The notes under the pieces are model-generated. The model was not told the origin of the DNA. It saw nothing but the letters and a program-made list of their open reading frames with translations, and made no database searches. DNA of 64,000 bases from Alloscardovia macacae (GTDB lineage: Bacteria; Actinomycetota; Actinomycetes; Actinomycetales; Bifidobacteriaceae), in NCBI RefSeq assembly GCF_002259705.1, contig NZ_MWWT01000001.1:248001-312000 (forward strand), written 5' to 3'. Of the stretch, positions 1 through 64,000 are shown in pieces. Position numbers and translations under genes: made by a program. How positions within the stretch are numbered: the stretch's first letter is position 1; each line of letters opens with the position of its first letter.

Positions 1-1
1 C

Positions 2-310
2 GATGGCGCAGGCAAGTGGCGCACGTTCTGGACAGTGGTCTTCCCACTGCTGAAGCCTACTGCGGCTACAGTAGCCATTATCGACGCCATGGCATTCTGG
101 AACGACTACCTCCTGCCGTCCCTGGTTCTGACGAATAAGAAGCTGTATACCATTCCTATCGCTACGCAGGTCTTCTACGGAACCTACTCCACGGATATCG
201 GCCTGGTCATGGCTGCTCTGCTGCTGGCCATGCTGCCTATCCTCATCCTTTACTTGGCTCTGCAGCGCTTCATCGTGGCCGGCGTCACTGCCGGTGCGGT
301 GAAGGGCTAA
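2..310 (+). CDS. Sugar ABC transporter permease, MalG-type, C-terminal part
   Basis: The reading frame is open from the window edge, so only about the last 102 residues of a membrane permease are seen. The first residues, DGAGKWRTFWTVVFPLLKP, fit the cytoplasmic EAA loop (EAA---G---------I-LP) through which permeases of the MalFG class contact their ATPase. Hydrophobic segments follow at about residues 21-40 and 68-92. The WNDYLLPSLVL stretch is typical of carbohydrate-uptake permeases. It probably imports an oligosaccharide together with a partner permease and binding protein encoded before the window. Substrate cannot be told. The gene is followed by a GC-rich gene-free stretch, so it ends its operon. 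Confidence 0.85.
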   Translation, partial: DGAGKWRTFWTVVFPLLKPTAATVAIIDAMAFWNDYLLPSLVLTNKKLYTIPIATQVFYGTYSTDIGLVMAALLLAMLPILILYLALQRFIVAGVTAGAVKG

Positions 311-383
311 AGTAGCAGAGTGAAGCGCTAGGCACGTTACGCCTATCATTTCTCTCAAGTCCCTCGTCTTCTTTTTGTTCGGG

Positions 384-443
384 AAGGCGGGGGACTTCTG
401 TATGCGGGGCGGGGGCAGAGGCTGTCGGGGGCGGCCGGGAAGA
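384..443 (+). other. G-rich tract beside a palindromic repeat
   Basis: Four runs of four or five G lie within 389-431 on the plus strand, separated by 1-12 bases, so a G-quadruplex is possible in single-stranded DNA or RNA. The tract fills the left part of the gene-free stretch 311-676. Its right part holds the 88-bp palindromic repeat and the -10-like box GACAAT (665-670) of the next gene. No gene is seen in this stretch. Confidence 0.5.
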
Positions 444-483
444 CCTCCCCGAGCAATGAGGAAATTCTACGCAAAACAGGCCA

Positions 484-571
484 TTTGTAGTCACGAATGA
501 CCGTTGACTTCGCGAATCGAACGCAAGAATGGCTTAACCTCGTCATTTCGCGTGTCATTCGTGACTACAAA
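484..571 (+). repeat. 88-bp palindromic repeat, copy 1 (forward)
   Basis: The ends are an 18-base perfect inverted repeat, TTTGTAGTCACGAATGAC, read inward from both sides. The interior carries GTTGACTTCGCGAATCGAA followed by CGCAAGAATGGCTTAAC. The element recurs three more times in the window, always 88 bp and always between genes: 1910-1997 and 4924-5011 (opposite orientation) and 10458-10545 (same orientation). No open reading frame lies inside. It resembles a miniature mobile element or a REP-type palindrome; no flanking target duplication is obvious. Confidence 0.9.
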
Positions 572-676
572 TGCGTCCCCATGTGGATAACTACCCTCGG
601 CGACACACATATTCACATCTGCTAACAATCCCTCTCTGAGCGTGACATCCCACTCGGAATCCTCGACAATAGAACC

Positions 677-1888
677 ATGAGAATCTATGCTCCGAGCTTC
701 GCACTGACGCATGCGAAGAATCATGAGGAACAGCGTCATTTTAAACGCGCAGTCGCGCGCGGCGAGTATGTCGAGCCGATGCGCGGATTCTTCGCGCGAA
801 CGCTCGACTGGAATGCGCTGAAGTGGGATGAGCGGAAATTGGAAGAAATCTATGCTCTCGCGCGCGTCCACCCGAACTGGACGTTCACGGGGCTGACGGC
901 CGCCGCGATCTGCGGTATTATGCTGCCGCACGAGTGGCTCTACGAGGAGCTGCACGTCGCTGTCGAACGCGGCACGAGGATCCGCCATGCCAGCCTGAAC
1001 ATCCGCGTGCACGAGATAACCGGTTCGAGCCGAGGTCTTCCACCGCCTGACGAGGAATTGAGCGAGGACGAACGCGAACTCCAGGAGCTGCAGCCCTCCA
1101 TTATCTTCAGTCCGGACGATCTCGCGCGCAGTTACGAACCGCTCACAGACACGGTGGCGCTCGTGAACGGTGTGCGCGTGCTCGTGCCGGAACACATCAT
1201 CTGCGAATGCCTACGCGCGGCGGATTTCGTGCATGCGCTAGCCGTCGCGGACATGCTGGCACAGCAGTTTCCGGGAGCGAGTGCGAAGCTCGCTCAGGTC
1301 ATCCGCGAACGATCCGGCGACCACGGGATGGCGAAGGTCGCGTTACGTGCGCGGTTTATCGACGAAAAATCCGGTTCGATAGAGGAGTCGATGCTGCGTG
1401 CACGCTTGATTCAGGCCGGTTTTCCGGCGCCGCGCGTGCAGGTGGACTACATGCCGTCTTTTCGGCACGCGCCCGATGGCGAAAGGCTGCGCGCGAGCGT
1501 GGGACGGACGTTACGTGCGGCGTACACGTGGGAGCGACCGCGGCCGGGGCTGCGCGAAGTGAAGGAGCTCGGCCGGCGCACCCGTGCTCGTGCGACGGGA
1601 CACGTGGCTGCGCCGGACCGCGTAGACCGCGTCGTCGTTCTGCTCGACGACCTGCATCCGGGCGCTGGACTCGCGCCGCCCGGCATGCTCCGTTCGGAAT
1701 TCGAAGCGCTTCGTAGACTCGAGAACGAGCGGCTGCTCGCCCGCGTTCTTGCTCTGAAAAGCATCGGCTGTGACGTCATCCACGTGTCTGCTGAGGACAA
1801 TTTTCGCACTGTCTGCGAGAAGATCGACGCGGCGGGAGTGAAGCGTGTGAGCTTTCAGGAGCAGCGGAAGCGCGGACGGTATTTGTGA
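677..1888 (+). CDS. Protein with AbiEi-like N-terminus and degenerate Vsr-like C-terminus
   Basis: This 403-residue protein is not clearly recognised as a whole. Residues about 20-60 (HFKRAVARGEYVEPMRGFFA) resemble the winged-helix start of AbiEi-type antitoxins. Residues 60-120, with the phrase TFTGLTAAAICGIMLP, match the central region common in actinobacterial proteins annotated as type IV antitoxin-like. Residues 310-395 (ERLLARVLALKSIGCDVIHV) recall the end of a Vsr/DUF559 nuclease fold, but the usual acidic catalytic pattern is not evident. No AbiEii toxin gene is adjacent. The gene is rich in GCG and CGC codons and is enclosed by two inverted copies of the 88-bp repeat, so it may have moved as a unit. 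The hexamer GACAAT lies 6 bases before the ATG and no ribosome binding site is seen. Function unknown. Confidence 0.75.
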   Translation: MRIYAPSFALTHAKNHEEQRHFKRAVARGEYVEPMRGFFARTLDWNALKWDERKLEEIYALARVHPNWTFTGLTAAAICGIMLPHEWLYEELHVAVERGTRIRHASLNIRVHEITGSSRGLPPPDEELSEDERELQELQPSIIFSPDDLARSYEPLTDTVALVNGVRVLVPEHIICECLRAADFVHALAVADMLAQQFPGASAKLAQVIRERSGDHGMAKVALRARFIDEKSGSIEESMLRARLIQAGFPAPRVQVDYMPSFRHAPDGERLRASVGRTLRAAYTWERPRPGLREVKELGRRTRARATGHVAAPDRVDRVVVLLDDLHPGAGLAPPGMLRSEFEALRRLENERLLARVLALKSIGCDVIHVSAEDNFRTVCEKIDAAGVKRVSFQEQRKRGRYL

Positions 1889-1909
1889 AGCTGACGTGTG
1901 TTTCTAACG

Positions 1910-1997
1910 TTTGTAGTCACGAATGACACAGGGCGCGACGAGATGAAGCCATTCTTGTGTTCGATTCGCGAAGTCAACGGTCATTCGTGACTACAAA
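1910..1997 (-). repeat. 88-bp palindromic repeat, copy 2 (reverse)
   Basis: This is the reverse complement of copy 1. Its arms TTTGTAGTCACGAATGAC are identical, and the inner block CATTCTTGTGTTCGATTCGC on the plus strand is the complement of the copy 1 interior with one base changed. It lies 21 bases after the preceding gene, giving an inverted pair around the gene at 677-1888. The far inner part (1928-1948) differs between copies. Confidence 0.9.
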
Positions 1998-2048
1998 ATA
2001 CAGGTTTTACGGAAAATTTTTCTATGCGCGCGAACGACATCCGCGAAC

Positions 2049-2091
2049 TATATGCGAACGTTTGCATATAGTCCCTCCCATCCACTATACT
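2049..2091 (+). promoter_or_regulatory. Promoter with LacI-family operator
   Basis: Bases 2049-2070 form a near-perfect palindrome with core TGCGAACGTTTGCA, the classic operator shape of LacI/GalR regulators (central CG, flanking TG and CA). The promoter is TTGCAT (2062-2067), 18 bases, TATACT (2086-2091), so the operator overlaps the -35 box and a bound repressor would block the polymerase. The regulator is not in the window. Because a sugar ABC permease lies just upstream, its gene may be nearby outside the window. Confidence 0.7.
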
Positions 2092-2103
2092 GTAACGCGG
2101 TAC

Positions 2104-2134
2104 AGGCGCCTGACGAACGGGCGCCTTTTTCTTT
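2104..2134 (+). terminator. Terminator-like hairpin in the MFS gene leader
   Basis: AGGCGCC (2104-2110) pairs with GGCGCCT (2120-2126), followed by a short T run and CTTT. It sits only about 6 bases after the expected transcription start and before the ribosome binding site of the transporter gene. It could attenuate the transporter transcript or stop transcripts arriving from upstream. Confidence 0.5.
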
Positions 2135-2155
2135 AGAAAACGTAGAGGGTTGTGT

Positions 2156-3688
2156 ATGGCACAGAATAATTTCCCCCTGCCAGGTTCAGGTAAGTTCCAG
2201 CGTCCGGGCATCGACGACCGCCCAGACCTGGACGAGGCATTTGACGAGGACCAGATGAATGCCATTAACCGCTTGGCTATGCCGATGAAGACAGAGCATA
2301 TCGACGAGGATCACACCATAGCGAATCCAGATCTCCAGCTCGCTCGCATGAGTGCCGAGTCGGGTACTGCGGCCGTGGCAGCCGTGGCTACGGAGGTTCC
2401 AGGCACGGACTCCGCATTCCTCGACCTGCGTGACCCTATGGTCAGCCCAGACGGACACCGCCCGTCGCGCACGGAAGTCATCCGCCTGGGTATAGGCTTC
2501 ACGCTCACTGCATTCCTCGGCGCCATCCCGTGGCTGGCCATGAATTCGGTGCTCCTGCCAGACCTCCTGCAGCGTATCGATTTCGGTAGCAAAGATGCCA
2601 TGATTTCCATTATCAGCTCCGTGGGCGCTGTGGTGGCACTCCTCTCGAATGTCATCTTCGGCACCTTCTCGGACCTGACCCGTTCGCGCTTCGGACGCCG
2701 CACACCGTGGATTATCGCGGGTGGCCTCGTGGCTGGCATCTCGGTTATGCTCATCTCCCTGGCCACGAACGCGTGGGCTGTGGTAGTCCTCATGTGCCTG
2801 GCTCAGCTCGGCTATAACATGATGCTCGCACCATTCGTAGCCACTATGTCCGACCGCATTCCAGATAAGTACCGCGGTACTGTCTCCGCATTCTACGGCG
2901 CGGGCATCACCACCGGTCAGACCATGGGTACGCTCGTCGGCTCGGTGATGACGAATACGTCGCTCGGCTTCGCGCTCGGCGGCGGCCTTTTCGCGCTGCT
3001 CGGCTTCATTACGGTGGCCATCTGGCCGCGCGAGAAGGGGAATAAGGATCAGCACCGCGAAGAGTTCACTCCGGCTATGGTTCTGAATTCTTTCCGCCCT
3101 CCTCGTAACGCGCCGGACTTCTACCTCGCTCTCGTGGGCCGCACGCTCATGATGGCCGGCTACTTCATGATTTCCAGCTATCAGCTGTACATCGTGCAGT
3201 ATTACATTTTCGGCGGCGGCGAGAATTCGAATGCGGATGCGCGTTCGGTCATCGCCATCATGTCCACTATCACCCTCGTCGTTTCGCTCGTGGCAGCCTT
3301 CGTGTCCGGCCCTATAGCCGACTACATCGGTAAGCGTAAGCTTCCGGTCGCGCTGGCCAGCTGCCTGTTCGCGGTGGGCGCGGCCATGCCGTGGATCTTC
3401 CCGAACGCGTGGGGCATGTACGCGTTTGCCGTCATCGCCGGTTTCGGCTATGGCGTCTATAACGCGATAGATCAGGCTTTGAATGTGGCAATTCTTCCGA
3501 ACCCTGACGAGGCGGGTAAAGACTTGGGCATTCTGAACCTCGCGAACACCCTGTGCACCGTGCTCGGCTCCGTCTTCACGGCAGGTATCTTCATGATCTT
3601 TAAGAGCTACGCTCTGGTCTTCCCAGTGTGCATCGTGGTGGTGCTGCTGGCAGCATTTATCATTATGCAGATCAAGGGCGTGGAATAA
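2156..3688 (+). CDS. MFS sugar transporter
   Basis: A 510-residue major facilitator protein. The ATG at 2156 is preceded by GAGGG six bases upstream; an upstream TTG in frame is less likely. A hydrophilic cytoplasmic extension of about 105 residues precedes the first membrane helix (LGIGFTLTAFLGAIPWLAM). Twelve hydrophobic segments follow. The loop after helix 2 reads SDLTRSRFGRRTPWI, the motif seen in sugar/proton symporters of the GPH and sucrose-transporter type; a matching loop (DYIGKRKLPV) lies after helix 8. The LacI-type operator at its promoter supports uptake of a sugar or oligosaccharide under substrate control. It stands as a single-gene unit with a leader hairpin upstream and a hairpin downstream. 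The exact sugar cannot be read from the sequence. Confidence 0.85.
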   Translation: MAQNNFPLPGSGKFQRPGIDDRPDLDEAFDEDQMNAINRLAMPMKTEHIDEDHTIANPDLQLARMSAESGTAAVAAVATEVPGTDSAFLDLRDPMVSPDGHRPSRTEVIRLGIGFTLTAFLGAIPWLAMNSVLLPDLLQRIDFGSKDAMISIISSVGAVVALLSNVIFGTFSDLTRSRFGRRTPWIIAGGLVAGISVMLISLATNAWAVVVLMCLAQLGYNMMLAPFVATMSDRIPDKYRGTVSAFYGAGITTGQTMGTLVGSVMTNTSLGFALGGGLFALLGFITVAIWPREKGNKDQHREEFTPAMVLNSFRPPRNAPDFYLALVGRTLMMAGYFMISSYQLYIVQYYIFGGGENSNADARSVIAIMSTITLVVSLVAAFVSGPIADYIGKRKLPVALASCLFAVGAAMPWIFPNAWGMYAFAVIAGFGYGVYNAIDQALNVAILPNPDEAGKDLGILNLANTLCTVLGSVFTAGIFMIFKSYALVFPVCIVVVLLAAFIIMQIKGVE

Positions 3689-3722
3689 AGACCACATAGT
3701 GGTACACCGCACGCACGAAATC

Positions 3723-3747
3723 AGCCCTCATCGCTAAGATGGGGGCT
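3723..3747 (+). terminator. Hairpin after the MFS gene
   Basis: AGCCCTCATC (3723-3732) pairs with GATGGGGGCT (3738-3747) with one mismatch. The run after it is only TAGTGTTTG, so it is a weak terminator candidate separating the transporter gene from ilvC. Confidence 0.4.
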
Positions 3748-3812
3748 TAGTGTTTGGGGACAAAATCCTGCGACGACGAAGATAAATAAATTCTTTGATG
3801 AAGGAGTGCCAC

Positions 3813-4868
3813 ATGGCAGCTACTATTTGGTATGAAAAGGATGCAAACCCTTCTGTTCTCGACGGTAAGAAGGTAGCCATCATCGGTTACGGTTCTCAGG
3901 GTCACGCGCACGCACTGAACCTGCGCGACTCTGGTGTGGACGTCGTCGTAGGTCTGCGCCCATCCTCGAAGTCCGTGGAATTCGCGAAGGAGCAGGGCCT
4001 CGAAGTCAAGTCCGTCGGCGAAGCTACTGCTGAAGCAGACATCGTCATGATTCTGGCTCCAGACCAGTACCAGCGCACCATCTGGGCGAACGACATCGAG
4101 CCTAACCTGAAGCCTGGTGCAGCCATCGCTTTCGCACACGGTTTTAACATCCATTACGGCTACATCAAGCCATCCGAAGACCACCCAGTATTCATGGTGG
4201 CTCCGAAGGGACCAGGCCACATCGTACGCCGTCAGTACACCGAGGGTCGCGGTGTGCCAGTAGTCGTAGCAGTGGAGCAGGATCCTCACGGGGATGCATG
4301 GGACATCACCCTGGCATACTCCGCAGGTATCGGCGCTCTGCGCGCAGGCGCTATCAAGACCACCTTTAAGGAAGAGACCGAGACCGACCTCTTCGGTGAG
4401 CAGAACGTGCTCATGGGTGGCGTGAACAAGCTCGTCGAAATGGGCTTCGAAGTCCTCACCGACGCTGGTTACCAGCCAGAGATCGCCTACTTCGAGGTGT
4501 GCCATGAGCTGAAGATGCTCGTGGACCTCATGAACGAAGGTGGCCTGAATAAGGCTCGCTGGTCCTGCTCGGATACCGCACAGTATGGCGACTACACGAA
4601 CACCGTCGTAGACGAGTCCTGCCGTGAGCGCATGGAGTACCACCTCAAGCGCATCCAGGATGGTTCCTTCGCGAAGGAGTTCATCGACGACCAGGATGCA
4701 GGCGCTCCACATTTCAAGGAGCTGCAGGAGAAGTACTCGAACGTACGCATCGAGACCGTCGGTCCGAAGCTGCGCGCTATGTTCTCCTGGAACGGCGACG
4801 GCGTAGCAGATGCTGATGAAGGTCAGTCCTTTAACGGTAAGATAGCTCGTACGCAGGTACAGGAGTAA
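3813..4868 (+). CDS. ilvC: Ketol-acid reductoisomerase (NADP+)
   Basis: IlvC converts 2-acetolactate or 2-aceto-2-hydroxybutyrate to the dihydroxy acids in valine, isoleucine and leucine synthesis. The protein has 351 residues, the size of class I enzymes. The Rossmann motif [17 protein letters not shown] lies near residue 25, followed by GLRPSSKS, whose Arg and Ser residues suggest NADPH preference. Metal-binding acidic residues appear in [14 protein letters not shown] and in [15 protein letters not shown]. The start is set by AAGGAG six bases before ATG 3813; upstream TTG and ATG codons in frame are ignored. It is rich in preferred codons, implying strong expression. It stands alone, closed by a strong terminator, with no other branched-chain genes nearby. 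Confidence 0.97.
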
Positions 4869-4883
4869 GCTTTCTGAACGATA

Positions 4884-4918
4884 AGGGGACCCAGCCAGAT
4901 AGCTGGGTCTCCTTTTTT
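4884..4918 (+). terminator. Rho-independent terminator of ilvC
   Basis: GACCCAGC (4888-4895) pairs with GCTGGGTC (4902-4909), extended by AGG/CCT with a mismatch, and is followed by TTTTTT. A third copy of the 88-bp repeat follows at once. Confidence 0.9.
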
Positions 4919-4923
4919 GCGTT

Positions 4924-5011
4924 TTTGTAGTCAGGAATGACACACACTTTTACGAAAACAAGCCATTCTTGCGTTCGATTCGCGAAGTCAACGGCCATTC
5001 GTGACTACAAA
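4924..5011 (-). repeat. 88-bp palindromic repeat, copy 3 (reverse)
   Basis: It starts directly behind the ilvC terminator. The left arm has one change (TTTGTAGTCAGGAATGAC); the right arm has C for T in GGCCATTCGTGACTACAAA. The inner block GCGTTCGATTCGCGAAGTCA is identical to the complement of copy 1. Length is again exactly 88 bp. Confidence 0.88.
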
Positions 5012-5078
5012 CACGCACTTTTGCGACAAAAACCTAGAGTGCTCGAAGCGAGCCCCTCCCCGGAAGCCTCGAGAGGAA

Positions 5079-5570
5079 CTACTGCAGAATGGTCTCCATA
5101 ACCGTCTCCTGTGGCTTCATCCCGAGCTTCTCATAGAAGGCCCGCGCGCCAGGGTTGCACTCCCAGACACCGAGCGTGAGGTTATAGTATCCGCGCTCAC
5201 GCGCCCACGACTGCACATATTCGAGCAGCACGCGTCCCACGCCCATGCCTCGTGCAGCAGAGTCCACACACACGTCATCCACGTAGAGCGTGCGAATATC
5301 CCGGAAGAGCGCATCCCCTGTCCGGTCCTGTGTGATGCAGAAGCAGTGCCCGTACACCACGGACGGATCATCCGCACGCACAGCCACGAAGACAGGATCA
5401 TCATCCGAAGCAGTGAGCCGCTCGCGCAGCTCCCTCTCAGAATACTTCGTCACGCGGTTGAAAAGATCTGGCCGCCCGTCAGCATGGACGGAATTGACCT
5501 GACGTAAAAGCTCGAGGAGGGCAGGAATGTCCGCCGCCTGCGCCCGGCGTATCGTGAGAGAAACAGTCAT
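5079..5570 (-). CDS. GNAT-family N-acetyltransferase
   Basis: A 163-residue single-domain GNAT protein. The acetyl-CoA pyrophosphate loop is seen as RGMGVGRVLL near residue 115. It is followed by the usual NLTLGVWECNPGARAFYEKLGM block, in which Asn and Tyr hold the cofactor and the leaving thiol. The N-terminal LTIRRAQAADIPALLEL strand-helix is also typical. The substrate is not predictable. The start is taken at ATG 5570, as longer versions run into the divergent permease gene. The two divergent genes share a 55-base promoter region. No good ribosome binding site is seen. Confidence 0.85.
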   Translation of the reverse strand: MTVSLTIRRAQAADIPALLELLRQVNSVHADGRPDLFNRVTKYSERELRERLTASDDDPVFVAVRADDPSVVYGHCFCITQDRTGDALFRDIRTLYVDDVCVDSAARGMGVGRVLLEYVQSWARERGYYNLTLGVWECNPGARAFYEKLGMKPQETVMETILQ

Positions 5571-5625
5571 ACCACGCAAGCATACCGTAACATGGACGTT
5601 TCCTCCATGCGCTAGACTAAAACGC

Positions 5626-7113
5626 ATGACAGACCAGAAAGAGACCCAGCAGAAGCGTTCGCGCCTAAAAGACGTAGACCATCTCGACCAGAATAACGAG
5701 ATGGAGCGCGGCCTGAAGAACCGGCACGTGCAGTTCATCGCCATCGGCGGAACCATAGGCACCGGGCTGTTCCTCGGCTCGGGCGAATCCATCGCGCTGA
5801 CCGGCCCGTCTATCATCTTCGTATACATCGCCGTGGGCCTGTTCATGTTTATCCTCATGCGCGCCATCGGCGAGCTCATGTACCGCGACCCGAGCCAGCA
5901 CACCTTCATTAATTTCATCGGCACGTATGTGAGCCCGGCGTGGGGAAAATTCGCCGGATGGTCGTACTGGATAGTGCTCATTCTCATCGGCATGACGGAG
6001 ATAGCCGCCGTATCCACGTACTGTGTGAGCTTTTTCGGCACATTCGGCATCGACGTCTCGTCGTATAAGTGGCTTATCGAGCTCGTCTTCCTCGTCGTGC
6101 TCACAGCGGTAAACCTTATCGCGGTGAAAGTCTTCGGCGAGGCGGAATTCTGGTTCTCTATGATTAAGATAGCCCTTATCATCGGGCTTATCCTCACGGC
6201 TGCCGTCATGGTGGTCATCCACTTTAGCTACCCGGCCCAGACCCTGAATGGCGTGACCTCGCCAGCGGGGACGGTCACCATCCAGAACATCCTCCACGGC
6301 TTCCAGCTCGCGCCGAACGGCTGGATGAGCTTCGTCATGGCGTTCCCTATGGTCTTCTTCGCGTACGAGCTCATCGAGTTCGTGGGCGTGACGGTCTCCG
6401 AGACCGAGAATCCACGCGAGATCCTGCCGAAGGCCATTAATCAGCTCATTTACCGCATTCTCATCTTCTACGTGGGTGCGCTCGTGGCCATCATGTGCAT
6501 CGTTCCGTGGCGTAACTTCGTGCCGGATGCGCAGGGCTCCGTCGCTTCTCCCTTCATTATGGTCTTCCGCTATGCTGGCGTGGACTGGGCAGCGGCTCTC
6601 GTCTTCTTCGTGGTCATCACCGCGGCGAGCTCCGCGCTGAACTCTCTGCTCTACTCGGCTGGCCGTCACCTGTACCAGCTGGCGGATGATGCGCCGTCCA
6701 CGAGTCTGCTCAGCCGCTTGAAGCTCGGCGAGGTCTCCACGCATAAGGTGCCGGCACGCGCTATCATCGCCTCGGCTGTGCTCATCATTCTTTCGCCTAT
6801 CGTGAGCATGATTCCGGCTGTAAAGTCTGCCTTCACGCTCTTCTCCTCGGCGTCCAGTGCGGTCATCATCTTCATCTACATACTGACCATGGTGGCGCAT
6901 TACCGCTACCGTACGAGCCCGGCGTTCGCGCGTGATGGCTTCCTCATGCGCGGGTATCGCGTCTTCGACGTGGTGGGCATCGCCTTCTTCGTCTTCATTT
7001 ACGGCTCGCTTTTCGCCTCGGCCGAGCGCATCGTGCCGGCCATCGCGGGCCTCGTCTGGCTCGTAGGCTTCGGTGCTTACTGCATGCTGAAGAAGGATCC
7101 TGCCCAGGAGTAA
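5626..7113 (+). CDS. APC-superfamily amino-acid permease
   Basis: A 495-residue transporter of the amino acid-polyamine-organocation superfamily, amino acid transporter (AAT) family, which includes the aromatic amino acid, GABA, lysine and D-serine/D-alanine/glycine permeases. After a charged N-terminus, GLKNRHVQFIAIGGTIGTG at about residues 25-45 is the family signature. Twelve hydrophobic segments follow and the protein ends in MLKKDPAQE. The start at ATG 5626 agrees with this signature position. A -10-like TAGACT lies exactly 7 bases before it and no ribosome binding site is present, so the transcript is probably leaderless. Its 3' end overlaps the convergent ApbE gene by 37 bases. The amino acid carried is not clear. 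Confidence 0.9.
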   Translation: MTDQKETQQKRSRLKDVDHLDQNNEMERGLKNRHVQFIAIGGTIGTGLFLGSGESIALTGPSIIFVYIAVGLFMFILMRAIGELMYRDPSQHTFINFIGTYVSPAWGKFAGWSYWIVLILIGMTEIAAVSTYCVSFFGTFGIDVSSYKWLIELVFLVVLTAVNLIAVKVFGEAEFWFSMIKIALIIGLILTAAVMVVIHFSYPAQTLNGVTSPAGTVTIQNILHGFQLAPNGWMSFVMAFPMVFFAYELIEFVGVTVSETENPREILPKAINQLIYRILIFYVGALVAIMCIVPWRNFVPDAQGSVASPFIMVFRYAGVDWAAALVFFVVITAASSALNSLLYSAGRHLYQLADDAPSTSLLSRLKLGEVSTHKVPARAIIASAVLIILSPIVSMIPAVKSAFTLFSSASSAVIIFIYILTMVAHYRYRTSPAFARDGFLMRGYRVFDVVGIAFFVFIYGSLFASAERIVPAIAGLVWLVGFGAYCMLKKDPAQE

Positions 7114-7874
7114 GACCGCTCAGCTTTTTTCTCGGTGTCAATTCTCGCGAAGTTCCACTCGGGCACTGCCGGGTGGCGCAGCCGCTGAGGGTCAGTGAGG
7201 AAAAGCGCTGTGGCCAGACCGTCCGCCCACGCTGTGGGATGGGCGCTCGTCGAGACAGTGACCCAGGAGGCGTAGGTGGCCGTGGTCGCGTCCAGAATGT
7301 GGTGGACTTCCTCTCCCGTATCCAGCGATGTCCAGTGGCGGCGCGAGGGGGAGGAGGCGCACAGAGCAGTGCCTGGCTCGAGGTCCACAGTGCCGAGTGC
7401 CTGGCTGAAATTCCACGGATTTTCGAGGCCTGCGGTGAGATGCTCGGTGGTGTAGATGTCTCCGCCGGCATTAATGGTGTAGGCGCTGACATACTGGTCG
7501 AGGATGTGAGCCATGCGGTCCACTGCGAAGCCCTTTCCAGCAGCACCGAAGTCCAGAGGATGATCACCTTCCTGTCCGAATAGCGGACCATATCCCATTT
7601 TTACGAGGCGCTCGGCGACGAGGGGGCTGAAACGTCCGTCGGTGAGTGCGCCGAGCACGTCATAAATCTCGAAAAGCTCGTCCGCCCAGGAGGGGAAGCG
7701 GCGTAAGGCGGAGGGAGAATTGACCACAGAATCTGGTCGAAAGCGCGAAAATATGCGGTCGAACTCGTCGATGCATGCGTCAAGTGCAGGACGTGCTGCA
7801 CGCACGGACGGTGAGGGGGAGCTCACGAGGATGCCCGTGCCGAACGCCTGAGGAAAGCTGAGAGTATACGGCAT
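7077..7874 (-). CDS. ApbE-type FAD:protein FMN transferase
   Basis: A 265-residue member of the ApbE family, which moves FMN from FAD onto a Thr or Ser of extracytoplasmic proteins, using Mg2+. Visible motifs: LDFGAAGKGFAVDRMA near residue 125, TINAGGDIY near 155, HHILDATTATYASWVTV near 210 and ADGLATALF near 232, which bind FAD and metal. No signal peptide or lipobox is evident, so the enzyme may act inside or leave the cell by another route. The start at ATG 7874 has TAGCGT 7 bases upstream. It lies divergently next to an iron locus that encodes an FMN-binding lipoprotein with a matching acceptor motif, its probable substrate. Confidence 0.9.
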   Translation of the reverse strand: MPYTLSFPQAFGTGILVSSPSPSVRAARPALDACIDEFDRIFSRFRPDSVVNSPSALRRFPSWADELFEIYDVLGALTDGRFSPLVAERLVKMGYGPLFGQEGDHPLDFGAAGKGFAVDRMAHILDQYVSAYTINAGGDIYTTEHLTAGLENPWNFSQALGTVDLEPGTALCASSPSRRHWTSLDTGEEVHHILDATTATYASWVTVSTSAHPTAWADGLATALFLTDPQRLRHPAVPEWNFARIDTEKKAERSYSWAGSFFSMQ

Positions 7875-7993
7875 ATTTTCTACGCTACAGCGTGTGCGCG
7901 AAAAATTCACAGAAAAAACTCTTTATCTTTCAGCGAAATTCCTCTACGCTTAATGAGGGCGCGAAAGCGTCAGAGAGTAAAGGAGCAGAAAGC

Positions 7994-9691
7994 GTGAAGT
8001 ATCGCGATATATTCGGACGCATGGCCGTACTAGCAGGAGCGCTTCTCATGGCTCTCATGCTCGCCGTACCACAGGCGCATGCGGCGGATGCTTCTTCTGC
8101 CACGCCATCCATCCCGCAGTCCGCGAACGTGGACTCGTGGAGCGCGGTCGCTTCTGCCATCCAGACGGACCTTAACGCAGGCGTCGCCTCCCTGAACGCA
8201 GGCGATTCCACCACCGCAGCCACGAGCTTCCAGCGCGCGTATAACGTGGACTACGTGGCATCGAACATGGCCGTGGTCCTCCCAGCGCAGACAGCACAGC
8301 CACTGCACGACGAGCTGCTCGCCTTCACCACAGACGTCTTCGTGGCCGCGAAAGCGAGCACCATCCCAGAGCGCGTCGCAGCTCTCGAACCGCAGCTCAC
8401 GGCAGCCGCCCAGGCTCTCGACGCAGACGCAAACCAGTCAAATCCGCGTGATTACGCGACGGCTCGTGCCCAGAAGACGGCTGAAGAGCGCCAGAAGCTG
8501 GACGCCGCGAAGACGCGCACGAATGCGGGCCGCGGCTCGCGCACATGGTCGGACATCGCAGTGGAGATGACGGGCATCCTCGACCGCGCGCAGACGGCAG
8601 CCACCACGGGAAAGAATGACCGTGAAGGCTCGGATCTCGTGAACCACGCGTACTACCAGTACTACGAAAAGCTCGGCTTCGAAAAGACGGTGATGAGCGC
8701 CATCTCCGGCGACCGCGTCTCCCAGGTGGAAAACCAGTTTAAGGAAACGCGCAAGTCCATGATCGGCGGGAAGTCGGACACGGAAGTAGAAAAGAACGTG
8801 GCCGACCTCAAGCAGATGCTCGTCACCGATGCGAAGATTCTCGACGACGGTGCCGCCTCGAAAGTGAACCCTGTGGTCTCCTTCGTCACCTCCTCCTTCG
8901 GTCAGGCGTTCATCATCCTGCTGCGCGAAGGCCTCGAAGCCATGCTCGTCGTGGCAGCCATTGTGGCCTACCTGGCGAAGGAAGGCCTTAAGCGCATGCT
9001 GAAGTTCATCTACCTCGGCGTGGTGGCGGGCCTGGTGGCCTCGGGCATTATGGCCGCGCTGCTCATTCTTCTCTTCCAGAATGCGGGCTCGCATCAGGAA
9101 GTGTTCGAAGGAGCGACGGCGCTTGTGGCCATGGTCATGCTGCTCTTTACGAGTAACTGGATGCTGGGCAAGTCCTCGCACCAGTCCTGGACACGCTACG
9201 TGGACGATAGGACGAAGGAAAGCGCCTCGAAGGGAAGCGTCTTCTCGCTGGCACTGCTCGCCTTCCTCGCGGTCTTCCGTGAGGGCGCGGAGACGGTCAT
9301 CTTCTACCAGGCCATCATGGGCATGACCTATGACCAGAACTACCTGCCTCTGGTCTGGGGTGCGCTCGCGGCTGTGGTGGTCCTCGTGGGCTTCTTCCTC
9401 GTCTTCCGCTATACCACCGTGAAGATTCCGTATAAGCCATTCTTCGCGACCATGTCCGTGCTCATGGGCATTCTCGTGGTCATCTTCGCGGGCTCGGGTC
9501 TGCATGAGCTCATCGAGGCGGACGTGATCAGTGGAACGTACATGTCCACCTGGCCGACGAACGACTTCCTCGGCATCTACCCGTACGTGCAGACCGTGGG
9601 CTTCCAGCTGGTCATGCTGCTGGTCGTGCTGGGACTGTTCGCGTGGGCAGGCGTGCGTGCGCGTCGTGAACGGCAGGTTCGGGAGGCGTAG
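7994..9691 (+). CDS. FTR1-family iron permease with N-terminal extracytoplasmic domain
   Basis: A 565-residue protein that probably carries iron across the membrane. A signal sequence (residues 1-30, ending AHA-AD) leads into an extracytoplasmic helical domain of about 270 residues, then a seven-helix FTR1 membrane domain. The two FTR1 motifs LREGLEAMLVV and VFREGAETVIFY hold the REXXE-type residues that bind iron. The start is GTG 7994: AAAGGAG lies 9 bases upstream and only this start gives a clean signal peptide. It begins the iron locus. The N-terminal domain plus FTR1 layout matches the permease paired with P19 in Campylobacter. No recognisable DtxR or Fur box was found upstream. Confidence 0.92.
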   Translation: MKYRDIFGRMAVLAGALLMALMLAVPQAHAADASSATPSIPQSANVDSWSAVASAIQTDLNAGVASLNAGDSTTAATSFQRAYNVDYVASNMAVVLPAQTAQPLHDELLAFTTDVFVAAKASTIPERVAALEPQLTAAAQALDADANQSNPRDYATARAQKTAEERQKLDAAKTRTNAGRGSRTWSDIAVEMTGILDRAQTAATTGKNDREGSDLVNHAYYQYYEKLGFEKTVMSAISGDRVSQVENQFKETRKSMIGGKSDTEVEKNVADLKQMLVTDAKILDDGAASKVNPVVSFVTSSFGQAFIILLREGLEAMLVVAAIVAYLAKEGLKRMLKFIYLGVVAGLVASGIMAALLILLFQNAGSHQEVFEGATALVAMVMLLFTSNWMLGKSSHQSWTRYVDDRTKESASKGSVFSLALLAFLAVFREGAETVIFYQAIMGMTYDQNYLPLVWGALAAVVVLVGFFLVFRYTTVKIPYKPFFATMSVLMGILVVIFAGSGLHELIEADVISGTYMSTWPTNDFLGIYPYVQTVGFQLVMLLVVLGLFAWAGVRARRERQVREA

Positions 9692-9752
9692 GCTGAGGCG
9701 TTATCCCAATTTTTAATATTTTTCAGTAATTCAGAAAGAAAGAAGAAACACT

Positions 9753-10394
9753 ATGGCAAAGAAAGCTACAGTAGCAGCTCTGGCACTCCTGCTCGCAGGC
9801 TCCCTGGGACTCGGTGCATGCGGTGCGCAGACTTCCACCTCGAGTGCGAAGTCGGACACGAGTAGCTCGCAGAAGTCTGATGCGAAGTCGGATAACAAGT
9901 CGGAGTCTACGAGCGATGGTGCGGGCTTCGAAGAGTTTCCTATCGGTGACGATAAGGAAGTGGGCCCACTGAACGTGGCGATGGTGTACTTCCAGCCAGT
10001 GGATATGGAGCCAGCAGGTATGGGTCTGTCCGCTGCGGAGTCCAGCTTCCACCTCGAAGCAGATATCCACGCTCTGGCGAATAACGACCTCGGCTATGCG
10101 AAGGGTGACTTCGTGCCAGACCTGACCGTATCCTACGAGATCATAAACAAGTCCACGAATGAGACGGCTGCCTCCGGTACCTTCATGCAGATGAACGCGG
10201 ATGACGGCCCTCACTACGGTGGTAACGTGAAGCTCGACCAGGCTGGTTCCTACACCGTGAAGCTGAGTATCGCATCCCCTGCGGAAAAGGGCTGGGCTCT
10301 GCACGTGGATAAGGAGACGGGTGTGAAGGGCAAGTTCTGGACCACGCCTCTGGAAGTGAGCTACGACTGGGATTACACGCCTATGCAGTGGTAG
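9753..10394 (+). CDS. P19-type periplasmic iron-binding lipoprotein
   Basis: A 213-residue lipoprotein of the P19/Tpd/FetP family, which binds Fe and Cu on the cell surface or periplasm and hands iron to the FTR1 permease. The lipobox LGAC is at about residues 20-23, followed by a Ser/Lys/Asp-rich linker to residue 50. The metal site residues of the family are present: FQPVDMEPAGM (Met), HLEADIHA (His, Glu) and DGPHYGGN (His). It lies 61 bases after the FTR1 gene with AGAAAGAAGAAA before the ATG, so they are probably cotranscribed. The same two-gene order is found in known ferrous-iron systems. It is followed by a palindromic repeat that separates it from the membrane genes. Confidence 0.95.
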   Translation: MAKKATVAALALLLAGSLGLGACGAQTSTSSAKSDTSSSQKSDAKSDNKSESTSDGAGFEEFPIGDDKEVGPLNVAMVYFQPVDMEPAGMGLSAAESSFHLEADIHALANNDLGYAKGDFVPDLTVSYEIINKSTNETAASGTFMQMNADDGPHYGGNVKLDQAGSYTVKLSIASPAEKGWALHVDKETGVKGKFWTTPLEVSYDWDYTPMQW

Positions 10395-10457
10395 TGCCCT
10401 CCTCTGAGGTGCATGCTCCTTTTTCTCCAATCGGAATATTTTCCCGAAAATGGGCAG

Positions 10458-10545
10458 TTTGTAGTCACGAATGACCGTTCACTTTATGAAGTCAAGACAA
10501 GAATGGCTTAACTTCGTCACAGTGGCGGTCATTTGTGACTACAAG
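10458..10545 (+). repeat. 88-bp palindromic repeat, copy 4 (forward, inside the iron locus)
   Basis: The left arm TTTGTAGTCACGAATGAC is perfect; the right arm has two changes, reading GTCATTTGTGACTACAAG. The inner AAGACAAGAATGGCTTAAC matches copy 1, while the block before it is more diverged. It sits between the P19 gene and the DUF2318 gene, and the -10-like TAAGCT at 10585 follows it, so it may split the locus into two transcripts. Confidence 0.85.
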
Positions 10546-10597
10546 TGGCCTAAAAACACTCTAGATAACTGACTGCTCCTGGATTAAGCTAAAAACT

Positions 10598-11863
10598 ATG
10601 CTAGAACAATTCGTCACAGCTCTGCCGGGCTCTCTCGCGCCTATTCTGCTGACCATGGTCATCAGTGCCGTGTGTAAGCCAGCAGATGCGCGCTACCATA
10701 CCACGCGCGTGCGGTATGTGCGCGTGGCCGGCGTGGTTCTGGGTATCGTGGCAGCCATCGTCTTCGCCACTCTGCGGGGGACGGGCCTGCTTACGCAGCG
10801 CACTATCGTGAATCAGCCGACGCTCGTGGCCTGCATCCTCGCGGACATCGCAGCGCTTGTGGCCTTCGCGGCGCTGGTGAAGAATGAGCCAGAGCAGAAA
10901 TTGTATACAGCAGGAAACGTCATCTTCGGTGTCGCGCTCGCGCTGACGTACTTCCGCGCGCTGCCGGACGTCATCCTGCGCGTGACGAACTTCGTGGAAA
11001 CCGGGCAGACGCCGTTTACCTCGGATATGCTGCTGCGCGCGCTCGGCTTCACGCTCGGCATCGCTGCCAGCGTGGTCATCGCCGCTATCTTCTCCGCGCT
11101 CGTCAGCACGGTGGGAGCGCGGATTTTCGCCATCACGGGCATAGCGCTCACCGCGCTCATAGCCGCACAGCACGTCATCGACCTCACTCAGATTCTTTTC
11201 AGCACGCGGGCCATTCGCCTGCCGTCCTTCGCGTTCCGGGCGCTCGTATGGGGGCTGAATAACACGCTCACGCTCGTCATCGCTCAGGCGGTGGTCTTCG
11301 TTATCCCTGTGGCGGCCGCTTTCGTGGCGGGGTGGAAAACGGCGGTAGAGGGGCAGACCATCGCTGAGGTGCGCATACACCGCAAATTTAAGCGTCACGC
11401 GTATGTGGCTGTGGCCTTCAGCCTGCTCGCAGTGCTCGGCGTGGGCGCTGCTCTCACCTACGGTGTGGCCGCTACCCACGTGGAGATAAAGCTGTCCGAG
11501 CCGGAAAAGTATGTCCTCGAAGACGGCGTGGCGAAGATTAAAGCGTCCCAGGTCTCCGACGGTCACCTGCACCGCTTCGAATATAAGGCTTCAGACGGTA
11601 CCACCATGCGGTTCCTCGCCATTAAGAAGGGTAGCGGCGGCATCGTGGTGGTGCTCGACGCGTGTGATAACTGTGGAGATGCGGGATACTACGAAAAGGA
11701 TGGAAAGGTCATCTGTAAGAAGTGTGACGTGGCCATGAACATAGCCACCATAGGCTTTAAGGGTGGGTGTAATCCGGTGCCTATAGACTTCGAGAACGAT
11801 GGCACCACCGTCACCGTCCAGACGTCCGTACTGGATGCGAATTCCTCCTACTTTAGGCGTTAG
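10598..11863 (+). CDS. DUF2318-family membrane protein of the iron locus
   Basis: A 421-residue protein with about eight hydrophobic helices (residues 1-300) and a C-terminal extracytoplasmic DUF2318 domain. That domain holds CDNCG near residue 353 and CKKC near 370, with a further Cys in FKGGCNPVPIDF. The cysteine pairs are expected to bind a metal or Fe-S centre. The family always travels with P19/FTR1 and FtsX-type permeases, but its precise function is not established. It may pass electrons or iron across the membrane. TAAGCT lies 7 bases before the ATG and no ribosome binding site is seen, suggesting a leaderless start separate from the FTR1-P19 transcript. The next gene follows after 12 bases. 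Confidence 0.88.
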   Translation: MLEQFVTALPGSLAPILLTMVISAVCKPADARYHTTRVRYVRVAGVVLGIVAAIVFATLRGTGLLTQRTIVNQPTLVACILADIAALVAFAALVKNEPEQKLYTAGNVIFGVALALTYFRALPDVILRVTNFVETGQTPFTSDMLLRALGFTLGIAASVVIAAIFSALVSTVGARIFAITGIALTALIAAQHVIDLTQILFSTRAIRLPSFAFRALVWGLNNTLTLVIAQAVVFVIPVAAAFVAGWKTAVEGQTIAEVRIHRKFKRHAYVAVAFSLLAVLGVGAALTYGVAATHVEIKLSEPEKYVLEDGVAKIKASQVSDGHLHRFEYKASDGTTMRFLAIKKGSGGIVVVLDACDNCGDAGYYEKDGKVICKKCDVAMNIATIGFKGGCNPVPIDFENDGTTVTVQTSVLDANSSYFRR

Positions 11864-11875
11864 AGAGGTGATGAG

Positions 11876-13183
11876 ATGTACTTTATGCGTATGATCATCC
11901 GCTCGCTGACGCAGGAGCTGAGAAAGCGCCTGCTCATGGGGCTCACGGTGCTCCTCGCAGCTACCGTGTCCACGGCCATGCTCGGCGTGGTCTTCGATGT
12001 GGGCGATAAACTGACCGATGAGCTGTCCACCTATGGGTCGAATATCACCGTTCGGCCGAAGTCGGATGCTGTGCTTTCGGAGCTCTACTCCTCGAGCTCC
12101 ACCTCCACCCCGAGCTCGGCGAAGGCAGACCCGACCTCTTTCATTCACGAGTCAGACCTCGCGAAGATGAAGACCATCTTCTGGGCGTATAACATTCTGA
12201 ACTTCGCACCACAGCTGACACATCACGTGACCGTGAATGGCGTGGAGAACACGCCTGTGGTGGGAACATGGTTTAATAAGACGCTGAACCTGTCTACGGG
12301 CGAGACCACTGTGGTGGGTCTGAAGGGCATGCGAAACTGGTGGCAGGTGCAGGGGTCCTGGGCGAGTGATGATGACTCGCAGAATGGGGAACCTCAGGCT
12401 ATGGTGGGCGCCACCTTCGCATCCGAGCATAACGTCCATGTGGGCGACGAGCTCCAGATAGGCTCGGATGGTCAGAAGGCGAAAGTCACGGGCATCTTCA
12501 CCTCCGGTGATGATGATGATAAAGCCGTCTTCACCACCACCGCACTCCTCCAGAATGTCACGGGCCTGGCGGACTCGGTGAACTACGTGGAAGTCAAAGC
12601 TCTGACCACTCCAGAAAACGACCTCGCGCGCAAAGTGGAAAAGTCTCCAGAAGCCGTCTCGAAGACGGAATGGGAGACGTGGTACTGCACGGCCTACGTG
12701 AGCTCCATAGCCTATCAGATAGAAGAAGTGATCCCGGGCGCAGTGGCGAAGCAGGTACGCCAGGTGGCGGCCCTGCAGGGGAACGTCTTACGTAAGACGC
12801 AGGCCATCATGATAGTCATGACGGTACTCACGCTGCTTGCAGCCACCATAGCCGTGGCGAACCTCATGGCTGCAGCCACAGCGGAGCGCTCGGGAGAGAT
12901 AGCTCTGCGCAAGGCCATCGGGGCGAAGAACAGCGAAGTGATGCGCTTCATCCTCGCGGAGACGGGCATTATCTGCGCTCTCGGAGCAGTGCTCGGCGCG
13001 CTGCTCGGTACGGGCGTGGCGCAGGCCATCGGCCAGGTGGTCTTCCACGCGGGCATCGTCATGCGGCCTATGGTCTTCGTGCTTGTGGCGGTGCTGCTGG
13101 CTCTGACGGTGCTGCTCGCCTCCGTATCTGCTCTTCGCTCCATACTCCACGTGAAACCAGCTGAGGTGCTTCATGGAAGATAA
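11876..13183 (+). CDS. FtsX/MacB-type ABC permease 1 of the iron locus
   Basis: A 435-residue permease: one N-terminal membrane helix (residues 20-42), a large extracytoplasmic domain to about residue 310, then three C-terminal helices. That is the MacB/LolC topology. GEIALRKAIGAKNSEVM, between helices 2 and 3, is the coupling region typical of FtsX-family permeases. Such permeases usually move proteins or transmit force rather than import small solutes. In this locus the role with iron is unproven. GAGAGGTG lies just before the ATG. Its end overlaps the next permease gene by 11 bases, so the two are translationally coupled. Confidence 0.88.
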   Translation: MYFMRMIIRSLTQELRKRLLMGLTVLLAATVSTAMLGVVFDVGDKLTDELSTYGSNITVRPKSDAVLSELYSSSSTSTPSSAKADPTSFIHESDLAKMKTIFWAYNILNFAPQLTHHVTVNGVENTPVVGTWFNKTLNLSTGETTVVGLKGMRNWWQVQGSWASDDDSQNGEPQAMVGATFASEHNVHVGDELQIGSDGQKAKVTGIFTSGDDDDKAVFTTTALLQNVTGLADSVNYVEVKALTTPENDLARKVEKSPEAVSKTEWETWYCTAYVSSIAYQIEEVIPGAVAKQVRQVAALQGNVLRKTQAIMIVMTVLTLLAATIAVANLMAAATAERSGEIALRKAIGAKNSEVMRFILAETGIICALGAVLGALLGTGVAQAIGQVVFHAGIVMRPMVFVLVAVLLALTVLLASVSALRSILHVKPAEVLHGR

Positions 13184-14411
13184 AGTGTATACCGCTGCGG
13201 ACCTCAAGCGCCGTGAGCGCGCGAACCGTGCCATGTTCTGGACTATGATTCGTGGCGCCATTCTGCGCCGCCGCTCTCGCGCTATTATGGCCGTCATCGC
13301 TTCTCTCGTGGGAGCTGCCACGCTGTTCGTGCTCGTCATGGTGTGCATCGTGGTGCCTGCGCAGATGACGGAAGAAATGCGCGCCTATGGTGCGAATCTC
13401 GTGGTGACGAGTAACCAGACGGGAGCCACGGAAAACGGTATCCAGAAAGATATGGTGGAGCATACCACGGAGATGGTGCGCGCCACGGGCTTCGGCGAGA
13501 CACATGCCACGTACCGCTATGATACGGTGCGCGTGAATTCGGCGTCCTACCAAATGGCCGGCATTAACCCGAACGAAGTGCGTTCCATGAATAAGTTCTG
13601 GGATGTGACCGGCTCGTGGCCGAGCGCTGAAAACCAGGTGCTCATCGGCACGGATGTGGCCGAGCGGCTGAGTGTGAAAATTGGCCAAAGCATCACGGTG
13701 GGATACGTGGAAGACGACGCGGTGAATACCATTCTCGACACCGAGGGCACGCGCATGCAGGTGGTGGGCACGGTCAGCACGGGCGGAAACGAGGACTCCA
13801 TGCTGTACGTGACGAACGCGACGCTCGACGCGCTGACCGGCCAGAACGGCCAGAGCGGGCAGAACGGCCAGTCGCGCGGCGCGGACGTCATCGAATACTC
13901 GTCCGAGGCATCCGGCGCAGACCTCGATAAACTCGTGACGAACATTAACGACATGAAGTCCATGAACGTGACCGCCCAGGCCGTGAGCAAGATCTCCCAA
14001 GCGAACGCAAGCATCATCGCCATGCTGACCACGCTCTTCTGGATTATCTCGCTCGTCATCGTGGCGCTCACCCTCGTGGGCGTGTCCACGACCATGACGT
14101 CCATCGTCTCCCAGAGGCGTAATGAGATAGGTCTGCGCAAGGCACTCGGGGCGTCGAACCGGTCCATCGCGGTGGAGTTCTACGTGGAGTCTGCGCTCTA
14201 CGGCGTGGCGGGCGGCCTGCTCGGCGTGCTCGTGGGCTCGGGCGTCGCGTGGGTGCTCATCCGGACGGTGTTCGACCGCGAGACGAGCGTGAACGTGGGG
14301 CTGGGGGCGGCGTGCGTGGCTGTGGCGGCGCTCATCGCGGTGGTGGCGTCCATCCTGCCTGTACGCAAGGCCTCGCGCATCGACCCGGCAGTGGTGCTGC
14401 GCGAAGAGTAG
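13173..14411 (+). CDS. FtsX/MacB-type ABC permease 2 of the iron locus
   Basis: A 412-residue partner of the preceding permease with the same plan: helix at about residues 40-62, extracytoplasmic domain, three C-terminal helices, and NEIGLRKALGASNRSI as coupling segment. The two probably form a heterodimer with the ATPase encoded next. The extracytoplasmic part contains a short QNGQSGQNGQ repeat near residue 225. The ATG lies inside the end of the upstream gene; the next gene follows after 21 bases. The MacB-like fold is certain; the transported substrate is not. Confidence 0.88.
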   Translation: MEDKVYTAADLKRRERANRAMFWTMIRGAILRRRSRAIMAVIASLVGAATLFVLVMVCIVVPAQMTEEMRAYGANLVVTSNQTGATENGIQKDMVEHTTEMVRATGFGETHATYRYDTVRVNSASYQMAGINPNEVRSMNKFWDVTGSWPSAENQVLIGTDVAERLSVKIGQSITVGYVEDDAVNTILDTEGTRMQVVGTVSTGGNEDSMLYVTNATLDALTGQNGQSGQNGQSRGADVIEYSSEASGADLDKLVTNINDMKSMNVTAQAVSKISQANASIIAMLTTLFWIISLVIVALTLVGVSTTMTSIVSQRRNEIGLRKALGASNRSIAVEFYVESALYGVAGGLLGVLVGSGVAWVLIRTVFDRETSVNVGLGAACVAVAALIAVVASILPVRKASRIDPAVVLREE

Positions 14412-14432
14412 GCTCGGGAAGAAAGGCTAGTT

Positions 14433-15224
14433 ATGGAAAACGAAAAGCAGAGCAGCGACGTCGTCCTGCATTTAGACCACGTTTCGAAGATATACGGCGA
14501 GCTGCACGCGCTCGACGACCTGACCTTGAGCGTTCCGCGCGGCCAATGGCTGTCCATCGTCGGCTCGTCCGGCTCGGGGAAGACGACGCTTATGAACATC
14601 ATCGCGTGCCTCGATACGCCGAGCCGCGGGTCCGTCGTGCTGCGCGGCGTGGACGTGTCCGGCCTGCGTGAGCGCGAGCTGGCAGACGTGCGTAAGAACG
14701 TCATAGGGCTGGTCTTCCAGAAGTTCTACCTCGTGCAGCATCTGACCGCGCTGGAGAACGTTATGACTGCCCAATACTACCACTCCGTCGTGGATGAGTC
14801 CCAAGCGCTGGACGCTCTGCGCCAGGTGGGACTCGAAGACAGGGCTCATCATCTGCCGAGTCAGCTTTCGGGTGGCGAGCAGCAGCGCGTGTGCATAGCG
14901 CGTGCGCTGATTAACTGCCCAGAAATCCTCCTCGCTGACGAGCCGACGGGTAACCTCGACGAAGCGAACGAACACATCGTTCTCGACTTGTTCAAGCGCC
15001 TGCACGAGCAGGGTACCACCATCATCGTGGTCACGCATGACTCCACTGTGGCTAGCCAGGCGCAGCGCGAAATTATGCTGAACCACGGCAAGCTCGTGGG
15101 CGAGCAGTGGAATGACGAGGCGGCTCGCGAGGAGTATGAAGCTCTCGTGGGGTCGTCAAGCCTCGGGACGTTCGACGATCCGACGAAATCGGCGAAAGAT
15201 ACGCTCAGTGGGTCTGAGGAGTAG
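14433..15224 (+). CDS. ABC transporter ATP-binding protein of the iron locus
   Basis: A 263-residue ATPase of the LolD/MacB class. Walker A GSSGSGKTTL is near residue 46, the Q-loop reads VFQKFYLV, the signature LSGGEQQRV, Walker B ILLADEPT, and the switch His lies in VVTHDS. AAGAAAGG precedes the ATG. It energises the two FtsX-type permeases encoded just before it. The tail after residue 225 is acidic and unlike the core. The gene continues directly into the FMN-binding lipoprotein gene. Confidence 0.95.
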   Translation: MENEKQSSDVVLHLDHVSKIYGELHALDDLTLSVPRGQWLSIVGSSGSGKTTLMNIIACLDTPSRGSVVLRGVDVSGLRERELADVRKNVIGLVFQKFYLVQHLTALENVMTAQYYHSVVDESQALDALRQVGLEDRAHHLPSQLSGGEQQRVCIARALINCPEILLADEPTGNLDEANEHIVLDLFKRLHEQGTTIIVVTHDSTVASQAQREIMLNHGKLVGEQWNDEAAREEYEALVGSSSLGTFDDPTKSAKDTLSGSEE

Positions 15225-15238
15225 GAGGAATCATAATA

Positions 15239-15790
15239 ATGAACTCTAGCGTAACGAAAAATGCCGCACTCGCAGGCGTGGGCGTAGTCGCCGCATCGCT
15301 GCTCCTCGCGGGGTGCGGTTCGAGCGCGCCGGCTGCGGGGGATAACGCGGATCTGCAGAGTAACTCGACGGCGAACAGCTCGTCTTCGTCAGCAGGCACG
15401 AACGGAACAAACGGCTCGGCGGGCGCGGACGAGAACGTCAGTAATGAATTGAAATTCCCAGACGCGAAAGCAGATACGGGAACGTACGGCGACGGTACCT
15501 ATACGGTGAGCGGACACTACGGCGAGCACAGCGCGAGCACGCTCGACGTCTCCGTGACCGTGGGCGCGGGGAAGGTGACGGCCGTCGGGGTAAAGCCGAC
15601 GACGAGCTCTGCCATCTCGAAAAAGTACGGTGATGACTTCGTCAAGGCCGTATCCGGCGAAGTCGTGGGCAAAGACCTTAAAGACTTAAAGCTCAGCGTG
15701 GTGGCCGGAGCGAGCTGGACCACGGACGCATTCAACCAGGCTCTCGTGAATGTGCGCGGCGAGGCGTCCGTGCAGGCGGGGGCGCAGTAG
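15239..15790 (+). CDS. FMN-binding-domain lipoprotein, probable ApbE substrate
   Basis: A 183-residue lipoprotein. The lipobox LLAGC ends at Cys26, then a Ser/Asn/Gly-rich linker runs to about residue 65 before the FMN-binding domain, which starts at YGDGTYTVSGHYG. The motif AGASWTTDAF at residues 156-165 fits the ApbE acceptor pattern (S/A-G-A-S/T-x-T), and Thr161 is the predicted FMN attachment residue. Its ATG has AGGAGG 9 bases upstream, 14 bases after the ABC ATPase gene, so it closes the iron operon. It likely carries electrons outside the membrane, for example to keep iron reduced for P19/FTR1. The covalent FMN is an inference from the motif and the divergent ApbE gene. Confidence 0.88.
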   Translation: MNSSVTKNAALAGVGVVAASLLLAGCGSSAPAAGDNADLQSNSTANSSSSSAGTNGTNGSAGADENVSNELKFPDAKADTGTYGDGTYTVSGHYGEHSASTLDVSVTVGAGKVTAVGVKPTTSSAISKKYGDDFVKAVSGEVVGKDLKDLKLSVVAGASWTTDAFNQALVNVRGEASVQAGAQ

Positions 15791-15879
15791 GCGCGTTTCG
15801 TGTCCTGTAGAGTTCATGACGTATACTTGAATAACTGTTAGATAATATGCGCAGTATCTAGCATAAAAGATGATGTAAT

Positions 15880-15953
15880 GCTCTCGCCGGGGCGTTGGAC
15901 CCCTCTCGGATGGGTAGAGGGGTTGAGGACGCTAGGCGAGGGCAAATCTTTTT
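15880..15953 (+). ncRNA. Structured RNA candidate or large terminator
   Basis: GCTCTCGCC (15880-15888) pairs with GGCGAGGGC (15935-15943) and encloses a second helix, CCCCTC with GAGGGG, plus a possible GCGT/ACGC helix; a T run (15949-15953) follows. Upstream, TTGAAT (15828-15833) and a TAGATAAT-like box could form a promoter. It could be a small RNA or the terminator of the iron operon. It lies in the gene-free stretch 15791-16352, which otherwise holds only the broken reading frame at 15985-16203 and a terminator. I do not recognise a family. Confidence 0.45.
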
Positions 15954-15984
15954 AACCGGCATAAAAGCTACGTAGATTAGTAGA

Positions 15985-16203
15985 TTATGGTTCGGGAGTG
16001 CTGGTTTCATCCACGAGATGACGAATGAACTCTTTCGCTGCTCTTATGTCCTGATACTTCGGAGCAGTACCGCCATACTTATTTGAGAATTTTTCGATAG
16101 GAGTGAGCTTTTCACGACGCGAGGATACGTGTGGGGAAGGATGGAGCGAAAATAAATGGTCTGAAAACGGCTTAAAACCTTGTATCTCTTTTTCACAGCT
16201 TTT
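15985..16203 (-). pseudogene. Start-less coding remnant
   Basis: On the minus strand 72 codons are open between a TAG and a TAA with no ATG, GTG or TTG near the front. The translation includes REKLTPIEKFSNKYGG and KYQDIRAAKEFIRHLVDE, protein-like in composition, and the codons used (CGT, AAG, CTC, ATC, GGC, CCG) are those favoured in neighbouring genes. I read it as the tail of a decayed gene, but chance cannot be excluded and no family is recognised. Confidence 0.35.
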
Positions 16204-16286
16204 CTAGCTCACAATGGCGGCGTCCTGAAAAGCTCATTCCTGCATCGTAGGCTGGCGAGTCCGTGTACACCGCACTCGTCATAGAG

Positions 16287-16331
16287 AAGGGGTAGCGTCT
16301 TCGAGCTCATTACTCGAGAGCACTACCCCTT
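16287..16331. terminator. Terminator of the peptidase gene
   Basis: AAGGGGTAG (16287-16295) pairs with CTACCCCTT (16323-16331), with an inner CTCGAG-type helix. It lies just past the end of the minus-strand peptidase gene and could act in both directions. Confidence 0.75.
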
Positions 16332-16352
16332 CATGCCGTGTTCTTCTCTCTT

Positions 16353-18590
16353 CTAGGTCTTGCGATGTCGCCGCACCATAAGCACAGCTGCTCCGGCCGC
16401 CGTCAGCACCAGAATGAGCGCGCTCGCAGTGACCACGTCCGCGCCGGTCTTCGCGAGAACGCTGCTTTTCTCGGTCTGAGGAGATGGGGCTGCAGACGCA
16501 GACGTCTTCACGCGCTTCTCCTCTGGAGCGTCTGTAGTGTCTGGAATATCTGGAGCGTCTGGAGTAGACGGTGAGGACGCGGCCTCTCCAGCCCTGGCGG
16601 CCTCCCCGCCGGACTCACTAGCCCCAGCCCCAGCACTCCCAGCAAACCCACGCACACTGCACAGCTCCCCATACGCTCCGTCCTGAGGCACAGTTCCGTT
16701 CAGCAGATATGAGACCATGATGTCATTCGCGCACGCGTACCCCGCGCCTGTACGCAGCCAGGCCACGTGCTGCGCGCCCTCCACGCTGAGCAGACTGCCG
16801 CCGAGCGCGCGGGCGAGGATCTCCCCGTTTGCGTATGGCGTGGCAGGGTCGTGCGTGGTGGAGACGACGAGCGTCGGTGGCAGGCTGAGTGCGAGGTTTT
16901 CCACGTGAGTTCCAGGAGCATCCGCCGAGAGATTTCCCGCGAACGGCCACGCTGAGCAGGCGCTGAGGCTACCGATGCCGTGATACTGCGCGCCTGGGTC
17001 GCGGTATGGCGCGGCAGCGTAGAGCATGGTCTGCACGCGGATGGAGTTTTCGAGAGACGCGCCTGCAGGATTCGCCCCGTCCGCGCAGGTGACGGCCGTG
17101 TAGGCGGCGTTTCCGTAGCCGTCCGTGTCCTCGAAGTTCGAGTAGAGGCGCACGTATTCCGGCATGATCTGCCCCGCGTGGATTTGCGCGAGCCCGTACG
17201 CGAGCACCGGCCAATCATCCTGACTGTACAGGCCGCCGGACAGCGCGGTGACGGCCACGTCGAAGCTGAGCGACGTCGTGCGCTCGGTACCGAAGAGATT
17301 CTCAGTATGCGTGAGAGGCTGCGTGGCCAGAGGCCTCAGGATATTCTGCACTTGCTGTGTAGCGAGCGAGACCGCGTCATCCGCGAGGTCGCCGTCATGC
17401 GGCTGCACGTCCGCGAGCTGCAGCGGACAGGCGGCCGTCCGATTATCCGGGATGCCGCCGTCCGTCAGCTCGGCCCACGTCTGCGCGCGTGCCGACAGAG
17501 AGAAGCACCACTGCGCGAATTGCTCAAAGGTATTCTGGAACGCGCTCGCCTGCGTGAGATCCAGCGCATTCAGCGCGCGCAGCTGCTCGTCCGTCAGCGC
17601 GGTCGTCGCGTCCGCAGCCGTGGGCGCCGTGCCCTCGTACGGGCTGACCGCGCCGTCGAGCACGAGCCGCCCGACGCGCTGCGGGAAGCTTCGCGCGTAC
17701 ACGTATCCGAGCCGCGTCCCGTACGAGAGGCCCACGAAGTTCAATTTTTCCTCTCCCAGCACGCTGCGCACCACGTCCATATCCTGAGCCGCACTCGTGC
17801 TGTCCATATTCCTGAGGAACAGCGCGCGCTGCTCGTCCGTCAGACCCAGAGCGCGACCCGTATAGGAGAAGCAGGAACGCACGTACTCGCGGGTGCGCGC
17901 CACATTCGCCGCAGTCTGCGCGGACAGGTCATCCGTATACACGGCAGGAGCGCCGGCAGAAACGTCGCGGAACTCGTCCACCGCACACTGCGCGAACGGC
18001 AGCGAACTGCCCACACCGCGCGGGTCGAGCCCTACGAGGTCATACGACTCGTTCAGCGCGCGCATCTGCGGGGTATCGAGCACCTCCGCCACATACTCAG
18101 ACGCCTTACCGCCCGGACCGCCATTATTAAAAAGAAGCATGCCTTTCTTCTGACCCGTAGCAGGGAAAATGTTCAGATGCAGAGCCACATTCCCCGCATC
18201 TGGCTGCGCGTAGTCAATGGGCACGATGATGAACGCCGAGGTAAACGAGCCGAAGTCCTCCTGCTGAGTCACGCCCGTGAGCTGCTGCGTGTAATACTTC
18301 TGGAGGGTGGGTGGGGTGTCGGGTGCGGTCTCGCTGTCAGAAGGCGAGGCAGACGATGGAATCGGCTCTCCGATGCGGTACGTGCCATCCTCCTCAAGGA
18401 ACGCCTCGCTGTACGGCGTCGCTTCGAGGGCAGCTGTGAGCTCCTCGGTGCTGACGGAGTCGGGACCCTCAGTAGCGGACGCGACGGGTGGGGTGAATAT
18501 CAGGGAGATGAATGAAAAAATGCATGCGAGAGCGGCTGTGCTCGCACGTGTACGAAATCTGCGCGTCGCGCGGTGGTGTAACGTCATCAT
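16353..18590 (-). CDS. Wall-anchored alpha/beta-hydrolase (tripeptidyl-aminopeptidase type)
   Basis: A 745-residue secreted enzyme. The signal peptide covers residues 1-39. The hydrolase shows NNGGPGGKAS (oxyanion region), the nucleophile elbow GLSYGTRLG, the acid in VSTTHDPATPY and the His in EGAQHVAWL. These make it a relative of the Streptomyces tripeptidyl aminopeptidases and prolyl peptidases (S33 type). A Pro/Asp/Ala-rich linker with PDAPDIPDTTDAPEE-type repeats leads to LAKTG, a hydrophobic helix and RRHRKT, the sortase anchor; LAxTG rather than LPxTG suggests a class E sortase. It probably trims peptides at the cell surface. It is transcribed alone, with weak RBS-like GAAGAG before the ATG. 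Confidence 0.9.
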   Translation of the reverse strand: MMTLHHRATRRFRTRASTAALACIFSFISLIFTPPVASATEGPDSVSTEELTAALEATPYSEAFLEEDGTYRIGEPIPSSASPSDSETAPDTPPTLQKYYTQQLTGVTQQEDFGSFTSAFIIVPIDYAQPDAGNVALHLNIFPATGQKKGMLLFNNGGPGGKASEYVAEVLDTPQMRALNESYDLVGLDPRGVGSSLPFAQCAVDEFRDVSAGAPAVYTDDLSAQTAANVARTREYVRSCFSYTGRALGLTDEQRALFLRNMDSTSAAQDMDVVRSVLGEEKLNFVGLSYGTRLGYVYARSFPQRVGRLVLDGAVSPYEGTAPTAADATTALTDEQLRALNALDLTQASAFQNTFEQFAQWCFSLSARAQTWAELTDGGIPDNRTAACPLQLADVQPHDGDLADDAVSLATQQVQNILRPLATQPLTHTENLFGTERTTSLSFDVAVTALSGGLYSQDDWPVLAYGLAQIHAGQIMPEYVRLYSNFEDTDGYGNAAYTAVTCADGANPAGASLENSIRVQTMLYAAAPYRDPGAQYHGIGSLSACSAWPFAGNLSADAPGTHVENLALSLPPTLVVSTTHDPATPYANGEILARALGGSLLSVEGAQHVAWLRTGAGYACANDIMVSYLLNGTVPQDGAYGELCSVRGFAGSAGAGASESGGEAARAGEAASSPSTPDAPDIPDTTDAPEEKRVKTSASAAPSPQTEKSSVLAKTGADVVTASALILVLTAAGAAVLMVRRHRKT

Positions 18591-18643
18591 CGGGTCTCTT
18601 CTCAGTCTCTCTCAGGGCTGGTCGATCCGCTTGTGGCGGTATG

Positions 18644-18684
18644 AGCTAGGGTAGCGGGCGGTGGGGACGGGGTGCTACCCTAGC
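18644..18684 (+). terminator. Perfect 12-bp hairpin with T-run on the plus strand
   Basis: AGCTAGGGTAGC (18644-18655) is the exact complement of GCTACCCTAGCT (18673-18684), and TTTTTCTG follows on the plus strand. Both neighbouring genes are on the minus strand, so the T-run lies on the wrong side for the GtrII-like gene ending at 18693. The hairpin would best stop a plus-strand, antisense transcript. Confidence 0.6.
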
Positions 18685-18692
18685 TTTTTCTG

Positions 18693-20366
18693 TTAGAACT
18701 TCACTATAATGACACCATTAATCTTCTGAACGCTACCTTCTGCAGGCCATCGTGGCATAGAAAGAGACTCCTGCTCGGCCATGCTCTCTTGCGCGCGGCT
18801 TGGCATCCTAAACGAGTATCCCTGAGCTGCCATAAAGTGGTTTTTCACCCAGTCGCCATGTGTCGTAGAAAAAGTGATGTCCATAATGGAGCGGCCTATA
18901 AGGTCGAGGTCTGTAGACTTGTAGGTATCGGCATTCCCTCGAGGTATGTGACGACCTATGTACACTACGGGCTCGGAAGGATGCTCCATACCTGTTACTT
19001 CTCCGATGCGTGTAGCCAGCTGAGAAGCGAGGAGCACATCCTGCTGATAGATAACACTTTCTGTGTAGAAGATACGGTTCGATATCTGTCCCTGTCCGAA
19101 GCATACAGCGAGGAGAACGAGCCATGCCAGTAGCTGAGACCACTTGAAGGAGAGGAAAGAATTGACAGAAAGAAGTTCATGAAGAAGCAGGAAAATAAAA
19201 CTGAACACGTACGGATATACGAATTCAGTGCGTACAGTAGGAACCATGCCAAGCAAAACACTCATGATAAGGGGCGATGCGAAAACTGCAGCCATGATGA
19301 GAACAGCAGAAAAAGGAGTACGGCGGCATAAAAAGCGTATTCCCAGAATGAGGAGGAGAAGAATGCCCAGTACAGTAAAAGCGAGCGAATAGTATATGCG
19401 CTGGCTGAAGTATACAGTGCGAGCATGACGCAGAATAGTGACGATAATGTGATAAAGAGAATCTTTACCCCAGCGGACCTGGTCGTTCACGTAAGCATCA
19501 GTAGATGTATGGTATACATACAGCGCCAGTCGGTTTAGAAGAGAGTAGATGATATATCCACATATAGAGAGAGCGGCAGGTATGAGAATAAAAGAAGTGA
19601 AGGAATGCTCAGACTTCCGTGTGGACGATGACGATGAGAAAAACTTGTATACATATACCATTCCTACAGCAGAGATGAAAAGTGAAATCTGTGCAGTATA
19701 AAGACTGAAAGCAGCAGCGAGAAGAAGAATAGCGAGAAGATGGTAAGCTAGAGTTACTCGGATGCGGTGAGATTCACGGTGAACTCTCACAGACGCAGCA
19801 TTCACATATGTCATCACAGCTAGGGCTACGAGCATCATTCCCACACAGACAGATGGAGACTGCAGGAGGAAGCCGAGCTGTTCAGCCATAATAGGGGAGA
19901 CAAAAAGGGGAATGACGAAGAAAGCTATATGCCATTTTTCTTTCTTTTCGGATAATGCATAGAACACATATCCCCAGAGGAATACAGTGGCAGCGAAGAG
20001 AATAACGGTCAGGAATCCGGAAAGAGCGTTATTATACCAGTAGGTTCCAGCTATCTTTTTTAACCAAACAAAACCGAAGCGGCTAAGCTGAATCCAGGAC
20101 CTATAGAGGTTTTTCTGTGCTTGAATGATAGCTTCGGTATCGATAGAAAAGGTATTTGAGAAGAGCTTCTGGCCGAAAGCAAGAAGTAAGAAGACCAGAG
20201 ATAGAAGGAATTCCCAGCGCACTTTCCATGCATACTGGGTAAAACCACTCCACGAGTAAGGGAGCGTGCTACTGGCTGTCGGTGTGGCCGGGACTGCTCC
20301 AGACTGTATATGGTCGGAGGGGGAGGTATCTACGTGTACGGTGTCAGGCGCATCCGATGTCATCAT
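18693..20366 (-). CDS. GtrII-like polytopic glucosyltransferase
   Basis: A 557-residue membrane protein with about eleven hydrophobic segments and no soluble glycosyltransferase domain, as in the GtrII (Glucos_trans_II) family. These enzymes transfer glucose from undecaprenyl-phosphate-glucose to a growing surface polysaccharide outside the membrane. FSNTFSIDTEAIIQ near residue 90 supplies the acidic loop expected after the first helix. The C-terminal 130 residues lie outside. The start at ATG 20366 follows GAAGAG; an ATG at 20411 is possible but lacks a binding site. The matching GtrB and GtrA genes are in this window but far away. AT-rich codons here differ from the housekeeping genes, as in the rest of the polysaccharide region. 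Confidence 0.78.
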   Translation of the reverse strand: MMTSDAPDTVHVDTSPSDHIQSGAVPATPTASSTLPYSWSGFTQYAWKVRWEFLLSLVFLLLAFGQKLFSNTFSIDTEAIIQAQKNLYRSWIQLSRFGFVWLKKIAGTYWYNNALSGFLTVILFAATVFLWGYVFYALSEKKEKWHIAFFVIPLFVSPIMAEQLGFLLQSPSVCVGMMLVALAVMTYVNAASVRVHRESHRIRVTLAYHLLAILLLAAAFSLYTAQISLFISAVGMVYVYKFFSSSSSTRKSEHSFTSFILIPAALSICGYIIYSLLNRLALYVYHTSTDAYVNDQVRWGKDSLYHIIVTILRHARTVYFSQRIYYSLAFTVLGILLLLILGIRFLCRRTPFSAVLIMAAVFASPLIMSVLLGMVPTVRTEFVYPYVFSFIFLLLHELLSVNSFLSFKWSQLLAWLVLLAVCFGQGQISNRIFYTESVIYQQDVLLASQLATRIGEVTGMEHPSEPVVYIGRHIPRGNADTYKSTDLDLIGRSIMDITFSTTHGDWVKNHFMAAQGYSFRMPSRAQESMAEQESLSMPRWPAEGSVQKINGVIIVKF

Positions 20367-20518
20367 AGAGTGCTCTTCTTTCGTCTCGTGATATAAGCGT
20401 AGGGTGTACAAATGTGCTGCGGAGAAGACGAGTGTTCTGCGTCGACTCTGGGCACTTAGACCTATATCATTGGTATACTCTTATCAGAATAGTTTAACGC
20501 ACACTGCAGGAGTTTTAC

Positions 20519-22423
20519 ATGTTACTGCCTGAAAATGGTGAAGTAAACCGTTTAGGTATTTTCTTCTTCTACGATGGACAGGGCGTAGTGGATGATTATA
20601 TTCCCACTATGCTGAAGGGCTTTGAGCCACATTTTTCTGACCTGACCATAGTAGTGAATGGAAAACTAAACGAGGAAGGCCGCTCTAAGCTGAGTGCGTT
20701 TTCAGATAAAATTATAGTCCGAGAGAATAAAGGCTTAGACGTCTGGGCTTATAAGACAGCTTTGGATAGTTATGGGTGGGAAGCACTTGCAGCATTTGAT
20801 GAGATAGTACTCTTTAACGCTACGATTATGGGCCCTGTGTATCCGTTCTCCGAAATGTTCACTGCTATGGGGGATAAGGATCTCGATTTCTGGGGGATTA
20901 CGAAGTTCCATAAAGTGGATGGTGATCCTTTCGGCTACAGTCCATATGGCTATCTTCCAGAACATATACAGTCTCACTTCCACGCATACCGTAAGTCTTT
21001 CCACACGTCTGAGGCATTCCGTCATTACTGGGATAATCTTCCAGAGATTAAAGACTACATGCAGTCTGTGGGGCTGCATGAGTCTGTCTTTACGAAGCGT
21101 TTCGCAGATAAGGGCTTCAAGTGGGGTGTTTATGTGGACACAGCGGATATGGAGGGTTTCTCCTATGGTCCAGTCACTTTCGCTGCGAAGGATCTCATAG
21201 AGAAGAAGCGTATGCCTATCTTTAAAAGGCGTTCTTTCTTCCATCCGTATTCGGATGTTATGACACAGTCTGCAGGCACAGCAGCACTTGATTTGTATGA
21301 GTACTTGCGTGACCATACAGACTTTGATACTGACCTCATCTGGCAGAATGCTTTGCGGAGCATGAATCTGGCGGATTTGCAAAAGAATCTTCACTTAGAC
21401 TATGTGCTTTCCGACACGCAGCCAGTTCCGCTTCCTGAGGGGAAGACGTATGCTCTCGTGATGCACCTCTACTACCCAGATCTCGTCGATCAGAGCCTCA
21501 AGTATGCATACTCGATGCCAGAAGGGTCAGACCTTATCCTTACCGTGGGGTCGCAGGAGCTCATAGACCTTCTGCGTGAGAAAACTGCAAATATGCCGTA
21601 TAACGTGGATATCCGTAAGATAGAGAACCGTGGGCGTGATGTATCTGCTTTCCTCATAGGCGGGGGAAAGTCTCTGATGAAGTACGATTACGTGGCCTTT
21701 ATGCATGATAAGAAGGTCACGCAGCTTTCTCCTCAGACCAAGGGGGATGGTTTCCGCATTAAGTGCTTCGATAACATGCTGGCGTCGAAGGCATATGTCT
21801 CGCAGGTCATTCACCTCTTCGAAGAGAACCCGCGCATGGGTATGGCTATGCCTACGGGACCGAATCATGCGGAGTACTTCCCCGGGTTCACTTTTAGCTG
21901 GGGACCGAACTTTGCTGGAACGAAAAAGTTCATGAAGGATACACTCGGAATGAGTGTTCCTATGGATGAGAGTAAAGAAGTAGTGGCGCCACTGGGAACT
22001 ATGTTCTGGTTCCGCCCTGCAGCACTGCACGGTCTGCTCGACCGTGACTGGAATTATGCGGACTTTCCTCCTGAGCCGAACGGCATAGATGGTACCATGC
22101 TTCACTTCGTCGAACGTGCGTATGGGTATGTTCCTCAGGCAAACGGTTTTTATCCTGCGTATATCTTCTCTGAACACTTCGCTCGAGTAGAGATAACAAA
22201 CCTCGAGTATATGACGCGTGAGCTCACTCGAGCTGTGAGCCATCCGTGGATTCGTCCAGATCTTTATCAGACTACTATGGCTATCTATGGAGGGAAAAGC
22301 TTCAGAGGACATGCGCGTATGATTCTTATGCTTAACCTCAAGCGCATGGCGAAGGCTATACCAGGTGTTCGTGGTGTGGCGCGCCGTCTTTATGTCTGGC
22401 TGAAGCGAGTGAAGAAAAAGTAG
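20519..22423 (+). CDS. RgpF-like rhamnan-synthesis glycosyltransferase
   Basis: A 634-residue cytoplasmic protein of the RgpF family (rhamnan synthesis F), which adds sugars to rhamnose polysaccharides. It is made of two similar halves. The first has GIFFFYDGQGVVDDYI, RENKGLDVWAYKTAL and FNATIMGP; the second has KIENRGRDVSAFLIGG and VAFMHDKKV. NRGRDV/NKGLDV is the family hallmark. The basic C-terminus (RRLYVWLKRVKKK) may touch the membrane. GCAGGAG precedes the ATG and TATACT lies at 20469-20474. It is followed after 20 bases by an acyltransferase gene in the same direction. Together with the rml genes it points to a rhamnose-containing wall polysaccharide. Confidence 0.88.
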   Translation: MLLPENGEVNRLGIFFFYDGQGVVDDYIPTMLKGFEPHFSDLTIVVNGKLNEEGRSKLSAFSDKIIVRENKGLDVWAYKTALDSYGWEALAAFDEIVLFNATIMGPVYPFSEMFTAMGDKDLDFWGITKFHKVDGDPFGYSPYGYLPEHIQSHFHAYRKSFHTSEAFRHYWDNLPEIKDYMQSVGLHESVFTKRFADKGFKWGVYVDTADMEGFSYGPVTFAAKDLIEKKRMPIFKRRSFFHPYSDVMTQSAGTAALDLYEYLRDHTDFDTDLIWQNALRSMNLADLQKNLHLDYVLSDTQPVPLPEGKTYALVMHLYYPDLVDQSLKYAYSMPEGSDLILTVGSQELIDLLREKTANMPYNVDIRKIENRGRDVSAFLIGGGKSLMKYDYVAFMHDKKVTQLSPQTKGDGFRIKCFDNMLASKAYVSQVIHLFEENPRMGMAMPTGPNHAEYFPGFTFSWGPNFAGTKKFMKDTLGMSVPMDESKEVVAPLGTMFWFRPAALHGLLDRDWNYADFPPEPNGIDGTMLHFVERAYGYVPQANGFYPAYIFSEHFARVEITNLEYMTRELTRAVSHPWIRPDLYQTTMAIYGGKSFRGHARMILMLNLKRMAKAIPGVRGVARRLYVWLKRVKKK

Positions 22424-22443
22424 GAAGAGAGAATACAGCAAAT

Positions 22444-23523
22444 ATGAGTGAATCAGTTCAGACTCATTCAGAGTATCGCAGCGCTCCGGAACGTCGAGAG
22501 AGGCTTTTCTATCTCGACGCCGTGCGAGCATTTGCTGCGGTCCTCATAGTCATTACGCATTTTAATAATCCATTCCTTGTGGATAGGCCAGTATTCGCGA
22601 ACAGTCCTTTCGGAATCTACATAGGCAGTCTCGGGGTATCTCTCTTCCTGATTATCTCGGGTGCTGCGCTTATGTATACGCAGGGTGACCGTGAAAAGCT
22701 GAATCTCGTTTCTTTCTACCGGAAGCGAGCCAAAACCATCTATCCTATGTTCTGGATAGCATTCGTCGTAGCGAATCTTTTCCACTTCTGGCGTTCAGGA
22801 TGGCTGTTTGGAGATACTCCGAAGTGGCGTATTCTCTTATCTCTTTTCGCAGTCGATGGATACGTGGCGAACATGCACGTGGCTACCTTCTATACTCTGG
22901 GAGAGTGGTTCCTCGGCTTCATTCTTATCTTTTATGCGTTATTCCCTCTGCTCAGAAAAGGTGTAAAAGAGTATCCTGTTCTTACTGCTGGTATCATAGC
23001 TATCCTGTATGTAGGGACTATGCTCAGTGGGCGCACGCTATTCCAGCTTCCTCAAGACCTTCTCTTCACTGTGCGTCTTCCTGAGATAGCTTTCGGTATG
23101 TACTTCGTGAGATATATAAAGAAAGTGCCGAATGTGGTAGGTGCAGGGGCTGTAGTGCTTCTCGCTTTGCAGCAGTGGAGAGAATTCCTCACAGGTAACC
23201 TCGCAGTAACTATAGTAGGCATAGCATTCTTTCTCGCTATGGTATGGGTGTGCCAGTATATAGGCACGCCTCATGCGGTTTTGAGGATGCCGACGAACTG
23301 GCTTTCGAAGTATTCGTATGCCATCTTCCTTACGCACCACGTGATTATCGTGGACATTTTTAGCTACTTCGCTAGGTATCATGAGTGGAGCCAGCTCCAG
23401 ATATACGGGTTATTCCTCGTGGACTGCATTCTCATAGGCATCGCATCATGGGTACTGTTCTACGTGGAAAGATATACTGTACGGACCTTTTCGGCGCTAG
23501 GTAAAAAGATAAGGAGACGTTAG
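22444..23523 (+). CDS. Membrane acyltransferase (acyltransferase 3 family)
   Basis: A 359-residue protein with about ten membrane helices. The family signature lies at its start: RLFYLDAVRAFAAVLIVITH, in which Arg and His are the catalytic pair, followed by SLFLIISGAALMY. Such enzymes O-acetylate or O-acylate polysaccharides, as OafA and WecH do. It is placed directly behind the RgpF-like gene, so the rhamnose polysaccharide is the likely acceptor. AGGAAGAGAG precedes the ATG. The unit ends in a perfect terminator hairpin. Confidence 0.9.
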   Translation: MSESVQTHSEYRSAPERRERLFYLDAVRAFAAVLIVITHFNNPFLVDRPVFANSPFGIYIGSLGVSLFLIISGAALMYTQGDREKLNLVSFYRKRAKTIYPMFWIAFVVANLFHFWRSGWLFGDTPKWRILLSLFAVDGYVANMHVATFYTLGEWFLGFILIFYALFPLLRKGVKEYPVLTAGIIAILYVGTMLSGRTLFQLPQDLLFTVRLPEIAFGMYFVRYIKKVPNVVGAGAVVLLALQQWREFLTGNLAVTIVGIAFFLAMVWVCQYIGTPHAVLRMPTNWLSKYSYAIFLTHHVIIVDIFSYFARYHEWSQLQIYGLFLVDCILIGIASWVLFYVERYTVRTFSALGKKIRRR

Positions 23524-23547
23524 TGCCTGAAAACGTATAAACGGAAA

Positions 23548-23588
23548 CGTATAAGGGAGGGGCCGGAAATCGGCCCCTCCCTTATACG
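23548..23588. terminator. Bidirectional terminator
   Basis: An 18-base perfect stem: CGTATAAGGGAGGGGCCG (23548-23565) with its complement at 23571-23588 and a loop of five bases. It separates the convergent acyltransferase and epimerase genes. Confidence 0.9.
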
Positions 23589-23629
23589 TGTATATATCCA
23601 CGAGAAAGTGTAAGACAGAATATAATCAG

Positions 23630-24463
23630 CTATGCATGCATAATCTGATGAATCTTCGTGGCATCTCCCCATACGGCAGGCGAATCATATGGTCGGTCTG
23701 GGAACGCGCCATATTCTAGAGTAATATCGAGATGATTATCGCGAATATACTGCTCGACACGATCAGCCAAGCTCATAGGCTCACCAGTGCAGCAGTTTAT
23801 CACTCCCGTAACCGTATCCTGACCCACAGTAGCAGAAATCTGACGAGCGAGCTCATCTACATTAATGAAGTCATACTTATTCTTACCCGTGGTGAACGGG
23901 AAAGTAGGCTTGCCTTCCTGTGCGGCCTGGTATAGCTTCGAGAAAATGGAATTCCCATGGACATCATCGCCTACGATGTAGTAGGCGCGAATCCACTGGA
24001 AAGTAGCATCATACCGTGCAGCTAGACGAGAGGTAGCTTCGCGAAGTGCATTCTTCGCTATGCCGTACAGAGAAGCAGGCGCACATGGAGTATCTTCTGA
24101 TATGGCGCCTTCCCAGTAGCCTACCTCGTGCATAGAACCCATGACAGCTATCTGCTTGAGACCACCTTCGAGCATCGATTTAATGAAAGCGTAGTGCCCA
24201 GAAAGATCACCCATATGAGCATCGGAGTCATGCTTAAAGCCATCACGCCATGCCATATGAAGGCAGACATCAGGCGAGCCAAGCTGCTCGAAGACGTTAT
24301 CTCCGAAATCGAAAAGATTAAACTGAACAGTGGTAGCGCGTTCGTCTATACCCTCAGTACGTACATCTGCTGCTATAACCTCGTGACCTGCATCGAGGAG
24401 TGCAGAGACGACGTGACGCCCGATGTATCCGCCAGCACCCGTTACTAATATTTTCTTCGTCAT
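23630..24463 (-). CDS. NAD-dependent sugar epimerase/dehydratase
   Basis: A 277-residue extended short-chain dehydrogenase. TGAGGYIGRHV at residues 8-18 binds NAD; the catalytic YGIAK (Y-x-x-x-K) is near residue 133, with the Ser in AVMGSMHEVG. The C-terminal half has DFINVDELA, as in nucleotide-sugar epimerases. It lies between polysaccharide genes and probably makes or modifies a nucleotide sugar, but which one cannot be said. It is transcribed alone and away from the exporter genes. A TACACT hexamer lies 8 bases before the ATG and no ribosome binding site is seen. Confidence 0.85.
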   Translation of the reverse strand: MTKKILVTGAGGYIGRHVVSALLDAGHEVIAADVRTEGIDERATTVQFNLFDFGDNVFEQLGSPDVCLHMAWRDGFKHDSDAHMGDLSGHYAFIKSMLEGGLKQIAVMGSMHEVGYWEGAISEDTPCAPASLYGIAKNALREATSRLAARYDATFQWIRAYYIVGDDVHGNSIFSKLYQAAQEGKPTFPFTTGKNKYDFINVDELARQISATVGQDTVTGVINCCTGEPMSLADRVEQYIRDNHLDITLEYGAFPDRPYDSPAVWGDATKIHQIMHA

Positions 24464-24584
24464 AATATTCTAGTGTAGCAGTGGGGGTGTCAGTGAAGGA
24501 TAGCATAGTTAAGAAGCGCTATGTATAAGGTTCTAGATACCTCGCGGTAAACTTGAATGAGTAATTTACGCAGAAAGGCTTTAC

Positions 24585-25448
24585 GTGGCAGAAAAATCTG
24601 AGACTGTATCTCGTCCTGGAATCAGTCGCGGGATCCTCGATATCTCGCGGTATAAGTATCTTCTTGATTTGCTTGTCCAGAAGGAAGTGCGCGTCCGTTA
24701 TCGTGGATCGTGGCTCGGAATGGCATGGACGTATGTGAAGCCTCTCACGCAGTTTATCGTGTTCTATGTGGCCATGGGTATCTTCCTCGGACTTGGTCGT
24801 GGTGGTGGTATAGAGAACTATCCTGTGTATCTTTTCGCTGGTATCATCGTGACGAACTTCTTTAATGAAGCGTTTATGAGTACTACCATGAGCATCGTGG
24901 GGAATGCTGGGTTGATTAAGAAGATTTATCTTCCACGTGAGCTCTTCCCCCTGGCATCTCTCCGCGTATCTTTCGTGCATTTCCTACCACAGTGGCTTGT
25001 GCTTATGGTGGGATCCATACTTCTGGGGTGGAAAGCGGACCTTGCAGGACTAGTCGTGGCCTTTTTAGCCTTCGTATCGTTGTCCATCTTCGCATTCGGA
25101 ATGGGACTTTTCTTTGGCTCTATAAATGTGTTTTACAGGGACGCGCAGAATGCTACAGAGCTCGTATCTATGATAGCTATGTGGCTGGCTCCGAGTTTTT
25201 ATACATGGCATCAGGTGGCTAGTCAGCTTCCACACTGGGGATTACAGATATACATGGCGAACCCTATAGCTATAGCAGTGGAAGCATTCCATCGTGGATT
25301 CTGGTGGGGAAGTACGGATGGATCATTCACTTTCGCCAGCGGCTGGGGCTTAAGTATAAGCTTAAGCTTTGTTATTTCGTTACTCATGCTGGCTATAGGT
25401 GAGTTCACATTCCGTAAGCTTGAGGGCGGATTCGCCCAAGAAATGTAG
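24585..25448 (+). CDS. Polysaccharide ABC exporter permease (Wzm type)
   Basis: A 287-residue ABC-2-type permease with six membrane helices. LVQKEVRVRYRGSWLGMAWTYVKPL at residues 30-55 is the amphipathic entry segment found in Wzm, TagG and RfbA-type exporters of polysaccharides and teichoic acids. GTG start at 24585 with AAAGG 6-10 bases before it. The next gene, its ATPase, begins almost at once. The pair exports lipid-linked polysaccharide assembled in the cytoplasm, so chain growth is probably processive rather than Wzy-dependent; no wzy or wzx gene is seen. Confidence 0.92.
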   Translation: MAEKSETVSRPGISRGILDISRYKYLLDLLVQKEVRVRYRGSWLGMAWTYVKPLTQFIVFYVAMGIFLGLGRGGGIENYPVYLFAGIIVTNFFNEAFMSTTMSIVGNAGLIKKIYLPRELFPLASLRVSFVHFLPQWLVLMVGSILLGWKADLAGLVVAFLAFVSLSIFAFGMGLFFGSINVFYRDAQNATELVSMIAMWLAPSFYTWHQVASQLPHWGLQIYMANPIAIAVEAFHRGFWWGSTDGSFTFASGWGLSISLSFVISLLMLAIGEFTFRKLEGGFAQEM

Positions 25449-25474
25449 TGCAGAAAAGGAAGGAGGTAGAAAAT

Positions 25475-27290
<1,816 letters not shown>

Positions 27291-27392
27291 GCACTAAAGG
27301 TGATTGTACTGTGACCAGCGCCTGCGTGGTAGATATTCAGTGTGAGTATTACTACGTGGGCGAGGAATGAATATGATCGAGGAATCGGAGAG

Positions 27393-28835
27393 ATGGCACT
27401 AGAATTTTCTAAAGAGCTGAAGGCTACGCAGACGAACATCCCAGGGCTCGTCGTGTTCGACCTTCCTGTGCATGGTGATAACCGTGGATGGTTTAAGGAG
27501 AACTGGCAGCGTGCGAAGATGACAGGCATAGGACTGCCAGATTTCGGTCCTGTACAGAATAACATCAGCTTTAATACCATGCGTGGTGTGACACGTGGTA
27601 TTCATGCGGAGCCATGGGATAAGTACATCTCCATCGCTACAGGCGAGGTCTTCGGCGCATGGGTGGACTTACGCCCAGGCGAGAGCTTCGGGCAGGTCTT
27701 CACCACGCGTCTCGACCCTTCTAAGGCCATCTTTGTTCCTCGTGGTGTGGGTAACTCATTCCAGACTCTCGTGGATGGCACAGCATACACGTACCTCGTG
27801 AATGCTCACTGGAGCATGGAACAGAAGAAGACATACACCTTCGTGAATCTCTCCGACCCTGAGCTGAACATTCAGTGGCCTATACCTCTGGAAGAGACAG
27901 AACGCTCTGAAGCGGATTTGAACCATCCATTCTTAAAGGATGTCGTCCCTATGGCTCCTAAGCGTACTCTCGTTCTCGGTTCCCATGGGCAGCTGGGGCG
28001 TGCAGTACGTGCTTACGCGGAATCACACGAGCTTTCGGGCTTTGAATATGCAGATGCAGATACGTTCGATATCAGCGATCCGGCTGCATATAACTCTTAT
28101 GACTGGGACCTGTACGGCACTATTATTAATGCTGCTGCTTTTACCGCAGTAGATAAAGCTGAGACTCCAGAAGGACGTAGAGCTGCGTGGAAGGTGAATG
28201 TACAGGGCACTGGATTATTAGCTCAGGTGGCACGGGAGCATAAGATTACTCTCGTACATATATCGAGTGATTATGTCTTCGATGGTGTAGAACAGCCTCA
28301 CACCGAAGAGGAGAGCTTTGCTCCTCTGAGCGTGTATGGTCAGACGAAGGCGGCAGCTGACCAGCTCGTAACCACAGTGCCTTCACACTATATCCTGCGC
28401 TCGAGCTGGATAGTGGGTGACGGAAAGAACTTTGTGACACGCATGGCTGGTCTAGCTAAAGAAGCAAGAGAGAGCGGTTCTGTTACTGCACAAGCTCCTA
28501 CGGATCAGGTGGGTCGTTTGACTTTCGCGGAAGACCTCGCGCGCGCCATCTTCCACCTTCTGGATGCGCGCAGTCCATATGGAACGTATAACATGACCGG
28601 TGAGGGCGATACTGTTTCCTGGCATGATATCGCTGCAGATATATTCGTGCAGATGGGAGCAGAGAGTTCTCTCATAGAAAAGAACTCGGTAGCAGAGTAT
28701 GCGCGAGCGACTGGCGGTGCGATGCGTCCACGAAACTGCACACTGGATTTGACGAAGATAGAAGCGACAGGCTTTACTCCACGAAACTGGCGTGAGCAGC
28801 TAGCGCAGTATGTTCAGAATCTTCAGGAAAACTAA
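27393..28835 (+). CDS. rmlCD: Fused dTDP-4-dehydrorhamnose 3,5-epimerase / reductase
   Basis: A single 480-residue protein joins two steps of dTDP-rhamnose synthesis. Residues 1-180 are RmlC: GDNRGWFKENW, MRGVTRGIHAEPWDKY (catalytic His) and VPRGVGNSFQTL. Residues 188-480 are RmlD: LVLGSHGQLGRAVR binds NADP, then HISSDYVFDG and YGQTKAAAD with the catalytic Tyr and Lys. It begins at ATG 27393, with GAGG about 9 bases upstream, 102 bases after rmlB. rmlA follows after 19 bases. The RmlC part ends in the linker PFLKDVVPMAPKR. The fusion presumably channels the unstable 4-keto intermediate. Confidence 0.93.
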   Translation: MALEFSKELKATQTNIPGLVVFDLPVHGDNRGWFKENWQRAKMTGIGLPDFGPVQNNISFNTMRGVTRGIHAEPWDKYISIATGEVFGAWVDLRPGESFGQVFTTRLDPSKAIFVPRGVGNSFQTLVDGTAYTYLVNAHWSMEQKKTYTFVNLSDPELNIQWPIPLEETERSEADLNHPFLKDVVPMAPKRTLVLGSHGQLGRAVRAYAESHELSGFEYADADTFDISDPAAYNSYDWDLYGTIINAAAFTAVDKAETPEGRRAAWKVNVQGTGLLAQVAREHKITLVHISSDYVFDGVEQPHTEEESFAPLSVYGQTKAAADQLVTTVPSHYILRSSWIVGDGKNFVTRMAGLAKEARESGSVTAQAPTDQVGRLTFAEDLARAIFHLLDARSPYGTYNMTGEGDTVSWHDIAADIFVQMGAESSLIEKNSVAEYARATGGAMRPRNCTLDLTKIEATGFTPRNWREQLAQYVQNLQEN

Positions 28836-28854
28836 ACTATAGAAGGAGCATCTG

Positions 28855-29745
28855 ATGAAGGGCATTATCCTCGCTGGTGGTTCGGGTACTCGTTTGTATC
28901 CGCTGACCACGGTGACATCTAAGCAACTTCTCCCTGTATATGATAAGCCGATGGTGTACTACCCGCTGAGTGTACTGATGATGGCAGGAATACGTGATAT
29001 TCTCATCATCTCCACTCCGCATGATCTTCCGAACTTCGAGCGTTTGCTCGGAACTGGAGAGCAGTTCGGCGTGCACTTCTCGTATAAAGTTCAGCCATCC
29101 CCAGATGGCCTGGCTCAGGCCTTTATCCTCGGTGAAGAGTTCATCGATGGGGACTCCTGCGCGCTTGTTCTGGGAGATAACATCTTCTATGGGAATGGGC
29201 TTGGCCGTGTACTGAAAGAGGCAGCTTCTCTCGACCATGGCGCGCGTGTGTTCGGATATTATGTGGATGACCCAGAGCGTTATGGTGTCGTAGAGTTTGA
29301 CGAGAACCATAAGGCTGTGTCCATAGTAGAAAAGCCAGAGCATCCGAAGACGAATTACGCGGTGACGGGTCTGTACTTTTATGATAACCGTGTTACTGAG
29401 CTGGCTAAGCAGGTGAAGCCGTCCGCCCGTGGTGAGCTCGAGATTACGGATTTGAATCAGATGTATCTAGAAGACGGGTCGCTGAGCGTTCAGACTCTCG
29501 GACGAGGCTATGCATGGCTGGATACGGGGACCATGGATTCGTTGTATGAAGCTGGGGAGTTCGTGCGTACTGTAGAACGTGCTCAGGGTATGCCTATCGC
29601 TGTTCTGGAGGAAATCGCGTATGAGAATGCGTGGATTTCGAAAGAGCAGCTCGTCGAGGCAGCCCAGCGCTATGGGAAGAGCCCTTATGGAGCTCACCTC
29701 AAGCAAGTGGCAGAGAATCGTTATATCGTGACGAATAATAACTAG
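28855..29745 (+). CDS. rmlA: Glucose-1-phosphate thymidylyltransferase
   Basis: RmlA joins dTTP and glucose-1-phosphate to dTDP-glucose, the first step to dTDP-rhamnose. 296 residues, normal length. Start motif [18 protein letters not shown] binds the nucleotide; [19 protein letters not shown] follows; VLGDNIFYG holds the Mg2+-binding Asp; [20 protein letters not shown] is the sugar site. AGAAGGAGC precedes the ATG. It is the last gene of the wzm-wzt-rmlB-rmlCD-rmlA unit and is closed by a 17-bp perfect terminator stem. Confidence 0.97.
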
Positions 29746-29760
29746 TCCGGCTTTAGCGAC

Positions 29761-29803
29761 GTGAGGGGATGAAAGTTTTATAACTTTCATCCCCTCACTT
29801 TTT
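29761..29803. terminator. Terminator after rmlA
   Basis: GTGAGGGGATGAAAGTT (29761-29777) pairs perfectly with AACTTTCATCCCCTCAC (29782-29798), followed by TTTTTA. It also lies past the end of the convergent glycosyltransferase gene. Confidence 0.93.
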
Positions 29804-29830
29804 ACTTTTGTCTATCGGAGGAGAGAATGG

Positions 29831-31177
29831 TTAGCGACGAAGTATAATTTTCGCGAGATACCTTACTATCTCCCGTCGCCGTGTATCGAGCGGAAAGAGG
29901 CGTTCGAAGATAGCTCTACGTCGTGTTCCAGATTTGAGTATCCGTAGTGATTCTTCATATTCAAGTCGAAGGCGTTCTCGTTCTTCATACTCGTTCCGCT
30001 CACGTTCCTGCACGAGCTCTTCTGTCCTTTTTTCTGCTCGTTTTTCTATCGTATGAATAAGTTCTAAGGTCGTACGATACGCCGGAATGGCTTGTTTATC
30101 TGCTTCAGGTAGGTGCTGTGTGCTGAGAGCGAAGAGCTTCTTCCAGTGTATGTACTGCTCGCTTAGTGGGTAATTCTGGCTATCATATTCGAGCTTTATG
30201 TGTCCGAAGATATGCTCGGATAGACCCTTATACGTATCCGTGAGCCCCCAGGTCATCTGAAGCGTAGCGAGTCCTCGTTCGTGGCTTGCATGGTCGAGTC
30301 GCGTGACGAAATCATCCGTGACTATCATGAGAGCGCGTTCGTGGAAGTGCTGGGCTGCCTGTTCGAGGAAGGAATGTGAAGAGTTCTGCGTATAGCGCTG
30401 TACCGCTGCATCGACGTCATACGCTTGCTGCTGTTCTTCTGCAAAACGGTCAATTTCTACTCTACTGCGTCCAGAGATTCCACGTCCGAAATGATAGCGG
30501 AGTCCTTTTACTTCTGTGAGAGAGTAGAGCGTGTGAGCGTGTGAACATATAGCGAAATATTCGTATGCGTCTTCGAGTTTATTAAGCCGAATATCCTCGA
30601 GCGTGCGGAAAGCTTCTCGGATGAGGCCTCCACGGAATGCTGATGTGATGAGATTCCACGGAATCCATGGAGAGTGTGGTGCGTTAAAGGATGACTGGAG
30701 TATCTGAATATCATGTAGCGTGCCCATCGACGCATTGAGTAATGCTTCGAGGTTTTGTGTCACATCTGCGTCCTCTGAGTTATCGAGTTCGAGACTAGTG
30801 CCATAACGGATAATATCAGCATCAGGGTGATGCGCGATAAACGAGGAGAGAATCTCACATGTGGCTGGCTCTATCGTGTCATCAGCATCGAGAAAAATGA
30901 TAAACTTTCCGCGAGAATGAAGTACTCCAGCAAGCCTCGCGCTATGGCGTCCTTTATTTTCTGGTAGAGAGATTATTTTTACGCGATTATCGTGTGAAGT
31001 CACTGATCTGATGAGTGATGCTGTAGAATCGGTACTCCCATCATCGACTACGAGTATCTCTATGTCCTTGAGAGTTTGGCTCATAGCGCTCTGTAAAGAT
31101 GCCTCGACATAAGATGCGACGTTATAGGAAGGTATCACTATGGACATAGCGGGGATATGTAGTGGTGTACGGGGCAT
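29831..31177 (-). CDS. Family 2 glycosyltransferase with C-terminal coiled coil
   Basis: A 448-residue enzyme with an N-terminal GT-A domain: MSIVIPSYNVASYVEASLQS, ILVVDDGSTDST and IIFLDADDTIE, the last being the DxD that holds the sugar-nucleotide metal. The middle part (residues 150-370) is not recognised. Residues about 375-448 are a charged coiled coil rich in Glu and Arg ending in a basic tail. The start at ATG 31177 has AAAGGAG 5-7 bases upstream; a frame back to 31330 would run into the tRNA-Ser gene. It likely adds one sugar to the surface polysaccharide; donor and linkage are unknown. Confidence 0.85.
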   Translation of the reverse strand: MPRTPLHIPAMSIVIPSYNVASYVEASLQSAMSQTLKDIEILVVDDGSTDSTASLIRSVTSHDNRVKIISLPENKGRHSARLAGVLHSRGKFIIFLDADDTIEPATCEILSSFIAHHPDADIIRYGTSLELDNSEDADVTQNLEALLNASMGTLHDIQILQSSFNAPHSPWIPWNLITSAFRGGLIREAFRTLEDIRLNKLEDAYEYFAICSHAHTLYSLTEVKGLRYHFGRGISGRSRVEIDRFAEEQQQAYDVDAAVQRYTQNSSHSFLEQAAQHFHERALMIVTDDFVTRLDHASHERGLATLQMTWGLTDTYKGLSEHIFGHIKLEYDSQNYPLSEQYIHWKKLFALSTQHLPEADKQAIPAYRTTLELIHTIEKRAEKRTEELVQERERNEYEERERLRLEYEESLRILKSGTRRRAIFERLFPLDTRRREIVRYLAKIILRR

Positions 31178-31263
31178 GCGTTCTCCTTTCTCTACAGTAA
31201 AGCGGAGAATACTGAGAATAAGCTGAGAAAATAAAAAAGGTTTCCATAAAATGGAAACCTTCA

Positions 31264-31351
31264 TGGCGGAGAATACGAGATTCGAACTCGTGAGGGCGTG
31301 AACCCAACACGCTTTCCAAGCGTGCGCCATAGACCACTAGGCGAATTCTCC
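31264..31351 (-). tRNA. tRNA-Ser (GGA)
   Basis: On the minus strand GGAGAAT and ATTCTCC form the acceptor stem and CCA is encoded. The anticodon loop CTTGGAAAG gives GGA, with stems CACGC/GCGTG. A long variable arm typical of serine tRNA and GTTCGAATC in the T loop follow. The length is 88 bases including CCA. Confidence 0.95.
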
Positions 31352-31491
31352 ATTGCGTCTAAATAGACAACTTGAATAGTATAACATACGAAACTAAAAA
31401 AAGTCAATTGGGTGTGTCTGGCGAAAGGAATGACCACTGTGTATTCTAGAAAAGTGGAAGAAATTTGTATAAGAGATGAGAAAGTATAAGT

Positions 31492-34017
31492 ATGAAAACG
31501 TTTCTAGCTGCGCTGATGACTTTGATTACTAGCGTGACGCCATATGCGGTAGCTATAGCTCGTCCGAACACCACGTCCGTATCTAGTGAACAGGCGCAAA
31601 GCGTGGACGTCTCCGAAGCGCGTGCGCAGAAAGAAAATCTTCCAGAAAGTATAGCCGCCGGTATAGCAGATAATGCTACGGTTATATCTTCTCACTATGT
31701 AATGGCAGAAGATGGTTCCCTCCTCCACGCGGATACAGGCGAGCGCGTCACGGATGAGGATGTGGTAGGTACGGAAACTGCAGTTCCTGATCCATTGGCA
31801 CGCACAGGCGGAGAGAGCTTTATTCCTGTTTCTGTAGAATCAGCGCGCGAAGTGCTTGATGGTGAAGAAGGGAAGACTGCTCAGGTTCACTCTGCAGCTT
31901 TTAGCACAGAGGATACGAAAGAAGATGTAGAACCCGTAGGGAACTGGTCGAGTAAGTACGGTGCGTACTGGAGCCAGTATAATGGACAGAAAGCCTTTTT
32001 TAGTAAGGGTGGAAGTCTTTTTGCGTCACCTGCTCGGCAAGTTATCGATGTCTCTGAATGGCAGGGAGACATAAACTGGGATGCTGTAAAAGCTGACGGA
32101 GTAGAGGGGGCTATTATCCGTATCGGGTATGGTCGTACGAATGTGGATAAGAAGGCCATTCGAAACCTGCGAGAAGCACAGCGTGTGGGAATACCTTTCG
32201 GCGTATATCTGTACTCCTACGCAAGTAATGGATCAGAAGCATGGGCAGAAGGTCAGAATGTCGTTCGTATTCTGGGAGAAGCAGGAATAACGAACTCGAA
32301 TCAGATGAAGATGCCCATCTACTATGACCTCGAAAACTGGACATTCAGTGGTCATAAGTACCCTACTGATCCTCATGTGAACGATTCCATAGTGAATAAC
32401 TTCTTTATGAATGTTCAGCTTTCGGGGTATGCGCGAGTAAACGTGTATTCGTACTTGAACCATCTGAATACGGCATTAAATACATCAAATATTCATTCCC
32501 GTACTGCCTGGGTAGCTGCGTATGGTGCGAGTATGAATTTCTCCTTCTCGTCGTATGAACGAGGCTGGCAGTATACGTCGTCTGGATCCGTAAATGGGAT
32601 TACAGGTAATGTGGATATGAACGCGTATCGGTTCTCTGATGATATAACAGTAAATCCGGAGTTTTCAGCATCGTCCTATCCCGTAATGACGCTTCCTGAT
32701 GGGGAGTATTACATTACTACGCGTCTTCGTGATGCATCTTCCTTGGATACAGATGGTCAGTCTATAGGGCTCGGGGCTACTGCTGCTCTGCACCAGTATG
32801 GACATGCTGACTCTCAGAAGTATCGTTTCACGCGTAACGGCGATGGAACATATACCATTATTAACAGCGCATCTGGTTTAGCGCTCGATGTTTATGGCGG
32901 TCAGGCTGCAAATAGTACGAAGATAAACTTATGGTGGCCCACTGCGGGGGCACAGAACCAAAAGTGGATTATTCGTGATACAGGATCTGGATATATGCTC
33001 CAGAGTGCCTTGGGAAATTACGTGCTCGACATTTATGGAGGCTTAGTAGCAGATGGAACGAGCATAGCTCTTTATAAGCCATCTTCTTCTGCTCTGAATC
33101 AGAGGTTTGTTTTTTCCTCCACGCGAGCTATAACTACGGGCACTTCTGTAACTATTCGTACTGCGCTGAATGGTAACATGGCCCTGTCTACGGATTCTTC
33201 TACTCTCGGTGCGCGAGCAAATATACGTGACTATGTATATGGGAATTCTTACCAAGAGTATGTATTCTCTGAGGTGGGTAATGGAATATATTCCATTCGG
33301 AATAAAGCTACGGGGTATGTGATAGATGTATATGGCGGTGGTCATCAAGCGGGTACAGCAGTAGATATCTATGAGAATCGTAACTCTCAGGGGCAGCACT
33401 GGGCAGTTATTTCTGATTCTCAGGGGCAGGTATTCTTTGCTTCGATGCTGTCGGGGAAGCTTATCGATGTATCTAACGCTGCTGCCGTTAGTGGCAATCC
33501 ACTCGTGATGTGGACAGCTACATACGCATTAAATCAGCGATGGGCGCTCTATGCTGTTCCTAAGGGTACTGTAGATGATGGTATATATGCCATTCATAAT
33601 ATGTATCAGCGAGATATAGTGCTTGACGTGTATGGAGCTCGTACTGCGAACTCTACGAATGTAGATGTGTACACATACCGTTCCGGCTCTGCGAACCAGC
33701 AGTGGAGAGTAGTAAATCAAGCTAACGGATACGTGAAGCTCTATGATAGTAACTCTGGAAAAGCTCTCGATGCTCTCGGTGCATCGAGCAGATTAGGTAC
33801 GAACGTGGGTATCTATACAGATATACCGAATGCGAGAAACCAGCTGTGGAAGCCTGTATACCAGACGAACGGTTCATTTGTTCTAGAATCTGCTATGGAC
33901 CCGAACCGTGTGATAGATATCTATGGCGGATATCTGGTAGCTGGAACAAACGTAGAAATCTATGCAAAGGGTAATAACTCTAGTAACCAGCAGTGGGTAT
34001 TTGAGAAGCTCAGGTAG
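31492..34017 (+). CDS. GH25 lysozyme with ricin-type lectin repeats
   Basis: An 841-residue secreted muramidase. The signal peptide is residues 1-23; a variable region runs to about 180. The GH25 domain (residues 183-385) shows QVIDVSEWQGDINWDAV, GAIIRIGYGR, the catalytic DLE in PIYYDLENW, and GITGNVDMNAYR near its end. About 435 residues of beta-trefoil lectin follow, with LDVYGG-type strands and QxW-like motifs (NQKW, GQHW, NQRW, NQQW, NQLW, NQQW), enough for about three trefoils. It should cut peptidoglycan and bind sugars, perhaps its own wall polysaccharide. No wall anchor is seen. It lies alone among polysaccharide genes. Confidence 0.9.
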   Translation: MKTFLAALMTLITSVTPYAVAIARPNTTSVSSEQAQSVDVSEARAQKENLPESIAAGIADNATVISSHYVMAEDGSLLHADTGERVTDEDVVGTETAVPDPLARTGGESFIPVSVESAREVLDGEEGKTAQVHSAAFSTEDTKEDVEPVGNWSSKYGAYWSQYNGQKAFFSKGGSLFASPARQVIDVSEWQGDINWDAVKADGVEGAIIRIGYGRTNVDKKAIRNLREAQRVGIPFGVYLYSYASNGSEAWAEGQNVVRILGEAGITNSNQMKMPIYYDLENWTFSGHKYPTDPHVNDSIVNNFFMNVQLSGYARVNVYSYLNHLNTALNTSNIHSRTAWVAAYGASMNFSFSSYERGWQYTSSGSVNGITGNVDMNAYRFSDDITVNPEFSASSYPVMTLPDGEYYITTRLRDASSLDTDGQSIGLGATAALHQYGHADSQKYRFTRNGDGTYTIINSASGLALDVYGGQAANSTKINLWWPTAGAQNQKWIIRDTGSGYMLQSALGNYVLDIYGGLVADGTSIALYKPSSSALNQRFVFSSTRAITTGTSVTIRTALNGNMALSTDSSTLGARANIRDYVYGNSYQEYVFSEVGNGIYSIRNKATGYVIDVYGGGHQAGTAVDIYENRNSQGQHWAVISDSQGQVFFASMLSGKLIDVSNAAAVSGNPLVMWTATYALNQRWALYAVPKGTVDDGIYAIHNMYQRDIVLDVYGARTANSTNVDVYTYRSGSANQQWRVVNQANGYVKLYDSNSGKALDALGASSRLGTNVGIYTDIPNARNQLWKPVYQTNGSFVLESAMDPNRVIDIYGGYLVAGTNVEIYAKGNNSSNQQWVFEKLR

Positions 34018-34022
34018 AATCA

Positions 34023-34061
34023 AAAGGGTGGCGAGTTTATTAAAACTCACCACCCTTTCTT
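34023..34061. terminator. Bidirectional terminator
   Basis: AAAGGGTGG plus GAGTTT pairs with AAACTC plus CCACCCTTT, with one internal mismatch and an ATTA loop. A CTTTT tail runs on the plus strand and the complementary A-run serves the convergent gene. Confidence 0.85.
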
Positions 34062-35495
34062 TTAGAAGTGCCACTGGCTAGGCTCTATACCTTGCTGGCC
34101 TATGTATTCGCCGTTCGGAACATACGATGGCTGTCCTGGATCTTTCAGATGAGCTGCGCCAAAGCAGTGGGTATTCTGCCCGAAAGTCCAGTCTCCTTCT
34201 ATAGTGACGCTCGCAGCTGCAGCCAGCGAGGGAACTCCATAGGGGAAACGCTCATTAAAGTCATAAATATTCTTATAGTAGCGTGGGTCGAGAGATATGG
34301 AAGGGAAGATATAATTGCCATCTTCCATCTCGTATGCATCTGTGAGATGGAAACGGTCCGAACGCAGAATGAACAAATCCTCGGTCGTCTTCACGGGGAG
34401 GAAACGCGAACGGTTCACCTCGATGCACGTCGCATTATCGAATAAACTGATAGCAGCGCCCATAGCAGTCTCCAGCTGAACGACGCGTGTGCTCGACGGG
34501 TCGGTCGGATCTACAGTCTTATTATTACGAATGACGGGCAGAGGGAGAATGCCATTATATTTTTTCAGTACCTTCTGCAAAGCACTAATGCGAATCCAGA
34601 TGTTATTCGTATTAAAGTAAGGGTGAACCGACTCATTCATAGCACGAGACTTATCCTCAGGATGAACTTGGCTCATTTCGCGTAGAGTAAGATGCCCTGT
34701 TTCGTTATCGATGACGAAATGCCCACCCTTGCGGTCAGCTGCAGTCTTCTTCGAGACTTCCACCATAAAGTCAGACTGAGAGCGTGCGAAGTGTCCGGCG
34801 ATAGTACTTGAAGGCCGAGCTCCGAGATTATCTGAATTTGAGATGAAGATGTACTCTATGCCGTGTTCCTGAAGAGCGTCTAGGATACCAGACTCCCAGA
34901 GTGTGGAGTAGATATCCCCATGCCCTGGAGGGCACCATTCGAGCTCATGATTTTTAGAGAAAGAGACAGGTCTGCCCGTGTGAGCTACGATTTTTGGCTG
35001 CTGATGCTGAACTATCTCGAGAGGAATATCATCTTGATGAAAACGTCGGTTATGGCGTACTACGTTAAGAGATTCCTTTGAGGTGCGGAAAGAATTCATC
35101 AGCACGAGCGGAAGCTGAATCTTATGCAAAGAGCGAGTGCTAATGACCTGGCCGAGAATGATATCGAGAAAACGCATCTGGCGAGCTTTATGACGACGCA
35201 CTGGAAGAAGTGACTTCGGACCTTCAAGACCCATCGATGTGCCAAGGCCGCCATTGAGTTTAATAATGGCAGTCTTTGCGAGAGCATCATGAGCTGTATC
35301 TGAAGGCATAGAATCATAAATATCTGCTACTGATGGGACATCGCTATGAGTGAGTGGGGAGATATCTTCTTCGCGCATCCACCCGGTCTCATCAGTCTGC
35401 CACACGTTATACATGCGCTCGAACTGGGCGATGGCTACGTCCCCAAAGTTCTCGCTGCGCATTTTCTCGATGCACAGGCTGAGGTTATCTGTCAT
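34062..35495 (-). CDS. UTP-glucose-1-phosphate uridylyltransferase, eukaryotic type
   Basis: A 477-residue enzyme of the UDPGP family, unrelated in sequence to bacterial GalU. KLNGGLGTSMGLEGPKS near residue 75 is the nucleotide-binding signature. NSDNLGA, GGHFVIDNE and a C-terminal left-handed helix region (SLDPRYYKNI, VTIEGDWTFGQ) follow. It makes UDP-glucose from UTP and glucose-1-phosphate. In bifidobacteria this type serves galactose metabolism and wall synthesis. Here its neighbours are GtrB and Glf, which use UDP-glucose and UDP-galactose. The start is set at ATG 35495; the longer frame upstream has no support and overlaps the divergent gene. Confidence 0.93.
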   Translation of the reverse strand: MTDNLSLCIEKMRSENFGDVAIAQFERMYNVWQTDETGWMREEDISPLTHSDVPSVADIYDSMPSDTAHDALAKTAIIKLNGGLGTSMGLEGPKSLLPVRRHKARQMRFLDIILGQVISTRSLHKIQLPLVLMNSFRTSKESLNVVRHNRRFHQDDIPLEIVQHQQPKIVAHTGRPVSFSKNHELEWCPPGHGDIYSTLWESGILDALQEHGIEYIFISNSDNLGARPSSTIAGHFARSQSDFMVEVSKKTAADRKGGHFVIDNETGHLTLREMSQVHPEDKSRAMNESVHPYFNTNNIWIRISALQKVLKKYNGILPLPVIRNNKTVDPTDPSSTRVVQLETAMGAAISLFDNATCIEVNRSRFLPVKTTEDLFILRSDRFHLTDAYEMEDGNYIFPSISLDPRYYKNIYDFNERFPYGVPSLAAAASVTIEGDWTFGQNTHCFGAAHLKDPGQPSYVPNGEYIGQQGIEPSQWHF

Positions 35496-35676
35496 GGCTG
35501 AGCCTTTCGCTAGACTGTCATTTTCATCGTGTTCCTTATGTACTAGTGTACTGGGTAGCCTGAAAAGTAGCTGTAGATGTGCTAAGAATCTTCGGATTTC
35601 TGGTATATATACAGGGGAGTTCGGTAGAATGTAACACAGTAGAAAGAGCAGTATAGGTGGAAGTGGTGTCATACAT

Positions 35677-36681
35677 ATGGGTGAACAGATAGCAGCATTC
35701 TCGGATATACAGGATAGAGAGAAGCCAGCTCTAGCGATAGTAGTACCGTGCTTTAACGAATCTGAGGTGCTTGAGAGGACTGCTGAAGTTCTGGCGGAGA
35801 AAGTGCGGGTACTAGTAGGCTCTGGCTTTATTAGCGAAAAGAGCCGCATACTATTCGTGGATGATGGTTCTCGGGATGATACGTGGGAAAAAATAGTATG
35901 GCTTGTGTCCGAAGAGCCAGAGTCTACAGTCTTTTCAGGGATAAAATTCGCTCATAACCGAGGGCATCAGAATGCTGTGTATGCTGGTCTTATGGAAGCG
36001 TATGCTTCTGGATATGACTGCGCAGTATCTATGGATGCGGACTTACAGGATGATCCAAACGCTATAGATGAAATGCTTCGTGAATATAAAACGGGTGCTG
36101 AGATAGTGTATGGTGTGCGAAATAACCGTGATACAGATACCGCATTTAAACGTGGAACAGCACACGCGTTTTACGGTCTTATGTCAGCGCTCGGCACTCA
36201 TACTATTCCTGATCATGCTGACTTCCGCCTTATGGGACGCTGCGCGCTCGCAGCGCTGGGAGAGTACGAAGAGTCAAATCTCTTCCTCCGTGGAATAGTC
36301 CCGGATTTAGGCTTCACTACGGCTAAGGTGTACTATAAGCGTGCAGAGCGTCAAGCTGGACAGTCTAAGTATCCACTCGGCAAAATGATAGGTTTCGCTC
36401 TAGAAGGTATTACATCCTTCTCTGTAAAGCCTATACGCCTGATTATGGTGCTGGGTGGAGTATCATTTGTGCTCGCCGTAGCGGCTCTTATCTACACGCT
36501 GGTATCTTTAGCACAGGGGCATGCTGTAGCAGGATGGACGTCTATAATGGCTTCGATATGGCTGCTCGGGAGCGCATTCCTCGTGAGTCTCGGAATCATA
36601 GGGGAGTACATCGGTAAGATTTATGTCGAAGTGAAGAATAGGCCGAGGTATATCGTCGAGAAGCGTGTAGGGATGGAGTAG
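35677..36681 (+). CDS. GtrB-like polyprenyl-phosphate glycosyltransferase
   Basis: A 334-residue enzyme. Residues 20-240 are a dolichol-phosphate-mannose-synthase-type GT2 domain: IVVPCFNESEVLERT, ILFVDDGSRDDTW, FAHNRGHQNAVYAGL, VSMDADLQDDP and DHADFRLMG. Two membrane helices follow (about 250-275 and 285-310), then the usual GEYIGKIYVEVKNRPRYIV tail. This is the layout of GtrB, which loads glucose onto undecaprenyl phosphate on the inner face. It lies divergent to the UDP-glucose pyrophosphorylase gene, which would supply its donor. GtrA at 41301 and the GtrII-like protein at 18693 would complete the system. Confidence 0.9.
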   Translation: MGEQIAAFSDIQDREKPALAIVVPCFNESEVLERTAEVLAEKVRVLVGSGFISEKSRILFVDDGSRDDTWEKIVWLVSEEPESTVFSGIKFAHNRGHQNAVYAGLMEAYASGYDCAVSMDADLQDDPNAIDEMLREYKTGAEIVYGVRNNRDTDTAFKRGTAHAFYGLMSALGTHTIPDHADFRLMGRCALAALGEYEESNLFLRGIVPDLGFTTAKVYYKRAERQAGQSKYPLGKMIGFALEGITSFSVKPIRLIMVLGGVSFVLAVAALIYTLVSLAQGHAVAGWTSIMASIWLLGSAFLVSLGIIGEYIGKIYVEVKNRPRYIVEKRVGME

Positions 36682-36705
36682 ACATCTCCTAAAATGTAGA
36701 ATTAT

Positions 36706-36745
36706 GAAAAGGTGCTCTTTTCGCATTCGCGATGAGCACTTTTCC
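36706..36745. terminator. Terminator between GtrB and glf
   Basis: GAAAAGGTGCTC (36706-36717) pairs with GAGCACTTTTCC (36734-36745) with one shifted base. It lies between convergent genes and can serve both. Confidence 0.75.
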
Positions 36746-36764
36746 ATAAGTAGGGTTTTATACT

Positions 36765-37967
36765 TTATGCCACGAGCGGCGCCACCTGCTTCTCATACGC
36801 GATGAGAGCGGAATTAATGACCTGATGCATGTCATAGTACGCATACGTGCCCAGACGCCCGCCGAAGATGACGGATGGCTCATCCTCAGCCTTCGCCTTA
36901 TACTGCGCGTACAGCTTCTTATCCGCCTCGGTGTTAATAGGGTAGTATGGCTCGTCGTCGCGGTTCGCGAAGCGCGAGTATTCTTCCCAGACCACAGTCT
37001 TATGCGGGTTCTGCTTCTCGCGGCGCTCTGGGTTAAAGTTCTTAAACTCGATGGCGCGGGTGTACGGCACATCCGAGTCTGCATAGTTCATCACAGGAAC
37101 GCCGAAGTGGTCTGCCTCGTCGTAGCGCTTCTCGGTGAAGTCCACAGTACGCCACTTGAGCTCGCCGAGCTCGTAGCCGAAGTACTTATCCACAGGGCCC
37201 GTGTAGATGACAGGCACAGTGCCCACGAGAGCCTTCTTATTATACGGCTGAGACTCATCGAAGAAGTCCACACCGAGGGTCACGGTGATGCGAGGATCAT
37301 CTATCATACGCTCGAACCATGCGGTGTAACCGTCTGCAGGAAGACCTTCCCAGGTGTCCTTAAAGTAGCGGTTATCATAGTTAAAACGCACTGGAAGGCG
37401 GCGGATGATGGATGCAGGAAGCTCGCTTGGATCCGTCTGCCACTGCTTACCCGTGTAGTTACGGATGAAAGCGTTATACAGTGGTTCGCCGATGAGCTTC
37501 TTACCCTGCTCGTCGAGGTTCTGTGGATCCACATGCGCGAACTCACCGGCCTGTTCTTCGATGAGCTTCTGAGCCTCTGCAGGCGTATACGATGCGTGGA
37601 AGAACTGGTTTATGGTGCCCAGGTTCACCGGCATAGGGAAGACTTCATTCTTATGCGTGGTGTACACGCGGTGTACATAGTTCGTGAACTTCGTGAAGCG
37701 GTTCACATAGTCCCATACACGCTCGTTCGAGGTATGGAAGAGGTGCGCGCCATACTTATGAATCTCAGCGCCAGTCTCTTCATCAAAGTACGAGTAAGCG
37801 TTACCGCCGATGTGCTCGCGAATGTCGATGATGTGGACAGTCTTATCCGTGTGCTCGATGATCTGCTGGGCAGTGACGAGGCCGAAAAGACCAGCGCCCA
37901 CGATGACGACGTCAGCCTGAAGTGGTTCCTGATCAGCGACATCAGCTGCATGTCGAATCTGTGCCAT
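36765..37967 (-). CDS. glf: UDP-galactopyranose mutase
   Basis: Glf turns UDP-galactopyranose into UDP-galactofuranose, using reduced FAD. 400 residues. VVIVGAGLFGLVTAQQI near residue 20 is the FAD motif, then IGGNAYSYFD, IHKYGAHLFHTS, YTGKQW, and GRLGTYAYYDMHQVI near the end, all typical. AGGAGGAAG precedes the ATG. Galactofuranose is absent from animal tissues and common in bacterial surface glycans. No obvious galactofuranosyltransferase is in the window, though the GT2 at 29831 is a candidate. Confidence 0.97.
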   Translation of the reverse strand: MAQIRHAADVADQEPLQADVVIVGAGLFGLVTAQQIIEHTDKTVHIIDIREHIGGNAYSYFDEETGAEIHKYGAHLFHTSNERVWDYVNRFTKFTNYVHRVYTTHKNEVFPMPVNLGTINQFFHASYTPAEAQKLIEEQAGEFAHVDPQNLDEQGKKLIGEPLYNAFIRNYTGKQWQTDPSELPASIIRRLPVRFNYDNRYFKDTWEGLPADGYTAWFERMIDDPRITVTLGVDFFDESQPYNKKALVGTVPVIYTGPVDKYFGYELGELKWRTVDFTEKRYDEADHFGVPVMNYADSDVPYTRAIEFKNFNPERREKQNPHKTVVWEEYSRFANRDDEPYYPINTEADKKLYAQYKAKAEDEPSVIFGGRLGTYAYYDMHQVINSALIAYEKQVAPLVA

Positions 37968-38039
37968 GAGGCGCTTCCTCCTAAGTGTGTCTGTAGATTT
38001 TAGTGTAGCTTGCGCTCTGTAACTGCTACCATGAAAGGT

Positions 38040-38912
38040 ATGACACAGAACACCTCCGCCGCGACACGCCGTACGCCGCTGAAGACTCTCGCACTCTGGA
38101 TTCTGGCTGCAGCCCTTCTGGCAGGCCTCGTTTTCGGCGTGTCGAGTTTCGTGCAGTGGCAGCGCGCGGTGCAGGCGGCGCAGAATGCGCAGAGTACGCT
38201 GTTTCGTTCGTATGATTTCGACCCGGGATATATCATTTCGGATGCGAATTTTTTCGATTCTGACTCTATGACGAGTGCGGAGATTCAGACGTTCCTAGAG
38301 CAGCAGGGCGCGGCGTGTTCTGGTGAGTTCTGCTTGAAGAATTTGCGTGTGGATGTGAGCTCGCGCACGGCGAATGACGAGTGCTCGGGGTACGCCGCGC
38401 CGTCGAGTGGGAACGCCACCGCTGCCGAGATAATTGACAGTGCAGCCCGCGCATGCGGCATCAGCCAGAAGGTGCTGCTGACGGTTCTGCAGAAAGAGCA
38501 GAACCTCGTCAGCCGCGCGAGCGTGTCGAAAACGGAGCTCGACTCGGCGCTCGGCCTGAGCTGTCCGGATAACGCGGCATGCGACACGCGGTACGCGGGC
38601 TTTTTTAATCAGGTCTACGGGGCGGCCGAACGTTTCCGCTACTACATGAACCATGAACAGCGGTATAATTTCCACGCCGGACGCCTGAATTCCGTGCAGT
38701 ATTCGCCGAACGTCAGCTGCGGCGCGAGCGACGTCTACATCTATAACCAGGCCACCGCGCTGCTGTACATCTACACGCCGTATCAGCCGAACCGCGCGGC
38801 TCTCGAGGCGGGCACGGGCGAGGGGGACGCCTGCTCGTCATACGGGAACCGGAATTTCGCTATTATTTATGCCAATTTTTTCGGGTCGCCCACCGCGGAT
38901 AACGCGAACTAA
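38040..38912 (+). CDS. Secreted protein of the actinobacterial 'hemagglutinin' family
   Basis: A 290-residue protein with one N-terminal membrane helix or signal (residues 10-38) and an outside domain. FDPGYIISDANFFDSDSMT, EIQTFLEQQGAAC, CGISQKVLLTVLQKEQNLV, FFNQVYGAAERF and SYGNRNFAIIYANFFGS are phrases I know from a large actinobacterial family often annotated as hemagglutinin, with no proven function. Paired cysteines suggest disulfides. The helix LLTVLQKEQ recalls the catalytic Glu setting of lysozyme-like folds, but that is a guess. The extended -10 TGCTACCAT ends 7 bases before ATG 38040, the reason for choosing this start over 38031. It sits beside glf, divergent. Confidence 0.7.
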   Translation: MTQNTSAATRRTPLKTLALWILAAALLAGLVFGVSSFVQWQRAVQAAQNAQSTLFRSYDFDPGYIISDANFFDSDSMTSAEIQTFLEQQGAACSGEFCLKNLRVDVSSRTANDECSGYAAPSSGNATAAEIIDSAARACGISQKVLLTVLQKEQNLVSRASVSKTELDSALGLSCPDNAACDTRYAGFFNQVYGAAERFRYYMNHEQRYNFHAGRLNSVQYSPNVSCGASDVYIYNQATALLYIYTPYQPNRAALEAGTGEGDACSSYGNRNFAIIYANFFGSPTADNAN

Positions 38913-38985
38913 AGTCGTCGCCTAAAGTCTGCACTCACGCGTACCATAGGTACGTACTTTACGTACAGAGTAAACACATTCTCCT

Positions 38986-39029
38986 GCCGCAGAAAGTCTG
39001 CGGCCGATCTAGTCCGAAGGAGGTGGGTG
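38986..39029 (+). promoter_or_regulatory. rpsF leader hairpin, possible S6:S18-binding site
   Basis: GCCGCAGA (38986-38993) pairs with TCTGCGGC (38997-39004), loop AAG, followed by CCGATCTAGTCCG and the AAGGAGG binding site. Leaders of rpsF in many bacteria bind the S6:S18 complex through CCG-bearing hairpins. Match to that motif is suggestive only. Confidence 0.4.
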
Positions 39030-39326
39030 ATGTCTGCTCACAAGTATGAACTCATGCTCATCGCTGATCCAGAAATGGATGAACGCGCACTGAAGAAGCT
39101 GGTCGACACCTATCTGGAAACTGTCACCAACGAAAAGGGCACCATCGATAACGTGGATATCTGGGGCCGTCGCAAGCTGGCTTACGAAATCGCCGGTAAG
39201 ACCGAGGGTAACTATGCAGTCGTGAACTACACTGCAGAGCCAGCGACGAGCGACGAACTTGATCGTTTGCTGAACCTGAACGAATCCATCGTCCGCACGA
39301 AGATTCTTCGTACCGACGCTGAGTAA
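39030..39326 (+). CDS. rpsF: 30S ribosomal protein S6
   Basis: A 98-residue ribosomal protein bS6. KYELMLIADPEMDERALKKL opens the fold and IWGRRKLAYEI, LDRLLNLNESIVRTKIL complete it. It binds S18 on the 30S platform. AAGGAGGTGGGTG precedes ATG 39030; a GTG just before it is less likely. First gene of the conserved rpsF-ssb-rpsR-rplI set. Confidence 0.97.
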   Translation: MSAHKYELMLIADPEMDERALKKLVDTYLETVTNEKGTIDNVDIWGRRKLAYEIAGKTEGNYAVVNYTAEPATSDELDRLLNLNESIVRTKILRTDAE

Positions 39327-39393
39327 GTCGTTCACATACTTTAAAAAATAACAAAGTAAACGAAACTGTAGATTTTCGAAAACGGAGCAAGTC

Positions 39394-40080
39394 ATGGCTG
39401 GAGAAACCGTCATAACCGTAGTGGGAAACCTCACTGCAGACCCTGAGCTGCGAACCACGGGGAATGGTGGAACGGTGGTGAACTTTACCATCGCCTCCAC
39501 GCCGCGGACGTATAACCGGAACACAGGCCAGTGGGATGACGGGGATGCGCTCTTTATGCGCTGCTCGTGCTGGGACTCCCAGTACACCACCATGGCCAGT
39601 AATATCGCACAGACGCTGACGAAGGGCATGCGCGTCATCGCGCAGGGTAACCTCGTGCAGCGCTCATACCAGACGCAGAATGGTGAAAGCCGTACTGTCG
39701 TCGAGCTGCGCGTCACAGAGATAGGTCCGTCGCTTTCGCGCGCTACCGCACAGGTAAACCGCATCAGCTCTGCTGGTGCAGGCTCTGGCGCTGGGAACGG
39801 CTACCAGGGCAGCCGCGGCTTTAATGGCGGCTACCAGGGCGGCGGTGCCGGTGCTCCGAACTATGCGAATGGTGCTGGCTCGAGCTACGCCCAGCAGGGC
39901 GGATATGCTGCAGCTGCTCCTGTTCAGGCCGCGCCAGCCGCACAGGCTGCTCCAGCTGCCGCACCACAGAGTGCTCCAGCTCCGTCCACGGATCCATGGG
40001 GTGCGGATGACTCGGATTCCTCCTTCGGAGGAAGCTCGGACTTCGGCGGCTCGTTTGATCCGCAGGACATCGAGTTCTAG
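39394..40080 (+). CDS. ssb: Single-stranded DNA-binding protein
   Basis: A 228-residue SSB. The OB fold covers residues 1-110: [36 protein letters not shown] and [19 protein letters not shown]. Residues 125-205 are a Gly/Ala/Gln/Tyr-rich linker ([16 protein letters not shown]). The acidic tip ends in DPQDIEF, the C-terminal hook by which SSB recruits repair and replication partners. Its place between rpsF and rpsR marks it as the main replicative SSB. ACGGAGC precedes the ATG. Confidence 0.97.
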
Positions 40081-40156
40081 GACAGTCTAGGCCTGTATAG
40101 CTGAACGCGCAGGACGTTTCGAAAGTACTACATTTTAAGATGTTAAGGAGTGTGAC

Positions 40157-40405
40157 ATGTCACGCAAAAGGCCTCAGCCACCAGTAAAGCCTTTCAAGAA
40201 GAAGCCAAATCCTCTGAAGGCTGCTAAGATTACCGAAATCGATTATAAGGACGTAGCACTGCTGCGCAAGTTCATCTCGGACCGCGGTAAGATTCGTTCC
40301 CGTCGTATCACCGGTGTAACCGTACAGGAACAGCGTAAGATCGCACGCGCTATCAAGAACGCACGTGAGATGGCTCTGCTTCCATACGCTACGAACGGTC
40401 GCTAA
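40157..40405 (+). CDS. rpsR: 30S ribosomal protein S18
   Basis: An 82-residue bS18. [33 protein letters not shown] and [13 protein letters not shown] are the family core. The N-terminus is Pro/Lys-rich. It pairs with S6. AAGGAG lies before the ATG; rplI follows after 17 bases. No zinc-binding cysteines are present in this copy. Confidence 0.97.
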
Positions 40406-40422
40406 AGAAAGAGGAATATCAC

Positions 40423-40875
40423 ATGGCTAAGAACACTAAGGTTATCCTCCGCGACTCCGTAAACGGCCTCGGCCAGTCTGGCGACGTCGTCGAAGTAGCA
40501 GCTGGTTACGCACGTAACTTCCTGCTCCCACAGGGCCTCGCTTTCGCATGGTCGAAGGGTGCAGAAGCACAGATCGAGCAGATGCAGCGCGCACGCCGTG
40601 CACTGGCTCTCGCTTCTCGTGAGGATGCAGTAGCTGCTAAGGCTACCATCGAGGGCTCCACCGTAGAGATCTCCGCGAAGGTCTCCGAGTCCGGTAAGCT
40701 CTTCGGTGCTATCGCAGCTCCAGAAGTAGCGAAGGCACTGTCCGCTCAGGGCACTGCAGTCGCTGCTAAGGCTGTGACCGTAGAGAACATCAAGACCACG
40801 GGTGAGTTCGCTGCTACCGTGCAGCTGCACCCAGAGATCTCCGCTCAGTTCACCGTGAAGGTCGTGGCTGAGTAA
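40423..40875 (+). CDS. rplI: 50S ribosomal protein L9
   Basis: A 150-residue bL9. The N-terminal RNA-binding domain shows [20 protein letters not shown] and [13 protein letters not shown]; a long helix (residues 45-75) joins it to the C-terminal domain ([15 protein letters not shown]). It stabilises the L1 stalk base. AAAGAGGAA precedes the ATG. Last gene of the ribosomal set; a short hairpin with T-run (40874-40894) follows the stop codon. Confidence 0.97.
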
Positions 40876-40902
40876 GACTAGTCTGGTCTTTTTATCTGGT
40901 GT

Positions 40903-40955
40903 AAGGCGCCGGATGGGATGTATCGTGTGATGCGATGCGTTCTGTCCGGCGCCTT
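40903..40955. repeat. Inverted repeat after rplI
   Basis: AAGGCGCCGGA (40903-40913) and TCCGGCGCCTT (40945-40955) are perfect complements with a loop of 31 bases and no T-run. It opens the gene-free stretch 40876-41300, which also holds a G-tract, two long inverted repeats and a C-tract. No gene is seen there. Confidence 0.7.
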
Positions 40956-40967
40956 GTGCGTGTGTGT

Positions 40968-41004
40968 GGGGGCTGGGTGTGGGGGGGGGTTGTGGGGTGT
41001 GGGG
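40968..41004 (+). other. G-quadruplex-type G-tract
   Basis: G-runs of 5, 3, 9, 4 and 4 separated by 2-4 bases of T, G, C only. This is a strong G-quadruplex motif on the plus strand, 12 bases before the first long inverted repeat. The matching C-rich tract is at 41206-41282. Confidence 0.7.
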
Positions 41005-41015
41005 TGCTGGAGCTG

Positions 41016-41078
41016 ATTTTGCGAGTTATTCCACTTTTGGGCTCTGGCTAGCCTCAAAAGTGGAATAACTCGCAAAAT
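41016..41078. repeat. Long inverted repeat B
   Basis: 24-base perfect arms: 41016-41039, containing GCGAGTTATTCCACTTTTG, and its complement at 41055-41078. The inner GGCT/AGCC extends the stem to a 6-base loop. Almost the whole element can fold into one hairpin. No coding content. Confidence 0.9.
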
Positions 41079-41122
41079 ATCTGAAAAGTATAGCTGTGGA
41101 CGGTGTACGCGATGCGTTAGAT

Positions 41123-41194
41123 GCTACTTTTTGCTAATCGGCGCATTCTGACCCTCAGGAGATTCTTAAAATGCGCCGATTAGCAAAAAGTAGC
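41123..41194. repeat. Long inverted repeat C
   Basis: 25-base perfect arms: 41123-41147, containing CTTTTTGCTAATCGGCGC, and its complement at 41170-41194, with a 22-base loop. The arm resembles the ACTTTTGGGCTAATCCCG unit of the array at 56537-56755. Confidence 0.9.
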
Positions 41195-41205
41195 TTTCTC
41201 ACACC

Positions 41206-41282
41206 TTCCCACCCCCATCCTCGCCCCGCATGCGGAACTCCTGTGCAGATATCCCCCCACACCCACCCGCACCCCGCCCCCT
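41206..41282. other. C-rich tract
   Basis: Many runs of three to six C, so the minus strand can form G-quadruplexes. It mirrors the G-tract at 40968, and the two bracket inverted repeats B and C. It ends just before the GtrA promoter (extended -10 TGCTTAAAT, 41285-41293). Confidence 0.6.
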
Positions 41283-41300
41283 TCTGCTTAAATGGACAGA

Positions 41301-41792
41301 ATGAAGAATCTTATCGCACAAATAGCGAAGTTCGGCGTCGTGGGTGTGCTCGCAGCCGTCATGGACTTCGGCATCCTGAACATCCTCGTGGCGGCCTTCC
41401 ACATGAATGCTACCGTGGCAGGAACCATATCCTTCGCCATCTCCCTCGTTTTTAACTACCTGGCCAGCATGAAGTATGTCTTCGTGCACCGTGAAGACAT
41501 GGCGCGCTGGATGGAGATGCTTATCTTCATTCTTTCGGCGGTCATCGGCCTGCTCATAAACATTCTCATCCTGTGGCTCGCCACGGATGTGCTGCTTCCA
41601 GCGGGAACAGCGCTGGGTAGCTCGCTGTACGTCATTTACACGAATGGCGGAAAGATCGTGGCCACGGTGGTCGTGGCTGTCTGGAACTTCGTCATCCGCA
41701 AATGGCTGCTCGACGCGCCGAAGGATGGCCAGATCGATGAGAATTCCTTCTCACATAAGCTCGGTCAGTGGTCGCTGACCGTCGGACAGTAA
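41301..41792 (+). CDS. GtrA-family membrane protein
   Basis: A 163-residue protein with four membrane helices, the GtrA/DPMS-flippase fold: AKFGVVGVLAAVMDFGILN, ISFAISLVFNYLASMKYVF and TVVVAVWNFVIRKWLLD. GtrA is thought to flip undecaprenyl-phosphate-glucose outward for GtrII. The start is ATG 41301, 7 bases after the extended -10 TGCTTAAAT; ATG 41292 is embedded in that box. It lies apart from its presumed partners (GtrB at 35677, GtrII-like at 18693). A MIF-like gene follows after 23 bases. Confidence 0.88.
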   Translation: MKNLIAQIAKFGVVGVLAAVMDFGILNILVAAFHMNATVAGTISFAISLVFNYLASMKYVFVHREDMARWMEMLIFILSAVIGLLINILILWLATDVLLPAGTALGSSLYVIYTNGGKIVATVVVAVWNFVIRKWLLDAPKDGQIDENSFSHKLGQWSLTVGQ

Positions 41793-41815
41793 ACTCGGCA
41801 CTAAAGGAGAATCCT

Positions 41816-42166
41816 ATGCCAGTTATTCACACGCACGTTTCTGTAAAAACCACGAAGGAGCAGCGCGACGAGCTCAAGCAGGTGTACGGTCAGGCCATCA
41901 CCGCGCTTCCGGGAAAGTCCGAGGGCTGGCTCATGTGCCCGTTCGAGGATGACATGCCTATTTACCGCTCGGGTACGGACGACACACCGGCTGCGTACAT
42001 CGAGGTGAACGCGTACGGCACGTCTCCCGCTCCTCGCCGCGCGTGGGAGGAGATGACTGCACAGATTATGCCTGCCCTCGAACGCGTCCTCGGCATTCCT
42101 CAGGACCGCGTTTACATCCGCTACACCGCGACCCCGGACTGGGGCTGGAACGGTATGAATTTCTAA
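41816..42166 (+). CDS. MIF-like tautomerase
   Basis: A 116-residue protein of the tautomerase superfamily, close in plan to macrophage migration inhibitory factor. After loss of Met1 the catalytic Pro is N-terminal (PVIHTHVSVK). The end, DRVYIRYTATPDWGWNGMNF, matches the MIF C-terminus (DRVYINYY...GWN). The length equals MIF. AAAGGAG precedes ATG 41816. Its substrate is unknown; MIF proteins tautomerise keto-enol compounds and, in eukaryotes, act as cytokines. A bacterial role cannot be read here. The next gene starts 10 bases later, so the two are cotranscribed. Confidence 0.85.
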   Translation: MPVIHTHVSVKTTKEQRDELKQVYGQAITALPGKSEGWLMCPFEDDMPIYRSGTDDTPAAYIEVNAYGTSPAPRRAWEEMTAQIMPALERVLGIPQDRVYIRYTATPDWGWNGMNF

Positions 42167-42176
42167 GGACACGCTC

Positions 42177-42821
42177 ATGGCCGCACAGCATACGACCGTC
42201 CACCTCGTCCGCCACGGCGAGGTCTTTAACCCCGACCGCGTCCTCTACGAGCGCATCCCGGGCTTCCACCTGTCCGAACGCGGCTTCCGCATGGCGCACG
42301 CCACCGGGCAGTTTCTCGCGCGACACGCCGAGACTGCCCGCCCTGCTGCCGTCTTCTCCTCGCCGCTGGACCGCACGCTCGATACCGCCGGCGCCATCTG
42401 TGAGGAGATGGGCTGGGATGTCAATTCTCTCATTACCGACCCTCGTCTCATCGAAGCTCGAAATGAGTTTCGGGGAAAGCGCATCGGCCATGGTGAGGGC
42501 GCGCTCTGGAAGCATGGAAACTGGAAACTCGTGCTGAATCTGTGGCGTCCGAGCTGGGGAGAATCCTATAAAGAGATAGCTGCGCGTGTGCAGGACTTCG
42601 TCTACGAGAAGGTAGATGAGTATCCTGGCCAGCATGTTCTGGCAGTCTCGCATGAGTCTCCTATCTGGTCGTTCCGTCATCTGCTGGAGACAGGACATCC
42701 GGAACATAACATGCTGCTGAGGAAGACAGCACTGGCTTCTGTGACATCCTTCACGTTTGAGGTAGGAACGCATGACTTCGTGAGCATTCAGTACGCTGAC
42801 CCCGCTGCAGATGTCTTATAA
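42177..42821 (+). CDS. Histidine phosphatase (phosphoglycerate-mutase family)
   Basis: A 214-residue histidine-phosphatase-fold protein. HLVRHGEVFNPDR at residues 9-21 holds the phosphorylated His; FSSPLDRTLDTA near 60 gives the phosphate-pocket Arg; VLAVSHESPI near 160 gives the second His. Its target is uncertain: many such proteins remove phosphate from small metabolites or proteins, and few are true mutases. It starts 10 bases after the MIF-like gene; AAGGACACGC is a weak binding site. Confidence 0.88.
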   Translation: MAAQHTTVHLVRHGEVFNPDRVLYERIPGFHLSERGFRMAHATGQFLARHAETARPAAVFSSPLDRTLDTAGAICEEMGWDVNSLITDPRLIEARNEFRGKRIGHGEGALWKHGNWKLVLNLWRPSWGESYKEIAARVQDFVYEKVDEYPGQHVLAVSHESPIWSFRHLLETGHPEHNMLLRKTALASVTSFTFEVGTHDFVSIQYADPAADVL

Positions 42822-42860
42822 TAGGGGATAACAGACGTATAACTCAGCGAGGAGATAATC

Positions 42861-43685
42861 ATGAGTATTCTCGAGAATGTTCCAGAAGATGTGGTCGAGC
42901 GTGCGCGCTCTGCGGCCAGAGAGCTGGAAAGCCTTTATCCGCTGACCGATGCTCACCACCTCGATAATGACGTGCACTACGGAGATAACCTCCAGGTGCG
43001 CCAGACCTTCGAGATAGCGCGCCTCCTACTCGGCCTCGGCACCCCAGAAGAAAAGTCTATGACCATCGCCGATGCAGAGTACGTCTTCGAGGGGGCAGAG
43101 GACATTCCTGGACGTGATCAGGTTCTCGTGGATGCACTCCTCGCGGCGAATGATGCGTATGAGCAGGCGCATGAGCTCCAGGATGGCTTCGAAGCTATGA
43201 CTCTCGTCCAGGTAGCAGCCTGCGTGGCTGGTGAGGGAGCAGTCTCAGCAGACCTGAATGTCCTGGATGCCCTTCTGGACTCGTATGAAGAGTCTGAGGA
43301 TGACGCACAGAATGCAGCGAATGCATTCCTGCTCGGCTTCTCTGTGTCCCGAGCCGTAGCGGATGCATCGGAAGACCCAGTAAACGTCTCAGCGCTCGCC
43401 ATTCTCGTAGTAAACGAATTCCTCGACTTCGTGGCTTCACCGCGAGTACTTATGAAAGCTGAGCAGCTCGACGTGGTGGCGAATAACGGAGTGGAGGCAG
43501 AATTGGCGGATATTCTGCAGACTGCAGCCGAGCAATGGACGTATCATCACGACGAAATTCTGTGGGATAAGGACGAGGCGAAGCGTAAGGCGAAGGAGGA
43601 CGACGAGCGTAAAAGCCGCGAGGCGCTCGCGGCGAAGTTCGCGCACATTCAGGACGATCCGACGAAAGAAGAAGTCGAGCTTTAA
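42861..43685 (+). CDS. Acidic helical protein of unknown function
   Basis: I do not recognise this 274-residue protein. It is almost all alpha-helical by composition, strongly acidic, and ends in a charged stretch (DEAKRKAKEDDERKSREALA) likely to be a coiled coil. There is no signal peptide or membrane segment, so it is cytoplasmic. GCGAGGAGATAATC precedes the ATG. It follows the phosphatase gene by 39 bases and its stop codon overlaps the end of the convergent DUF805 gene by 4 bases. Confidence 0.75.
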   Translation: MSILENVPEDVVERARSAARELESLYPLTDAHHLDNDVHYGDNLQVRQTFEIARLLLGLGTPEEKSMTIADAEYVFEGAEDIPGRDQVLVDALLAANDAYEQAHELQDGFEAMTLVQVAACVAGEGAVSADLNVLDALLDSYEESEDDAQNAANAFLLGFSVSRAVADASEDPVNVSALAILVVNEFLDFVASPRVLMKAEQLDVVANNGVEAELADILQTAAEQWTYHHDEILWDKDEAKRKAKEDDERKSREALAAKFAHIQDDPTKEEVEL

Positions 43686-44302
43686 ACCAGGCGCACCTCG
43701 CGGTCGAAACGCACGCCGGCGTCCACGCTCTCCTGCGTCATGAAGATGACGAAAAGAATCCAGCAGATGACGCTGAACGTGGCGACGCACGCGGCTGCGA
43801 AGAGGACGACGATACTCAGCGGAGATAGAGCGTCGATGGCGGGTAGCGGGACAGGGCCGTTCGTGCGGCTCGCGAACATAATGTCCGAGATGAGCGACGG
43901 GCCCGCGCTCAGCAGGATGCCCACGACCGCCACGATGATGGCGAGGTAAAACGCCATCACGCTGCCGAGCAGGAGGATAAGCAGCCATTTGCCTGAGCGA
44001 TTCGTGTCATGCATGCGGCGGCACGCGGCCGAAAGCCACGGAATAAACGTGGCGAGGCTGAGGATCGAGCTCAGGGCCAGCGGGATGGTGGCCGTGTCGA
44101 GCAGCCAGCCGATGAGGATAAGGGCGGCATTCAGCACTGCGATGACCACCTGCGGCCACCAGAACTCACTGCGCGATGCGCGGCCGCGGAACGTGGCATA
44201 ATGCGCGAAGTAGCGGCGCGTGGCCTGCAGTGGGCCGGCGCCGTAGAAAGGCTGATTCAGAGGCGGTTCGCCGAAGTGTGGCGAGTAGGGTGTGGTAGCC
44301 AT
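43682..44302 (-). CDS. DUF805 membrane protein
   Basis: A 206-residue membrane protein with four or five helices. FRGRASRSEFWWPQVV near residue 40 and RRMHDTNRSGKWLLI near 95 are the DUF805 signatures. Function is unknown for the family. GAAAGAAAGG precedes the ATG. It shares 4 bases with the convergent acidic-protein gene. Confidence 0.9.
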   Translation of the reverse strand: MATTPYSPHFGEPPLNQPFYGAGPLQATRRYFAHYATFRGRASRSEFWWPQVVIAVLNAALILIGWLLDTATIPLALSSILSLATFIPWLSAACRRMHDTNRSGKWLLILLLGSVMAFYLAIIVAVVGILLSAGPSLISDIMFASRTNGPVPLPAIDALSPLSIVVLFAAACVATFSVICWILFVIFMTQESVDAGVRFDREVRLV

Positions 44303-44364
44303 GAAAAGTCCTTTCTTTCGGGCGCGTGCGTGTGCGTGCGGGGGCAGCCGCGAGGCGCGTGCTT

Positions 44365-45201
44365 CTAGTCTATACTATCCTCAGCGGGATCGCCCAGAAG
44401 AAGACGTTCGATGATGACGATAACGGCCATAAGCGCTCCCGTCATGCAGACGATGGACAGCGTGGCAGACCAGACGAGAGGTGCCTGGAAGGTGTTATAC
44501 GCAGACTGCAGGAAGATGCCGATGCCGCGACGGCTGCCCATGTATTCCGCGGTGGCAGCGGTGGCGCAGACATAGGTGCCGGCTATGCGGATGCCGCTGA
44601 AGATTTGGCGTGCAGCCACGCGAAGAAGCACGTGCCAGAGTGTCCACGTGGGGGTGGCTCCGCAGGTGAGGGCTACGTCGGCGAAGTAACGCGGTACTGC
44701 TGCGAGGCCTCGTGAAGTCTGAATGGCTATGGGGAAGAGGGAGAAGACTGTCACGAGCGCTATCTTTCCTGCTTCGTCGAAGCCGAAGAACCATAGGAAA
44801 AATGGTGCTATGGAGATGAGCGGGAGAGTCTGTGCCGCCGTGAGCAGGGGCATGAAGGTGGCGTTTGCGAGCTTCGAGATGTACAGCAGGACACCAAAGG
44901 TAATGCCGAGGATAATGGCCAGGGCGAAGCCCCAGAGCGCTTCATACGCGGTGACGGAGAGATTTCTCAGGAGCGCGTCTGCATTCAGGCGTGTGGCATT
45001 CCACACGAGGCTCGGCGATGCCCAGACGCGAGATACTTCTGAATTTGCGCGCGCGGCGAGCTCCCACGCTGCTACGGCGAGGATAAGGAGAATGGCTGGG
45101 GGGAGAATGCGAGCGATTCCTGTGTAAGCCCAGTTCTTCTCTCGGCGTGTCGCCTCGGGCGTGATATCGCGGTTCATACGTGCTTCTCGTGTTTCCTTCA
45201 T
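44365..45201 (-). CDS. Orphan ABC permease (SsuC/TauC type)
   Basis: A 278-residue binding-protein-dependent permease with six helices. The coupling loop reads [20 protein letters not shown] (the EAA-type loop). The family serves sulfonates, taurine, nitrate, thiamine precursors and riboflavin. No ATPase or binding-protein gene is next to it: a terminating gap and DUF805 lie downstream and gltX lies divergently upstream. AGGAGG lies 4 bases before ATG 45201. It must share subunits encoded elsewhere, or be a remnant. Confidence 0.88.
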
Positions 45202-45227
45202 ACAGCCTCCTACCTATTATAGTGTAT

Positions 45228-46775
45228 ATGACACAAGACACTGGTATAGATACTAAAGAAGCAGGCGCCGAAAAGCCTGAGCTTCCTGAGAACGTTCGCG
45301 TGCGTTTCTGCCCATCTCCTACGGGTACTCCACACGTCGGCATGGTACGTACGGCCCTTTTTAACTGGGCTGAGGCACGTCACACGAAGGGCACCTTCGT
45401 CTTCCGTATCGAGGATACGGATGCGCAGCGTGACTCGCAGGAGTCCTATGAGCAGATTCTCGAGGCTCTGCGCTGGCTGGGGCTGAATTGGGATGAGGGC
45501 ATCGACGTAGGCGGACCGCACGGTCCATACCGTCAGAGCGAGCGCACGGCCATCTATAAGGACGTCGCCGCGAAGCTTCTCGAGGCAGGATACGCGTACG
45601 AGTCCTTCTCCACTCCAGAAGAGATAGAAGCGCGGAACGTCGCTGCAGGACGTCCGAAGGCCTTCGGCTATGACGAGTATGACCGTACGCTGAGCGAGGA
45701 GCAGAAGGAAGCCTTCCGTGCGGAAGGACGCCAGCCTGCCATCCGCATTAAGATGCCGGATGAGAACATCAGCTTTAACGACCTCATTCGCGGGCAGATA
45801 GAATTTAAGGCCGGCAGCGTGCCAGATTACGTCATCGTGCGTCCGAACGGGGATCCGCTCTACACGCTGACGAATCCTGTGGATGATGCCATGATGGATA
45901 TAAACGTGGTGCTGCGCGGTGAAGACCTTCTGAGCTCCACTCCACGTCAGATAGTCCTGTACCGTTACCTCATGGAGCTGGGCATCGCAAAGCAGGTTCC
46001 GCTCTTCGGTCACATGCCATACGTGATGGGCGAGGGGAAGAAGAAGCTCTCGAAGCGTGACCCAGAGTCGAACCTGTTCCTCCACCGCGAGAATGGCTTC
46101 ATTCGTGAAGGTCTGCTGAACTACCTCGCAGGTCTGGGCTGGTCTATCTCTGCAGATCGCGATGTCTTCTCTATGGACGAGATGGTGGAGCACTTCGACG
46201 TGCGCGACGTGAAGGCGAACCCTGCACACTTCGACCTCGATAAGGCCATAGCCATTAACGCTGAACACATTCGCATGCTCGAGCCGTCTGACTTCCTCGA
46301 GCGTTCCGTGCCATACCTGTATAAGGATGGCGTGGTGAGTGCGTCGAGCTGGGATGAGCTGAGCGAGCGTGAGCGTCAGATTCTGAACGATTCTGTCGCT
46401 TTGGTTCAGCCTCGCGTGCGCCTGCTTGGTGAAGTATCCGGTATGGTGGGAAGCCTGCTGTCTGAGGAGGCGTACATCGAGCCAGAAGCAGATGCACGTA
46501 AGCAGCTGAAGGAGTCCGCTGGTCAGGTGCTGGATATGGCTGTAGCTGCTCTCGAGGGGATTCCTGCAGAAGAGTTCCAGGCTGAACATGTTCATGAAGT
46601 GCTCACGCAGGTGCTCGTAGAGGAGGGTGGCATTAAGCCACGTCTCGCCTTCGGGCCAGTGCGCTTAGCAGTGTCCGGGCGCCGCGTATCTCCGCCACTT
46701 TTCGAGTCGATGGAGATTCTCGGAAAAGAGCTCAGCGTGGCGCGACTCGCCGAGTTGCGTAAGCATCTGGACTAG
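45228..46775 (+). CDS. gltX: Glutamyl-tRNA synthetase
   Basis: A 515-residue class I synthetase that charges tRNA-Glu. [19 protein letters not shown] holds the HIGH-type motif (HVGM), and [10 protein letters not shown] the KMSKS-type motif (KLSKR). [10 protein letters not shown] and PFGHMPYV-like segments also match. The start is ATG 45228: TATTAT lies 7 bases before it and there is no ribosome binding site, so the message is probably leaderless. A tRNA-Glu gene lies 67 bases downstream. As bacteria with GatCAB often use GluRS also for tRNA-Gln, the tRNA-Gln just after it may be its second substrate. Confidence 0.97.
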
Positions 46776-46842
46776 TGTATGCTTAGTATTCGTTGCTCCG
46801 GTGAGCTAGTCTTCTAGATCTCCAGAGTAACGGATAACTAAA

Positions 46843-46915
46843 GCCCCCATCGTCTAGCGGTCTAGGACGTCGCCCTCTCACGGCGGTAACATGGGTTCAA
46901 ATCCCATTGGGGGTA
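46843..46915 (+). tRNA. tRNA-Glu (CTC)
   Basis: Acceptor stem GCCCCCA with TGGGGGT, anticodon loop CCCTCTCAC giving CTC, T loop GGTTCAAATCC. No CCA is encoded. It lies behind gltX, whose product charges it. Confidence 0.95.
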
Positions 46916-46964
46916 CGAAGTGCCTTTCTCATCTGAGCTTCGTGCTCGAGAAGACACGCCATAT

Positions 46965-47036
46965 TGGGATATGGTGTAATTGGCAACACAGCTGATTCTG
47001 GTTCAGCCGTTCTTGGTTCGAGTCCAGGTATCCCAG
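46965..47036 (+). tRNA. tRNA-Gln (CTG)
   Basis: Acceptor stem TGGGATA with TATCCCA, anticodon loop ATTCTGGTT giving CTG, T loop GGTTCGAGTCC; no encoded CCA. It lies 49 bases after tRNA-Glu and is followed by a terminator, so the two are probably one transcript. Confidence 0.95.
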
Positions 47037-47044
47037 CGATTAGG

Positions 47045-47074
47045 CCTCTTGAGGATTTCCTCGAGAGGTTTTTT
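47045..47074 (+). terminator. Terminator of the tRNA pair
   Basis: CCTCTTGAGG (47045-47054) pairs with CCTCGAGAGG (47059-47068) apart from one wobble, followed by TTTTTT. Confidence 0.92.
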
Positions 47075-47107
47075 GTTATGTTCGCTTGCATCTCGCATAA
47101 GAATAGA

Positions 47108-47145
47108 AAGCGCCGGCCACACTGTGTGAAGTGTAGCCGGCGCTT
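47108..47145 (-). terminator. Terminator of the PBP gene
   Basis: AAGCGCCGGC (47108-47117) pairs perfectly with GCCGGCGCTT (47136-47145). On the minus strand it is followed by TTCTATTC. Confidence 0.8.
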
Positions 47146-47167
47146 AACTCACAGAAGAGAAAACGCG

Positions 47168-49423
47168 TTAGTTTGTCTCATCCGTGGTCGTATCCGTATT
47201 CCCATCTTCAGTAGTACTCGTGGCTGGATTCGAACGGTCCTGGCTACGAGATGTTTCTGCATTCGAAGAGTCTGAATTATCCGTAGAACGCGAGCTTGAA
47301 GCACGTCCAGAACCATTCATGAGAGTATTATCTGGCTGACCGTAGCTCGGATCATCCGGGATATTCGCCTGGGTGACGTAGGAGCTGAGGAAGTTACGAA
47401 TCATAGGACCAGCGATGCTCTCACCATACCATGTACGGCGAGTAACTCCATTAATGGTCTTACCAGACAGGTCCACCTGAGTCTCCATATTACCCACAGT
47501 AGCGAAGGCAGAGACGCCATTCGTAAAGGCTGCAGTATCCAGGAAGAAGGACTCAGCAGTACCGGTCTTCGAGTAGACAGTACGATTCGGGAAGTTCGCA
47601 GACTTACCCTCACCAGACACAGCAGACTGATGGAGTACGTATGCTACAGTCTGAGCCACGTTTGACGGGATGGCCTGCGTGCAGTTCGCAGATGGAACAT
47701 CATAGCTCTTACCATCCTTCTCCACCTTCGAGATGGCTATAGGGTCGCACTTCACGCCATTCGCAGCGATGGTGGCATACACATTCGCCATGGTCAGTGG
47801 AGCTACGTTCAGCGAACCGATGATCATAGGAGCGAACATAGTGTCATGGATGTCCGACTGATTTGTGATGGCATTATGATAGCCGAGCTGCGTAGCAGTA
47901 TCTGCTATGGCGCACAGACCGATGCGCTGAGCCATAGACGCCTGCACAGTATTATGCGAACGAAGAATACCCTGGTACGGGCTTTCTGGGTTCACTGTAC
48001 CGCCACCCGAGTTCTGAACGCGCCACACGCCAGTAGTGGTCGAGTTACATGGGAAGCTCGAGTTCGCATACTGAGTGGAGGTAGGCAGAGCCTCATTCGC
48101 ATAGTGACCATTCTGGAGCCAGGAGACCAGATTTATAGGCTTAAACGTAGAACCAGGCAGGACGCCTTGTGCTCCACCATCAGCCTGATCGACAGCGTAA
48201 TTGATAGACGTACTCGTGCCGCCGGCATCTGCAGACGCATCATAAGTACGGTTCTGTGCGAGTGCGAGAACCTCACCCGTGCCCGGACGGATAGCAGCGA
48301 TAACGGACTCGACGCCGGACGGGTCATTCTCAGGAACAGCCTGACGAACCGCATCCGAAGCGGTATTCTGTGCGGTCACGTCCATGGTGGTCGTAATGTT
48401 CAGGCCGCCCTGGTACAGGAGGTTACGGCGGTCTGCACGCGTCTCACCGAACTGAGCAGAGGAAAGAATCTTATTCACGACATAATCGCAGAAGTATGCG
48501 GCATTACCAGCAGTCTGGCAGCCCACCGGCACTTCCTGAACGTTCAGCATGTCCTTCACGCTCACGGACTTCGCTTCCTGAACCTGCTCTGCAGTGGCAT
48601 ATCCCTGAGACTGCATAAGGTCGAGGACGATGTCGCGCTGCTCCTGGGACGCTTCCGGATGAAGAGTAGGGTCGAATGCCTGAGGATTCTTCGTAATAGC
48701 GGCGATGGTAGCAGCCTGGCCGAGATTCAGCTGGCTAGCGCTCACATTAAAGTAGCGGCGGGCGGCCGTCTCCACGCCATAAACGCCAGAGCCGAACTGG
48801 GCGATGTTCAGATACCCCTGAAGAATCTCCGCCTTCGAGTACGACTTTTCGAGCTGGACGGCCAGGAGCATCTCACGCAGCTTACGCGCGATGGTGTCTT
48901 CCTGCGCGTGGTAAGCGGCGATAGGGTCATTCGACGAATTCGCCTGATCGATAAGAATGTTCTTTACATACTGCTGAGTAAGGGTGGAACCACCCTGGGT
49001 ATCCCCGCGGTGGACATACGTCTGCACGAATGCGCGCAGAACGCCCGTAGGGTCCACGCCAGCATGCTGGAAGAAGCGACGGTCCTCACGCGCCACTACA
49101 GCCTGCTGCATAACCTGAGATATATCCTTAAGCGGAACGATAATGCGGTTCTGCGTGTAGAAGGTAGCGATGAGGGTGGTGCCATCCGAGGCATACATGC
49201 GCGACTGCTGAGGCAGGTCCTGCAAGTCGAACTTTACATCATCCAGACCCGCGCTCATCTGAGGCTCGATGGCCTTCGTAATAGCGCTCGCGCCCACCAC
49301 AGCAGGCATGACCACGCCCGAGGCGACTACGCCGCCCATAACGCAGAAAAGCAAATACGACAGAATAAGCGTGAAAATGCGCTTTCCTGTCAAGTGTTTT
49401 TTCTTCCCATTTTCTTCAGACAT
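47168..49423 (-). CDS. Class A penicillin-binding protein
   Basis: A 751-residue bifunctional wall synthase. A short cytoplasmic tail precedes a membrane anchor at about residues 14-40. The GT51 transglycosylase shows EDRRFFQHAGVDPTGVLRAF (catalytic Glu) and GGSTLTQQYVKN. The transpeptidase has STFK (active Ser) in LPGSTFKPI, SHN, and KTGT in YSKTGTAESF. The tail is Ser/Thr/Asp-rich and disordered. The start is ATG 49423: TAGAAT lies 7 bases before it, while ATG 49432 has neither a box nor a binding site at the right place. It lies downstream of the Crp-type gene on the same strand, 137 bases away. Confidence 0.95.
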   Translation of the reverse strand: MSEENGKKKHLTGKRIFTLILSYLLFCVMGGVVASGVVMPAVVGASAITKAIEPQMSAGLDDVKFDLQDLPQQSRMYASDGTTLIATFYTQNRIIVPLKDISQVMQQAVVAREDRRFFQHAGVDPTGVLRAFVQTYVHRGDTQGGSTLTQQYVKNILIDQANSSNDPIAAYHAQEDTIARKLREMLLAVQLEKSYSKAEILQGYLNIAQFGSGVYGVETAARRYFNVSASQLNLGQAATIAAITKNPQAFDPTLHPEASQEQRDIVLDLMQSQGYATAEQVQEAKSVSVKDMLNVQEVPVGCQTAGNAAYFCDYVVNKILSSAQFGETRADRRNLLYQGGLNITTTMDVTAQNTASDAVRQAVPENDPSGVESVIAAIRPGTGEVLALAQNRTYDASADAGGTSTSINYAVDQADGGAQGVLPGSTFKPINLVSWLQNGHYANEALPTSTQYANSSFPCNSTTTGVWRVQNSGGGTVNPESPYQGILRSHNTVQASMAQRIGLCAIADTATQLGYHNAITNQSDIHDTMFAPMIIGSLNVAPLTMANVYATIAANGVKCDPIAISKVEKDGKSYDVPSANCTQAIPSNVAQTVAYVLHQSAVSGEGKSANFPNRTVYSKTGTAESFFLDTAAFTNGVSAFATVGNMETQVDLSGKTINGVTRRTWYGESIAGPMIRNFLSSYVTQANIPDDPSYGQPDNTLMNGSGRASSSRSTDNSDSSNAETSRSQDRSNPATSTTEDGNTDTTTDETN

Positions 49424-49560
49424 AGGGTCCATTCTACCCTGAGACCCCGTCTGTACAAGGGGCGTGAGCGGGGTTAGGGGAAACGGGCACAAAACCCCTA
49501 CGAAATGAGAGTCGTGGGGGAGGATGCTGAAAGAAACGGAAGAATTGACCTCAGAAAAGC

Positions 49561-50379
49561 TTAATGCCGTGCGCGCAGAATCAAGTTCCCTGGCTGGTAG
49601 ATGATGATGGTCCGTCCTTCACGCGTAATCCAGCCGCGATTCGTAAAGTCCATAAGTGCTTTATTTACGGTCTCTCGCGATGTCCCCACGAGCTGAGCGA
49701 GCTCTTCCTGTGTGAGGTCATGCGGAACCACGAGGCCTTGTACGCTTGGCTCACCGAAGCGCTTGGCGAGGTCGAGGAGAGTCTTCGCGAGGCGCGCTGG
49801 CACGTCCATAAAGACGAGCTCGCTGATGCGCTCATTATTTTTTCGCAGACGGTTCGCTAGGACCTGCAGCATATTTACAGCTACGCGCGGGTGCTCTCCG
49901 AGCCAGGAGAAAAGTACTTCAGAGGTGAGAGAGAGTGTAGTGGTGTTATGGACCATGCTGACTGCGGATGCAGTGCGAGGTCCGCCATGAGGATCGAAGA
50001 CAGGAATCTCCCCTGCTATTTCGCCGGCTCCCCAGATGCTCAGGAGCTGAACACGCTGGTCGTACGACTCGCGAGTGAGCTTAATGCGTCCGTGCTCGAT
50101 GATGTACATGTTCGTATCTTCATCGCCCTCATGGAAGATGTATTCTCCCTTCGCGAAGGTCTTACGCTGGAGATAAGGAAGAAGCTGGCGAGCATCCTCG
50201 GCGCTCACATGCTCGAAGAGCGCAGTGTGAAGCAGGATCTGCTCGAAGGATGTAGGGGCGGCTTCGCTGCTGCGTGCGGGGGTGGAGGTGGTGCTGCGAG
50301 GCGTGGAGCCGTGCGCTGAAACGCTGTGTGGTGCCGAGCTGTGCGCTACAGCGCCGTGAGACGACGAATGAGCGACCAT
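49561..50379 (-). CDS. Crp/Fnr-family transcription regulator
   Basis: A 272-residue regulator. Residues 1-44 are a Ser/His/Ala-rich low-complexity leader. The cyclic-nucleotide-binding domain follows, with FAKGEYIFHEGDEDTNMY and GEIAGEIPVFD (the phosphate-cassette region) and GGPRTASA (the Arg-Thr/Ser pocket). The Crp winged helix is at 215-255: LTQEELAQLVGTSRETVNK. The pattern is that of GlxR-type actinobacterial regulators, which sense cAMP; whether cAMP binds here is not known. GGAACGAGGAAG precedes the ATG. Confidence 0.93.
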   Translation of the reverse strand: MVAHSSSHGAVAHSSAPHSVSAHGSTPRSTTSTPARSSEAAPTSFEQILLHTALFEHVSAEDARQLLPYLQRKTFAKGEYIFHEGDEDTNMYIIEHGRIKLTRESYDQRVQLLSIWGAGEIAGEIPVFDPHGGPRTASAVSMVHNTTTLSLTSEVLFSWLGEHPRVAVNMLQVLANRLRKNNERISELVFMDVPARLAKTLLDLAKRFGEPSVQGLVVPHDLTQEELAQLVGTSRETVNKALMDFTNRGWITREGRTIIIYQPGNLILRARH

Positions 50380-50599
50380 GCTTCCTCGTTCCTTTCAGTG
50401 GGATACCTTTTCTCTATGCCCCTATCATAATGCGCGGGGTGGGCGCGTGGGGCGGCGCGCGTGTTAAGGAGAGCGTGGAGGCGAGCTGGGGGAGAAGTGT
50501 GAGCGGAGGTGTCTGGGCCGCGTGCGTGCACAGCATCTCATGACAGCTCGGCGGTTTTGGCGAGGGATGGCGTAAACGCGGGTGAGCCTTGCGGGGAGC

Positions 50600-50685
50600 G
50601 TTGTTTGCAGATTGTCTCATTTTCTCCACGAAACCATGGCCTTCACGGGCTGAGGGCGGTAAGAATGAGATAATCTGCAAACAAC
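50600..50685. repeat. Long inverted repeat D between a G-rich and a C-rich flank
   Basis: 22-base arms: 50600-50621 (containing GTTGTTTGCAGATTGTCTCA) and its complement at 50664-50685, one mismatch. It lies in the gene-free stretch 50380-50845, with a G-rich flank (about 50430-50520) and a C-rich flank (about 50715-50785) that are roughly complementary. Its arm is related to that of element E at 56420. No gene is seen in the stretch. Confidence 0.85.
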
Positions 50686-50845
50686 TGACTGCAGAGGACG
50701 CGTGGGAATGTGCTTTGCCTCCGCCCGCGCTTCCGCGTCCGCGCTTCCGCCTCCGCCCTCCCACGCCCCACGCCCGCGCGAACCGCACGTCCACCATGAG
50801 CTCTTCTGTTTGCTTTTCCTGCTATCCATGTACGATAATGTTCAT

Positions 50846-51622
50846 ATGATTTCTTCACAACGGCAGCAGCTCATCCTCGGGCGCCTGCGTACGCGCGGCG
50901 CTGTGCGCATCGCGGGGCTTGCGGATGAATTCGGTGTATCGGCCATGACCATACGCCGTGACATTTCGGAGCTGGCAGATAAAGGTTTAGTTAAGCGCGT
51001 GCATGGTGGCGCGGTGTCGAGTTCCACTCTTCTGGCCGAGCCGCTTTTTGCGGTGAAGTCGCAGATGGACGTGGGGCTGAAGGATTCCATAGCCATGAAG
51101 GCTGTGGAGCTCGTGCAGCCGGGAGACGTGATAGCCATCGGCGGTGGCTCTACCACGTACGTCTTCGCGCAGCATCTGCTGGAGAGTGAGAATTCCACGG
51201 GCATTACCATCCTCACGAATTCGCTTCCTGTGGCTGAGCTCGTGCAGACTGCGGAGAATAAGGATGTCGAGGTCATCGTCACGGGTGGCGTGACCACGCG
51301 GTCGAATTCGCTCGTGGGGCCGCTCGCGGACCGCGTCATTTCTTCGCTGCGTGTGAATCTGCTCTTCCTCGGTACGCATTCAGTGTCCGTGCCGCGCGGC
51401 TTCCTCACGCCGAATTCGCTTGAGTCGTCCACGGCTGCGGCGCTCATGTCCATCGCAAATCAGACCATCGTGCTCACCGATCATACGAAGTGGCAGCTCA
51501 CCTCACTGTCTCTTTTCGCTGGTTTCGACGACGTGGATACCATTATCACGGACGCAGGCATTAGCCCGGAGGATGCGGCGGCCACGCGGGAAGTGGCGCG
51601 CTCGCTCATCATCGCGGATTAG
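50846..51622 (+). CDS. DeoR/GlpR-family regulator, likely of gal genes
   Basis: A 258-residue DeoR-type repressor. The N-terminal helix-turn-helix reads ISSQRQQLILGRL then VSAMTIRRDISEL, the family signature. The effector-binding domain has AIGGGSTTYVFAQHL, NSLPVAEL and DHTKW, which bind a sugar phosphate. The start at ATG 50846 follows GATAAT by 6 bases, with no ribosome binding site; a longer frame begins inside the C-rich flank and is unlikely. It lies 140 bases before galT in the same direction and is the obvious candidate regulator of galT-galK. Confidence 0.9.
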   Translation: MISSQRQQLILGRLRTRGAVRIAGLADEFGVSAMTIRRDISELADKGLVKRVHGGAVSSSTLLAEPLFAVKSQMDVGLKDSIAMKAVELVQPGDVIAIGGGSTTYVFAQHLLESENSTGITILTNSLPVAELVQTAENKDVEVIVTGGVTTRSNSLVGPLADRVISSLRVNLLFLGTHSVSVPRGFLTPNSLESSTAAALMSIANQTIVLTDHTKWQLTSLSLFAGFDDVDTIITDAGISPEDAAATREVARSLIIAD

Positions 51623-51642
51623 ACGAGTTTTCTGTGCATACG

Positions 51643-51674
51643 AACGTGCGTGGGCTTCGGTCTGCGCACGTTTT
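51643..51674 (+). terminator. Terminator of the DeoR-type gene
   Basis: AACGTGCG (51643-51650) pairs with CGCACGTT (51665-51672) followed by TTTCTC. It separates the regulator from galT. Confidence 0.8.
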
Positions 51675-51699
51675 CTCAATTTTCCCACCTCCTCCGCGA

Positions 51700-51756
51700 G
51701 TTCTAGAACAAAAAGAAACAAAAGTGCACACATAAGGACATGATTTCTGCTATACT
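51700..51756 (+). promoter_or_regulatory. galT promoter region with possible DeoR operator
   Basis: The extended -10 TGCTATACT (51748-51756) ends 6 bases before the galT ATG. Upstream lie a perfect palindrome GTTCTAGAAC (51700-51709) and the purine run AACAAAAAGAAACAAAAG (51707-51724), in which AACAAAA recurs. DeoR-type proteins often bind such A-rich direct repeats; the assignment is tentative. Confidence 0.5.
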
Positions 51757-51762
51757 GAAACC

Positions 51763-53025
51763 ATGACTACATACACAAAGTACGTGCCGGGCGAATATGC
51801 ACAAAAAAATATTCGCATATCCCAGACGACGCTGTCTGACGGGCGAGATTTCTTCTACCTGGATGACGACGCCGCTTATGTATCTGGCGAGAAAACGCGT
51901 GAGCTAAAAGACCCACGTGTGCTCGCGAACCGCTACGAGCCAGGAATCGACGGCGAGGGGAACCCTATGCCAGTCCAGGCTCCTGAGATGCGCCAGGATC
52001 CGCTGACAGGAGACTGGATTCCTATGGCCACAGCGCGCATGAACCGCCCTATCACGGCAGGTCCAGGTGCCACTGCTTCGGGAAATCCTCTGGCGGCACG
52101 AAAGCCAGGGGACCCATACCAGGATGGAGAAGTGCCAGACACGGATTATAACGTGGTGGTCTTCGAGAATCGCTTCCCATCCATGACGCGCGTGCCAGGA
52201 GTGCCAGACGTCGTGTCGAACGTCGATGGAAATCCTCTGTGGAAAACGAAGCCAGCGGTGGGACGCTGCGAAGTAGTGTGCTTCGACCCGAATGAGACGG
52301 GCCTTCCTGCAGACTTAACTTTAAAGCGTATGCGCACTGTGGTCGAGGCATGGGCTTTCCGCACCGCGGAAATCAGCGCTATAGAAGGAATTGAACAAAT
52401 CTTCCCGTTCGAAAATCACGGACAGGAGATAGGCGTCTCTCTGGCGCATCCGCACGGCCAGATCTACTCGTATCCGTTCATCGCGCCGCGCCTCGAAACG
52501 GAACTGCAGCACACGCAGGCGTACTTCGAAAAGAACGGAACGGATCTTCTCACAGATCTGAAGAAGGCGGAATTGGCAGCAGATGAACGCGTGGTCCTCA
52601 GGAACGATACGTGGGTCGGGTACGTGCCGGCTGCCGCGCGCTGGCCGCTCGAGGTACACGTCCAGCCGCTACGCGACGACGTGCGTACGCTCGACGAGCT
52701 GAACGATAACGAACGCTGGGGTCTCGCGCAGATGTACTCGCAGCTGCTTAAGCGCGGAAACGCTTTCTTCGACACGGGCGACGGCCTCGGCATGGATCTG
52801 CCATACATCTCGGCATGGCATCAGGCGCCGGTGAAGGACGCGCGCCGCGAGAACTACCGTCTGAACCTACAGTTCTTCTCCTTCCGCCGCTCGCCGAATA
52901 AGATCAAGTATCTCGCAGGCTCTGAGTCCGGCATGGCTGCGTGGATTTCGGATACGACGCCGGAGAAGATAGCCGCGCGCTTCCATGAGCTGGGTGCTGT
53001 GGATATTTCGGACGTGACGGAGTAA
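51763..53025 (+). CDS. galT: Galactose-1-phosphate uridylyltransferase
   Basis: A 420-residue GalT of the type found in bifidobacteria. It swaps UMP between UDP-glucose and galactose-1-phosphate in the Leloir pathway. NVVVFENRFPSM and the active-site SLAHPHGQIYSYPF (His-Pro-His, the uridylylated His) are clear, as is ISAWHQAPV near the end. The start is the ATG 6 bases after TATACT, so the transcript is probably leaderless. galK follows after 25 bases. No galE is next to it; the UDP-glucose pyrophosphorylase is at 34062. Confidence 0.95.
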   Translation: MTTYTKYVPGEYAQKNIRISQTTLSDGRDFFYLDDDAAYVSGEKTRELKDPRVLANRYEPGIDGEGNPMPVQAPEMRQDPLTGDWIPMATARMNRPITAGPGATASGNPLAARKPGDPYQDGEVPDTDYNVVVFENRFPSMTRVPGVPDVVSNVDGNPLWKTKPAVGRCEVVCFDPNETGLPADLTLKRMRTVVEAWAFRTAEISAIEGIEQIFPFENHGQEIGVSLAHPHGQIYSYPFIAPRLETELQHTQAYFEKNGTDLLTDLKKAELAADERVVLRNDTWVGYVPAAARWPLEVHVQPLRDDVRTLDELNDNERWGLAQMYSQLLKRGNAFFDTGDGLGMDLPYISAWHQAPVKDARRENYRLNLQFFSFRRSPNKIKYLAGSESGMAAWISDTTPEKIAARFHELGAVDISDVTE

Positions 53026-53050
53026 GCGCTGAACGAAAGGAGAGCCTGCG

Positions 53051-54385
53051 ATGGCTCAGATAGAATTTATCGATGCACTCAGCCTCGAGGAGGGCGCGCG
53101 CGAAGCTGCAGAGCTGTTCGAGGCCACCTTCGGCAGTAAACCTGCAGGTGTGTGGGATGCGCCGGGACGTGTGAATGTCATCGGCGAGCACACGGATTAT
53201 AACGAAGGCTTGTGCTTGCCTATAGCACTGCCGCACCGCACATTCATCGCGCTCAGCCCGCGCGAGGATACGAAGGTGCGCGTTATCTCCACGCTGTCGG
53301 GTGGGGTAGTGGCTGAAGCAGATCTCGATGGGCTTGAGCCAGGCGGCGTCGAAGGCTGGGCTGCGTATCCTGTGGGCGTGGCGTGGGCCATGCGGGAGCG
53401 CGGCGGTTTTGGCGAGTCGGCAGATGCGGACGGCGCGGACGGCGCGAACGCAGACGGCGCGGACAGCGCGGAAGGCGCGGAAAAGAAGGTCGTGCGCGGC
53501 TTTGACGCTGCCTTCTCCTCCTGCGTTCCGCTCGGCGGAGGCCTGAGCTCTTCGGCTGCTATGACCTGCTCGACTGCGCTCGCGCTGGATGACGTGTATG
53601 GCCTCGGTCTTGGGGATACGGATGAAGGGCGCGTAACGCTCGTGCGCATGGCTGTGGCCTCGGAGAACGAGATGGCGGGAGCGGCTACGGGCGGTCTCGA
53701 CCAGTCGGCATCGCTGCGCTGCCAGGCGGGTAAGGCGCTGCTTCTGGACTGTAATCCAGATCTGTCCGCGCTCGACAGCGTCTCGCAGCAGGACTTCGAC
53801 CTCGATTCGCTCGGGCTCGAGCTGCTCGTGCTGGACACGCAGGCTCCGCATTCGCTGAATGACGGTCAGTATGCTGCGCGCCGTCGCGTGTGCGAAGAGT
53901 CTGCTGAAGCGCTCGGCGTGCGCTCGCTGCGCGTGCTGGCGGATCGCGTGAACGCGCTTCCTGTGACGGAGCGCGCGGTAGCCGTAGATGCGCTCATCGC
54001 TCGCCTCGAGAGTGAGGAAGCGCAGATGCGCGTGCGCCACGTCATTACGGAGATAGGCCGCGTGACGGAGTTTGTCGAGGCGTTTAAGGCTCGAGATGTG
54101 AAGCGCGCGGGCGAGCTCATGAACAGCTCGCATAATTCGCTGCGCGACGACTACGAAGTGACCGTTCCGCAGCTGGACGTCGCGGTGGACGTGGCGCGTG
54201 CAGGCGGTGCGTACGGCGCGCGCATGACTGGCGGCGGTTTCGGCGGCTCCATTATCGCTCTGGTAGATAAAGGTCAGGCGGCAATTCTTGCTCAGAAGAT
54301 AGCTGATGAATTCGAGAGCCGTGGGTGGAATGCTCCGCGTGCTCTGGCAGTCGTGGCCTCTGCGCCTGCGGAGCGCGTGCGCTAG
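53051..54385 (+). CDS. galK: Galactokinase
   Basis: GalK phosphorylates galactose. 444 residues, about 30 longer than usual. GRVNVIGEHTDYNEGLCLP at residues 37-55 is the galactokinase signature, VPLGGGLSSSAAM near 160 the ATP motif, and GGGFGGSIIALV near 395 the third GHMP motif. The extra length lies in an Ala/Asp/Gly-rich insert at about residues 122-147, encoded by a 9-base-type repeat. GAAAGGAGAGCC precedes the ATG. It forms an operon with galT, closed by a strong terminator. Confidence 0.96.
   Translation: MAQIEFIDALSLEEGAREAAELFEATFGSKPAGVWDAPGRVNVIGEHTDYNEGLCLPIALPHRTFIALSPREDTKVRVISTLSGGVVAEADLDGLEPGGVEGWAAYPVGVAWAMRERGGFGESADADGADGANADGADSAEGAEKKVVRGFDAAFSSCVPLGGGLSSSAAMTCSTALALDDVYGLGLGDTDEGRVTLVRMAVASENEMAGAATGGLDQSASLRCQAGKALLLDCNPDLSALDSVSQQDFDLDSLGLELLVLDTQAPHSLNDGQYAARRRVCEESAEALGVRSLRVLADRVNALPVTERAVAVDALIARLESEEAQMRVRHVITEIGRVTEFVEAFKARDVKRAGELMNSSHNSLRDDYEVTVPQLDVAVDVARAGGAYGARMTGGGFGGSIIALVDKGQAAILAQKIADEFESRGWNAPRALAVVASAPAERVR
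53424..53485 (+). repeat. In-frame imperfect repeat inside galK
   Basis: Units of the form GCGGACGGC recur imperfectly, coding for Ala-Asp-Gly-rich peptide (ADGADGANADGADSAEGAE). The repeat keeps the reading frame, so the number of units can vary without breaking the enzyme. Confidence 0.7.
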
Positions 54386-54405
54386 CAGCTGAGCTGTAGG
54401 ATACG

Positions 54406-54435
54406 AAAATCCCCCGTCTCGTGCGGGGGATTTTT
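54406..54435 (+). terminator. Terminator of galTK
   Basis: AAAATCCCCC (54406-54415) pairs with GGGGGATTTT, followed by a T; loop GTCTCGTGC. A classical rho-independent terminator. Confidence 0.93.
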
Positions 54436-54466
54436 CTGTCTCAGCGGGGCTGCATGGCATGATATG

Positions 54467-54597
54467 TAACTTAGGAGGTAACATCGAACCTAGGAAAATA
54501 ACCTAGGAACTTAGGAAGTTTACTTAGGAACCTAGGAAAAATACCTAGGAACCTAGGAAGTTACCTAGGAAGTTTACTTCCTAGGTTCCTAAGTAAA
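54467..54597. repeat. CCTAGGAA repeat array ending in a 20-bp hairpin
   Basis: About ten units of the form AcYTAGGAA with short spacers. CCTAGG occurs seven times between 54489 and 54585. A 20-base perfect inverted repeat joins 54519-54538 (TTTACTTAGGAACCTAGGAA) and 54578-54597. It fills the space between the galTK terminator and the end of the minus-strand DUF711 gene, and the last arm could end DUF711 transcripts. Confidence 0.9.
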
Positions 54598-54600
54598 GCT

Positions 54601-55965
54601 CTAGTTCTTAAAGCTATGCACCGGTGCTGGGATATGCCCGCCGCGGTAGACGAACTCCGAGCAGTCGGATGTGTTCACTGGCATGATAGGCGCGCGACCG
54701 AGCAAGCCGCCGAATTCCGCCATATCTCCTACCTTTTTGCCGATGACAGGGATAACGCGCACGGCAGTGGTCTTCTGATTAATCATGCCGATGGCTGCCT
54801 CGTCTGCGATGATTCCGGAGATGGTGGCCGCGCTCGTATCTCCTGGAATGGCTATCATGTCGAGGCCTACGGAGCATACGCACGTCATCGCTTCGAGCTT
54901 TTCGATGGTGAGGTTTCCGCTGACGGCCGCGTCGATCATGTTCTTATCCTCGGATACCGGGATAAACGCGCCGGACAGGCCGCCCACATAGCTGGATGCC
55001 ATGATTCCGCCCTTCTTCACCTGGTCGTTCAGCATGGCGAGAGCTGCGGTCGTTCCTGGTCCGCCTACCTGGGATAGGCCAATTTTTTCGAGAATTTCCC
55101 CTACAGAATCTCCGACGGCCGGGGTCGGTGCGAGGGACAGGTCGATGATGCCGAATGGGATACCCAAGCGCGCGGAGGCTTCCTGCGCGACGAGCTGGCC
55201 GACGCGTGTAATCTTAAACGCTGTGCGCTTGATGGTTTCGCACAGGAACTCGAAATCCTTCCCCTTTGCTTCATCCAGTGCTCGGGAGACTACTCCTGGG
55301 CCAGAAACACCCACATTAATCACAGCGTCGCCCTCGGTGACACCATGGAAAGCGCCAGCCATGAAAGGATTATCATCCGGAGCATTACAGAAGACCACGA
55401 GCTTCGCATTACCCAGCGAATCGGTATCTGCGGTCGCCTCAGAGACTTCGCGGATCACAGACCCCATGAGTGCGATGGCATCCATGTCGAGGCCAGTGCG
55501 CGTCGAGCCGACATTGACAGAAGCGCAGACGAAATCTGTACTGGACAGCGCTTTCGGAAGCGAGCGGATAAGCAGCTCTTCCGACGGCGTCATGCCCTTC
55601 GATACGAGCGCGGAAAAGCCGCCGAGGAAGTTCACGCCCACCGTTTTTGCGGCGCTGTCGAGCGTCTGGCAGATCTTCACGTAATCGTCCGTCGTGCGGC
55701 ACGCGCTCGCGCCGATGAGGGAAATAGGTGTGACGGAAATGCGTTTATTCACTATAGGAATGCCGTAGTCGCGCTCGATCTCTTCGCCGACCTTAATGAG
55801 GTCCTTCGCGTACGTGGTAATCTTCGTGTAAATCTTCTCGCAGACGGTGTCTACATCATCGCTGATGCAGTCGAGAAGCGAGATGCCCATGGTGATGGTG
55901 CGGACGTCGAGCTTCTCCTGCTCGATCATCTGATTCGTCTCGTGGACTTCCATGATATTCAGCAT
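54601..55965 (-). CDS. DUF711 / UPF0210 family protein
   Basis: A 454-residue protein of the UPF0210 (PFL-like) family, about the expected length. [20 protein letters not shown] at the start, [33 protein letters not shown]-type [11 protein letters not shown] and [15 protein letters not shown] are family features. The fold is related to glycyl-radical enzymes, but no radical Gly site is known and the function is unsettled. The upstream ACT-domain gene is its standard partner, 54 bases away on the same strand. GAGGAG precedes the ATG. Confidence 0.93.
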
Positions 55966-56019
55966 GGGAAAGTCTCCTCTTTATAGTCGTAGGGTCTATG
56001 CTGGGGTGCAGTGGCAGTG

Positions 56020-56292
56020 CTAAATGCGATGCATCTTCGTGAAGATTTCTTCGCGCTGGCAGCGCACATTCACGCCTATCTCATCACCGAGAGTGGCGAG
56101 CTGTTCGGCGAGGTCAGCGAAAGGCACAGTGGAATCCGAGTAATCCACGATCATCATCATGTTAAAGAAGCCGTCGATGATGGTCTGGGATATGTCCAGA
56201 ACGTTTACATGAGAGTTAGACAGGTGGGTGCACACGCGTGCGATGATGCCCACAGTATCCTGGCCTACGACGGTGATAATGGCTTTATTCAT
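56020..56292 (-). CDS. ACT-domain protein (UPF0237 family)
   Basis: A 90-residue single ACT domain: KAIITVVGQDTVGIIARVC and VNVLDISQTIIDGFFNMMMI. ACT domains bind amino acids or small ligands. Its constant pairing with DUF711 suggests that it is a regulatory subunit for that protein. GGATTCGCC precedes the ATG, a poor binding site. Confidence 0.95.
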   Translation of the reverse strand: MNKAIITVVGQDTVGIIARVCTHLSNSHVNVLDISQTIIDGFFNMMMIVDYSDSTVPFADLAEQLATLGDEIGVNVRCQREEIFTKMHRI

Positions 56293-56419
56293 GGCGAATC
56301 CTTCATGTCTGTACGAGCGAAAACCGTAGTATCTAGTATAAAGGTGCGCGCGGAAGTGTGGGGGATGGGGTGGGGTGGTGAGGTGGGACGGTGTGGTGCG
56401 AGGTGCGGGGTGGTGGGGG

Positions 56420-56512
56420 TGCGTTGTGTGTAAATCGTCTCATGTGCAGTCTGCAGGACTGGAAAAATCCAAAAAAGTGGGTGCAGAAGTGAGACGATTT
56501 ACACACAACGCA
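56420..56512. repeat. Long inverted repeat E with G-rich left flank
   Basis: 23-base perfect arms: 56420-56442 (containing GCGTTGTGTGTAAATCGTCT) and 56490-56512, loop 47 bases. A G-rich tract (56359-56419; G-runs of 5, 4, 4 and 3) runs up to it. The arm shares 17 of 22 bases with element D. Together with the array that follows it fills the gene-free stretch 56293-56894. Confidence 0.88.
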
Positions 56513-56536
56513 CGGTGCGGGAGGAGAATCAGGCGG

Positions 56537-56755
56537 TTTCGGGCTAATGCCGACGCTGGGGCGCGAAGTTGTTCTGCACTTTCGGGCTAAACCCGACACA
56601 AGGTTCCGCCGGCACCCGAGCTATAACACAAAAGTCTTACTATTTCAGCCAAACCATGCGAGATCGAATCGGCAGCCGAAGAGGCGCGTGTCGGGATTAG
56701 CCCAAAAGTGCAGGAGGCCAGAACTGCCAGTGTCGGGATTAGCCCAAAAGTCGAG
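56537..56755. repeat. Nested inverted array of four TTTYGGGCTAATCCCGACAC units
   Basis: Units at 56537-56556 and 56574-56599 read forward; units at 56688-56713 and 56730-56755 read reverse. The inner pair matches over 26 bases with two differences (CTGCACTTTYGGGCTAAWCC). The whole can fold as a double-armed hairpin. No reading frame of note is inside. AAAATACACAG then repeats twice (56756-56777). Confidence 0.85.
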
Positions 56756-56804
56756 AAAATACACAGAAAATACACAAAAGCACACACGCTGAGCGAAAAG
56801 AAAA

Positions 56805-56839
56805 GTGGTGACGGAAGAGCGAACCCTTCCAGTCACCAC
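56805..56839 (-). terminator. Terminator of trmL
   Basis: GTGGTGAC plus GGAAG pairs with CTTCC plus GTCACCAC around one bulged A; on the minus strand CTTTTCTTTTC follows. Confidence 0.85.
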
Positions 56840-56894
56840 GACGCGACATATAAATGTCATCTATAAGTATACTCGCGCGCCCCTACAGAAGCCC

Positions 56895-57590
56895 CTACAG
56901 CTCCTCGCTCTCGCCCGCTCCTGCGAAGTCGAGCTGGCGCCATGCCTCATACAGGGCGATGGACGCCGTATTCGTGAGGTTCAGGGAGCGCAGGCTCGGA
57001 CGCATAGGGAGTTTCACCTGCTCAGCCACGTGCGGTCCGAAGAACACATCCATCGGGTCAGGAATGCCACCAGGCTCCGGGCCGAAGAGCAGAATGTCAT
57101 TCGGCTGGTACTGCACTTCGGTATAAGTCTTCGTCGCATGCGCGGTAAAGGCGATGATGCGAGAATCTGGCATGGCTTCCACCATGGCTTCGAAGCTCGG
57201 ATGGATAACGACGTGTGCCATGTCGTGGTAGTCGAGCCCTGCACGGCGCAGCTTCGTATCCTTGAGGTCGAAGCCGAGTGGCTCGATGAGGTGCAGAATG
57301 GATCCAGTCACAGCGCACAGGCGGATGGCGGAACCCGTATTTCCCGGAATGCGTGGCTCGTAGAAGCACAGGTGTGGTACTGCGGTGACGCGCTTGCTCG
57401 CTTCTATGGCGGTGAGCATGGTATCTGAGACAGTAATGGGGTTTCCGTGGGCGTCCGTAATGAGTTCATCGGGAGCATAGGACTTCTTCCGGTAGCCGTA
57501 CTCGAACATGGCTTCTGGGGCCTGGGGAGGAGCCTGTGTAGGCTGGTTTCCAGACACAGGGGTGCTGCTGGCTTGCATTTCATTAGTCAT
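56895..57590 (-). CDS. trmL: tRNA (cytidine/uridine-34-2'-O)-methyltransferase, TrmL type
   Basis: A 231-residue SPOUT methyltransferase. The C-terminal 155 residues are TrmL-like: LCFYEPRIPGNTGSAIRLCA, FGPEPGGIPDP (SAM knot) and RSLNLTNTASIALYEAWRQ. It methylates the wobble ribose of tRNA-Leu in known cases. The first 75 residues (Gln/Pro-rich, then YGYRKKSYAPDELITDA) are an added N-terminal part. The start ATG 57590 lies 7 bases after TATTCT on the minus strand and lacks a ribosome binding site. The promoter is shared back-to-back with mutY. Confidence 0.88.
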   Translation of the reverse strand: MTNEMQASSTPVSGNQPTQAPPQAPEAMFEYGYRKKSYAPDELITDAHGNPITVSDTMLTAIEASKRVTAVPHLCFYEPRIPGNTGSAIRLCAVTGSILHLIEPLGFDLKDTKLRRAGLDYHDMAHVVIHPSFEAMVEAMPDSRIIAFTAHATKTYTEVQYQPNDILLFGPEPGGIPDPMDVFFGPHVAEQVKLPMRPSLRSLNLTNTASIALYEAWRQLDFAGAGESEEL

Positions 57591-57609
57591 ATGCATGAGA
57601 ATAGTAAGG
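57591..57609. promoter_or_regulatory. Overlapping divergent -10 boxes of trmL and mutY
   Basis: Only 19 bases separate the two start codons. AGAATA (57598-57603) reads TATTCT on the minus strand, 7 bases from the trmL ATG; GAGAAT (57597-57602) lies 7 bases from the mutY ATG. So one hexamer appears to serve both directions. TTGCAT at 57573-57578, inside trmL, is a possible mutY -35 with 18-base spacing. Confidence 0.6.
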
Positions 57610-58545
57610 ATGACAGACCAGACAGCCGTAGAATCCGTAGAAGAGACCGTAGAAGAATCCGTAGAAGAGACCTCTCGCATGCTCTACCCACTCCTCGCTC
57701 AGTGGTGGCAGGAAAATGCCCGGGACTTTCCGTGGCGCTTCGGGAAGACGGATGCGTGGGGTGTCCTGCTTTCTGAAGTGATGAGCCAGCAGACTCCTAT
57801 GACGCGAGTGCTGCCCTACTGGATGAGCTGGATGGACGTGTGGCCTACACCGCGTGCGCTCAGCGAGGCGACGCCGGCGGAGGTGATTACCGCCTGGGGG
57901 ACTCTTGGATATCCGAGGCGCGCGCTGAGGCTACGCGAGTGTGCGCAGGCTATAGTAGAGCGGCATGCGGGACACGTGCCCGATGCGTATGAGGACCTCG
58001 TCGCGCTTCCGGGAATTGGAGACTATACAGCCAGCGCGGTCCTCGCTTTTCACTACCAGCAGCGCATCCCCGTTCTGGATACGAACGTGCGGCGCGTGCT
58101 GACGCGGGCGCTCGACGGGCAGGAGTCGCGCGGCAGGTCGGCGACGGCGCGCGAAAAGCAGCTCGCCGGGCGCGCGCTGCCGGCTGATCGGGCGCGTTCC
58201 GTGCTGTGGAATCAGGCGACGATGGAGCTCGGCGCGACCGTCTGCACGGCGAAAAATCCGAACTGTGATGCGTGCCCGCTGCGTGCACGCTGTGCGTTCG
58301 CGGCGGCGGGCTGGCCGGGGCTCGGGCAGAAGCGTACGCGCGCGAAGCAGAGTTTCGCGGGAACGAACAGGCAGGTGCGCGGGCTTATTCTGAAAGCTCT
58401 GCGCGCTGAGCCCACGCATGAGCTGAGCTACGAGAGGGTGCGCGGCGTGTGGGCGGATGCCGTCCAGCTCGATGCCTGCATAGCGAGCCTCGACGAGGAC
58501 GGACTCGTGGTCATTCGCGCGGACCATAGCGTCGCGCTGCCGTAA
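57610..58545 (+). CDS. mutY: A/G-specific adenine glycosylase
   Basis: A 311-residue MutY that removes adenine mispaired with 8-oxoguanine. ARDFPWRF, SEVMSQQTPMTRVLPYW (catalytic Glu) and LVALPGIGDYTASAVLAF (helix-hairpin-helix with catalytic Asp further on in VLDTNVRRVL) are clear. The Fe-S loop is C-x6-C-x2-C-x5-C (CTAKNPNCDACPLRARC). The C-terminal NUDIX-like domain of larger MutY proteins is mostly missing, as in other actinobacteria. The N-terminus has an EESVEET repeat. ATG 57610 is chosen for AAGG and the -10 position; ATG 57595 is also in frame. Confidence 0.93.
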   Translation: MTDQTAVESVEETVEESVEETSRMLYPLLAQWWQENARDFPWRFGKTDAWGVLLSEVMSQQTPMTRVLPYWMSWMDVWPTPRALSEATPAEVITAWGTLGYPRRALRLRECAQAIVERHAGHVPDAYEDLVALPGIGDYTASAVLAFHYQQRIPVLDTNVRRVLTRALDGQESRGRSATAREKQLAGRALPADRARSVLWNQATMELGATVCTAKNPNCDACPLRARCAFAAAGWPGLGQKRTRAKQSFAGTNRQVRGLILKALRAEPTHELSYERVRGVWADAVQLDACIASLDEDGLVVIRADHSVALP

Positions 58546-58576
58546 ATTGGCAGAACCGGCGAGTACACTAGAGCGC

Positions 58577-59269
58577 ATGAACGCACAGAACCGCCGCACA
58601 CCGAGCCGCCGCACGTATGCCGTCCGCCGAGCCGTCGCGCTCGTCATCCTGCTCGCCGTCCTGGCCGCGCTCGGCTGGGGCGTGGCCGCGCTCGCCTCGC
58701 GTGGACGGACCGCGCCGAGCGCTGCGTCCACCGCGAGCACGAGCCAGAAGAAGGTCAATTCTTCCTCCAGCACATCCGGCACATTCCGCTCGCAGAAGGC
58801 GAAGGACTCGGGAATCCCGGACTGCAGTGCGAACGACATGTCCGTCACGCTCAGTGCGGACCAAAGCCAGATATATGGCGGTGGGACGCTAAATCTCACG
58901 AAAAAATTCGAGCATAAAGGCTCCATGGACTGCCTCGTGGATACGAGCGACGCGTCCATGGTCGTGGTCATCTCGAACTCTCAGGGTGTGCAGGTCTGGC
59001 GTAGCGATGCCTGCCCGGCAGAAGCATCCAGCATCCTGCTCGGCCAGAATGATACGTATGAGAAGACGACCGCATGGAATGGCGTCATCTCGAATACCGC
59101 GGTGGATGATTCCATATCCTCGCGCGCTACAGTAAACACCGGCGGACATGGCTGCATGAATGCGGGCGAGCAGGCTCCTTACGCGCAGTCGGGGGACTAT
59201 ACTGCGCAGCTGGTGGATGTGAATGACGATTCAGTGAAGTCCGACCTTGTGCACTTTAGCATAGGATAG
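58577..59269 (+). CDS. Membrane-anchored extracytoplasmic protein of unknown function
   Basis: A 230-residue protein with a basic N-terminus, one membrane helix at about residues 18-42 and an Ala/Ser-rich linker. The outside domain from about residue 75 begins with PDCSANDMSVTLSADQSQIYGGGTL. Its cysteines (DCSAN, MDCLVD, DACPAE, GCMNA) could form two disulfides. The domain looks like a beta-sandwich. I do not recognise a named family. TACACT ends 7 bases before ATG 58577, which sets the start. Confidence 0.75.
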   Translation: MNAQNRRTPSRRTYAVRRAVALVILLAVLAALGWGVAALASRGRTAPSAASTASTSQKKVNSSSSTSGTFRSQKAKDSGIPDCSANDMSVTLSADQSQIYGGGTLNLTKKFEHKGSMDCLVDTSDASMVVVISNSQGVQVWRSDACPAEASSILLGQNDTYEKTTAWNGVISNTAVDDSISSRATVNTGGHGCMNAGEQAPYAQSGDYTAQLVDVNDDSVKSDLVHFSIG

Positions 59270-59291
59270 CTGTGCGTCCTACGAAATCCTC

Positions 59292-60824
59292 TTACGAAAG
59301 CTTCAGCTCGCGTACGACGTCGGCGAGACTGCTCACTTCTACGATGCTCACCTCACCTGGGCGTTCATAGCGCAGGCCGCCGCGTGCGCGCGGTACGAGA
59401 ATGCGGGTAAAGCCGAGGCGTGCAGCTTCTCGAATCCTATGCTGAATGCGAGGAACTGGGCGCACCTGGCCGGTGAGGGATATCTCACCTATAGCCGCCG
59501 TCGTCCGGGGTATGGGCTTCTGCGCGGCTGCGCTCGCCAGCGCTGCGACGATGGCGAGGTCACACGCCGGCTCTTTCGCCTGTCCGCCGGCGATGGTGGA
59601 GACGTAGAGGTCTTTTCCCAGCAGATTCACGTGTGCATGACGGTACAGGACTGCCACGAGCATGGCAAGCCGGTTCGTATCCACACCATTGGTCGCGCGT
59701 CTCGGTGCTGGCAGAACAGAGTCTGTGACGAGAGTCTGCACTTCTATGGGAAGGCTGCGGTGGCCGTCTATGGTGAAGCTCACACAGGTGCCGGCAGGAG
59801 CAGCGTTTTCTGCATCGGTGCCATCGCTCATGAACAGGCCACTCGGGTCTTTCACTTCCTCGATGCCCTCGCCGCTCATGTCGAAGCAGCCCACTTCATC
59901 CGTAGGTCCGAAGCGGTTTTTCACTGCGCGCAGGAGGCGCAGTGCGGTCTGGGGGTCTCCCTCGAACTGGCAGACCACATCCACGAGATGCTCGAGCGTG
60001 CGCGGTCCCGCTATGGACCCATCCTTCGTGACATGGCCCACGAGTAAGAGTGGGATATCCTGCGCTTTCGCCACGTCGATGAGTGCAGTGGCCACTTCGC
60101 GCACCTGAGTGGAGCCGCCTGGAATGCCGTCCACTCGGGAGGAGTGAATGGTCTGTGCGGAGTCCACGATGGCCAGAGCTGGCTTTTCCTGGGCTATGAG
60201 GGTGACCACTGTGTCGAGGTCTGTGGTGGAGGCGAGCAGAAGATTCTCCTGCATGGCTCCTATGCGCATGGCGCGCATGCGTATCTGGGCGAGAGACTCT
60301 TCGCCGGAGATGTAGAGGACGGAAGCGGGCTTTTCGTCCTCGCCACTCTCGCCACTCTTACCACTCTCGCCGCTCTCACCACTCGCCGCGCCCACGGTGG
60401 CTACCCCCACGGTGGCTGCCACATGTCCTGCGGTCTCGAGTAGAAGAGTGGACTTTCCTACCCCCGGCTCACCAGCCATAAGAATGACTGCTCCAGGCAC
60501 GATGCCGCCGCCGAGCACGCGGTCATACTCGCTAAAGCCGGTAGGAATGCGCTCGGCAGGCTGAAGCGTGGTATCCGTGGCGGCACGCATGAGGTCCTTC
60601 ATGGATACGGCGCCTAATCCTGCGCTGGTGCCGACTCCTCTGCCAGTAACGCCAGCCCCCGCGGCCGTCGTCCTGCTCGCGCCGCCGCGTGCAGTAGGAG
60701 TTACGCGTGCTTCATGGAATTCTTCTATAGTTCCCCACTCGCCGCAGTTCGGGCAGCGGCCGAACCACTTCGAGCCGCTCCACCCGCACTCGGAGCAGAG
60801 GAACTGAGAAGAAGATTTCGCCAT
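59292..60824 (-). CDS. radA: DNA repair protein RadA
   Basis: A 510-residue RadA that aids branch migration in recombination. The zinc finger CSECGWSGSKWFGRCPNCG at residues 10-28 opens the protein. Walker A GEPGVGKSTLLLE, the RadA motif KNRFGPTDEVG near 290, and the Lon-like C-terminal domain (GEISLTGQVRPV, REAARLGF) follow. An insert of S-G-E triplets sits at about residues 148-162 in the RecA-like domain. The start at ATG 60824 gives the normal N-terminus; the longer upstream frame is an artefact. Confidence 0.96.
   Translation of the reverse strand: MAKSSSQFLCSECGWSGSKWFGRCPNCGEWGTIEEFHEARVTPTARGGASRTTAAGAGVTGRGVGTSAGLGAVSMKDLMRAATDTTLQPAERIPTGFSEYDRVLGGGIVPGAVILMAGEPGVGKSTLLLETAGHVAATVGVATVGAASGESGESGKSGESGEDEKPASVLYISGEESLAQIRMRAMRIGAMQENLLLASTTDLDTVVTLIAQEKPALAIVDSAQTIHSSRVDGIPGGSTQVREVATALIDVAKAQDIPLLLVGHVTKDGSIAGPRTLEHLVDVVCQFEGDPQTALRLLRAVKNRFGPTDEVGCFDMSGEGIEEVKDPSGLFMSDGTDAENAAPAGTCVSFTIDGHRSLPIEVQTLVTDSVLPAPRRATNGVDTNRLAMLVAVLYRHAHVNLLGKDLYVSTIAGGQAKEPACDLAIVAALASAAAQKPIPRTTAAIGEISLTGQVRPVPRIQHRIREAARLGFTRILVPRARGGLRYERPGEVSIVEVSSLADVVRELKLS
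60339..60383 (-). repeat. 9-base tandem repeat inside radA
   Basis: Five 9-base units of the form CTCGCCACT, with small changes in units 3 to 5. On the coding strand they give repeated Ser-Gly-Glu. Loss or gain of a unit keeps the reading frame. Confidence 0.8.
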
Positions 60825-60889
60825 GGGATACTGCCTGCCTGTGTGTCGTGTGTGTCGGGGTGGTGGGGGGGGGAGTCTGTGTGTCCGTT

Positions 60890-61624
60890 CTAGGCCTGAG
60901 GCTGGGCGCTCGGACCGGCCTGATCGGCGCCCTGACCGGCACCCTGAGCACCCTGAGCCGCGGCCTGAGCAACCGCCGCCTGCTGATCCGCCTCCAGCGC
61001 CACGATGCCGCGGTAGAATGCCGCGCGCGTGGCCAGGTGGTATGGCGTGACGTAGAAGGATGCGAGGCCGAACGTGATGGCTACGAGCAGATACCAGCCG
61101 AGGAAGGACAGGTCGAGCACGAAAAGCTCCCACTTATGGCCGCGCATCATCTGCTTCGAGGCGGTGACTGCCTCGGCTCCGGTCACCTTATACCCCTGGC
61201 TCGCCCAGTCGTCCGTGAGGTAGTAACTCAGTGCATACGAGTACCGTGCGATGATGCCCGGGATAATGAGCAGCAGCGTCCACAGGAAGGTGAAGACCAC
61301 CGTCATCAGCCAGTTAATAAGCGTAGGAGCGGCCTTCCCATTCGTGAACGGCGAGGCGAGCTCCTGCCCGAAGCTACGATCCGTGCCGTCGAAGACGTGC
61401 AGGAAGATGAGCGTGAGAACGACGCCGGCCAGTGATATGGCCACGTCTCCGGTGAACGGCAGTCCGCGCCCACTATCCGAGGCGACGAGGGCGAGGATAC
61501 TCGGCACCATCACTACGCCTGTGACGAGCATGTACAGGAGCGTCAGGAGTACGGCGGACCCCCACTTTCCTTCGAGCGAGGCTTTTGCTTCGGCCTTCAG
61601 CAGGCTGCGGTCGAGGTGCTGCAT
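60890..61624 (-). CDS. DUF975-family membrane protein
   Basis: A 244-residue membrane protein with about five helices. SYALSYYLTDDWASQGY, ASKQMMRGHKWELFVLDLSF and FYVTPYHLATRAAFY are the DUF975 hallmarks. The tail is Ala/Gln/Gly-rich low complexity (AAAQGAQGAGQGADQAG). Function is not established for the family. AAAGGAGAACG precedes the ATG. Confidence 0.9.
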   Translation of the reverse strand: MQHLDRSLLKAEAKASLEGKWGSAVLLTLLYMLVTGVVMVPSILALVASDSGRGLPFTGDVAISLAGVVLTLIFLHVFDGTDRSFGQELASPFTNGKAAPTLINWLMTVVFTFLWTLLLIIPGIIARYSYALSYYLTDDWASQGYKVTGAEAVTASKQMMRGHKWELFVLDLSFLGWYLLVAITFGLASFYVTPYHLATRAAFYRGIVALEADQQAAVAQAAAQGAQGAGQGADQAGPSAQPQA

Positions 61625-61715
61625 ACGTTCTCCTTTTGTTCGTTTTCAGTGCGCTCTATTCTAGTATGCGGTACGTACGGTGTCCGCCGTCGTAATGCCG
61701 TGGGACAATTTACCT

Positions 61716-62384
61716 ATGACTAATGAATCTCTTCAGCAGAAGGATGCTCCAGCGCCGGATGAGAAGGCGTCTGATACGGTAGAAGAAGCCGTCGAGCAAC
61801 ATGATAAGGCGCATCGGTACAGGACTTTCGCCGTCGGGGGTATCCTCGTGGTGGTCGTGCTCGCCCTCGTCTCCGCATTCCTGTGGCCGGGCTGGGCTCT
61901 GCAGCCAGCGTCGAACAGCTCTGCCACTGCTTCGGGTAAAGATACTGTGGTAGCGGTCAGTCCTGTGGCCCTTCCGAATGATGCCACCACTTTGGCGAAA
62001 ATTCTCCCAGACTCTGTGGGAACGTATGCGCGTGGAGAGCTGAAGACTACCACGACATGGGATTCCAGCTCGCCTATCGAGCAGTATGAGGTGACGTATA
62101 CCTCGGGAGACAGTCAGGCAGACATCACTCTCACCTTCGCGCAGTGGTCCACTGCTGCACAGGCTACCGCGCAGTATGATGCGTTGCGTGGAGCACTTAC
62201 CGCGGGCACACTGGCCTCGGGGAAGGTTCATGTGAGCGGTCAGGAGACGGGAGATTACGAGATTCATGCAGATGAAGCAGATTCGACGAAGTCTGTGGTC
62301 GTCTGGAGGAATGATACGGTGGTCTTTGAAGCTAAGGGGCCGAAGAGTGCGGTGAATAGCTTCTACGCGGGTTTCCCGTACTAA
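61716..62384 (+). CDS. Membrane-anchored protein of unknown function
   Basis: A 222-residue protein: an acidic cytoplasmic N-terminus (residues 1-37), a membrane helix at about 40-62 and an outside domain. In that domain LPDSVGTYARGELKTTTTW and ITLTFAQWSTAAQATAQYD look like a small alpha/beta fold. I do not recognise a family. GACAAT lies 6 bases before ATG 61716 and there is no ribosome binding site, so the gene is probably leaderless; earlier in-frame starts are not used here. Confidence 0.75.
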   Translation: MTNESLQQKDAPAPDEKASDTVEEAVEQHDKAHRYRTFAVGGILVVVVLALVSAFLWPGWALQPASNSSATASGKDTVVAVSPVALPNDATTLAKILPDSVGTYARGELKTTTTWDSSSPIEQYEVTYTSGDSQADITLTFAQWSTAAQATAQYDALRGALTAGTLASGKVHVSGQETGDYEIHADEADSTKSVVVWRNDTVVFEAKGPKSAVNSFYAGFPY

Positions 62385-62483
62385 ATTTTCGGGATTTTTT
62401 CATGATTTTGCGCTCGAAAGGTGCATCAGTCGCTAAGCCGTAGTATCATAGGGAAAGTTGTCAATTAACTAGAGGAGGCTCTG

Positions 62484-62573
62484 ATGGGTTCGGTCATCAA
62501 GAAGCGTCGCAAGCGGATGAGCAAGAAGAAGCACCGCAAACTGCTGCGTAAGACTCGCCACCAGCGTAAGTAG
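62484..62573 (+). CDS. Small ribosomal protein bS22 (AURKAIP1/COX24-like)
   Basis: A 29-residue, extremely basic peptide: MGSVIKKRRKRMSKKKHRK followed by LLRKTRHQRK. This is the tiny actinobacterial 30S protein bS22, found near the decoding centre in mycobacterial ribosomes; the same motif occurs in mitochondrial AURKAIP1/COX24. GAGGAGG lies 6 bases before the ATG, and a strong terminator follows, so it is a single-gene unit with features of high expression. Confidence 0.92.
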   Translation: MGSVIKKRRKRMSKKKHRKLLRKTRHQRK

Positions 62574-62590
62574 TCTTAAATACATGCGTG

Positions 62591-62626
62591 AAAGGAGCAG
62601 ATTCCATTCGGAACCTGCTCCTTTTT
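62591..62626 (+). terminator. Terminator of bS22
   Basis: AAAGGAGCAG (62591-62600) pairs with CTGCTCCTTT, followed by TT. It may also slow transcripts of the convergent ubiX. Confidence 0.92.
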
Positions 62627-62651
62627 CGTATCCTCACACGAAGAGCGAAGT

Positions 62652-63233
62652 CTATCTCTCCTCAAGTCCTTCCCAGCCTTGATATCCCGAAGCAGTGATG
62701 CCGAAAGGGGACAGAAGTCGAGCGGCGATGGAATAGGTCATCTCCTCGATGGACGTATAGTGCCCGTAGAAGTTCATAACGGGTGGCATGATACGCACTC
62801 CCGGAATGCTCGAAAGCTCCTGCATATTTCTCAGGTGGATGGGGCTGAGCGGACTTTCTCGAGTGCACAGGACGAGTGGACGCTGTTCCTTGATGGTCAC
62901 ATCGGCAGCACGCAGGAGAAGATTCTCTGCATAGCCACTGTGTATGCCGGCCAGAGTTTTCATCGAGCAGGGAACGACCACCATTCCTGCGGTAGGGTAA
63001 GAGCCGCTTGCAGGACGTGCGCCTATCTCTGTAGGCTCATACCAGTCATCCGCGAGCTCGCGAACGTCGGAGACACTGAGCCCCGTCTCCCACTGAAGAG
63101 TGGTCTGGGAGCTGTCGCTCAGAATGAGTGTAGAGCGCCAGCCATCATCCGCATTTTCTCGAATAATGCGCAGTACATCGATGAGCAGCGGGAGTCCGCT
63201 AGCTCCGGTAGCTCCTACGATAATGCGTTTCAT
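62652..63233 (-). CDS. ubiX: Flavin prenyltransferase UbiX
   Basis: A 193-residue flavoprotein that makes prenylated FMN, the cofactor of UbiD decarboxylases. KRIIVGATGASGLPLLIDVL binds FMN; VVPCSMKTLAGIHSGYAENLLLRAADV and RPLVLCTRESPLSPIHLRNM are the family signatures. Its ATG overlaps the stop of the ubiD-type gene by 4 bases (ATGA), so the pair is translationally coupled. In bacteria with such pairs the substrate is often a phenolic acid rather than a ubiquinone precursor; this Gram-positive should make no ubiquinone. Confidence 0.95.
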   Translation of the reverse strand: MKRIIVGATGASGLPLLIDVLRIIRENADDGWRSTLILSDSSQTTLQWETGLSVSDVRELADDWYEPTEIGARPASGSYPTAGMVVVPCSMKTLAGIHSGYAENLLLRAADVTIKEQRPLVLCTRESPLSPIHLRNMQELSSIPGVRIMPPVMNFYGHYTSIEEMTYSIAARLLSPFGITASGYQGWEGLEER

Positions 63234-64000
63234 GATTCTGTCCTTTCTTCTCGCGTCGAAGGAACCCAGTGCTCAGGATCGACATCCATAAAACGTGATC
63301 TCCTAAAACGGTCCTTCTGGTCGAAAGGCACGGTACAGTCGAAGATGGTCTTACGCGCCATACCATGCGCGCTCAGGTGTGAGCTGTACTGAGGGTCATT
63401 CGACGGGTCGAGCGGATGGCAGCGCACATCGGGGATGGAGATGACATCCACATCAGACTGGAAGCGTGTGGTCATAGCCCACATGACGTCACTAATGTCG
63501 AAGCAGTCCACGTCTGGGTCCACGAGAAAGACGTGCTTGAGCTCGCTAAAGGCGCTAAAAGCGAGGAGAGCAGCCTGCCTCTGACGTCCCTCATCGGACG
63601 CCGTCTTCTTCTCAAACTGGAGGATAGCGGCGAATTTTCCTCCTCCGAAAGAAGGACAGTATACATTACGCAGCCGCCCTGGCATGGCTTTGTCTATCAT
63701 GCCCCAGATGCTGGCTTCTGTAGGTATTCCTGCCATGGACACGTGCTCTTCACTCGGACCTATACAGGTCTGCATGATGGGGTGCCGTCGCGTGGTCACG
63801 GCTGTCACTTTGATCTTCCAGCACTGGTCGCTCGCTGGCCCCGTATATCCCGGAAATTCTGGCATAGCATACCCAGTATGCGAGTTCTGATCTTCCTGAA
63901 CGCGGACATGAGGAATGACTTCGCCTTCGATGACATATTCCGCATTCGCGATGGCACGCTGGTCGACCGTAAGGCAGGAGACGAGCTCCACAGGTTTCCC
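63230..64000 (-). CDS. UbiD-family decarboxylase, C-terminal part
   Basis: The last 256 residues of a UbiD-type prenylated-FMN decarboxylase; the N-terminal half lies beyond the window. EGEVIPHVRVQEDQ holds one of the active-site acidic residues. MPEFPGYTGPASDQCW, GPSEEHVSMAGIPTEASIW and DPDVDCFDISDVMWAMTTRF are clear family blocks. ASDEGRQRQAALLAFSAFSELKHVF resembles the gallate/hydroxybenzoate decarboxylases (LpdC type) as I recall them. It likely removes CO2 from an aromatic acid. It precedes ubiX in one operon, with the two genes overlapping by 4 bases. Confidence 0.9.
   Translation of the reverse strand, partial: GKPVELVSCLTVDQRAIANAEYVIEGEVIPHVRVQEDQNSHTGYAMPEFPGYTGPASDQCWKIKVTAVTTRRHPIMQTCIGPSEEHVSMAGIPTEASIWGMIDKAMPGRLRNVYCPSFGGGKFAAILQFEKKTASDEGRQRQAALLAFSAFSELKHVFLVDPDVDCFDISDVMWAMTTRFQSDVDVISIPDVRCHPLDPSNDPQYSSHLSAHGMARKTIFDCTVPFDQKDRFRRSRFMDVDPEHWVPSTREERTES

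Follow-up and report, generated by a model that had tools for sequence, protein, structure and literature searches.

A P19-type iron uptake locus in Alloscardovia macacae and its probable partnership with an ApbE flavin transferase

Why should a gene for a flavin transferase lie at the head of an iron uptake locus? The question is raised by a cluster within a 64,000-nucleotide stretch of contig NZ_MWWT01000001.1 from Alloscardovia macacae (hereafter, the window), in which an apbE gene on the minus strand diverges from a row of genes for FTR1, P19, a DUF2318/FtrD-like protein, two FtsX-type permeases, an ATPase and the FMN-bind lipoprotein SifE. The reading that we favour, with a probability of roughly 0.7, is that of a P19-type bfeUO-sifABCDE iron uptake system with its own flavin transferase, in which FMN is carried on Ser159 of SifE and SifE serves as the redox partner. 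An iron system of many bacteria would thereby gain a specific partner, ApbE, and a specific test of its mechanism.

Organization of the locus

The apbE gene, predicted to encode an FAD:protein FMN transferase, occupies positions 7077–7910 of the minus strand, with a start at GTG 7910 or at an ATG near 7874. The region between it and the divergent FTR1 gene (7874–7993) holds a stretch that is conserved in an alignment of five members of the genus and is probably the FTR1 promoter. A scan with the sigma-70 consensus found no promoter-like site in 6000–17500, and the 18-base operator motif of Bifidobacterium breve is absent from the window with up to three mismatches allowed. The plus strand begins with the FTR1/BfeU-type iron permease (7994–9691; Pfam FTR1 2e-39), for which we chose the GTG start following GGAG (7892 in the list of open reading frames), and continues with the P19/BfeO iron-binding protein, which has a lipoprotein-like N-terminus (9753–10394; Iron_transport 2e-62). 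These are followed by SifA, a DUF2318/FtrD-like membrane protein whose C-terminal CxxC-CxxC-C domain has invariant cysteines (10598–11863; FtrD-like 2e-32), by the FtsX/MacB-type permeases SifB (11876–13183; FtsX 4e-15, MacB_PCD 7e-14) and SifC (13173–14411; FtsX 2e-20, MacB_PCD 3e-6), by SifD, an ABC ATPase of the FtsE/LolD/MacB type (14433–15224; ABC_tran 1e-34), and by SifE (15239–15790), with a lipobox at Cys26 and a candidate flavin-bearing Ser159 within the motif AGASWT. The gene row and the divergent apbE had been described in a first-pass annotation, with which the open reading frames and their Pfam matches agree.

The top NCBIfam matches of SifD are FtsE, MacB, a bacteriocin exporter and LolD, each below its own cut-off. 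The idea, raised in the same annotation, of an ABC part that carries electrons or redox proteins has gene proximity as its one argument; it finds no support here and is extremely unlikely, as SifBCD match permeases and an ATPase of the FtsX/MacB/LolCDE types, systems that couple ATP to work on proteins outside the membrane.

The cluster is of the bfeUO-sifABCDE type described in B. breve UCC2003, where all seven genes recur in identical order and sifE is annotated as FMN-binding (Lanigan 2017, PMC5449479). FTR1, P19, DUF2318, the two FtsX permeases and the ATPase stand in the expected order, and the seventh position, which can be FMN-binding or thioredoxin-like, is taken by SifE as a member of the FMN_bind family. 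Iron-responsive expression and an iron uptake role have been demonstrated for the B. breve cluster (PMC5449479), and the window cluster is predicted to act in iron uptake. The P19 system of Campylobacter jejuni 81-176 (genes 1649–1656) shares the first six genes and their order, whereas its positions seven and eight are thioredoxins where the window has the FMN protein (Liu 2018, PMC6083913). As here, the P19-associated iron assimilation loci of Meheust 2021 (PMC8238504), mostly from Gram-positives, combine P19, FTR1 and an FMN-bind gene, and the parallel with thioredoxin is stated there. The FMN-binding protein in place of thioredoxin, which the first-pass annotation had singled out, is therefore known from both Liu 2018 and Meheust 2021; what is new here is the tie of the P19/sif locus to ApbE.

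Assignment of SifE to the FMN_bind family

SifE of the window does not reach the Pfam FMN_bind profile at E 0.001. It is nonetheless the sole protein of the genome to match FMN_bind at E ≤ 10 (E 0.013, under the family cut-off; positions 15536–15748), in a search for ApbE substrates that covered the FMN_bind class. Within the SifE family alignment, all of the 33 members but the window copy reach FMN_bind at E ≤ 1, with 5e-8 as the best value. Among structures, the predicted SifE fold comes closest to 8p2a, a solved FMN-bind domain (Z 10.0, rmsd 1.9 over 87 residues), followed by 3o6u (Z 9.1, rmsd 3.0 over 95). NqrC (8a1u; Z 8.0, rmsd 2.8 over 92) scores level with unrelated proteins, for example IscU (8.3), and with Foldseek alone nothing matched at E ≤ 0.001. 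The structural match and the family sequences matching PF04205 together place SifE in the FMN_bind fold.

Compared with the ApbE target motif DxxS/TGAS/T, the window sequence SVVAGAS keeps the Gly, the Ala and the acceptor Ser, and differs at the Asp and the first S/T. That Asp, retained by many SifE relatives, is Ser in the window copy, and Ala replaces the first S/T in Bifidobacterium-type sequences. AGASWT[ST] is invariant in 71/71 SifE proteins; one protein from elsewhere in the order (L239) has AGGS instead of AGAS. Ser is a less favoured acceptor than Thr in ApbE substrates (review PMC12052999). These deviations count against SifE as an ApbE substrate. A hydrophobic N-terminus was seen in all 71 SifE, which resemble lipoproteins, and in 80/81 P19 proteins; P19 N-termini that were caught by the iterated SifE profile had been removed by position.

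Co-occurrence of ApbE and SifE

In a sample of 121 genomes representing part of the family, P19 was found in 81 and ApbE in 77. All six core genes have homologues at the locus in 81/81 P19-positive genomes (in genome G009 the contig breaks off within FTR1), so that the arrangement is not a matter of chance. SifE is present in 72 of these genomes and ApbE in every one of the 72. Eight P19-positive genomes are without ApbE, and all eight are also without SifE while retaining the iron system; the ninth genome lacking SifE, G009, is 76% complete and has only a distant ApbE. A profile of the locus-linked ApbEs gave no match at E ≤ 1 in the eight genomes (98–99% complete), and matched at <1e-109 in 4/4 SifE-bearing controls. 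The absences of the two genes fall on the same two branches of the tree, corresponding to two joint losses within the family, too few for a sign test on independent pairs to reach significance (p 0.25–0.5).

Of the 81 family loci, 41 include the apbE gene, which is missing from the fetched stretch in the other 40. Elsewhere in the order, 19 genomes are FtrD-positive (six FtrD matches under the family cut-off were excluded), and the 13 with room on the contig all carry FMN-bind and ApbE genes, downstream on the same strand in 11 and divergent at the head in two. Outside Actinomycetota, apbE was at the locus in only one of ten loci with room. Conservation of apbE beside the locus holds in the order and in part of the family and is rare in other phyla. 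The co-occurrence in the family and the order supports a partnership between apbE and the FMN lipoprotein.

A thioredoxin substituting for SifE was considered and rejected: none was recognised by eye in the listed frames past the ATPase in the nine SifE-less loci. Four of these, re-read by eye for frames with a match, a motif or more than 150 residues, gave none either.

Mutants of sif and apbE in B. breve are iron-sensitive (Lanigan 2017, PMC5449479). The B. breve apbE (Bbr_1825) came from the same iron-limitation screen as the sif genes and by locus tag lies far from Bbr_0221–0227, whereas the window apbE is divergent at the head of the cluster; the B. breve gene was assigned to Fe-S repair, under Fe-S assembly, owing to the Salmonella phenotype (PMC5449479). 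Alternatively, ApbE could act in the repair of Fe-S clusters or on some other target in the cytosol, with adjacency reflecting shared iron regulation only, an explanation close to how the B. breve mutant was interpreted in print. Known cytosolic ApbEs do flavinylate a soluble fumarate reductase (review PMC12052999), but the joint absence of ApbE and SifE in eight of eight genomes and the failure to find a second FMN_bind protein in the genome of the window make this explanation very unlikely. The B. breve apbE mutant also behaves like sif mutants, and unlike an apbC mutant, on ciclopirox: apbE::Tn5 and sif strains are sensitive to dipyridyl (apbE more mildly) and phenanthroline and normal on ciclopirox (PMC5449479). 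The mntH mutant grows normally on ciclopirox too (PMC5449479), so the chelator pattern is not specific. A flavin transferase dedicated to SifE offers an alternative reading of the published apbE phenotype.

Site of flavin attachment and role of SifE

The apbE product belongs to the ApbE family (Pfam 4e-26, above the cut-off; solved ApbEs match at 3e-6) and is the one ApbE found in the genome. Residues K126, D151, H204, D230 and T234, some of which are presumably catalytic, are invariant in 27/27 linked ApbEs and kept in the window copy. A hydrophobicity scan of its open frame, of at most 281 amino acids, showed no hydrophobic N-terminus, leaving no recognisable signal peptide or lipobox, and the N-termini of the 60 locus-linked ApbEs examined likewise gave no hydrophobic export signal. 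In some ApbEs of such loci (L239, L196, L205), no more than 8–21 residues separate the upstream stop from the domain. TatC was found in none of 18 family genomes searched (controls 11/14 positive). As the linked ApbEs are without a hydrophobic export signal, SifE is lipoprotein-like and TatC was not found, FMN is probably attached to SifE in the cytosol, ahead of Sec export, and ApbE is probably not a surface enzyme. The first-pass reading is supported in part, in its pairing of apbE with an FMN lipoprotein.

ApbE might instead leave the cytosol by a route with an unrecognised signal and act on SifE at the membrane or beyond it, while SifE is being exported or afterwards. Secretion seems to be the rule for ApbEs, and a cytosolic ApbE without its first 20 residues failed to replace an exported one (review PMC12052999). 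The N-termini described above argue against such a route, which would also require FAD outside the cell, and we consider it quite unlikely. The ApbE of Klebsiella fumarate reductase is cytosolic and, like that of the window, has no signal peptide; its substrate is soluble, whereas the candidate here is an exported lipoprotein (PMC12052999). The survey of Meheust 2021 (PMC8238504) filtered targets for a signal peptide or lipidation site, and its relevant parts do not describe signal-less ApbEs in the P19 system.

We put at about even odds the broader proposal that P19-type iron systems of Actinomycetota have their own cytosolic ApbE, dedicated to flavinylating the precursor of a lipoprotein, which then passes Sec with FMN attached. 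As the search of Bifidobacteriaceae genomes found no Tat translocase, the SifE precursor would cross by Sec with its FMN already on. Sec substrates usually receive their cofactors outside; attachment before Sec would break this rule and suggest a way to flavinylate a surface protein that spares the export of FAD.

In the mechanism that we propose, P19 would capture iron outside the membrane and FTR1 would import it, assisted by SifA and the MacB/LolCDE-like ABC complex SifBCD, most likely through mechanical coupling to outside proteins. Ser159 of SifE, a Sec-exported lipoprotein, would receive one FMN from the neighbouring ApbE near the SifE C-terminus, probably in the cytosol since ApbE has no recognisable export signal. 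SifE would then be the redox partner, a role that thioredoxin-like proteins may fill in Proteobacteria, and would most likely reduce, or keep reduced, iron (or copper) on P19/SifA. A role of the SifE flavin in iron reduction is plausible. The analysis itself shows which genes the locus holds, that ApbE and SifE occur and are absent together, the motif and fold of SifE, the missing hydrophobic N-terminus of ApbE and the failure to find TatC; the covalent FMN, its place of attachment, the electron donor and the direction of electron flow we infer. The flavin could alternatively accept electrons, Fe2+ being oxidised during FTR1 transport and SifE removing the electrons; flavin potentials are low, a poor fit for drawing electrons from Fe2+, and this direction is unlikely. 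It has a parallel in yeast Ftr1p, which takes only Fe3+ produced in place by a ferroxidase (Brucella FtrB paper), but most Proteobacteria have at the SifE position a predicted thioredoxin, which has been proposed to supply reducing power (Liu 2018; Meheust 2021).

No membrane electron donor is encoded at the locus. SifA was rejected as an electron conduit, as no His or Cys in its membrane part is invariant or nearly so. Its predicted model (pLDDT 91.6) gave no PDB match with Foldseek at E ≤ 0.001, and a SifA profile no match under E 0.4 among PDB sequences. A second aligner returned helical transporters and similar proteins (best 7eeb_L, Z 12.0, rmsd 5.9 over 214), a similarity within the range that helical bundles can give without kinship.

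Gene content of the locus and identity of SifE

Every gene listed by the first-pass annotation was found in its place by ORF listing and Pfam. The minus-strand apbE (7077–7910) is followed by genes for FTR1, P19, a DUF2318/FtrD-like protein (SifA), two FtsX/MacB-type permeases (SifB and SifC), an ABC ATPase (SifD) and a small lipoprotein (SifE), which ends at 15790. As judged from the sequence, the most likely start of FTR1 is GTG 7994, preceded by GGAG, rather than the ORF-list start of 7892. Five genus members share the stretch upstream of it (~7913–7950), a probable promoter, which is also partly conserved in three sampled family genomes (G005, G021 and G033). The window genome groups with the Bifidobacteriaceae, and its closest tree rows are four same-genus genomes, then the group containing G021.

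The FMN-binding label of the last gene had to be proven, because Pfam at E 0.001 misses the window copy. That gene is the only FMN_bind match in the genome (E 0.013, below cut-off; genome-wide search at E ≤ 10), and FMN_bind is matched by 32 of the 33 sequences in the SifE family alignment (best 5e-8), the window copy being the exception. The structure predicted by AlphaFold2, reliable beyond about residue 70, is closest in fold to an FMN-bind domain of known structure, 8p2a (Z 10.0, rmsd 1.9 over 87), followed by 3o6u (Z 9.1, rmsd 3.0 over 95); NqrC (8a1u; Z 8.0, rmsd 2.8 over 92) scores level with unrelated folds such as IscU. Foldseek alone returned no match for the model at E ≤ 0.001. The FMN-bind protein from a P19 locus of a clostridium matches two solved but uncharacterised proteins, 3o6u (CPE2226 of Clostridium perfringens; E 0.0015) and 2kzx (E 0.0003), which may be parts of P19-type iron systems.

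Each of the 71 aligned SifE sequences has a lipobox-like triplet and a Cys behind its hydrophobic stretch. The motif AGASWT[ST], close to the C-terminus, is invariant among them, with 19–35 residues remaining beyond the motif serine, the candidate flavin acceptor (Ser159 in the window). A point against flavin attachment is that in the window motif Asp is replaced by Ser and the first S/T by Ala; according to the accessible part of the ApbE review (PMC12052999), Asp-to-Ala has little effect and Ser is labelled more weakly.

In Bifidobacterium breve, a cluster of bfeUO and sifABCDE, with SifE as FMN-binding protein, is induced by iron limitation (Lanigan 2017, PMC5449479; accessible part, here and below). 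The main point of the first-pass annotation, an FMN-binding protein replacing thioredoxin-like proteins, holds in the window but is not new, since the accessible parts of Liu 2018 (PMC6083913) and Meheust 2021 (PMC8238504) report this replacement.

Joint presence and absence of ApbE and SifE

Among 121 family genomes, P19 was found in 81 and ApbE in 77, and the window's P19 locus was compared with 80 fetched ones. SifE follows the ATPase in 72 of the 81 loci, in 70 as a separate frame; in G022 (L105, 11700–13484) and G033 (L076, 11788–13185) the two frames run on without a stop. In the co-occurrence survey, as proposed by the first-pass annotation, ApbE is present in 72/72 SifE-bearing genomes, and SifE is absent from all eight P19 genomes lacking ApbE (G071, G084, G100, G101, G103, G107, G109 and G116). 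That these eight manage without SifE counts against the proposed pairing of the iron system with its own flavin transferase. In G009 (76% complete), the ninth P19 genome without SifE, the only ApbE is a distant one. A profile from 27 SifE-linked ApbEs had no match at E ≤ 1 in the eight, against <1e-109 in four SifE-bearing controls, and a SifE profile gave only weak matches there (best E 0.0035), in its N-terminal part and never reaching the motif.

The named loci are the best 80 of at least 500, and hence biased to close relatives; among them, Bifidobacterium sp. ESL0784, B. aemilianum, B. bombi and Bombiscardovia coagulans are the Bifidobacteriaceae with the ATPase and no SifE. Absence of sifE from the bumblebee species B. 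bombi and B. bohemicum is described by Lanigan 2017, and is not linked to apbE in the part accessible.

Within the family, the absences of SifE and of ApbE map to the same two branches of a tree built quickly from four core proteins. Fisher's exact test across genomes gives 2.8e-10, ignoring kinship; the joint losses are two events only (independent-pairs sign test, p 0.25–0.5), and the chance of two branch-length-distributed ApbE losses both hitting those stems is roughly 0.0005 (G009 branch excluded). A single deletion hardly explains the joint absence, because apbE, where it is at the locus, and sifE flank the retained six-gene block from opposite ends. A flavin transferase dedicated to the locus is well supported.

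Three other observations concern individual genomes. G114 carries a weak second SifE-like domain (contig C19, ~14258–15809; E 3e-4) about 0.7 kb from its second ApbE, as if forming a second pair of substrate and enzyme. In G016 and G040, neither of which has a P19 match, the ApbE is full-length and of another type. The frame matching DUF2318 in Bifidobacterium minimum (L204, 10001–11331) has four stops, the gene being broken or misassembled.

Proposed place of flavinylation and the apbE mutant

Export signals were sought by a 12-residue hydrophobicity scan (level 1.9) of stop-to-stop frames, which makes start choice irrelevant. The level is reached by 71/71 SifE (lowest 1.90), 80/81 P19 and, by a narrow margin, none of the 60 SifE-type ApbEs (highest 1.88; 60 of 72 genomes examined). 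Just 8–21 residues precede the domain in the ApbEs of loci L239, L196 and L205; among 13 order-level ApbEs, ten score ≤1.66, one has 8 residues and two were not placeable. TatC was found in 0/18 family genomes and 1/4 other order genomes (controls, 11/14), and a Tat-like motif in 0/71 SifE, with RR ahead of the Cys in 10.

An ApbE with no recognisable signal, a lipoprotein-like SifE and the failure to find TatC leave three options: FMN is loaded onto SifE before Sec export, ApbE leaves the cell in some other way, or ApbE acts on something other than SifE. Loading before export fits the sufficiency of a seven-residue motif near a terminus for flavinylation, as given in the accessible part of PMC12052999.

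Dipyridyl and phenanthroline impair the B. breve apbE::Tn5 mutant (Bbr_1825), whose growth on ciclopirox is normal (table in Lanigan 2017). In this it resembles sifA–E mutants, if milder on dipyridyl, and differs from bfeUO and apbC. Its authors suggested Fe-S cluster defects; we infer lost SifE flavinylation. The pattern is not specific, because an mntH mutant is likewise normal on ciclopirox.

Position of apbE across relatives

The apbE gene lies inside the fetched stretch in 41/81 family loci; in 38 it precedes FTR1 and diverges from it, and in 3 the two share a strand. Across 297 genomes of the order, FtrD was above cut-off in 32, 19 of them outside the family, and 17 of the 19 have ApbE. 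Six of these 19 loci are cut short by contig ends; all 13 assessable ones carry both FMN-bind and ApbE. In 11 of them apbE lies downstream in the same orientation, and in 2 it diverges at the head. The apbE–SifE link is thus kept in the order, and adjacency only in part. Loci outside Actinomycetota speak against generality: among the best 80 of at least 500 named loci, ApbE is at 1 of 10 with at least 2.6 kb past the ATPase (L217, Clostridium minihomine), and also at L201, where the contig ends soon after.

Because apbE is seldom at the locus in other phyla and the mutant pattern lacks specificity, the reading of FMN loading before Sec export is limited to Actinomycetota, and the probability is slightly lower, at about 70%, for the reading in which this locus, a further member of the published iron-uptake type, has its own flavin transferase. 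It also counts against this reading that the locus genes encode no electron donor, and that no His or Cys is invariant or nearly so in the membrane part of SifA.

Past the FMN-bind position, five loci outside Actinomycetota (L206, L215, L217, L218 and L221) have more frames that by eye resemble FtsX-type permeases, followed in L206, L215 and L217 by a further ATPase match.
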